Assembly (NCBI GenBank): GCA_028280525.1
Contig: JANQLR010000159.1
Coordinates: 1 to 33,494, forward strand
Origin: Longimicrobiales bacterium
Lineage (GTDB): Bacteria > Gemmatimonadota > Gemmatimonadetes > Longimicrobiales > Gaopeijiaceae
DNA length: 33,494 nucleotides
Direction of reading: 5' to 3'
The notes below the pieces were generated by a model, which was given only the letters and a program-made list of their open reading frames with translations, was not told where the DNA came from and did not search any database. The translations under genes were made by a program, and so were the position numbers. This document shows positions 1 through 33,494 of this stretch, in pieces. Each line of letters begins with the position of its first letter. The first letter of the stretch is position 1.

Positions 1-201
1 CTGGTGATTGAGCGCGCCGTTCAAGCGGTAGAAGCGGCGGTGAAACAGGGTATAGATGGCCGCCATGCTGAAGATGGCAATGGTGCCCGCCAGCGCCAGG
101 GTTGGGGAGAAGGTGTACAGGACGATCACGGCGATGGTGAGCTGCACCGTGGCCGCCATGGCCTCGGGTAATGTCTCCTCCAGGAAATCCACCAACTCAC
201 G
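1..201 (-). CDS. ABC exporter transmembrane-domain fragment, cut by the window edge
   Basis: Read on the minus strand, with codons ending at base 1, this stretch gives RELVDFLEETLPEAM, then two hydrophobic helices, then HRRFYRLNGALNHQ. This pattern is typical of the six-transmembrane domain of ABC exporters. It has no start and no nucleotide-binding domain here; the rest would lie left of base 1. Homology appears to stop at about 201-210, exactly where the neighbouring DUF1801 reading frame loses sense. Codon choice (TTG, TTA, ACA) is less GC-biased than everything to the right. Family assignment comes from recognised sequence pattern only; it is either a truncated transferred gene or foreign sequence joined during assembly. 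Confidence 0.5.
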
Positions 202-596
202 CCCCCTCGCTGCGACAGGCGCGCGTTCGCGTTCTCGATCGCCTGGCCGATCAGTAGCGAGACCGGTTCGGCGTCGACCTCGACGCCCCCACCCAGGCGG
301 AGGTGGCGGATGAGCTTCCCCGTCCCCTGAAGCAGCCCGGACGGGGCGTCGAGCTCCGTCCCGCGGTTGAAGCCCAGATTCACGTGCTTCTTGTAGACCG
401 CGACGTGGCAGAAGGCGTCCGCGAGCTCCTCGGTCAGGGAGAAGGCCGTCGAGAGCGCGTAGGTGTCGTAGATGAGCTCCCAGCAGTCGCCCGCCTGGGC
501 GAGGATCGCAGATCGAGCGGCGAGCGCGAGCTCTCGCAGCGCGGGATCGCGGGTGGACAGGAAGGCGGTCAGCTCGGGGTCGGGGTCTCGGATCAC
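126..596 (-). CDS. DUF1801 (YdhG-like) protein, 3' end probably replaced
   Basis: The start is GTG at 594-596, with a GGAGG six bases before it. The first ~130 residues look like a DUF1801/YdhG-like domain of about the usual length, including the segments CHVAVYKKHVNLGF and GTGKLIRHLRL. The last ~25 residues (SWWISWRRHY and onward) are arginine-, proline- and tryptophan-rich and unlike the family. They are the out-of-frame reading of the ABC-exporter fragment that begins near 201. The authentic gene therefore ends close to 205, and its natural stop has been lost. The family's function is unknown; it is a small soluble fold. The gene is divergent from the PAS-AAA+ regulator. Confidence 0.6.
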   Translation of the reverse strand: MIRDPDPELTAFLSTRDPALRELALAARSAILAQAGDCWELIYDTYALSTAFSLTEELADAFCHVAVYKKHVNLGFNRGTELDAPSGLLQGTGKLIRHLRLGGGVEVDAEPVSLLIGQAIENANARLSQRGGVSWWISWRRHYPRPWRPRCSSPSP

Positions 597-750
597 GGAG
601 GGCCTCCAGGAGGGGGAGGAGACAGGCTAGCCCCTCGAGCATCGTCGCGCAGCAGCTCCAGGAGCGCCCGGCGTAGGGAGATTCCGCGACGAAGAAGGGG
701 GGAGGTTCCCCGACGGCTCGATTGGCGATGCTGAAACATCTTGCAACAGT

Positions 751-770
751 CGGGTGCGACGCCGCACCCG
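751..770 (+). promoter_or_regulatory. Perfect hairpin in the leader of the sigma-54 activator gene
   Basis: An 8-bp perfect inverted repeat (CGGGTGCG and CGCACCCG, 4-base loop) ends 23 bases before the preferred ATG at 794. It could be an operator for autoregulation or a leader RNA hairpin. It would lie inside the coding sequence if translation began at the TTG at 722, which supports the 794 start. Role not shown. Confidence 0.35.
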
Positions 771-793
771 ATCTCACCGCTGCGAGGTGCCTG

Positions 794-2599
<1,806 letters not shown>

Positions 2600-2676
2600 A
2601 AGGCACCCCGGTCCTTCGACGGGTCCTCCACCCCTGCCCGGGGCCCCACCCGGCCTGTCGTCGAGCCGGCTCCGTC

Positions 2677-2728
2677 GTGAAACGATTCGGTTCACCCACC
2701 TGAAACAGGGTGAAACGATCGGTTTCCC
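2677..2728 (+). promoter_or_regulatory. Paired upstream activator sites for the sqr operon
   Basis: GTGAAACGATTCGGTTCAC (2677-2695) is a 19-bp palindrome with one mismatched pair and a single centre base. A second copy (GTGAAACGATCGGTTTC, 2710-2726) is shorter by one base at the centre and starts 33 bp later, about three helical turns. Between them lies CCTGAAACAGG (2699-2709), itself palindromic. The sites sit roughly 75-130 bp upstream of the -24/-12 promoter, the usual place for enhancer sites of sigma-54 activators. Binding by the adjacent FisR-like protein is inferred. Confidence 0.65.
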
Positions 2729-2802
2729 GCTGTGACACGGGAGCGGTGCCGCACGTCGTATATGTCGTTTGACGACAACGACTTGGGCCATTGATCACCG
2801 TT

Positions 2803-2818
2803 CGGCACGATCGCTGCA
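2803..2818 (+). promoter_or_regulatory. Sigma-54 (-24/-12) promoter of the sqr operon
   Basis: CGGCACGATCGCTGCA matches the sigma-54 consensus TGGCACG-N4-TTGCA at all but two defined positions. The invariant GG (2804-2805) and GC (2816-2817) are spaced correctly. Transcription would start near 2828, leaving a ~50-base leader before the sqr ATG at 2881. The enhancer-binding protein gene directly upstream and the paired palindromes support the call. Confidence 0.75.
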
Positions 2819-2880
2819 CCTCTTCTCTGGCGTAAGCGGGCATCGCCCGCACGTCCACTCCTGACCAGAGGGAGTGCAAG

Positions 2881-4113
2881 ATGAAGAAGCTGGTGATCCT
2901 GGGCGGCGGCACGGCCGGGACGATGATGGCCGCGAAGATGCGGCAGCAGCTCGATCCGTGGAGCTGGCGGATCCAGGTCGTCGATCGCGACAACCGACAT
3001 CTGTATCAGCCGGGCCTCCTCTTCCTCCCCTTCGGTACCTACACCCATCGGCACCTGCACAAGCCGCGCTCCCGCTTCATGCCCGACGGGGTGGAGCTGG
3101 TGCTGGGCGAGGTGGACCGCATCGAGCCCGAAGAGAACCGGATCCGCTTCGCGGACGGCACGCGGCTCCCGTACGACCAGCTGATCGTCGCCACCGGCTC
3201 CCGCATCGTCCCCGAAGAGACCGAGGGGCTGACGGGCGAGGGGTGGGGACGCAGCGCCTTCGATTTCTACACCGTGGAGGGTGCGACCGCGCTCCGTGAC
3301 ACCTTGGCCGGATTCCGGGGCGGGCGTGTCGTCGTCAACCTGGTCGACATGCCGGTGAAGTGCCCGGTCGCACCCCTCGAGTTCCTCTTCCTGGCCGACG
3401 CCTTCTTCACCGAGCGCGGGGTGCGGGACGACGTGGAGCTGGTCTATGCGACCTCGCTCGACGCCGCCTTCACCAAGAAACGCTGCTCAGACGCCCTGAC
3501 CGGACTGATCGAGAGCCGCGGCATCGAGCTGGCGCCGAGCTTCATGCTCGAGAAGGTCGACGGCGAAAACCGCGTCATGCACAGCTACGACGACCGGACG
3601 ATCGACTACGATCTTCTCGTCTCGGTCCCACTCCACCGCGGCTCCCCGGTCATCGCGCGCTCCGGACTGGGTGACGAGCTCGACTTCGTCCCCACCGACC
3701 GCCACACGCTTCGCGCCGAGGCGTGGGAGAACGTCTGGGTGCTCGGTGACGCGACGAACCTGCCCTCCTCGAAGGCCGGGTCCGTGGCCCACTTCCAGGC
3801 CGAGGTCCTCACCGAGAACCTCCTCGCCGCCATCTCCGGTCTCGAGCCGCCCGCCGCCTTCGACGGGCACGCGAACTGCTTCATCGAGACGGGGCACGGC
3901 AAGGCGATCCTGATCGACTTCAACTACGACACCGAGCCGCTTCCCGGGCGCTTCCCGGTCCCGGGCGTGGGCCCCTTCACCCTGCTGGAGGAGTCCGAGG
4001 CGAACCACTGGGGGAAGATGGCCTTCCGGTGGGCCTACTGGAATCTGCTGCTCAAGGGGGCCGACCTGAGCTCGATCGGTCCGTCGATGTCCATGGCCGG
4101 AAAGTGGAGCTGA
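2881..4113 (+). CDS. sqr: Sulfide:quinone oxidoreductase
   Basis: This 410-residue FAD protein of the SQR/FCSD family oxidises sulfide to sulfane sulfur or polysulfide and passes electrons to membrane quinone. It has an N-terminal FAD-binding motif (GGGTAGT), a second ATGS-type motif near 100 and a late WVLGDATNLP FAD motif. Cys161 in KCPVAPLE and Cys333 in NCFIETG match the two redox-active cysteines of the family. The third cysteine found near position 128 in type I enzymes is absent; an extra Cys202 is present. The C-terminus (residues ~375-405) is amphipathic and suits peripheral membrane attachment. The start follows a strong GAGGGAG. It is the first gene after the -24/-12 promoter, and the next gene starts three bases after its stop. 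Type assignment within the family is not firm. Confidence 0.88.
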   Translation: MKKLVILGGGTAGTMMAAKMRQQLDPWSWRIQVVDRDNRHLYQPGLLFLPFGTYTHRHLHKPRSRFMPDGVELVLGEVDRIEPEENRIRFADGTRLPYDQLIVATGSRIVPEETEGLTGEGWGRSAFDFYTVEGATALRDTLAGFRGGRVVVNLVDMPVKCPVAPLEFLFLADAFFTERGVRDDVELVYATSLDAAFTKKRCSDALTGLIESRGIELAPSFMLEKVDGENRVMHSYDDRTIDYDLLVSVPLHRGSPVIARSGLGDELDFVPTDRHTLRAEAWENVWVLGDATNLPSSKAGSVAHFQAEVLTENLLAAISGLEPPAAFDGHANCFIETGHGKAILIDFNYDTEPLPGRFPVPGVGPFTLLEESEANHWGKMAFRWAYWNLLLKGADLSSIGPSMSMAGKWS

Positions 4114-4116
4114 CCG

Positions 4117-5094
4117 ATGATCAACGAGACCACGAACCGGAACGGCTTCGAGACGTCCGAGCCCTGGGAGGCATCGGGACGACTTCCGGCCACGCCCCCT
4201 CGCGACGAACTCGAGGCGCTGCACGCGAAGATCGACGCCCTCACCGAGACGGTCGGGCGGATCGACCGCCGTCGCGAGGAGCTGGAGGAGCTGGTCGAGG
4301 ACCTGATGCCCGCGGTGAACGGGGCGATGGTCCTCCTGCGGGATCGCCTCGATCTCCTCGATCGCAGCGGGGCGTGGGCGAACGGTCGCGGAGCGCTGGC
4401 CGCGGCCGAAACCGCCCTCACCGCGCTCGACCCGCACGACCTCGAGGCGCTCGCCGAGTCGACGCCCGAGCTCCTGCGGACGCTGCGCGTCTCCACGGCG
4501 CCGGAGATCACCGGTCTCGCGGATCGGTTGGCCGAGTCGCTCGCCGAGGCCCGGCACGGTCCGGCCCCTTCGCTGTGGCAACTCGGCCGCTCCGCCCGTT
4601 CGCCCCGCGTCCGCAGGGGGATGGGGGTCGCGCTGACGCTCCTGCGGGCGCTCGGAGAGGGCAGTCGCGGGGCGTCGGTCCCGCCGCCCCCTCGCCGACG
4701 TGTGGCCCGCGGTCCCGGCAACACGACCGGCGCCAGCTGCCAGACGCCCGTCGGAGTGGCGACGCCGTCGCCCGTCGCCGGGTCGATCTCCGCCGCGGAC
4801 GGATCGAACTGGGAGCTCGATGCGGACGGCTTCCTCGCCGACTCGACCACCTGGTCGCGCGACTTCGGTGAGGCGGTGGCGGTGCAGGAAGGGCTGGCCC
4901 TCACCGACGTCCACTGGACGGTCCTCGACTTCGTCCGGCAGGACGGCGCCGGCGCCGGGTCCGCCCCGGGGGTCCGTCGCATCGTCGCCGAGACCGGGAT
5001 CGCCCAGAAGGAGCTGTACCGACTCTTCCCCGGCGGACCGGCCCGCCTCGCTGCACGAATCGCCGGACTGAAGAAGCCCAAGAGCTGCGTCTGA
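4117..5094 (+). CDS. DUF1641-TusE/DsrC fusion protein
   Basis: This 325-residue protein joins two parts that are normally separate. Residues ~25-185 are helical with a coiled-coil start and resemble DUF1641, a family seen next to Sqr-like oxidoreductases. A proline/arginine-rich linker (~190-225) follows. Residues ~228-325 match TusE/DsrC: DGFLADSTTWSRDFGEAVA, EGLALTDVHWTVLDFVR, KELYRLFPGGPA and the terminal IAGLKKPKSCV. The penultimate Cys324 corresponds to the conserved C-terminal cysteine (CysA) that carries persulfide or trisulfide in the family. The second cysteine of true DsrC, eleven residues upstream, is an alanine or arginine here, so the domain is TusE-like. Inferred role: the DUF1641 part docks on Sqr while the mobile C-terminal arm collects sulfane sulfur. 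The family assignments are strong; the docking idea is not tested. Confidence 0.8.
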   Translation: MINETTNRNGFETSEPWEASGRLPATPPRDELEALHAKIDALTETVGRIDRRREELEELVEDLMPAVNGAMVLLRDRLDLLDRSGAWANGRGALAAAETALTALDPHDLEALAESTPELLRTLRVSTAPEITGLADRLAESLAEARHGPAPSLWQLGRSARSPRVRRGMGVALTLLRALGEGSRGASVPPPPRRRVARGPGNTTGASCQTPVGVATPSPVAGSISAADGSNWELDADGFLADSTTWSRDFGEAVAVQEGLALTDVHWTVLDFVRQDGAGAGSAPGVRRIVAETGIAQKELYRLFPGGPARLAARIAGLKKPKSCV

Positions 5095-5137
5095 CCCCGA
5101 GAACGGGGTCGACCCGGGCCCCCTGAGGAGAACCACC

Positions 5138-5662
5138 ATGAGCACCACCGACTGGACCGCCACCGACGCCGGCACCGCCCTGGCCGCCGGCCCGCAGGCT
5201 CCCCCGCGTCGCAAGATCGCGATCATCTGCTCCAAGGGGACGCTCGACATGGCGTACCCCGGCCTCGTCCTCGCGAACGCCGCTCGGATGATGGGGATCG
5301 ACGCCGTCGTCTTCTTCACCTTCTGGGGGATGGACATCATTCGCGAGAAGACGGTGGACAAGCTGCACGCCGGGATCGTCGGCAACCCCGCGATGCACAT
5401 GCCGAATGCCCTCACCCCGATCCCCGGGATGGAGGCCTTCGCCACGAAGATGATGAAGAAGAAGATCGCGGACATCGACATCCCCCCGATCCGGGAGATG
5501 CTCGAGACGCTCGACGACGCCGGAGCCGAACTCTACGCCTGCAAGATGGCGATGGAGATGATGGACATCGCCGAGGACGAGCTCATCCCGCAGGTCCACG
5601 AGGTCATCACTGCGATGGACTTCTACGACAAGTCCGAAGGCGCCCAGATCGTCTTCATCTGA
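5138..5662 (+). CDS. DsrE-like sulfur carrier (DsrE2/COG2210 type)
   Basis: This 174-residue protein follows a clear GAGGAG ribosome site. After a flexible ~24-residue tail it has a DsrE/DsrF-like alpha/beta fold pattern: KIAIICSKGTLDMAYPG, a hydrophobic FFTFWGMDII segment, a methionine-rich stretch and ELYACKMAMEMM. Cys31 and Cys135 lie at the two cysteine positions usual for DsrE2-type proteins; in this family a cysteine accepts sulfane sulfur. It may associate with the membrane through the hydrophobic segment. Being directly behind sqr and the TusE-fusion gene, it is the likely next carrier or a partner of the Cys324 arm. Alternative members of this family are annotated loosely as peroxiredoxin-like. 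Confidence 0.83.
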   Translation: MSTTDWTATDAGTALAAGPQAPPRRKIAIICSKGTLDMAYPGLVLANAARMMGIDAVVFFTFWGMDIIREKTVDKLHAGIVGNPAMHMPNALTPIPGMEAFATKMMKKKIADIDIPPIREMLETLDDAGAELYACKMAMEMMDIAEDELIPQVHEVITAMDFYDKSEGAQIVFI

Positions 5663-5674
5663 CGCCCGCTCCAC

Positions 5675-5702
5675 CCGCCGCGGCCCGCGTCGGTCGCGGC
5701 GG
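5675..5702 (+). terminator. GC stem-loop after the DsrE-like gene
   Basis: CCGCCGCG and CGCGGCGG form a perfect 8-bp stem with a 12-base loop, beginning 13 bases past the stop at 5662. There is no T tract, only CCGTTTC. It may be a leaky terminator that lowers expression of the FadL-type gene, or an mRNA-stabilising structure. Confidence 0.4.
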
Positions 5703-5704
5703 CC

Positions 5705-5752
5705 GTTTCACGCCACACACGCGCAACCTTCGATCCGCCCAGGATCGGGCGG
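5705..5752 (+). promoter_or_regulatory. Activator half-site and leader hairpin before the FadL-type gene
   Basis: GTTTCAC at 5705-5711 is the reverse complement of the GTGAAAC arm that recurs in the sqr upstream sites. Downstream, CCGCCC and GGGCGG (5735-5752, 6-base loop) form a hairpin just before the GGAAGGGGAGG ribosome site. No -24/-12 promoter is visible here. The gene may be read from upstream or from a weak promoter of its own. Tentative. Confidence 0.25.
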
Positions 5753-5764
5753 GAAGGGGAGGTC

Positions 5765-7267
5765 ATGAATAGATGGACGCTTTCGGCGGCGACCGCCGCC
5801 CTGTCGCTCACCCTGCTCGCCGCCCCGTCCGCGGCCCAGACCAACGGATTCGTGATGCAGTGCATGTCGGCCCGGACTGCCGGGGCCGGTTGCGTCACCC
5901 GCGCCCAGGAGGCCACCCCGACGAACCTCTTCCGTGATCCCGCCAGCCTCGTCGACTTCGAAGCCGCCTCCTTCGAGGTGAATCTCAGCTCCTTCACCCC
6001 GTCGCTCACCTTCGAGAATGCGGCCAACCCCTTCCAGGTGGCCGGGACGCAGCACACCTATCCCATGTTCTCGGCGGCGTACATCGCCCGTCCGAGCGGG
6101 AACTTCGCGTGGGGGATCGGGCTCGAGCCGATCGGCGGCTTCGGCGCCGACTTCGCGCTTCAGCACGACCTCCTCTCCGGGCCCAACGGGACGGCGGTCG
6201 ACTACGAGACCTTCTTCATGGCGATGAAGGCGGGGCCGGCGGTCGCGTGGCGCTTCGCCGAAGGGTGGAGCGTCGGCGCGAGCGCCTCGGTGATCTACTC
6301 TCAGATCCGCGACTTCCGCATGCCCTTTACCATGCCGGCGACGACCCCGCTCGGGATGGGCGCGATCGCGCAGCTCGACGGGGCGGTCTACGGCCCGATG
6401 TTCAGCCACTTCACCGAGCTGACCGCCTACGGAGACTCCGAGAGCTACGCCGGCTTCGGGTGGACCGCCGACCTCGGCCTCCGCTACACCGCCGATAACG
6501 GCTTCGTCTTCGCCGCGTCGTGGGCGCCCGAGCGCCCCATCACGCTCGACGGCGGCACCGCCACCATCGACATGACCGCCCAGTTCCAGCAGATGCTCGG
6601 CGGCATGGTCATGGCGCGCGCACAGGCGTACCAGGAGTCGCCCCAGCAGGCGCAGGGTGCCGTCATGCAGCAGCTCGGCATGGCCGGTTTGGACCTGCAG
6701 GCCGGGGTCGTCTCACAGTACGACGCCGCGACCGAGCTCACCCTGCCCATGACCTTCGGGGCCGGGATCCGGACGCCGCTGACCGAAGGACTCCGCATGT
6801 CCGCCGAGGTCGAGTGGCGGCAGTGGTCGAACGCCCAGAGCGTCATGCCCTTCCGGCTCACCAACGGGACCAACGCGAACATCAACCTCATGATGAACGC
6901 CGACCCCACGAACTCCGACTTCACCTACCCCTTCCCGCTCGAGTGGCAGGACAGCTGGACGGCCAAGGTCGGGGCGGAGTACGCCCTCTCCGAGACGCTC
7001 GCCCTTCGCGGCGGCTTCCTCTACGGGGAGAACCCGGTTCCGGACCACACCGTCTTCATCGCCTTCCCGGCGATCTCGACGAACGCCGCCACCTTCGGCC
7101 TGACCTTCGACGCCGCAGGCGTCCCGCTCGACGTCAGCTACGTGCGTGCGCTCCAGACCGACTTCGACGGGTGCGGTGAGAATCACCTCATCGGCGCGGA
7201 GTATCTCAACAGCCGCAGCGGCATGTCGCAGGACGTGATCACGCTCGGGACGAGGTTGAGCTTCTAG
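5765..7267 (+). CDS. FadL/TodX-type outer-membrane channel
   Basis: This 500-residue protein has a signal peptide ending near AAPSAAQ and a terminal phenylalanine typical of beta-barrels. The N-terminal segment (FVMQCMSARTAGAGC, then LFRDPASLVDF) resembles the hatch region and NPA-like motif of FadL-family transporters, which move hydrophobic compounds across the outer membrane. Alternating aromatic strands continue to the end. It is preceded by a strong GGAAGGGGAGG and lies about 100 bases behind the DsrE-like gene on the same strand, with a stem-loop between. A role in moving hydrophobic sulfur, such as elemental sulfur or polysulfane, is only suggested by position; ordinary lipid or hydrocarbon uptake is possible. 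Two cysteines in the first mature residues are unusual. Confidence 0.72.
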   Translation: MNRWTLSAATAALSLTLLAAPSAAQTNGFVMQCMSARTAGAGCVTRAQEATPTNLFRDPASLVDFEAASFEVNLSSFTPSLTFENAANPFQVAGTQHTYPMFSAAYIARPSGNFAWGIGLEPIGGFGADFALQHDLLSGPNGTAVDYETFFMAMKAGPAVAWRFAEGWSVGASASVIYSQIRDFRMPFTMPATTPLGMGAIAQLDGAVYGPMFSHFTELTAYGDSESYAGFGWTADLGLRYTADNGFVFAASWAPERPITLDGGTATIDMTAQFQQMLGGMVMARAQAYQESPQQAQGAVMQQLGMAGLDLQAGVVSQYDAATELTLPMTFGAGIRTPLTEGLRMSAEVEWRQWSNAQSVMPFRLTNGTNANINLMMNADPTNSDFTYPFPLEWQDSWTAKVGAEYALSETLALRGGFLYGENPVPDHTVFIAFPAISTNAATFGLTFDAAGVPLDVSYVRALQTDFDGCGENHLIGAEYLNSRSGMSQDVITLGTRLSF

Positions 7268-7291
7268 AACTCGGCTCCAACCTGGACCACG

Positions 7292-7322
7292 GCGGGGTGG
7301 GGGCTGCGGGCCTCCACCCCGC
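7292..7322 (+). terminator. Intrinsic-type hairpin after the FadL-type gene
   Basis: GCGGGGTGG and CCACCCCGC form a perfect 9-bp stem that can extend to 12 bp with one G-T pair, 25 bases past the stop at 7267. No T tract follows. It probably ends the sulfide module transcript, perhaps with Rho. Confidence 0.55.
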
Positions 7323-7391
7323 TGGTGCGTTCGGCCGGGGAGGTGGTCCGGGCTTCCCGCCGTGTCCGCCTTCCTCTAGCTTCGGCGTCCC

Positions 7392-7466
7392 GGGCGCTTA
7401 GCTCAGCTGGTTCAGAGCACCTGCCTTACAAGCAGGGGGTCGGGGGTTCGAATCCCTCAGCGCCCA
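7392..7466 (+). tRNA. tRNA-Val (anticodon TAC)
   Basis: A full cloverleaf is present. The acceptor stem is GGGCGCT/AGCGCCC, the D arm starts TAGCTCAG, and the anticodon arm is CCTGC-CTTACAA-GCAGG with TAC in the loop. A five-base variable region and the T arm GGGGG-TTCGAAT-CCCTC follow. Discriminator A is at 7466 and is followed by CTG, so CCA is not encoded. The sequence closely resembles bacterial tRNA-Val. It lies at the left border of a pocket of atypical DNA. Confidence 0.95.
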
Positions 7467-7775
7467 CTGGGTAGGCCCTATCGCTGTCGGCTTTGCGAGC
7501 CGGTGCGAGTGTGGCGGCCTGTCGGAAGCTCCATTGCTGCCGAATCCCTCACGGCCGATCCCGACGGGAAACACGAGGCGAAGACGAGTCCCGCCTGGTC
7601 AGTCGAGAACAGATCGGACAGTTCCGCGTAGCGTTTGGCATCAACGGGCCCGTGGCTCGACGCAGCCTTCATCAGAACGATCCATCCGACCGGCCTTGTG
7701 TGGGCGCCGGACGAGCAGATCGGGGATTTACCCCGACTTCGATCACCACACCGAGTCGTTCCAGAGCTTCCCTGA
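7467..7775. other. Stretch without a supported gene, downstream of tRNA-Val
   Basis: About 300 bases with no convincing gene. An 11-base copy of the tRNA 3' region (CGAATCCCTCA, 7541-7551) repeats bases 7449-7459. A minus-strand reading frame near 7680-7800 (GMIREALERLGVVIEVG) looks like real protein sequence and may be a displaced tail of the next gene. No integrase is seen. Confidence 0.4.
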
Positions 7776-8348
7776 TCATCCCGTCTGGGACGGGGGCGAG
7801 GCTCGTAGCGCCATGGCATCGTCGCGCACGGACTTGAGCTCGCGTTCCTCGCACCACCGCACAATTGCGTCGGGGGCGGATCGGGCTGATCGCTCCAGTC
7901 CCCCGAAGTACACAGCTACCTCGGATTCGCCGTGTAGCAGCCGCTGGAGGAGCGGGATCCTGGGCTTGGCAGTGTCGCGAACTCGCAAACGAAGGGTGCC
8001 GCGTGCGTTAGCCCGAGCGGCCAAGACGTCGCTCCAGCCTACGAAGGTGGGCTCTGGGCTCATTCCGAGGATTCGTCGTAGTCCACCCCGCTTGATGTGG
8101 ATCCCATCGTCCGTGATCCGAACGCCCGGGCCGCCGAGGAGCTGTCCGCCGAAGTGTAGGCCTAGAAGCAGAGAAGGCCCGGCGATCGGTATCAGGTAGG
8201 GAAGGTATCCGGTCGGACCCACGCCAAGTCTATGCGCTACGACGTGCAGAAGGATACCAAGGCCACATGCAATGACCAGACCGCCCCCGGCGAGAGATAG
8301 AGAGAGAGCGGCGCCAACTCGGTAGTCTCCGACTGGAGGTCTGGTCAT
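7776..8348 (-). CDS. Small membrane protein with a PH-like cytoplasmic domain, orphan
   Basis: I do not recognise this 190-residue protein. It has two hydrophobic helices (about 12-42 and 48-72). A soluble beta-rich part then begins GVRITDDGIHIKRGGLRR and continues with WSDVLAARANARGTLRLRV, the pattern of bacterial PH-like domains, and it ends in a helix with CEERELK. The ATG at 8346-8348 has a purine-rich AGGAAAGAG upstream. Just before the stop, another frame continues with APVPDGMIREALERLGVV, so the native C-terminus may have been changed by a frameshift. Codon use is less GC-biased than in the flanking genes. The gene lies on the opposite strand to its neighbours amt and the FadL-type gene. 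Confidence 0.55.
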   Translation of the reverse strand: MTRPPVGDYRVGAALSLSLAGGGLVIACGLGILLHVVAHRLGVGPTGYLPYLIPIAGPSLLLGLHFGGQLLGGPGVRITDDGIHIKRGGLRRILGMSPEPTFVGWSDVLAARANARGTLRLRVRDTAKPRIPLLQRLLHGESEVAVYFGGLERSARSAPDAIVRWCEERELKSVRDDAMALRASPPSQTG

Positions 8349-8484
8349 GGCTCTCTTTCCTGGACCGTTCCTAGAGGATCTGAGGCATGATCTCGACAGG
8401 CTGTTGCTGAATGGGGAGGTCGTAGGGGATAGCCGTCCATCACTTCACCGGTAGGTGGCTCGATCGGTCCAACGTGAGCCTCCG

Positions 8485-8520
8485 CGCGCCCCCAACCGGC
8501 AGCGATACGGTGGGGGCGCG
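8485..8520 (-). terminator. Hairpin terminator of the orphan lipoprotein gene
   Basis: CGCGCCCCCA and TGGGGGCGCG form a perfect 10-bp stem with a 16-base loop. It lies 35 bases past the stop of the minus-strand lipoprotein gene (8555), separating it from the next minus-strand gene. No T tract. Confidence 0.5.
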
Positions 8521-8554
8521 TAGGGGTGTCAGCAAGCTCCGCGACACATACTCG

Positions 8555-9607
8555 CTAGCCGCACCTCTCTTGCGTCCAGCAATACTCCCAATTGTTGTCG
8601 TAGTCGATGAGGCACCAGCGTTCCTGTTCACAGCCGCCGTCAGGTAAGACATCCTCGCCGCCGCCCGGAGACTCAGACCCCGTCTCGGAGCAACTCAGTT
8701 CAAATTCCCTTACCGCGAGCTGCCACTGACTCCACTGGGCGATCAGGAGCACACCCTCGAAACCAACGACCCCGAGGCAGATCAGCCCCGCGGGCCACGC
8801 TGTTGCGCAGGTGGTAAGGGCTGCGAGATCGGTGATTCCGAAGGCCCCTGCCATCGTCCAGAAGGTGAATCTCTCGAGGGATACCCTGTCTGCGAGGATC
8901 GCGCACTGCTCTGGCGGGGTCTGCATCGCCGAGAGAGGCTGCGGCAGAACGGCCGTTCGCAAGCGACAGTATCCGTCTTCGGCAGCCGCCAAAGCGCGTT
9001 CGAGGAGACCAGCTGACGGGGAACTGGCTGTGATTGCCCTTCGGCGGATCCTCACGACGCTCACCCGCGTTACGATTCCATCCTCGTCGTACGTGGAGAT
9101 CCGAGTCCGAGGGCCTGACCCGCCCATTCGATGGACACGAATCCCGCCACCCTCCGGCAATGAGACGTGCATCGTTCGGGCGTCGCGGGAGACATGAGCC
9201 GTACCCCCAAGAGCACGGTCCCCCAGCGTCCCACCGCCGCCGAATCCCCTGAATACGGCCTTGGCCTTTCGGCCCCCGGACTCTGCCCGGAGCCTCTCGA
9301 GCATGTAGTCGGCGCTCACGCGCTCGGGAGCGACATCGGAGAACGACGCTTCGGCTGGAGGAGCTTCGTCGAAAGCGACCATGGGCCCTTGGTCCGCGTG
9401 GACAACGGTGCCGGAGCGAGCCTCGGTGAAGTTCATGGTCCCTGTGGACGGGTCCAGCTCCCAAGTCGCGACTTCAAAGGCCAGCGACTTCATCGACTGG
9501 GTCTGAGCGTCGGGGGCCATCGGGGGCCCTTCGGCACAAGCTGCGACGACCCCCACGAGGACAGCTATCGCGAGACGAACACGGAATGGTTTGGCGAAGT
9601 CCCTCAT
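8555..9607 (-). CDS. Orphan cysteine-rich lipoprotein
   Basis: This 350-residue product starts at the ATG 9605-9607, with AAGGAG six bases ahead; an earlier in-frame start at 9631 has no such site. The N-terminus is a lipoprotein signal (RLAIAVLVGVVAAC) with the lipidated cysteine inside VAAC. The middle is polar and glycine-rich (FRGFGGGGTLGDRALGG). A hydrophobic region follows around residues 255-300. The end is rich in cysteine and tryptophan (GCEQERWCLIDYDNNWEYC, then CG at the terminus), probably disulfide-bonded outside the cytoplasm. I recognise no family and assign no function. It lies in the atypical pocket right of tRNA-Val. Confidence 0.6.
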   Translation of the reverse strand: MRDFAKPFRVRLAIAVLVGVVAACAEGPPMAPDAQTQSMKSLAFEVATWELDPSTGTMNFTEARSGTVVHADQGPMVAFDEAPPAEASFSDVAPERVSADYMLERLRAESGGRKAKAVFRGFGGGGTLGDRALGGTAHVSRDARTMHVSLPEGGGIRVHRMGGSGPRTRISTYDEDGIVTRVSVVRIRRRAITASSPSAGLLERALAAAEDGYCRLRTAVLPQPLSAMQTPPEQCAILADRVSLERFTFWTMAGAFGITDLAALTTCATAWPAGLICLGVVGFEGVLLIAQWSQWQLAVREFELSCSETGSESPGGGEDVLPDGGCEQERWCLIDYDNNWEYCWTQERCG

Positions 9608-9654
9608 CGGCTGCTCCTTGTCGGGGATCACGAAGGCGGACGGTACGCCCGGTG

Positions 9655-9688
9655 GCGTCAGGAGGGCGTCAGGATGGGATCAGGATGG
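9655..9688. repeat. Three short tandem repeats upstream of the lipoprotein gene
   Basis: GCGTCAGGAGG, GCGTCAGGATGG and GGATCAGGATGG follow each other with an 11-12-base period, about one helical turn, 48 bases upstream of the lipoprotein start. This may be a cluster of binding sites or simple slippage. Confidence 0.5.
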
Positions 9689-9887
9689 CATCCGGAGCCG
9701 CCGGGCCCCACTGGTTCTCCTCAGTCGCCGGTAGGCGGTCACGCACTAGCGCCCACTCCCCGGAACTCCGGAACTGGCGCGTCGCCCCGCCACTGCACGA
9801 TACTCGCGTCTTCGGCCGACCCCTCCCGACCGGAGATCGCATGCCCGTCTCGACCGCGACCGTCCCTCGTTTCCGGGAGGTCTCCGC

Positions 9888-11314
9888 GTGAGTCTCCCCT
9901 CGTCCGCACCGCTCGCGACCGCCTCGCTCGCCCAGGATCTCACCCCGGAGATGTTCACCGTGAACAATCTCTGGATGATGATCGCGACGGCGCTCGTCTT
10001 CGTGATGCACCTCGGCTTCGCCGCACTGGAGACGGGGCTCACGCGTCCGAAGAACTCGGTCAACGTCCTCTTCAAGAACACGGTCATCCCGGCGATCGGT
10101 CTGCTGACCTACGCCCTCGTCGGCTTCAACCTGATGTACCCGGGCGACGCCTGGCTCGCGGGAGAGTGGCTCGGCTTCGCGGGGGTCGGGGTGGCGCCGT
10201 CCAGCGCGGCCGACCTGACGGCGGCGTACAATCCGGGCTACACCTACTGGACCGACTTCCTCTTCCAGGGGATGTTCGCGGCGACCGCGGCCACGATCGT
10301 GAGCGGGGCGGTAGCCGAACGCGTCCGGCTCGGGCCCTTCCTGACCTTCTCGGCGCTCTTCGTCGCCCTCTTCTACCCGATCGCGGGGAGCTGGCACTGG
10401 GGAGGGGGGTGGCCCGCCGATCGCGGCTTCCACGACTTTGCCGGCTCGACGACCGTGCACGGCGTGGGCGGGTGGGGCGCGCTCGCCGGCGTCCTCTTCC
10501 TGGGGCCGCGGATCGGTCGCTTCGTGAACGGGCAGAGCCGTCCGATCTTCGGCCACTCGATGCCGCTCGCCACGATCGGGGTCTTCCTCCTCTGGTTCGG
10601 GTGGTTCGGCTTCAACGGCGGCTCGGTCCTCTCAGCGGACCCGGCGGCCGTCTCGCTCGTCCTGGTGACCACTTCGCTCGCGGCGAGCGCCGGCGCGATC
10701 GGGGCGATGATTGGCTCAGCCCTCTTCATCGAGAAGCCGGATCTGTCGATGGTGCTCAACGGCATCCTGGGTGGGCTGGTCGGGATCACGGCGGGCGCCG
10801 ATCTGATGAGCGCCAACGAGGCGATCGTGATCGGCGGCATCGCCGGGATGATCGTCGTGGGGGCGGTCATCGCCCTCGACCGGCTGCGCCTCGACGACCC
10901 GGTCGGTGCGATCGCCGTCCACCTGGTGTGCGGGGTTTGGGGGACGCTCGCCGTGGGACTCTTCGGGGTGAAGGCGGGGCTGGGGCAGCTCGGCGTCCAG
11001 GCGATCGGCGTGGTGGCTGTGGGCGCCTTCGCCTTCGCGGGGGCCTCGGTCCTCTTCCTCGGGCTCCGCTCGACCGTCGGGATCCGGGTCAGCGCGCGCG
11101 AGGAGCTGACCGGCCTCGACATCGAGGAGCACGGCTACCTCGCGTACCCCTACTTCCAGGAGGCCGACGCCCTCGGCGGTCTGGAGAGCCTCACCATCGG
11201 CGCTCCGGTCGTGGTGGCTTCCGGTCCCTCGGCTTCGGCCGGACCGCCCCCCTCCGCAGGCCGGCCCACTGCCGGGCCCCGACCCTCCGACCCGCCGGCT
11301 CAGGGAGACGACCG

Positions 11315-11318
<4 letters not shown>
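9888..11318 (+). CDS. amt: Ammonium transporter Amt
   Basis: This 476-residue Amt/MEP/Rh channel imports ammonium across the inner membrane. The GTG at 9888 follows GGGAGG. Eleven or so hydrophobic helices are visible, with hallmark segments ALETGLTRPKNSVNVLFKN, VHGVGGWGAL and WFGWFGFNGG. The twin pore histidines are His191 (VHGVGG) and His345 (AVHLVCGVWG). An N-terminal ~25 residues could act as a signal segment. The C-terminal tail (~430-476) is alanine/proline-rich and longer than usual; in this family the tail interacts with PII. The stop overlaps the start of the PII gene (ATGA), so the two are translationally coupled. Confidence 0.95.
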
Positions 11319-11683
<365 letters not shown>

Positions 11684-11798
11684 CATCCCCGTCCGGGGCT
11701 GGGGGGCGGGTCGTCTCGACTGCCACGCGTATGCCCCCGGCTCGCTCTCCGAATCGAATCTCCCGGCCCCCTCCTCCGTAGTCTTCGGTAGACGGGAC

Positions 11799-11818
11799 CG
11801 GGCCCCGAGCCGGGCCCG
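11799..11818. other. GC hairpin between glnK and the next gene
   Basis: CGGGCCC and GGGCCCG with a 6-base loop. It could end the amt-glnK transcript or sit in the leader of the gene starting at 11858. No T tract; orientation uncertain. Confidence 0.3.
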
Positions 11819-11857
11819 ATCGACCCGTCGCTCCACCTGCACACAAGGACCTGATCC

Positions 11858-12214
11858 GTGGAACTGCTCCTCTCCTGGGTGATTCTCTCGCTCTCCGTCT
11901 GGATCACGGCGGAAGTTCTCCCCGGCTTCCACGTGAAGAGCTTCGGCGGCGCCTTCAAGGTGGCTGCGATCTACGGCGTCTTCAGCGTCCTCCTCGGGTG
12001 GATGATCTGGAGCGTGCTTGCGATCGCCACCCTCGGGATCGCCCTCCTCTTCGCCTTCCTGACCCGCTGGATCGTCGCGGCGATCATCCTCACGATCACC
12101 GACAAGGTCAGCGATACCCTGACGATCGACTCCTTCGGGTGGGCGATGGGCGGGGCGGCGCTGATCTCCCTCCTGGGGACGGTCGGCGAGTGGATGCTCG
12201 GCCGGGCCTTCTGA
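11858..12214 (+). CDS. Four-helix membrane protein of the phage-holin-like PF04020 family
   Basis: This 118-residue protein starts with GTG at 11858, eight bases after AAGGA. Four hydrophobic helices (about 3-20, 30-52, 55-80 and 92-112) have short loops. The pattern (WITAEVLPGFHVKSFGGAF early, then TRWIVAAIILTITDKVSD) matches the family often labelled phage holin family protein/YvlD-like. Despite the label, no phage genes are nearby, and chromosomal members are of unknown function. The next gene is convergent and begins 13 bases later. Confidence 0.72.
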   Translation: MELLLSWVILSLSVWITAEVLPGFHVKSFGGAFKVAAIYGVFSVLLGWMIWSVLAIATLGIALLFAFLTRWIVAAIILTITDKVSDTLTIDSFGWAMGGAALISLLGTVGEWMLGRAF

Positions 12215-12226
12215 GCCGACCGCCCC

Positions 12227-13294
12227 TCAGCGGGCCCCGGCGGCCCGCTCCAACCGGTTCATGATCGTGGCCCCGAGCCCCTCTTCGGGGACGCGGACCA
12301 CGTAGACGCGGGAGACGCCGAGGGCGTCGGCCTCGCGGAGCCAGGCGTAGAGGTGTCGCGCGAGCTCCGCGAGGTCGCGCCACTCGCGCAGGATGACCTG
12401 TGGGCTTCCGACCGCGCCCGCATCCCCCGAGAGCCTCCCACCGCCCGGATACGTCGCGCCACCACCCGCGCCTCCCGTGGCCTCCTCGTGGTCCGCATCG
12501 GCGGGCGGCGCCCCCCCTGCCGGCGCGATCCACATCCCCGCCGACCCCCTGACTTCCGACCCGGGCTCCACCAGCACCACCTCCGCGCGCGGTCGATAGT
12601 GCGGGTGGCGGGTCCCCGGGCTCGCCGCGTCGCTCCCGCCGGCGAGGCCTCCGGCGATCCGGTCGATCTCGACCTCGGAGACCGGACCGGGACGCAGCAC
12701 GACGGGGAGGGGTCCGGTGGCGTCGACGACCGTGCTCTCCAGCCCCTCCGCGCTCGGGCCCCCGTCCACGATCAGCTCGACGCGCCCGTCCAGGTCGACG
12801 AGGCAGTGCGCCGCGGTGGTGGGACTCGGTCGCCCGGAGCGATTCGCGCTCGGCGCGGCGAGGGGCCCGACCGCCTCGATCACCTCGCGCAGGAGCCCGG
12901 TCGCCGGCACGCGCACCGCGATCGTGTCGTGCCCCGCCTGCACCCACGGCCAGTCGACCGCGCTCCGCAACACCAGCGTCAGCGGGCCGGGCCAGACCGT
13001 GGCCCCGAGTTCGCGGGCCCAGACCGGGACCTCGCGTCCCAGAGCGAAGGCGTCGTCCGCGTTTGCGAGGTGCACGATGAGCGGGTTGTCGGCGGGCCGC
13101 CCCTTCGCCCGGAAGATCGCGGCGACGGCCTCCGCGTCGTCGGCACGGGCCGCGAGCCCGTAGACCGTCTCGGTCGGGAGGGCGACCAGACCTCCGGAAC
13201 GGAGGACGGCAATCGCCTCGCCCACCCCTTCGGCGGAGACGACGCGCGTGACGCGAGACTCGGGGCGGTCGGGGGGCGGAGGAGTCGAGGGCAT
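12227..13294 (-). CDS. tsaC: Threonylcarbamoyl-AMP synthase (Sua5/YrdC type)
   Basis: This 355-residue enzyme makes threonylcarbamoyl-AMP from threonine, bicarbonate and ATP, the first step of t6A formation at position 37 of ANN-decoding tRNAs. The YrdC domain (~20-200) shows GGLVALPTETVYGLAARA, KGRPADNPLIVH, VWPGPLTLVL and APSANRSGRPSPT, all family hallmarks. A C-terminal Sua5 domain (~225-355) follows, starting at the HPHYRP motif that forms the lid linker. Its first half is unusually glycine/alanine-rich (GGAGGGATYPGGG), perhaps a disordered loop. The two-domain form is the long Sua5 type rather than short TsaC. Its other t6A partners (TsaB, TsaD, TsaE) are not in this window. Confidence 0.9.
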   Translation of the reverse strand: MPSTPPPPDRPESRVTRVVSAEGVGEAIAVLRSGGLVALPTETVYGLAARADDAEAVAAIFRAKGRPADNPLIVHLANADDAFALGREVPVWARELGATVWPGPLTLVLRSAVDWPWVQAGHDTIAVRVPATGLLREVIEAVGPLAAPSANRSGRPSPTTAAHCLVDLDGRVELIVDGGPSAEGLESTVVDATGPLPVVLRPGPVSEVEIDRIAGGLAGGSDAASPGTRHPHYRPRAEVVLVEPGSEVRGSAGMWIAPAGGAPPADADHEEATGGAGGGATYPGGGRLSGDAGAVGSPQVILREWRDLAELARHLYAWLREADALGVSRVYVVRVPEEGLGATIMNRLERAAGAR

Positions 13295-13512
13295 GGTCCG
13301 GAATCTAGGGCCTGTTCACGCGATGGGGATCCCGCTGTTGCGACGAAAACGGTGCCCATCCAGACCGCAGGAGCGAGGCTTGGCAGCGTCAGATGAGCGA
13401 CGCCCCTACGCCCGCGTCGGGGATTTCCCGACTGGACGCCCCTCCTCGATTCCGGCTAGATGGAGGGCGTTTGCGCACCCCCTCCCAACTGACCGAGCAG
13501 CAACCACATCCG

Positions 13513-14805
13513 ATGAGCATCACATGGCAGGACGGCGCGGTCGACGCCGCCGAGGTCGTGTCCCATATCCGAAGCGGTGACAAGGTTTTCGTCCACGGCG
13601 CCGCAGCCACCCCCACCCCCCTCCTCGCCGCGCTCGCCGCGCGTACGGATCTCGAGGGCGTCGAGCTCTACCACCTCCACCTGAACGGGGACTGCGCCTT
13701 CGCAGCCCCGGAGCAGGCGGGGCGCCTCATCTCCAACTCGCTCTTCACCGGGCCGGCGCTTCGGGCTCCGATCGCGGAGGGGCGGGCGGACTTCATCCCG
13801 ATCTTCCTGAGCGAGATTCCGGTCCTCTTCACGACGGGGCGGGTCCAGCTCGATGTCGCGATCATCCAGCTCACCCCGCCGGACCGCCACGGACTCTGCT
13901 CGCTGGGTCCTTCGGTCGACGCCGCGCTCGCGGCCGCCGAGACGGCGAAGACGGTCCTCGCCGAGGTGAACCCGCGGATGCCGCGCTCGACGGGGAACTC
14001 CTTCGTCCGCTTCGATCGGGTGACCGCCTGGATGGCGTCCGACCGCCCGATCCACGCCATCCCGGCCCGAGAGGAGACCGAGGTCGAGGGGCGCATCGGC
14101 GAGCTGATCGCCGATCTGGTCGAGGACGGCTCGACGCTGCAGATGGGGATCGGCGCGATTCCGGACGCCGCGCTGACCCGGATGGCGGACAAGCACGAGC
14201 TCGGGATTCACACGGAGATGTTCTCCGACCGCGTGGTCGACCTCGTCGAGGGTGGCGTGGTCACGAACCGGCAGAAGAACGTCCACCGGGGCCGAACCGT
14301 CACCAGCTTCGTCATGGGCTCGCAGCGGCTCTACGACTTCATCGACGACAATCTCTCCGTCGAGTTCTACCCCTGCGACCGGACCAACGACCCGTCGCTC
14401 ATCCGGAAGAACCCGAAGGTCGTCGCGATCAACTCCGCCATCGAGATCGACCTGACCGGCCAGGTCTGCGCCGACTCGATGGGACACCGGATCTACTCCG
14501 GGATCGGCGGCCAGATGGACTTCATGCGCGGCGCCGCGCGGTCGATCGGCGGGAAGCCGATCATCGCGCTGCCGAGCACCGCGGCGCGTGGGACGATCTC
14601 CCGGATCACGCCCGAGCTGAAGGCCGGGGCCGGAGTCGTGACGACACGGGGCCACGTCCACTGGATCGTGACCGAGTACGGCGCGGTGAATCTGCAGGGG
14701 CTCGGACTGCGCAAGCGCGCCGACGCCCTCATCTCGATCGCGCACCCGGACTTCCGCGAGGAGCTGCGCCGCGATGTTCGGGAGATTCGCCACTTCGTGA
14801 TCTGA
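13513..14805 (+). CDS. Acetyl-CoA hydrolase/CoA-transferase family enzyme
   Basis: This 430-residue protein starts from the ATG at 13513; upstream in-frame sequence to 13393 is proline/arginine-rich and unlike the family. Family signatures include VFVHGAAATPTPLL, MGIGAIPDAAL, GIHTEMFSDRVVDL and IEIDLTGQVCADSMG. Glu235 in HTEMFSD lies where the catalytic glutamate of 4-hydroxybutyrate CoA-transferase is found; it forms a glutamyl-CoA thioester in this class. Likely reaction: moving CoA between a short-chain acyl group and acetate. The exact acid is not decidable from sequence. It is convergent with the crtI-like gene 24 bases away and otherwise stands alone. Confidence 0.85.
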   Translation: MSITWQDGAVDAAEVVSHIRSGDKVFVHGAAATPTPLLAALAARTDLEGVELYHLHLNGDCAFAAPEQAGRLISNSLFTGPALRAPIAEGRADFIPIFLSEIPVLFTTGRVQLDVAIIQLTPPDRHGLCSLGPSVDAALAAAETAKTVLAEVNPRMPRSTGNSFVRFDRVTAWMASDRPIHAIPAREETEVEGRIGELIADLVEDGSTLQMGIGAIPDAALTRMADKHELGIHTEMFSDRVVDLVEGGVVTNRQKNVHRGRTVTSFVMGSQRLYDFIDDNLSVEFYPCDRTNDPSLIRKNPKVVAINSAIEIDLTGQVCADSMGHRIYSGIGGQMDFMRGAARSIGGKPIIALPSTAARGTISRITPELKAGAGVVTTRGHVHWIVTEYGAVNLQGLGLRKRADALISIAHPDFREELRRDVREIRHFVI

Positions 14806-14829
14806 GGCGGCGAAGCCGGCCGCAGAGTC

Positions 14830-16311
14830 TCAGCCGCGGTCCTTCAGGATCTGCCGCGCCGCGACCTCCCCGGAGATGATCGCGGGGGGCACCCCGGGAC
14901 CCGGTACCGTCAGCTGGCCGGTGAAGTAGAGGTCGCGGACCCGCTTCGACCGGAGACGCGGCCGCAGGATCGCCGTCTGGTCGAGGGTGTTGGCGAGTCC
15001 GTACGCGTTGCCTCCGAGGGCGTGATAGTCGGCGCGGAAGTCGGAGTGGGCGTAGCTCCGCTTGACGACCACGCGGTCGCGGACCGGGTGACCGACGTGG
15101 GCCTCCAGACGATCCATGACGATGTCCCAGTAGCGTTCGCGCGTCTCGTGGTCGTCGGGGAGGTCGGGGGCGAGCGGGATGAGGAGGCAGAGGTTCTCGT
15201 GTCCGTCCGGCGCCACGCCGGGGTCCGTGGTGGAGGGCGCGGAGACGTAGAAGAGGGGGCGCTCGGGCCAGCGCGGGTTCTCGTAGATCGCGTCCGCGTG
15301 GTCGTCGATCGGCTCGTCGAAGAAGAGGGTGTGGTGCGCGAGCCCGTCCACCCGCCCGCGCACGCCGAGGTAGAAGAGGAGGGAGGAGGGGGAGAGGGTG
15401 CGTCGGCTCCACCACTCGGCCGAGTACTGCCGGTGTCGACGTCGCAGGAGTCGGGTCTCGACGTGGTGGTAGTCCGCGTTTGCGAGGACGACGTCCGCCT
15501 CCATCAGTCCGTCCTCGGTCAACACTCCCGTGGCCCGACCGCCCTCGACCGGGATCTCCAGGACCTCGGTCCCGGTGCGGATCTCGGCGCCCTGCGACTC
15601 GGCCAGCCGGCGCAGCCCGTCGACGACCGCGGCCATTCCTCCCTGCGGGTACCAGGTGCCGAGCGCCATGTCGGCGTGGTTCATCATGGAGTAGAGGGCG
15701 GGCGTCTTCGGGGCGGTGGCTCCCAGGAAAAGGACCGGAAACTCGACGATCTGCCGGAGCCGCGGATGGGTGAAGTGCCGCTCGACGTGTCCGCGGAAGG
15801 ACTGCAGCATCTGCAGCCGGAAGAGGGCCACCAGGAGGCGCGGATCGGCGAATTCGAATGGGGAGAGCGACGGCTTGTGGACGAAGTCGCCCATTCCCGC
15901 CTCGTACTTGTACGCGGCGTCCGCGAGGAAGGCGCGGAGCCGGGGGCCCGAGCCGGGCTCGGCCTCGTCGAAGAGCCGGACCAGCGCGTCGACCCCGGCG
16001 GGGAGGTCGACCGCGTCGCCCGGGGCGAAGACGACCCGGTACGAGGGGTCGAGGCGCTCGAGGTGGTAGTAGTCGCGTGGATGCTGATCGAAGAGCTCGA
16101 AGAAGCGCTCGAAGATGTCGGGCATCCAGTACCAGCTGGGCCCCATGTCGAAGTGGAAGCCGTCGCTCGACCAGCGACGGGCGCGGCCCCCCACCTCGTC
16201 GTTCTTCTCGACCACGGTCACGCGGGCGCCCTCGCGGGCGAGGAGCGCGGCGGCGGAGAGGCCGCCGAATCCGGCGCCGACCACGACGACGCGAAGGGGG
16301 CTCATCGACAT
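14830..16311 (-). CDS. crtI: CrtI-type phytoene desaturase
   Basis: This 493-residue FAD enzyme inserts double bonds into C30/C40 carotenoid precursors at the membrane. It starts at ATG 16309-16311, with a second ATG two codons on. The N-terminus has the FAD fold VVVVGAGFGGLSAAALLAREG plus an EKNDEVGGRARRW motif. The C-terminus carries the CrtI signature: GGNAYGLANTLDQTA, then DLYFTGQLTVPGPGVPPA and ISGEVAARQIL. No phytoene synthase or cyclase gene lies in the window, so the pathway is scattered or the enzyme acts on another polyene. It is divergent from the old-yellow-enzyme gene, with a shared ~100-base promoter region. Alternative: a related desaturase or saturase of the same family. Confidence 0.88.
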   Translation of the reverse strand: MSMSPLRVVVVGAGFGGLSAAALLAREGARVTVVEKNDEVGGRARRWSSDGFHFDMGPSWYWMPDIFERFFELFDQHPRDYYHLERLDPSYRVVFAPGDAVDLPAGVDALVRLFDEAEPGSGPRLRAFLADAAYKYEAGMGDFVHKPSLSPFEFADPRLLVALFRLQMLQSFRGHVERHFTHPRLRQIVEFPVLFLGATAPKTPALYSMMNHADMALGTWYPQGGMAAVVDGLRRLAESQGAEIRTGTEVLEIPVEGGRATGVLTEDGLMEADVVLANADYHHVETRLLRRRHRQYSAEWWSRRTLSPSSLLFYLGVRGRVDGLAHHTLFFDEPIDDHADAIYENPRWPERPLFYVSAPSTTDPGVAPDGHENLCLLIPLAPDLPDDHETRERYWDIVMDRLEAHVGHPVRDRVVVKRSYAHSDFRADYHALGGNAYGLANTLDQTAILRPRLRSKRVRDLYFTGQLTVPGPGVPPAIISGEVAARQILKDRG

Positions 16312-16413
16312 GGCCGAGGGTACCCGGTCCAGTGAGCGCGGATCCGGAACTCGCCCTCCCGCTTCGGGTTCTCGCGTGCGCGCATCCCTCCCGCCTCCCT
16401 GGTTCTGAGCCTC

Positions 16414-17526
16414 ATGTCCGTCACCCTGCACTCCGCCTACGAGCTCTCCGGCCTCCGCGTTCCGAACCGGATGGTCATGGCTCCCATGACCCGCTGCCGC
16501 GCCCTCGGCAACGTCCCAAACGAACTCATGGCGGCGTACTACCGCCAGCGCGCCGGTGCCGGGCTGATCATCACCGAGGGGGTGTCGCCCTCGCCGAACG
16601 GCCTCGGATACGCGCGCATCCCGGGCGCCTTCTCGGCCGAGCAGACGGAGGGGTGGCGGAAGGTGACGACGGCCGTCCACGAGGCGGGCGGTCGCATCTT
16701 CATGCAGATCATGCACACCGGACGGGTCTCCCACCCCGCCAACCTCCCGCAGGGCGCGCGGGTGCTGGCCCCCTCCGTGGTCGCGCTCGAGGAGACGGAG
16801 ATGTGGGTCGATGCGGAGATGGGGACGCTGCCGATGCCGGCGCCCGAGGCGATGACCTCCGAAGAGGTCGAGGCCACGATCGGCGAGTTCGTCGCGGCCG
16901 CCTCGAACGCCATCGACGCCGGGTTCGACGGGGTCGAGCTTCACGGGGCCAACGGGTACCTGATCGAGCAGTTCATCCACCCGCACACGAACCGTCGCGA
17001 CGACGAGTGGGGCGGGAGCGTGGAGGCGAGGCTCAGCTTCGCCCTCGAGGTCACCCGGCGGGTGGCCGACGCGGTCGGCGCGCACCGGGTCGGGTTCCGG
17101 ATGTCGCCGTGGGGCGTCTTCAACGAGATGCCGCACTACGACGAGATCGACGAGACGTACCTGGCTCTCGCCCGCGGACTCTCCGATCTGGGCATCGCCT
17201 ACGTCCACCTCCTCGATCACTCGCCGCTCGGCGCGCCCGAGGTCCCGCAGTCGACCAAGGACGCCGTCCGCGCGGCCTTCGATGGCACGCTGATCCGCTG
17301 CGGCGGCTTCGACGCCGCCTCGGGGGAGGCGGAGGTCGAGTCGGGCCGCGCCGACCTGATCGCCTTCGGACGCCCCTTCCTGGCCAACCCCGATCTGCCG
17401 GCCCGCTACGCCACCGGTGCCGAACTCAACGAGCCCCGACCCGACCTCTTCTACACCCACGAGGCCGAGGGCTACACCGACTACCCGGCGCTCGAAGGTG
17501 GGGCCGAGGGCGACGGTGAGGCGTAG
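16414..17526 (+). CDS. Old yellow enzyme, NemA-like ene-reductase
   Basis: This 370-residue FMN TIM-barrel enzyme reduces activated C=C bonds using NAD(P)H. Recognisable segments are LRVPNRMVMAPMTRCRA, IITEGVSPSPNGLGY, MQIMHTGRVSHP, GVELHGANGYLIEQFIHP, NRRDDEWGGS and LIAFGRPFLANPDLP. His177 and Asn180 in HGAN are the substrate-binding pair of the classical group. Tyr at the GYL position matches the proton donor. The C-terminus (YTHEAEGYTDYP) is typical. It shares a promoter region with crtI and overlaps the next gene by 11 bases. Physiological substrate unknown. Confidence 0.92.
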   Translation: MSVTLHSAYELSGLRVPNRMVMAPMTRCRALGNVPNELMAAYYRQRAGAGLIITEGVSPSPNGLGYARIPGAFSAEQTEGWRKVTTAVHEAGGRIFMQIMHTGRVSHPANLPQGARVLAPSVVALEETEMWVDAEMGTLPMPAPEAMTSEEVEATIGEFVAAASNAIDAGFDGVELHGANGYLIEQFIHPHTNRRDDEWGGSVEARLSFALEVTRRVADAVGAHRVGFRMSPWGVFNEMPHYDEIDETYLALARGLSDLGIAYVHLLDHSPLGAPEVPQSTKDAVRAAFDGTLIRCGGFDAASGEAEVESGRADLIAFGRPFLANPDLPARYATGAELNEPRPDLFYTHEAEGYTDYPALEGGAEGDGEA

Positions 17527-18580
17527 CGCCGAGCCGGTCGCCCGGAGCTCGCGGCGCGTTCCCGGGGGACCGCGACGACGCGGAGGCGGACCCCTCCTCC
17601 TCCTGCTGGTCATCGCCGGGGTGCTGGGCGTCGACGCACGACCCGTGGAGGCCCAGCTCCTCGCCTCCGGAGTCGCGCGGGGCCCCTTCCAGTCGATGGA
17701 GCGGAGCCCCGTCTACCGCGCCTCGCACACGCCGTCGGCGCAGCCGGGGGAGGTCACCTCCGCCGGGCGCGTCGAGGTCGGGTTCGCGACGACCTACTCG
17801 AACATCTTCGAGTGGGTGGACCGCCCGGGCCTCCAGCACTGGCTCGATACGGAGCGGTGGATCAACCAGGTCGACCTGCGCTGGGGGGTCGCGGAGGGGT
17901 GGGAGGCCGGGGCCCGACTCTCTACCCGAACCGACTGGGGCGGCTTTCTGGACGGGCTCATTCAGTGGTGGCACCACCGCCTGGGGCTGCCGAACGGCGA
18001 TCGCGAGCAGGTCGACGACTACCTCTTCAACGCCTCGATCGAGCGCGAGGGGGAGGCGATCTTCGAGCAGACGTCGGGCACGCGGCTCGAGGACCCGGTC
18101 GTCTTCGTGGGTCGTCAGCTCTTCGCGTCTCCGGAACGTTCCCTCGCGCTGCGCGCCTCGGCGAAGCTCCCGGTGGGGAGTTCGGGGACCCACTCCGGGA
18201 ACGCCGACGTCTCGGTGCAGCTGGACGGACGCCGCTCCTGGACCCGCTGGCACGCCTACGCGGGGCTCGGGTGGACGACGGTCCGGCTCCAGCCCTCCCT
18301 CGAGCCCTTCTCGACGGGCGGGGCGTGGGTCGGCCACCTCTCCGTCGAGCGCGAGACGGGTCCGATCGACGTTCAGCTCCAGTTCCAGGGAGGGAGTGCC
18401 TACCTGGAGGGCGTCGGCGACCGGGAGCTCGATCGCTTCCCGCTGAACTTCGGTGTGGGCGCGAGCTTCGACCTGGCGGGGTGGCGCTGGGAGGCGGTCT
18501 TCGTGGAGGACATCCGCCCGAACTCCCCGTCCGTCGATTTCACCCTGGACATCCGGCTGCGGCGCGCCTTCGGCGGGTGA
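17516..18580 (+). CDS. DUF3187-type outer-membrane beta-barrel protein
   Basis: This 354-residue protein starts from the GTG at 17516, which follows GAGGG and overlaps the old-yellow-enzyme stop by 11 bases. The first ~42 residues are basic then hydrophobic (PLLLLLVIAGVLGV) and end at ARPVEAQ, a signal peptide with a long n-region. The mature part starts LLASGVARGPFQSME and is full of alternating aromatic strands, closing with FTLDIRLRRAF. This fits the DUF3187 family of predicted barrels; function unknown. WRVEA-like and NIFEWVDR motifs occur early. It converges on the M16 peptidase gene, 66 bases away. Confidence 0.65.
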   Translation: MRRSAEPVARSSRRVPGGPRRRGGGPLLLLLVIAGVLGVDARPVEAQLLASGVARGPFQSMERSPVYRASHTPSAQPGEVTSAGRVEVGFATTYSNIFEWVDRPGLQHWLDTERWINQVDLRWGVAEGWEAGARLSTRTDWGGFLDGLIQWWHHRLGLPNGDREQVDDYLFNASIEREGEAIFEQTSGTRLEDPVVFVGRQLFASPERSLALRASAKLPVGSSGTHSGNADVSVQLDGRRSWTRWHAYAGLGWTTVRLQPSLEPFSTGGAWVGHLSVERETGPIDVQLQFQGGSAYLEGVGDRELDRFPLNFGVGASFDLAGWRWEAVFVEDIRPNSPSVDFTLDIRLRRAFGG

Positions 18581-18646
18581 GGGCGAGCCGGGTGCGCCCG
18601 AGCCGAAGGCCGAAGGCGCCGCGGCCGCCGCTGGAGGGGACCGGCC

Positions 18647-21460
18647 TCAGCCGACGGGCCTCTCCGGCAGCAGGGTGACGATCACGAGGTTCTCCGTGCC
18701 CAGGTAGAGCCGGGCGTCCGCCTGGACGTTCTCCACCGTGATCTCGTCGAGACGGCCGTCATCGACCAGGAAGGCCGGGTCCTCCCCGGACTCGATCGCA
18801 TAGCGGAGCTGGCTCGCCCACCAGCCGTTGCTCTCCCGGCTCGTTTCGTTCCCCCGGCGCTCCCCTTCGACCGCCTTCTGCACGTCGAGGTCGGTCGGCC
18901 CCTCCGTCTGCAGGCGCTCGATCTCGGCGAAGACGGCGGCCCGCAGCTCCTCGGCCCGCTCCGGGTCCGCCCCGAACTGGATTGCGATCGAGAAGGTCTC
19001 GTCCGGCACCTTCTCGTACGAGGCGTTGACCCCGACGCTGTACGTGCCGCCGAGCTCCTCGCGGAGCGTCTCCCGCAGGCGGACCTGGAGGATCTCGGCC
19101 ATCGAGCGGATGCGGAGGCGGTTCAGGGCGGTGTACTCGAAGTCGCCGGTGAAGACCATGACGGTCTGCGACTGGGGCTCGACCCCCTTGAGCACCGTCT
19201 TCTCGACCCGACCCTCCGGCGGATCGATCCCGAGATCGCGCCAGCTCTCCTCGCCCTCCACATCGGGGAGCGCGGCGAGCCACTGCTCGACCCAGGGTCG
19301 CATCTCGTCCAGCTCGAACGCGCCCACGAAGACGAAGTCGAAGTCGCCGCCGTCCGCGAAGCGCTCCCGGTAGAAGGAGACCATCTCCTCGATCTGGAGC
19401 GCCTCGATCTCCTCCACGGTCGGGGTGGCGGACCAGACGCTCCCGCTCGAGAGCGTCGTCGTCAGCGTATCGATCAGGTTCGCCTGAGGACTCGCCCCCC
19501 GGTTCGAGAGGACCGCGCCGAACTGCTGCTTGAGCGCGGCGACGGCGTTGTCGTCGACTCGCGGGGCCGTGAAGCGGAGCCAGATGAGCTCGAAGAGCGC
19601 GTCCAGGTCCTTCCGCGACGCCTGTCCGGAGAGGACCTCCCGCGTCTCGGCGATCGAGGGCGAGACGCTCGCGGAGCGGCCGGCGAGCACCTTCTGGAGA
19701 TCGATCGCGGAGAACTCTCCGACGCCGCCCTGGGTGACGAAGGCCGTCGCATTGGTGGCCAGAACCGCCTCCGACTCGTCCGCGAGCGAGTAGCCGCCCG
19801 GCGAGGTGGCCCGGAAGACGACCTCGTCGTCCTTGTAGTCGGTCGGCTTCAGCCAGACGCGCGCGCCGTTGGAGAGCGTCCACCCCGTCAGGTCGACCGA
19901 CTCGATGTAGATCTCCTCGACGATCGACCCCGGGGTGGGCGGCTCCGCCACCAGCGCCTCCGCCACCACGTCGTCGACGTACGGTTCGATCTCCGCCGCG
20001 GCGACCCGGGCGAGGGTGTTCTCCAGCGCCTCCTGCGTGGGCAGCTCGACCCCTTCCTTCTCCGGTCCCGCCGCGAGGACCACCCGGTTGGTCGAGGCGA
20101 GGTTGGCCTCGGCGACGCGGGTCACGTCGTCGAGGGTGATGGTGGGCACGAGTCCCTGCGCCGCCTGATAGCCGAGCTCGGGGGAGAGGACGACCTCGCC
20201 GGTGAGGAAGTGGTTCACGTAGCGCGACGCCAGCGCGGCCGACGGCTGGTTCTCCCGCTCGTCGTACTGCCGCTCCCAGGCGCGCAGGAGGTCCGCCTTC
20301 TCGCGGGCCAGCTCCCCCTCGGTGAATCCGTGGCGCGCCGCGCGCTCCATCTCGGTCAGCAGCGCCTCGAAGGCGCGCTCGTGTCCGGTCTCCGTGACCC
20401 CCGCGCCCATCTGCCAGAGGCGGGAGGTGCGCACGAACGATCCACGGCTCGTACCTGCGCCCAGGAAGGGCGGGTCCGCCTCCTGCGCGAGCTCCTGCAG
20501 CCGGGTGTTGAGCATCCCGTTCACCAGCTGGTCGATGATCGACTCGCGCAGCTCCGCCACCGTCGTGGTCGGCGCCGGCTCCTGCATGGAGAGGACCACG
20601 ATCTGCCCCTGCGGCATCTCCGGGTCGGTCACCAGGGAGAAGTAGGTGTCCGTGTGGTCCGGGACGTGGAAGTAGGGCCGTTCGAGCGGCGTCGTCGGCG
20701 CCGGAATCCGGCCGAAACGATCCCGGATCAGGCTCTCGATCTCCGCCGGATCGAAGTCGCCGACGGCCACCACCGCCATCAGGTCCGGGCGATACCAGTC
20801 GGCGTAGAAGCGCTCGATCTCCTCCTGGGGGAAGCTCTCGAGGATCTCGGGATCGCCGATGGGAAGCCGGTCGGCGTAGCGCGAACCGGAGAAGACCACG
20901 GGAAGCTGCTGGTCCTGGATGCGGGCGCCAGCCCCGCGCCCGAGCCGCCACTCCTCGATGACCACCCCGCGCTCCGCATCGACCTCGGCGGGGTCCAGGG
21001 TGATCTGGTGCGCCCACTCCTCGAGGATCTGGAATCCGGTGGAGAGCATCTCGGCGTCGTCGGTCGGCACGCGAAGGATGTAGACCGTCTCGTCGAAGCT
21101 CGTGTACGCGTTGATCGACGGACCGAAGGCCATCCCGATCGACTCGAGGTAGTCGACGAGCTCCTGCTTCTCGAAGCTCGCGGTCCCGTTGAAGGCCATG
21201 TGCTCCAGGAGGTGCGCGAGCCCCTGCTGGCCGTCCTCCTCCAGGACGGAGCCCACATTGACGACCAGGCGGAGCTCCGCCCGATTCTCCGGGCGGGAGT
21301 TCTGCTGCACGTAGTAGCGGAGGCCATTGTCGAGCTCCCCCTGCACGACCGCCTCCGTCATGGGGAGGGGCGGGTCCTGTCCGGCGACCGGAGCGGAGAG
21401 GGGGAGGAGGAGGACGGCGGCGAGAGCGAGGCTTCGGAGTCGAACGGGATTCGGCAGCAT
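18647..21460 (-). CDS. Secreted M16 (pitrilysin-family) zinc peptidase, double-length
   Basis: This 937-residue protein starts from ATG 21458-21460. A signal peptide (LALAAVLLLPLSAPVAGQ) sends it to the periplasm. Residues ~35-470 form the active M16 half, with the inverted zinc motif HLLEH (83-87) and Glu163/Glu170 in DAERGVVIEEW as the distal ligand region. A second M16-like half (~520-930) lacks HxxEH, and its R/Y-type segments contact substrate in family members. One chain carrying both halves is the pitrilysin layout rather than the two-gene processing-peptidase layout. Likely role: clearance of peptides or misfolded outer-membrane polypeptides. It is monocistronic and divergent from the SRP RNA-dnaX locus. 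Confidence 0.92.
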   Translation of the reverse strand: MLPNPVRLRSLALAAVLLLPLSAPVAGQDPPLPMTEAVVQGELDNGLRYYVQQNSRPENRAELRLVVNVGSVLEEDGQQGLAHLLEHMAFNGTASFEKQELVDYLESIGMAFGPSINAYTSFDETVYILRVPTDDAEMLSTGFQILEEWAHQITLDPAEVDAERGVVIEEWRLGRGAGARIQDQQLPVVFSGSRYADRLPIGDPEILESFPQEEIERFYADWYRPDLMAVVAVGDFDPAEIESLIRDRFGRIPAPTTPLERPYFHVPDHTDTYFSLVTDPEMPQGQIVVLSMQEPAPTTTVAELRESIIDQLVNGMLNTRLQELAQEADPPFLGAGTSRGSFVRTSRLWQMGAGVTETGHERAFEALLTEMERAARHGFTEGELAREKADLLRAWERQYDERENQPSAALASRYVNHFLTGEVVLSPELGYQAAQGLVPTITLDDVTRVAEANLASTNRVVLAAGPEKEGVELPTQEALENTLARVAAAEIEPYVDDVVAEALVAEPPTPGSIVEEIYIESVDLTGWTLSNGARVWLKPTDYKDDEVVFRATSPGGYSLADESEAVLATNATAFVTQGGVGEFSAIDLQKVLAGRSASVSPSIAETREVLSGQASRKDLDALFELIWLRFTAPRVDDNAVAALKQQFGAVLSNRGASPQANLIDTLTTTLSSGSVWSATPTVEEIEALQIEEMVSFYRERFADGGDFDFVFVGAFELDEMRPWVEQWLAALPDVEGEESWRDLGIDPPEGRVEKTVLKGVEPQSQTVMVFTGDFEYTALNRLRIRSMAEILQVRLRETLREELGGTYSVGVNASYEKVPDETFSIAIQFGADPERAEELRAAVFAEIERLQTEGPTDLDVQKAVEGERRGNETSRESNGWWASQLRYAIESGEDPAFLVDDGRLDEITVENVQADARLYLGTENLVIVTLLPERPVG

Positions 21461-21671
21461 CGGGGTCCAGTCGTGCGAGGGCGGTCGTCCCGCGAGGTTG
21501 CCACGGGACCGGGTCGGACGGGAAGAGATACGCCTACGTGCGTACTCAACTTCAGCGGTCGAAGTGCCGATACACTCCACTGCCGGCGCTATCGCCCCGT
21601 CGCGGATCAACCTCGCAGACGCACAACCGTTCCAGCACAGTCCGGCGAACGTGCGCGGAGCCCGGCCCTGG

Positions 21672-21704
21672 AACCCCCGTCCTCGACCCTTCGAGGCGGG
21701 GGTT
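21672..21704 (+). terminator. Strong hairpin upstream of the SRP RNA promoter
   Basis: AACCCCCG, a bulged T and CCTCGA pair with TCGAGG, C and GGGGGTT around a CCCT loop, giving 14 pairs, and TTTCG follows on the plus strand. It sits 18 bases before the -35 box of the SRP RNA. No plus-strand gene lies between it and the divergent M16 gene, so it either ends an unseen short RNA or insulates the SRP promoter. Confidence 0.5.
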
Positions 21705-21721
21705 TCGTGCGTGGGGGCCCG

Positions 21722-21750
21722 TTGACCCCGTCCGGGGGTTCGGGCATGTT
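21722..21750 (+). promoter_or_regulatory. Sigma-70-type promoter of the SRP RNA gene
   Basis: TTGACC (21722-21727) is followed by a 17-base spacer and CATGTT (21745-21750). The RNA's paired 5' end at 21756 lies six bases after the -10 box. The -35 is near consensus and the -10 is weak, as often in GC-rich genomes. Confidence 0.6.
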
Positions 21751-21755
21751 CGGAG

Positions 21756-21855
21756 GTGCCCCAGGTCCGCAGGGCGGAAGCCCGCCAACCCCGTCAGGAC
21801 CTCGCCGGTAGCAGCGGTACGTGTGGTGACTGCAGCTGCGGGTAGCCTGGGGCAC
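21756..21855 (+). ncRNA. ffs: Small signal recognition particle RNA (4.5S type)
   Basis: The 100-nt RNA is closed by a perfect terminal helix (GTGCCCCAGG with CCTGGGGCAC). An inner helix CCGCAG/CTGCGG follows, and the conserved domain has GTCAGG on one side and AGCAGC on the other of the Ffh-binding internal loop. The apical part reads ACC-TCGCC-GGT, not the common GGAA tetraloop. A T7 tract (21856-21862) directly follows. The terminal helix therefore doubles as an intrinsic terminator stem. The RNA binds Ffh and targets membrane proteins. Position just before dnaX-ybaB-recR is the same order as scr-dnaX-yaaK-recR in Bacillus, which supports the call. Confidence 0.85.
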
Positions 21856-21862
21856 TTTTTTT
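21856..21862 (+). terminator. T tract terminating the SRP RNA
   Basis: Seven consecutive T residues follow the 10-bp closing helix of the SRP RNA, the classic intrinsic terminator arrangement. The dnaX ATG is only 18 bases further on, so dnaX expression depends on read-through or on a start inside this region. Confidence 0.7.
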
Positions 21863-21879
21863 CTCCCCCCCGGTCGTCG

Positions 21880-23583
21880 ATGTCGCACCAGGCTCTGGCA
21901 CGGAAGTACCGCCCTCGCGCCTTCTCCGAGGTGGCGACTCAGGAGCACGTCTCGGAGACGCTGCGACGCGCGGTGGCCGGGGACCGGGTCGCCCACGCCT
22001 ACCTCTTCTGCGGTCCGCGCGGCGTCGGCAAGACGACACTCGCCCGCGTTCTGGCGATGGCGCTCAACTGTCCGGACCGGACCGAGGACGGCGAACCGTG
22101 TGGGGTGTGCGACTCGTGCACGCGCATCTGGTCCGGGAACACCGCCCTCGACGTGGTGGAGATCGACGCCGCCTCGAACCGCGGCGTCGACGATGCGCGC
22201 GACCTGCGCGAGCGTGCGATGTACGCCCCGTCCGAGGAGGGCCGCTACAAGGTCTACATCGTCGACGAGGCGCACATGCTCACCCGGGAAGCGTGGAACG
22301 CCCTCCTCAAGATCCTGGAGGAGCCGCCCCCCCGGGTCATCTTCGTCTTCGCGACGACCGAGCCGCAGAAGATCCAGCAGTCCGCCGCGCCGATCCTCTC
22401 CCGCTGTCAGCGCTTCGACTTCCGGCGGATCGGGGTCAGCGACATCGCCGGTCGCCTCGGGGAGGTCCTCTCCCGCGAGGGTACGTCGGCGCCCGAGGAC
22501 GCCCTCGTGACCCTCGCGCGGAAGGCGGACGGGGGGATGCGCGACGGCCTCTCCCTCCTCGATCAGGTGCTCTCCCTCTCCGGGGGCGAGATCGACGCGG
22601 AGGCGGTCCGGCGCGTCCTGGGCCTCGTGGCGGAGGAGCGCTACCTCCAGCTCTTCGCGATCCTGACGGAGGGCCGGCACGGCGAGGTCTTCGCCTTCGT
22701 GCAGGAGCTCCTGGACGAAGGGTACGACCTCGTCGAGTTCTACCACGGCCTGGTCGACGCGCTGCGGATGCTCCTGCGCATCCGCCTCTCGCCCGACGCC
22801 GAGATCCCCGAGATGCCGGGTCATCTGCGGGACGACTTCATCCGCGCCGTGGAGGGGCTGCAGCCCGGCGATCTGGTCCGGATGCTGAGCATGGCCTCGG
22901 AGCTCGAGGCGACCGGGAGTCTGCGCCGGAGCGGGCACCCGCGCTTCCTCCTCGAGATGCTCCTCCTTCGGCTGAGCTACCTCGACCGGACCGTGGAGCT
23001 TCGCGAGCTCCTCGAGGGGCTCGGAGGTGCCGCCCCCGGGGACCCTCTACGGGCGCCGGGTAGCCCGGCGCCGACTCCGCCCGCATCCCGGCAGCCCGAG
23101 ACGAGCCGGCCGCATGCGGAGGCCACGCCCACGGCGACTCCCCCGCCGGACGACGCAGACCCAGCCGAGCCCGATCCCGAGGCAGTCATCGCCGCGGCGA
23201 CCGTCCCCCAGCCGCCCTTCGAGTCGCTGGACCAGGCGTGGGGGTGGCTCACCGCCGGGCCCGGCCGGATCGGCGGTGGGCTGGGTACGCTCCTCGCCGG
23301 CGCTCGGGTGTCGGAGCCCGAATCCGCCCACGTCCGGGTCGAGATCGGTCCGCCCGCTCTCGACCGCTTGCACGAGCCGGAGGTGCACGCGTCGCTCGAA
23401 GCGGCGGTGTCGAAGGGGCTGGGGCGCTCGGTGCGGGTTTCGATCGTCCCGCCCGGCGGCGGGGACGGGGGTGCCCGCATGACGCAGGAAGACGTGCAGA
23501 AGGGCCGCCTCCGGGAGCTGATCCGCGAGGAACCGCTCCTCGAGGTGGCGGTACAAGAACTCGACCTCGAACTCCTCGAGTAG
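21880..23583 (+). CDS. dnaX: DNA polymerase III subunit gamma/tau
   Basis: This 567-residue AAA+ clamp-loader ATPase starts at ATG 21880 with ALARKYRPRAFSEV, the usual DnaX beginning. Walker A GPRGVGKT is at 45-52. Zinc cysteines are Cys64, Cys74, Cys77 and Cys80. DEAH is at 129-132, and FATTEPQKI and the SRC motif follow. A clamp-loader lid and collar extend to ~385. A proline/alanine/glutamate-rich linker (~390-440) and a short tau-like C-terminal domain complete it. No A-rich slippery sequence for making a short gamma form is apparent. The start has no Shine-Dalgarno; the leader is pyrimidine-rich (TCTCCCCCCC) because the SRP terminator lies directly ahead. ybaB and recR follow. Confidence 0.95.
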   Translation: MSHQALARKYRPRAFSEVATQEHVSETLRRAVAGDRVAHAYLFCGPRGVGKTTLARVLAMALNCPDRTEDGEPCGVCDSCTRIWSGNTALDVVEIDAASNRGVDDARDLRERAMYAPSEEGRYKVYIVDEAHMLTREAWNALLKILEEPPPRVIFVFATTEPQKIQQSAAPILSRCQRFDFRRIGVSDIAGRLGEVLSREGTSAPEDALVTLARKADGGMRDGLSLLDQVLSLSGGEIDAEAVRRVLGLVAEERYLQLFAILTEGRHGEVFAFVQELLDEGYDLVEFYHGLVDALRMLLRIRLSPDAEIPEMPGHLRDDFIRAVEGLQPGDLVRMLSMASELEATGSLRRSGHPRFLLEMLLLRLSYLDRTVELRELLEGLGGAAPGDPLRAPGSPAPTPPASRQPETSRPHAEATPTATPPPDDADPAEPDPEAVIAAATVPQPPFESLDQAWGWLTAGPGRIGGGLGTLLAGARVSEPESAHVRVEIGPPALDRLHEPEVHASLEAAVSKGLGRSVRVSIVPPGGGDGGARMTQEDVQKGRLRELIREEPLLEVAVQELDLELLE

Positions 23584-23613
23584 ACGGCCCGATCGGGGCC
23601 CGGAAGGACCGGA

Positions 23614-23937
23614 ATGACCGACCTGAAGCAGCTCATGCAGATGGGGCAGCAGCTCCAGCAGCGCATGTCGAAGATGCAGGAAGACCTTCAGCACCAGACC
23701 GTTACGGCCACCGCCGGCGGCGGGATGGTCACGGCCACGGCCGATGGGAAGGGCGACCTGAAGGAGATCAAGCTCGACCCCACCTGCGTCGACCCGCGCG
23801 ACGTCGAGATGCTCGAGGATCTGATCCTGGCCGCGGTGACGCAGGCGCAGCAGAAGTCCCGCGAGCTGATGGAGTCCGAGATGAAGAAGGCAGCGGGCGG
23901 ACTGCCGATGGGAGGCCTCCCCGGCCTCTTCGGCTGA
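23614..23937 (+). CDS. ybaB: YbaB/EbfC-family nucleoid-associated protein
   Basis: This 107-residue protein has GGAAGGA before its ATG. The N-terminus is methionine/glutamine-rich and helical (LMQMGQQLQQRMSKMQEDL). The middle shows the YbaB core: TATAGGGMVTATADGKGDLKEIKLDP, here split by TADGK. A C-terminal helix ends in a glycine-rich GGLPMGGLPGLFG tail. Family members are DNA-binding dimers with a tweezer shape. Its place between dnaX and recR is conserved across bacteria. The next gene begins directly at the base after its stop. Confidence 0.93.
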   Translation: MTDLKQLMQMGQQLQQRMSKMQEDLQHQTVTATAGGGMVTATADGKGDLKEIKLDPTCVDPRDVEMLEDLILAAVTQAQQKSRELMESEMKKAAGGLPMGGLPGLFG

Positions 23938-24531
23938 GTGTCGGTCATCGACCAGCTCACCCGGGAGTTCTCCAGGCTCCCGGGGGTCGGGCCGAAGACG
24001 GCTCTCCGCCTGGTCCACCATCTCATGAAGGGGTCGCCCGACGATGCCCGTCGCCTCGCCGGGGCGATTCGGGAGGTGGCGGACCGCATCCGGCCCTGCG
24101 CCGAGTGCGGGAACTTCTCGGAAAACGAGCGGTGCGCGGTCTGCCTGGATGCGCGCCGGGACCCGGCGGTCCTCTGCATCGTGGAGGAGGCGTACGAGGT
24201 CGGGGCCGTCGAGCGCACCGGCTCCTTCCGGGGTCGCTACCACGTCCTCGGCGGGCACCTGTCGCCGCTCGACGGGATCGGACCGGACGAACTGCGCATC
24301 CCGGCGCTGGAGCGACGACTCGACGGAGCGGGCGGCGGCGTGCGGGAGGTCATCCTCGCGACGAGCGCCGGGATGGAGGGCGAGGCGACCGCGGTCTACC
24401 TGGAGGGACTCCTGCGACCGCGGGGGATCCGGGTGACGCGGCTCGCTCGAGGGATCCCGGTGGGGTCGGATCTGGAGTATGTTGATGGAAGTACGCTCGC
24501 CGAGGCGCTGGCGGGCCGACGAGAGATGTAG
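23938..24531 (+). CDS. recR: Recombination protein RecR
   Basis: This 197-residue protein starts with GTG abutting the ybaB stop (TGAGTG), which implies coupled translation. The N-terminal helix-hairpin-helix (LPGVGPKTALRLVHHL) binds DNA. A C4 zinc finger uses Cys54, Cys57, Cys66 and Cys69. A Toprim domain (~78-175) includes VLCIVEEAYEVGAVERTG and the YHVLGGHLSPLDGIGPDEL block, typical of RecR. The C-terminal Walker-like segment (TRLARGIPVGSDLEYVDGSTL) is complete. RecR works with RecO and RecF to load RecA on gapped DNA. The length is normal. Confidence 0.96.
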   Translation: MSVIDQLTREFSRLPGVGPKTALRLVHHLMKGSPDDARRLAGAIREVADRIRPCAECGNFSENERCAVCLDARRDPAVLCIVEEAYEVGAVERTGSFRGRYHVLGGHLSPLDGIGPDELRIPALERRLDGAGGGVREVILATSAGMEGEATAVYLEGLLRPRGIRVTRLARGIPVGSDLEYVDGSTLAEALAGRREM

Positions 24532-24550
24532 CGCGAGTCTGGAGCGGCCG

Positions 24551-24865
24551 ATGGATCGGAGATGGAAGATCGCGGGGATCACCCTCCTCGCCGCAGGTGC
24601 GGCGGGCGCGGTCGCCGCGTGGATCGTGCGTGATCAGGTCGAGCGACGGGGGAGGGACCTCTTCTCCCCTCACGTGCTGCGGCGCCTCGCCGCGCTCGCG
24701 CACCTGGACCGGCTCCCGGCCTCGGTCGACCACGTGACCCTTCTGCGCGACTTCATCGCGTGGGAACCCCGCAGCCTGCTGCGCAATCGCGCCCGCACCA
24801 TCCTCGATCGGATGGCGGAGGAGCTCGAATCGTCGGCGGACGGCCCTTCGCTCAGCATCGGCTGA
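24551..24865 (+). CDS. Small membrane-anchored protein behind recR
   Basis: This 104-residue protein starts from the ATG at 24551, 20 bases after the recR stop; in-frame sequence before it overlaps recR. One transmembrane helix (KIAGITLLAAGAAGAVAAWIV) is followed by a mostly helical cytoplasmic or periplasmic part (HVLRRLAALAHLDRLPASVD, RNRARTILDRMAEELES). I do not recognise a family; similar helical parts act as interaction surfaces. Co-transcription with recR is likely from spacing. A ~200-base gap follows with no clear gene. Confidence 0.55.
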   Translation: MDRRWKIAGITLLAAGAAGAVAAWIVRDQVERRGRDLFSPHVLRRLAALAHLDRLPASVDHVTLLRDFIAWEPRSLLRNRARTILDRMAEELESSADGPSLSIG

Positions 24866-25066
24866 GTCGAGTCCCGGAAACGACTTGCCCGATTCGACCC
24901 CGCTCCCGACTTTAGCCGCTGCCCGCAGGGAGGGCGTTCCGGAATCCGATCGCCGGGACCGACCCGACCCTCCATCGCTCGAGGATCGATTGAGTCTCCG
25001 ACTGCAGCGGACATCCAGGCCTGAAGCCGCATCCGCGCGCGTCGTCCACGAGGAGGTGAACGCCTC

Positions 25067-25645
25067 GTGTCGATGATCAACTACGCGTCCCGCGAGATCA
25101 ACTGCAAAGTGGTCTACTACGGGACGGGACTCGGCGGGAAGACTACGAACCTCGAGCACATCTACTCCCGGGTGAATCCGGACACCAAGGGGAAGATGAT
25201 CTCGCTCGCCACGGAGACGGAGCGGACGCTCTTCTTCGACTTCCTCCCGATCGATCTCGGCGAGATCCGCGGCTTCAAGACGCGCTTCCACCTCTACACC
25301 GTCCCCGGGCAGGTCTACTACAACGCCTCGCGGCGCCTCATCCTCAAGGGTGTGGACGGGATCGTCTTCGTGGCGGACTCGCAGCGGGAGCGCGCGGAGG
25401 CGAACATCGAGGCGATGCACAACCTGTACGAGAATCTGGAGTCGTACGGTTACGACCTCGCCACGCTCCCCTTCGTCATCCAGTACAACAAGCGGGATCT
25501 CTCGAACGCGATGAGCGTCGAGGAGATCCGTGCTCAGCTGAATCCGATGGGCGTACCCGACTTCGAAGGCGTGGCCATCGAGGGGAAGGGTGTGTTCGAG
25601 ACCCTCACCGCCGTCAGCAAGCTGGTCGTCAAGGCGCTCAGCTGA
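25067..25645 (+). CDS. mglA: MglA-like Ras-family GTPase
   Basis: This 192-residue small GTPase starts with GTG at 25067, eight bases after GAGGAGGTG; the ATG two codons later is worse spaced. G1 is GTGLGGKT (19-26), the switch segment carries TVPGQ (78-82), and NKRD (141-144) specifies guanine. [15 protein letters not shown] matches MglA closely. MglA sets the leading pole in Myxococcus and related polarity or motility systems, normally switched by the roadblock protein MglB. No mglB neighbours it here. It begins a tight plus-strand run with pgsA, cinA, the hydrolase, grpE and dnaJ. The role in this organism is unknown. Confidence 0.9.
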
Positions 25646-25656
25646 GCCCCGCTCGG

Positions 25657-26298
25657 ATGTCCGAACAGAGCTGGACCCTTCCCAACACGATCACCGTCGC
25701 ACGGATCGTGGCCTGCCCACTCGTGGCGTGGCTCGCCCTCTCCACCGGCACGACGGCGCTCTTCGCGGCCTTCGTCCTCTTCCTGGCTGCGGCGCTCTCC
25801 GACCTGTGGGACGGCTGGCTCGCGCGGAAGTACGACCTGATCACCGATGTCGGCAAGCTCCTCGATCCGCTCGCCGACAAGCTCCTCCTCGCCTCCACGC
25901 TCATCCCCATCTACATCATCTCCCACCGCCCGGGAGAGGTGAACGACGTGCCCTTCTGGGGGCCGCTCCCGCTCTGGGTCCTCGTCGTGATCTTCGCGCG
26001 CGAGCTTGGCATCACCCTCTTCCGCTCGTGGGCCACGCGGCGCGGCGTCGTGATCGCGGCGGGGACGTCGGGCAAGCACAAGGCGCTCGTGCAGAACCTC
26101 TTCGTCGGCGGGCTCCTCCTCTGGTACGCGGTCGCCCAGTGGGGGGCGGACCTCGGCTTCGACGGGGTGCTCTGGGGCGGGTGGACCTTCTTCCACCGTC
26201 TCTGGGTCGGGGTGACGCTCCTCGTGGCGCTCGTACTGACGGTCTATTCGGCCCTGGACTACCTCTGGCGGTACCGTTCGATGGTCGTCGGCGCGTGA
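25657..26298 (+). CDS. pgsA: CDP-diacylglycerol-glycerol-3-phosphate phosphatidyltransferase
   Basis: This 213-residue integral membrane enzyme forms phosphatidylglycerol phosphate from CDP-diacylglycerol and glycerol 3-phosphate, the committed step to phosphatidylglycerol. The CDP-alcohol transferase motif is complete: Asp49-x2-Asp52-Gly-x2-Ala-Arg-x8-Gly66-x3-Asp70-x3-Asp74. The N-terminus (TLPNTITVARIVACP) is typical of PgsA. Five or six hydrophobic helices follow. The stop overlaps the cinA GTG (GTGA), so cinA translation is coupled. Confidence 0.93.
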   Translation: MSEQSWTLPNTITVARIVACPLVAWLALSTGTTALFAAFVLFLAAALSDLWDGWLARKYDLITDVGKLLDPLADKLLLASTLIPIYIISHRPGEVNDVPFWGPLPLWVLVVIFARELGITLFRSWATRRGVVIAAGTSGKHKALVQNLFVGGLLLWYAVAQWGADLGFDGVLWGGWTFFHRLWVGVTLLVALVLTVYSALDYLWRYRSMVVGA

Positions 26299-27587
26299 CG
26301 GAGGGGGTCCGCCGACCGACGGCGATCCTCCTCTCGATCGGGGACGAACTCCTGGTCGGTCGGACGGTCAACACGAATGCGAGCTGGCTCGGGGCCGCGC
26401 TCGCCGACCTCGGCCTCCCGGTTCGCAGGGTGGAGACGCTCGCGGACGACGACGACGCGATCGCGTCGGCCCTCCGGCGGGCCATCGCGGAGGAGCCCGC
26501 CCTGATCGTCCTGACGGGTGGCCTCGGTCCGACCCCGGACGATCACACCCGCGAGGCGGTCGCCGAGGCGCTGGGGGTGGCGCTGCGTCCCCACCCGGCG
26601 GTCCAGGCGCACCTCGATCGCTTCTACGAGGGGCGCGACGGCACCCCGGCGCCCGCCAACGTCGCGCAGGTGGCGCGGGTCCCGGAGGGCGGGGAGGTCA
26701 CGCTCAACCCGCGCGGAACGGCCCCGGCGATCCGGCTTCGCCACGGGGCGACCACCCTCCTCCTCCTCCCGGGCGTGCCCCGCGAGATGCGGGCGCTCTT
26801 CGAGGAACTCGCCCCGGCGCTCCGTCCGCTCGCGGGTACCGTCGCGGTTCGGCTGTGGGCAACCACCGGGATCCCGGAGTCGCGCCTCGCCCCTCGGGTC
26901 GAATCGGCGCTGGAGGAGGCGGGGATCCGGGAGCGGGTCGACGGACACCCGTGGGCGCTCGCCTACCTGCCGAACCTGCGGGGCGTCGGGCTCCGTGCCA
27001 CCGTCGAAGGGCTCCTCCACGACGCCGCCGAAGCGCTCCTCGCAAGGGTGGCCGAGGTCCTCGATCCCCTCCTACAGCCGTGGCGGATTCCGGACGCGGC
27101 GTCGGGGGAACTCGTGCGCGCGGTGGCGGACGGACTGCGGGCCCGCGGATGGCGGATGGCGACGGCGGAGTCGTGTACCGGCGGACTGGTCGCGAAGCGG
27201 TGTACCGACGAACCGGGTTCGTCCGCCTGGTTCGAGGGGAGCGTGGTCGCCTACGCGAATGCGGTGAAGCTCGACGCTCTCGGGGTGGACCCGGGCGCGA
27301 TCGAGGTGGAGGGCGCGGTCTCGGAGGTGGTGGCGCGGGAGATGGTCGAGGGGGTGACGAGCCGCTTCGGAGTCGAGGCGGGAGTCGCGCTGACCGGGAT
27401 CGCGGGCCCGGAGGGGGGGACGCCGGAGAAGCCGGTGGGGCTCGTCTACTGGGCGGTGCGGGCCGGCGATCGCCTCGAAGTGCGTCGACACCGGTTCCAC
27501 GGAGACCGGGAGGCGGTCCGAGAGCGGGCGGCCCAGGCGGCGCTCGCCGACCTGTACCGTCTCCTGGAGGAGGACGAGCCGCAATGA
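26295..27587 (+). CDS. cinA: CinA-family protein (MoCF domain plus NMN deamidase domain)
   Basis: This 430-residue protein starts with GTG at 26295, overlapping the pgsA stop; no separate ribosome site is seen. Residues ~8-175 form the molybdopterin-binding-like (COG1058) domain: ILLSIGDELLVGRTVNTNASWL, LTGGLGPTPDDHTREAVAEA and LLLLPGVPREM. Residues ~265-425 are the CinA C-terminal (PncC) domain, with ATAESCTGGLVAKRCTD (catalytic serine in ESCTGG) and ALTGIAGPEGGTPEKPVGLVY. The family hydrolyses nicotinamide mononucleotide to salvage NAD and may repair ADP-ribose-type products. The next gene overlaps by ATGA. Confidence 0.94.
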   Translation: MTEGVRRPTAILLSIGDELLVGRTVNTNASWLGAALADLGLPVRRVETLADDDDAIASALRRAIAEEPALIVLTGGLGPTPDDHTREAVAEALGVALRPHPAVQAHLDRFYEGRDGTPAPANVAQVARVPEGGEVTLNPRGTAPAIRLRHGATTLLLLPGVPREMRALFEELAPALRPLAGTVAVRLWATTGIPESRLAPRVESALEEAGIRERVDGHPWALAYLPNLRGVGLRATVEGLLHDAAEALLARVAEVLDPLLQPWRIPDAASGELVRAVADGLRARGWRMATAESCTGGLVAKRCTDEPGSSAWFEGSVVAYANAVKLDALGVDPGAIEVEGAVSEVVAREMVEGVTSRFGVEAGVALTGIAGPEGGTPEKPVGLVYWAVRAGDRLEVRRHRFHGDREAVRERAAQAALADLYRLLEEDEPQ

Positions 27588-28507
27588 GGGGCGGTGGGGC
27601 ACCGGCGGTCCGCGAGGGCCAGCTGCAGGGGGCGGAGGGGGAGCTCTACCTCCGGATCTGGGACGCTCCGGCTCCCCGGGGGGCGGTCCAGCTCTGCCAC
27701 GGCCTCAGCCAACACGTCGGCATGTACGACCACGTCGCCGCGCGGCTCGTCGAGGCCGGGTGGACGGTGGTGGGGCACGATCTGATCGGGCACGGTCGCT
27801 CGGAGGGACCGCGCGGGGTTCTCCGGCGCTTCGACGCGCTCGTGGAGGACCTTCGGACCGTTCGGAACGCTCTGTCCGAGTGGGCCGACGTCTCCACGCC
27901 ACCCGTCCTCCTCGCCCACTCGCTCGGCGGCCTGGTCTCGATCCGCATGCTCCAGACCGGGAGCGAGCCCTTCGCCGGGCTCGTCCTCTCCGCGCCGTGG
28001 CTCGGGACCGCCGTCCAGGTCACACCGGGCCGACGCGCGCTCGCCTCGGTTCTCGGCTGGATGGCGCCGGACTTCGCGATCCCCAACGACTTCGATGTCG
28101 CCGCTCTGACGCGCGATCCGGCGATGCAGGAGCGGCGACGGACCGACCCGCTCGCACACGCGCGCATCTCCGCCGGGCTGTACCAGCGCTCGCAGGTCGC
28201 GCAACAGGCGGCTCTCGCCGGTGGGCTGCCCCACGGTCTCCCGACCCTCGTCCTCCTCCCGGGCGCCGACGAGGTTGCGGACGCCGAGGTGACGCGCGGC
28301 TGGGTCGGGAAGCTCCGGGAGGCCGGGCACCCCGTCGAGACGAGGGAGCTCGAGGGCGTCCCCCACGAGCCCTTCAACGACACGGCTCGGAACGAGATCT
28401 TGGACCAACTCGTACATTGGATGGATCTCCTTCCGGGGCCCGGTCTTCGACCGACGACCGAACCCGGCGGGACCTCGCAGCAGGATCAGGAGAACGACCC
28501 CGAATGA
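27584..28507 (+). CDS. Alpha/beta hydrolase, monoacylglycerol-lipase/lysophospholipase-like
   Basis: This 307-residue protein has an ATG at 27584 that overlaps the cinA stop by 4 bases. The serine-hydrolase pattern is complete: oxyanion region LCHGLSQHVGMYDHVA, then GHDLIGHGRSEGPRG, the nucleophile elbow AHSLGG, the acid near GADEV and the histidine in VPHEPFNDTARNEIL. The cap region is short. These features match the monoacylglycerol lipase / PldB-like group that cleaves lipid monoesters. No signal peptide, so it is cytoplasmic. Its substrate is not fixed by sequence. It lies between cinA and grpE with overlaps on both sides, so it is translated with heat-shock genes. Confidence 0.88.
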   Translation: MRGGGAPAVREGQLQGAEGELYLRIWDAPAPRGAVQLCHGLSQHVGMYDHVAARLVEAGWTVVGHDLIGHGRSEGPRGVLRRFDALVEDLRTVRNALSEWADVSTPPVLLAHSLGGLVSIRMLQTGSEPFAGLVLSAPWLGTAVQVTPGRRALASVLGWMAPDFAIPNDFDVAALTRDPAMQERRRTDPLAHARISAGLYQRSQVAQQAALAGGLPHGLPTLVLLPGADEVADAEVTRGWVGKLREAGHPVETRELEGVPHEPFNDTARNEILDQLVHWMDLLPGPGLRPTTEPGGTSQQDQENDPE

Positions 28508-29094
28508 GTGAGAACGAGCGACCGATCGTCGACGAGACCTCGGACCCCGTGGACCCCGCCACCGCCCCCCCGAGCGAGGGTGCGGACGGCGCGGTCGCGG
28601 ATGTCGGTCCGGTGCCGGAGGAGCCCCGCGACCCGGTCTCCGAGCTGCGCGCCGAGTACGACACCCTGAATGATCGTCACCTCCGGCTCGCGGCGGAGTT
28701 CACGAACTTCAAGCGGCGCGCCGAACAGGAGTCGCTGGGCACCTGGGCGCGCGCCCAGGCCGATCTGGTGCGGCGCTTCCTCGACGTCCTCGACGACCTT
28801 CAGCGCGTGAGCGGCCTCGACCCCGCCGACGAGGCCACCACGGTCGAGTCGATCGTGGAGGGGATCGATCTGGTGGAGCGGAAGTTCCTGCGCACCCTGC
28901 AGGACGCCGGCGTCGAGGTGATCAGCCCGGAGGAGGGCGCGCCCTTCGATCCCGAGGCGATGGAGGCGATGATGCGCGTGCCAACGGGAGACGCCGATCA
29001 GGACGATCACGTCGCAATGTGCTTCCAGAAGGGGTACGGGCTCGACGGCAACCTCATCCGGCCGGCGCGGGTGAGCGTCTACAAGGCGGACTGA
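28504..29094 (+). CDS. grpE: GrpE, nucleotide exchange factor of DnaK
   Basis: This 196-residue protein has an ATG overlapping the preceding stop by 4 bases (ATGA), with AGGAG 10 bases ahead. An acidic disordered tail (~1-45) precedes a long dimerising coiled coil ([29 protein letters not shown]) and the C-terminal beta domain ([20 protein letters not shown], then [15 protein letters not shown]). It releases ADP from DnaK. dnaJ begins eight bases downstream. dnaK itself is not in the window, and no CIRCE heat-shock operator is seen here. Confidence 0.95.
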
Positions 29095-29101
29095 GGCGAC
29101 C

Positions 29102-30235
29102 ATGTCCGGGAGCAAGGACTACTACAAGATCCTCGGCGTCTCCGAGAAGGCGTCGGGGGACGAGATCAAGAAGGCGTACCGGAAGCTCGCCAAGGCGAAC
29201 CATCCGGACGCCAACCCGGACGATGCCCGAGCCGCGGAGCGCTTCAAGGACATCGGCGAGGCGTACGGCGTCCTCTCCGACGCCGACAAGCGCAAGAAGT
29301 ACGACCAGATGCGCCGCCTGGGGGCCTTCGGCTTCGGGGGCGGCGGAGCGCGGCCGGGCGGGAGCCGACCAGGACCGGGAACCGGGGCGACCGGCACCGG
29401 GGGGATCTCCTTCGAGGACCTGCAGGGCTTCGGGAGCGGGATCGGCGACATGTTCTCGTCGATCTTCGACTTCGGGAAGGGGCGTCCCGGGGCGAAGCAG
29501 GAGGCGAAGCGGGAGAAGGGGGCCGACGTGGAGTACGTCGTCGACATCTCCTTCGAGACGGCCGCCCGAGGTGGGAAGATCGCGATCGCCGTGCCGATCA
29601 CCGAGCCGTGCGCCACCTGTGACGGTACCGGGGGCGAGCCCGACTCCAAGGTCTCGCTCTGCCCGGAGTGCAAGGGCTCCGGTCAGGTCTCCTTCGGTCA
29701 GCGCGGCTTCGCGGTGCAGCGGCCCTGTCCCGCCTGCTTCGGCCGGGGGATGATCCCCGAGAAGCCCTGCGCCTCCTGCAAGGGGCGGGGCGAGGTTCGG
29801 CAGGAGCGGAAGATCCAGGTCTCGGTGCCGAAGGGCGTCGACACGGGCTCCAAGCTGCGGCTGTCGGGGCAGGGGGAGCGCGGCGCAAAGGGCGGCCCTC
29901 CCGGGGACCTCATCCTCTCCTTCAAGGTGAAGTCGCACCGCTTCTTCCGGCGCGACGGGCTCGACATCCACGTCACCGTTCCCGTGAACATCGTCCAGGC
30001 GACGCTCGGCTCGAAGCTGAAGGTGCGGACGATCGAGGGGAAGCGGGTCGTGCTGCGGGTCCCGCCCGGTACGCAGTCGGGCACGCGCTTCCGGATCCGG
30101 GGGCAGGGGATCGAGAAGGGCGACCGCGTCGGCGATCAGATCGTCGAGGTCGAGGTCAGCGTCCCCGAGGAGCTCTCCGAGGAGGAGAAGGCGGCGATGG
30201 AGTCGTTCGCGGAGGCGTCGGGCCTCAAGCACTGA
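29102..30235 (+). CDS. dnaJ: DnaJ (Hsp40) chaperone, type I
   Basis: This 377-residue co-chaperone has a J domain (1-~70) with HPD at 34-36, the residues that trigger DnaK ATP hydrolysis. A glycine-rich linker (~80-115) and a zinc region follow, with four CxxCxGxG repeats ([32 protein letters not shown]). Two client-binding beta domains end the protein. The length is normal. Its last ~100 bases lie opposite the 3' end of mnmA. It is the last gene of the plus-strand run starting at mglA. Confidence 0.97.
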
Positions 30236-31329
30236 GGCGGGGTCAGCGCCCGCCGGATTCGACCCCCGCCGAGCACCCGCTCACCGTCGAAGATCACCGC
30301 CGACTGGCCTGGGGTGACCGCCCGCTGCGGCTCGACGAAGCGCAGCGTCAGCCGGTCACCCTCGCGCGCCTCGACGACCGCGGGGACGTCCGGGGCGCGG
30401 TAGCGGATCTGCACGGAGAGCTCGGCCCCCGGCTCGGGCGCGTCGCCGTGCCAGTTCACCTCCGCCACCTCCATCGCCGGCACGTCGAGCTCGTCGCGCG
30501 TCCCGACGACGACCTCCCGGCTCCCGGGGCGCACCTCGAGGACGAAGATCGGCTCGGCGAAGCCCCCGGGGAGCCCCTTCCGCTGCCCGACGGTGAAGCC
30601 GGCGTACCCGCCGTGCTCCCCGATCACCGTCCCGTCGCGGCGGACGATCGGGCCCGGCTCGAGCGCGGGGTGGACGCCGGGGAGCCGCTTCTGGAGGAGG
30701 TCGCGGTAGTTGCCGGTCGGGACGAAGCAGATCTCCTGCGACTCGGGCTTCTCTGCGGTCGCGAGGGTGAGAGAGCGCGCGCGGTCCCGCACCTCCGGCT
30801 TCGTCAGCTCGCCGAGGGGAAAGAGGAGGGAGGGGAGCACCTCGCGCGGCAGCCCCCAGAGGAAGTACGACTGGTCCTTCCGCCGATCGAGACCGCGCAG
30901 GAGGTGGCTCCCGCCCTCGTCGTGCGCGATCCGGACGTAGTGGCCGGTCGCGATGGCGTCGCACTGCAGCTCGCGGCCCCGCGCGAGGAGGTCCGGGATC
31001 TTCGTGTTCGAATTGCAGCGCACGCAGGGATTCGGCGTCCGTCCCTCGGCGTACTCGGAGACGAAGTCGTCGATGACGTCGCGGGTGAAGTCCTCCTCCA
31101 CGTCGAAGACGTAGTGGGGGATGCCGAGGGTGTCGGCGACCCGGCGCGCATCGACGATCCCGTCGAGCCCGCAGCAGGTCTTCCCGTGGTCCCCGGTGCC
31201 CGAGTAGCAGAAGGTCTTCATCGTGACGCCGACGACGTCGAAGCCCTGCTCCACGAGGAGGGCCGCCGCGACCGACGAGTCCACGCCGCCGGACATGGCG
31301 ACGAGGACGCGGGACCCCGCGCGGATCAC
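30136..31329 (-). CDS. mnmA: tRNA-specific 2-thiouridylase MnmA
   Basis: This 397-residue enzyme thiolates U34 of Lys, Glu and Gln tRNAs using ATP and sulfur from a cysteine desulfurase. It starts with GTG at 31329, overlapping the desulfurase stop (GTGA). The PP-loop is [15 protein letters not shown]. Cys102 in NPCVRCN and Cys201 in SQEICFVP match the catalytic pair of the E. coli enzyme. [18 protein letters not shown] is the usual insert. The recognisable fold ends near residue 360 (GGGRIRR). The next in-frame stop is ~35 codons on, inside dnaJ antisense, giving a serine-rich tail ([12 protein letters not shown]). Either the tail is real or the natural stop has been lost. Confidence 0.94.
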
Positions 31330-32492
31330 GCCGTCGCCCCGGAGGGCCGGAGTCGCTCGACGACGCGGGCGGTGATCGCGATGGCGCGGTCGATCTCCTC
31401 CTCGGTCGTCGTGCGACCGAAGGAGAAGCGCACTCCGGCGGAGGGGCCGTCCTCGCCGAACATCGCCCGCAGGACGTGCGAGCCCGCGGTCGAGCCGGAG
31501 GTGCACGCCGAGCCGCCGGAGACGGCCAGCCCCTCCAGATCGAGGGAGATCATCAGCATCTCGCTCGCGCCGCAGGGGAGCCCGACGTTCACGACGTGAC
31601 CGGCGCGCGGTGCGTGCTCACCGTGCACCCGGACCTCCCCATTCAGCCGCTCGCGCAGTCCGCCGACCAGGCGATCACGGAGGGCGGTGACCCGCGACTG
31701 GTACGCCTCCTGCTCCTCGACGGCGAGGCAGACCGCCTCGGCGAGCCCGACCACCCCGACGGTGTCGAGGGTGCCGGGGCGCAGCCCGGACTCCTGACCG
31801 CCCCCGTGCAGTCGGGCGTGCACCTCCGTCCCCTCGCGCACGAAGAGGACGCCGACGCTCTTGGGGCCGTAGATCTTGTGGCCGGAGAGAGAGAGGAGGT
31901 CGACCGGAACCTCGTCCACGCGGACGCGGATCTTCCCGACCGCCTGGACCGCGTCGGTGTGCACCGTGATCCCGGCGGCGTGTGCCCGCTCGACGATCTC
32001 GGGGATCGGCTGCATCACCCCGGTCTCGTTGTTCACCCACATGCACGAGAGGCAGCAGAGCCCCGCCTCGAGGGCGGAGTCGAGCGCCGCCATCTCGATC
32101 CGGCCCTCGGAGTCGACCGGGAGGATCGTCGTGGTGCCCCCCATCGACTGCACCGCCGCGGCCGCCTCGAGCACCGCCTTGTGCTCCGTCGCAGGTACGG
32201 CGACCCGCGGAGCGGTCCCCTGGGCGCGCGACAGCTCCGCGCGGCCGAGGATCGCCAGATTGTCCGACTCGGTCCCCCCGCGGACGAAGACGATCTCGCG
32301 ACGCCGGGCGCCGAGCGCCTCCGCGATCCGCGATCGACTCTCCTCGATGGCCGCCCCGGCCTTTCGGCCCCAGCGGTGCGCGGAACCGGAGTTGCCGAAG
32401 TGCTCGGCCCAGTACGGCTCCATGGCGGCGACGACCTCCGGTCGAACCGGGGTGGTGGCCGCGTAGTCGAGGTAGATGGGGGGTGCCGTCAT
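31326..32492 (-). CDS. Cysteine desulfurase (NifS/IscS family)
   Basis: This 388-residue PLP enzyme converts cysteine to alanine and a persulfide. The ATG at 32490-32492 has AGGAAA ahead of it. The fold signatures are YLDYAATTPVRPEV, NSGSAHRWGR, ATEHKAV (His104), Lys206 in SGHKIYGPK as the PLP Schiff base and Cys330 in SGGSACTSGS as the persulfide carrier on a mobile loop. The long loop is that of group I. It is translationally coupled to mnmA by a 4-base overlap, so its main job is probably tRNA 2-thiolation, as for YrvO-MnmA in Bacillus. Iron-sulfur cluster genes are not adjacent. Confidence 0.95.
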   Translation of the reverse strand: MTAPPIYLDYAATTPVRPEVVAAMEPYWAEHFGNSGSAHRWGRKAGAAIEESRSRIAEALGARRREIVFVRGGTESDNLAILGRAELSRAQGTAPRVAVPATEHKAVLEAAAAVQSMGGTTTILPVDSEGRIEMAALDSALEAGLCCLSCMWVNNETGVMQPIPEIVERAHAAGITVHTDAVQAVGKIRVRVDEVPVDLLSLSGHKIYGPKSVGVLFVREGTEVHARLHGGGQESGLRPGTLDTVGVVGLAEAVCLAVEEQEAYQSRVTALRDRLVGGLRERLNGEVRVHGEHAPRAGHVVNVGLPCGASEMLMISLDLEGLAVSGGSACTSGSTAGSHVLRAMFGEDGPSAGVRFSFGRTTTEEEIDRAIAITARVVERLRPSGATA

Positions 32493-32562
32493 CCGATCGT
32501 TTCCTGGGGGAGTGGAGCCCCGTAGTTTAGTCTCCGAAGCGCCCCTCGCACACCGGGAGTCG

Positions 32563-32907
32563 ATGCCCGCCACACCCCTGCCGTACCCGGAGGGTCGACC
32601 CCGGAGCTTTCGCGCCACGGTGCACGGAACCGTCTTCGGCGGGCGGGCGGAGCTGGTCGACGAGATGAAGGACGGAGACCGGGTGCTGCTGGTCGCTGAT
32701 CCCCCCGGTGACGAGGCGCCCGGCGTCTGGATCCACCTGGAGGCGGGAGACCCGGTCGGACACCTCCCGCCGGAGATCGCCTCCTGGCTCTGGCCCTGGC
32801 TGCACGCCGGAGGGGGTGCCAGCGCGACCGCGCTCCGGGTGCACGGCGAAGACGTTCCGAGCTGGCGCCGGCTGGTCGTTCAGGTGGAGTGCCGCGGAGC
32901 GGCGTGA
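32563..32907 (+). CDS. Small HIRAN-like protein
   Basis: This 114-residue protein starts from the ATG at 32563. Upstream in-frame codons to 32476 overlap the desulfurase start region and look non-coding. The order FRATVHGTVFGGR, DGDRVLLVADPPGDEAPGVW, then GDPVGHLPPEIASWLWPWL resembles the HIRAN domain, which in helicases binds DNA ends or modified DNA. Here it stands alone. The match is from pattern only, without detection by search, so the family is tentative. It lies divergent from the desulfurase and converges on the bshB1-like gene. Confidence 0.5.
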   Translation: MPATPLPYPEGRPRSFRATVHGTVFGGRAELVDEMKDGDRVLLVADPPGDEAPGVWIHLEAGDPVGHLPPEIASWLWPWLHAGGGASATALRVHGEDVPSWRRLVVQVECRGAA

Positions 32908-32947
32908 GCCCGCGGAGCGACGATTCGCCCCCCCGGGTGAGGTCGCG

Positions 32948-33494
32948 TCAGAAGCTCGACACCGGGAGGGTGCCCAGCGTCGGCCACGCCATCGTCTCGC
33001 GGGTCCGGAAGGGTTCCCCGTACGCGACCCGAATGCGCGAACCGTCTCTGGCGGCGATCGCACGGACCTGCTCCGGCAGGAGGCGATCTCCGGCGGGGAA
33101 GACCTCCCCCAGCCCCCGCGCCCCCTCGACCTGCGAGCCGTAGCAGGCGATCGCCGCCAGCTTCCGCTCCATCTGGTCGGTGACGTCGACGACGAAGGTC
33201 GGCGGGTCCGCGTCCTCCCGGAAGGCGGTCGCGTGCACGAGCTTCTCCGGTCGAAAGGCGTCGCCGGGGAGGTCGAGGGAGCGAAGCCCGGCCAGGAAGC
33301 AGGCGTCCCACGCGAGCGCCGCAGCCGCGCGATGATCCGGGTGGCGACCCTCGCGCCAGTGCGTGACCACCACCCGCGGCCGCAGTTCACGGAGGATCGC
33401 CGCCACGCGCCGTCGCTCCTCCATCGTGTTCTCGAGGGCGGCGTCGGGGAGACCGGCGTTCCGACGCACCGCGAGCCCGAGGATGTCGGAGGCG
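32948..33494 (-). CDS. bshB1: BshB1-like PIG-L family deacetylase, 5' part outside the window
   Basis: This is the C-terminal part of a PIG-L metal-dependent deacetylase, which enters at base 33494 in frame (ASDILGLAVRRNAGLPD). The conserved segments are ENTMEERRRVAAILRELRP, VVVTHWREGRHPDHRAAA (metal-binding HPDH) and ACFLAGLRS. The match is with BshB1 of bacillithiol biosynthesis, which removes acetate from GlcNAc-malate, more than with generic sugar deacetylases. The N-terminal AHPDD motif lies beyond the window, so the function is likely but unproven. The end of the protein (TLGTLPVSSF) is normal. Confidence 0.82.
   Translation of the reverse strand, partial: ASDILGLAVRRNAGLPDAALENTMEERRRVAAILRELRPRVVVTHWREGRHPDHRAAAALAWDACFLAGLRSLDLPGDAFRPEKLVHATAFREDADPPTFVVDVTDQMERKLAAIACYGSQVEGARGLGEVFPAGDRLLPEQVRAIAARDGSRIRVAYGEPFRTRETMAWPTLGTLPVSSF

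Follow-up and report, generated by a model that had tools for sequence, protein, structure and literature searches.

Organization of the sulfide operon and its fusion gene

The window analyzed here (the whole stretch of 33,494 nucleotides, from genome G000) carries an operon in the order sigma-54 activator, sqr, fusion gene, DsrE-family gene, and FadL-type gene, all on the + strand. The individual features are given below.

722..2599, + strand: PAS-AAA+ sigma-54 activator with the RCPQCLKGCGVF cysteine motif (Pfam, motif scan)
2803..2818, + strand: sigma-54-like -24/-12 site, a weak candidate located 78 nt before sqr (10/12 consensus positions)
2881..4113, + strand: sqr, sulfide:quinone oxidoreductase with Cys161 and Cys333 (NCBIfam NF049943, 607.9 bits vs cut-off 525)
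4117..5094, + strand: DUF1641::DsrC fusion gene, 325 aa (ORF, Pfam, class-wide profile search)
4198..4662, + strand: predicted all-helical DUF1641 region, residues 28–182 (AlphaFold model, Pfam)
4663..4782, + strand: disordered linker, Pro/Arg/Ala-rich, about residues 183–222 (AlphaFold model)
4798..5091, + strand: one-cysteine DsrC/TusE domain (Pfam, NCBIfam, Foldseek), with penultimate Cys324 at codon 5086–5088
5138..5662, + strand: DsrE/DsrF/DsrE2-like sulfurtransferase (Pfam DrsE_2, 135.4 bits vs 25)
5765..7267, + strand: FadL/TodX-type outer-membrane protein (Pfam)

The fusion gene is an uninterrupted open reading frame with an ATG at 4117, only 3 nt after the sqr stop, and a stop that ends at 5094. 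The original prediction of a single protein joining DUF1641 to a DsrC/TusE domain within an sqr operon was borne out. Both Pfam profiles scored above their cut-offs: the DUF1641 motif (PF07849) at residues 147–180 (nt 4555–4656; E 1.8e-6, 28.1 bits vs 21) and DsrC (PF04358) at residues 228–325 (E 4.1e-27, 95.2 bits vs 24.9). The protein also matches the NCBIfam model for TusE/DsrC/DsvC (TIGR03342, 77.6 bits vs 53.5) and falls below the NCBIfam TusE equivalog cut-off (63.2 vs 191 bits). In the AlphaFold model, helices extend over residues 28–182, the proposed linker appears as a segment with pLDDT <50 (residues 178–219), and the DsrC fold is well predicted. When this model was used for a Foldseek search, eight of the 121 matches had E <= 0.001, all of them DsrC-family structures (E 8.3e-7 to 1.4e-5); no DUF1641 structure was among the matches listed (50 of 121), the DUF1641 part being modelled with uncertainty. 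The C-terminus is Cys324-Val, placing the cysteine in the penultimate position as predicted, and Cys324 is the sole cysteine of the DsrC domain; the second cysteine of the protein (Cys208) lies within the linker. We found no report of a DUF1641-DsrC fusion in the open-licence literature, and as far as these searches go the architecture is a new combination of known parts.

The adjacent sqr product opens with the FAD-binding motif, and by eye it carries no signal peptide; the solved proteins nearest to it in sequence are SQORs whose names call them mitochondrial. Cys161 and Cys333, which align with cysteines of the solved SQORs and which we take to be the redox pair, are kept in 31/31 near-full-length Sqr sequences (window included, partial tblastn hits dropped). 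The model NF049943 is named 'type III, selenoprotein subtype'; the window Sqr carries Cys and its frame is free of stops, and a selenoprotein Sqr was ruled out since none of the tblastn Sqr hits contained a stop. Downstream of the fusion gene, the DsrE-family protein has a cysteine (Cys135) that is conserved in 34/34 distinct sequences (short hits dropped), and it scores below the DsrE2 sulfur carrier equivalog NF047629 (104.7 vs 210 bits). The sulfide operon is closed by the FadL/TodX-type gene, and close copies of this gene follow the cassettes of genomes G167, G051, and G284 (64, 60, and 48% identity).

From its position, we infer that the sigma-54 activator regulates the operon. Its PAS cysteine motif (RCxxCLKGCGVF), found as C..C...CG.F in 7/9 cassette loci scanned (window included), is possibly a sulfane-sulfur sensor. 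In G075, a genome of the same genus, the cysteine motif recurs in an ORF of 199 aa upstream of sqr (L034 3426–4025); this ORF has a Fis-type end, judged by eye, and no room for an AAA+ part. Across the window, sigma-54 sites were no more frequent than by chance (two seen vs 2.39 expected). Within the 250 nt upstream of sqr, the window site was equalled in 2/200 plain shuffles. The best GG/GC site lay at 66–86 nt in 7/15 loci tested (window included), and for those seven loci shuffles did as well in 2 to 138 of 200.

Fused, separate, and DUF1641-free cassettes in related genomes

A survey of related genomes for the same fusion, proposed together with the original prediction, found two further cases. 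Using a profile of the three fusions (five best first-look candidates scored per genome), 48/394 sampled class genomes were matched, and the only full-length matches were in G000, in G167, which belongs to the same genus, and in G051, from a different family of the order; weak matches in G205, G328, and G418 (E 6e-4 to 9e-4) were excluded from the counts. Both additional genomes encode the same continuous fusion ORF at 42–45% identity, with PF07849 above its gathering score (26.9 bits in G167 and 26.7 bits in G051), and the KPKSCV C-terminus is the same in all three fusions. A scan for internal starts found no ATG in the linker of the window gene; in G051 there is an ATG just upstream of the DsrC domain, immediately adjacent to a G-run, and G167 has an internal ATG with no obvious ribosome site. 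An internal start yielding an additional free DsrC is not favoured, since no start is conserved among the three fusions.

PF04358 was found in 42/395 sampled phylum genomes and in 18/154 genomes of the order (the other 136 have no DsrC match). Together with G402, G403, G411, G431, and G433, this gave 47 genomes with DsrC, of which 37 contain an sqr-linked dsrC. The linked cassettes comprise three fused genes, eight in which sqr, DUF1641, and dsrC are separate neighbours (G075, G190, G370, G284, G402, G411, G431, and G433), and 26 without DUF1641 between sqr and dsrC. Pfam recognizes DUF1641 in all eight separate proteins, in agreement with the earlier statement that DUF1641 and DsrC are otherwise separate proteins. 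In the 26 remaining genomes, the DsrC hit begins 5–117 nt after the sqr stop, which leaves no room for DUF1641 and shows that these enzymes can work without DUF1641 at that site. Nine of the 47 genomes have only unlinked DsrC in the stretch examined, where unlinked means no tblastn hit of the window Sqr or DsrE in that stretch (often about 1.5 kb on each side, and cut by the contig end in G043 and G345). G402 carries both linked and unlinked DsrC, and G226, located at a contig end, was left out of the cassette classes. Among plasmid records, 18 matched the window fusion, all in the DsrC half only and none over 80%. A scan of genome contigs with two N-terminal peptide patterns gave a single locus, on a contig as long as that of G167.

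In a quick tree of DsrC domains, the three fused domains form one clade on a long branch (SH-aLRT 97), and nine unlinked two-cysteine DsrC rows form another clade. The three cassette states cluster in the Sqr tree, requiring three changes in all (0/200 shuffles were as low), and a single origin of the fusion is weakly supported (60/17). The simplest account is that sqr-dsrC came first, that DUF1641 was then placed between the two genes, and that one fusion followed; losses are a possible alternative in this cassette history.

Relatives of DUF1641 and cysteines of the DsrC arm

A profile built from ten DUF1641 sequences was compared to PDB chains, and it matched ForE1 (E 1.8e-7) and HucM (1.3e-4), with weaker matches to YjlC (0.0019) and the 'NDH-2 membrane coupling protein' (0.0042). 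A Smc chain (6.3e-4) was set aside as a coiled-coil match. When an eleven-sequence profile without the second DUF1641 of the window genome was used, ForE1 (3.9e-8) and HucM (0.0072) were still matched, and the NDH-2 partners were absent at E <= 0.1. The fusion as a single query sequence found no DUF1641 protein of known structure; the DUF1641-only model was too uncertain (pLDDT 65.7), and the DUF1641 part, from 10 and 11 sequences, had low to middling confidence. Judged by profile matches only, the DUF1641 half of the fusion appears to be homologous to quinone-coupling subunits (ForE1 and HucM, with YjlC weaker). According to passages of the ForCE1 study (PMC8808070), B. subtilis ForC1 that lacks ForE1 contains hardly any menaquinone and does not reduce menadione, and passages of the Huc study (PMC10017518) describe HucM as a hydrophobic stalk that brings menaquinone to Huc, with membrane contact at its end. 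The DUF1641 motif aligns with HucM 120–186, its C-terminal end. Because these relatives couple oxidoreductases to menaquinone or the membrane, DUF1641 is probably more than the tether originally proposed.

The window genome has two DUF1641 genes. The second, at the locus G000:C203 (L085, 137–3726), is divergent to genes of a Huc-type NiFe hydrogenase, whose small subunit matches that of the Huc structures end to end (E 5e-156); the large subunit passes the Pfam cut-off and falls below the NCBIfam hydrogenase cut-offs. This second gene is likely HucM. On haloarchaeal plasmids, DUF1641 directly follows an Sqr-like gene (34–37% identity) in 4/4 loci opened, with cytochrome bd genes next in one of them. 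For a Chloroflexota plasmid, the gene table, which is incomplete, lists no DUF1641 next to the Sqr-like gene.

The DsrC arm of the fusion has Ala at the CysB site. The absence of the second cysteine noted in the original prediction is therefore real but is not peculiar to the fusion: among DsrC proteins linked to sqr or dsrE, every one of the 35 distinct C-termini has the penultimate Cys, and the CysB site is occupied by Ala in 28 and by Ser in seven. The 15 unlinked C-termini include eight with both cysteines, three with Tyr at CysB, and four from odd tandem proteins. With Ala at CysB and no dsrA match in the window genome (about 95% complete), the fusion lacks the characteristics of a dissimilatory 'DsrC proper'. 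Passages of a study of A. vinosum (PMC3397948) give the rule that CysB goes with DsrAB and that genomes without DsrAB have DsrC without the second cysteine; by this rule, as those passages state it, the missing CysB is not special to the fusion. The same passages report that in A. vinosum the penultimate cysteine is the only sulfur-binding site of DsrC, that DsrC receives this sulfur from DsrEFH, that transfer from DsrC to DsrEFH was not seen, and that thiosulfate and glutathione persulfide were not usable as sulfur sources for DsrC. The last result, as given there, was counted against direct acceptance of sulfur from Sqr. By analogy, the one-cysteine arm of the fusion would fit a persulfide carrier.

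Some tandem DsrC-DsrC ORFs (about 206–223 aa; L050, L051, L062, and L069) retain CysB and have lost the penultimate cysteine. Near them is a single DsrC with the penultimate Cys and Tyr at CysB, as if the cysteine pair had been divided between two proteins at these loci. L050 (G197:C94) has coordinates 4161–4493 and 6322–6981, and L051 is on G166:C1; the neighbours are DsrM/DsrK-like in L050 and HmcE/HmcF-like in L051, below the cut-offs of those models.

Proposed role of the fusion protein and comparison with known systems

We propose, with about an even balance of confidence, that the fusion may be an accessory subunit of Sqr serving both of its products, i.e., electrons (DUF1641, quinone) and sulfane sulfur (as a persulfide on Cys324), a proposal built from sequence and from analogy with studied proteins. 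Sqr would be a cytoplasmic-side, membrane-bound sulfide:quinone oxidoreductase. The DUF1641 half would dock on it and help couple it to the membrane quinone pool, like ForE1 and HucM. The DsrC/TusE half, connected by some 40 flexible linker residues, would accept sulfane sulfur at Cys324 in persulfide form, and it would give sulfur to the neighbouring DsrE-family sulfurtransferase or take it from there. Because the arm comes after the part that corresponds to the membrane end of HucM and Sqr has no signal peptide, the arm would probably be cytoplasmic and near Sqr.

This dual role is suggested by the quinone-coupling function of DUF1641 relatives and by the second DUF1641 gene beside the Huc-type hydrogenase; the haloarchaeal pairs of Sqr-like and DUF1641 genes, the conserved Sqr cysteines, the penultimate Cys accompanied by Ala/Ser, and the binding of DsrEFH-derived sulfur at that cysteine in A. 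vinosum were also counted in its favour. Counted against it were the 26/37 cassettes without DUF1641 between sqr and dsrC, the DUF1641 matches, which are by profile only, the low to middling confidence of the DUF1641 part of the models, and the Chloroflexota Sqr-like locus without a listed DUF1641. Sqr enzymes are also known to be capable of quinone reduction without a DUF1641-type partner. The mechanism given with the original prediction is supported in part; an arm that reaches the Sqr active site and a channelled route would be hypothetical. A role for DUF1641 purely as an anchor, in line with that prediction, holding the DsrC arm near Sqr so that the cysteine takes sulfane sulfur directly with no involvement of quinone, agrees with the 3-nt operon gap, the flexible linker, and the 26/37 cassettes that dispense with DUF1641. 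However, we consider this unlikely, although by no means negligible, given that DUF1641 relatives of known function couple to menaquinone and that the sole other DUF1641 gene of the genome adjoins a Huc-type hydrogenase.

Instead of being a metabolic carrier, the DsrC half could have a regulatory or sensing function and report the persulfide load. A role of this kind has been proposed for RspA-type DsrC relatives, and it would suit the long branch of the fused DsrC domains and the presence, in the same cluster, of the sigma-54 activator with its PAS cysteine motif; the identical KPKSCV C-termini of all three fusions and the DsrE-family neighbour with conserved Cys135 argue against it, and we regard such a module as improbable. 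An ordinary TusE for tRNA 2-thiolation, fused by chance, is very improbable even though the TusE/DsrC/DsvC subfamily model is matched, for the TusE equivalog cut-off is missed and 136/154 genomes of the order have no DsrC match. A tRNA-thiolation role is further made unlikely by the lack of a TusA match in the window genome (about 95% complete) and by mnmA adjoining a cysteine-desulfurase-like gene (window 30136–32618, - strand; the MnmA cut-off is passed, and the desulfurase models give strong matches that stay under their cut-offs). Finally, relatives with two separate genes, which the original prediction had named as a sign of a sequencing error, do exist in eight genomes, but the error itself was not upheld: the same continuous ORF occurs in two other genomes at 42–45% identity, and the DsrC domains of the three fusions group in a single clade. 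An assembly or sequencing artefact joining two genes, which we hold to be next to impossible, was thus rejected on the independent copies in G167 and G051, and these copies together with the separate-gene relatives point to the history of a real fusion.

Extending the dual role of the fusion, we tentatively suggest, at somewhat below even confidence, that DUF1641 may be a general quinone-coupling stalk (Huc, ForC, NDH-2, Sqr) that was welded in one lineage to a persulfide carrier. A single polypeptide would then direct electrons to quinone and sulfane sulfur to a DsrE relay, and the carrier would hang from the stalk at its end facing the membrane. As a likely partner of Sqr, DUF1641 is new as far as these searches go. 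As a natural fusion with separate-gene and DUF1641-free relatives as controls, the gene suggests that DUF1641, Sqr, and one-cysteine DsrC cooperate, and it bears on the cytoplasmic acceptor of the sulfur of bacterial Sqr and on how peripheral dehydrogenases meet quinone. If true, the quinone coupling by DUF1641 described for formate dehydrogenase and hydrogenase would also apply to sulfide oxidation.

Among known systems, ForE1/YjgD of the B. subtilis ForCE1 formate:menaquinone oxidoreductase (PDB 8rqz) resembles the fusion in being a DUF1641 partner encoded beside its oxidoreductase, and the profile match covers residues 5–177 of its 186; it differs in that the partner is a formate dehydrogenase and no DsrC domain is present. 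HucM of the Huc [NiFe] hydrogenase (PDB 7uus) is likewise helical and aligns with the DUF1641 motif at its C-terminal end, but it has no sulfur-carrier domain, and the Huc-type hydrogenase of the window genome has its own separate DUF1641 gene. YjlC, or the 'NDH-2 membrane coupling protein', with NDH-2 YjlD (PDB 9snk, 9pxk) is likewise of DUF1641 type and partners a flavin quinone reductase that resembles the window Sqr in its N-terminal part (E 2.6e-8); its profile match to the fusion is only the weak one given above, and no paper on it was among the literature matches listed. The haloarchaeal plasmid clusters share with the fusion operon an Sqr-like gene followed by DUF1641, with a DsrE-like gene in two loci, whereas their DUF1641 is separate, no DsrC is listed, and the carrier nearby is TusA (three loci). 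The DsrC/TusE family (TIGR03342, PF04358) shares the fold and the penultimate-cysteine arm with the fusion, which is set apart from it by the missing CysB and by a DUF1641 domain at the N-terminus.
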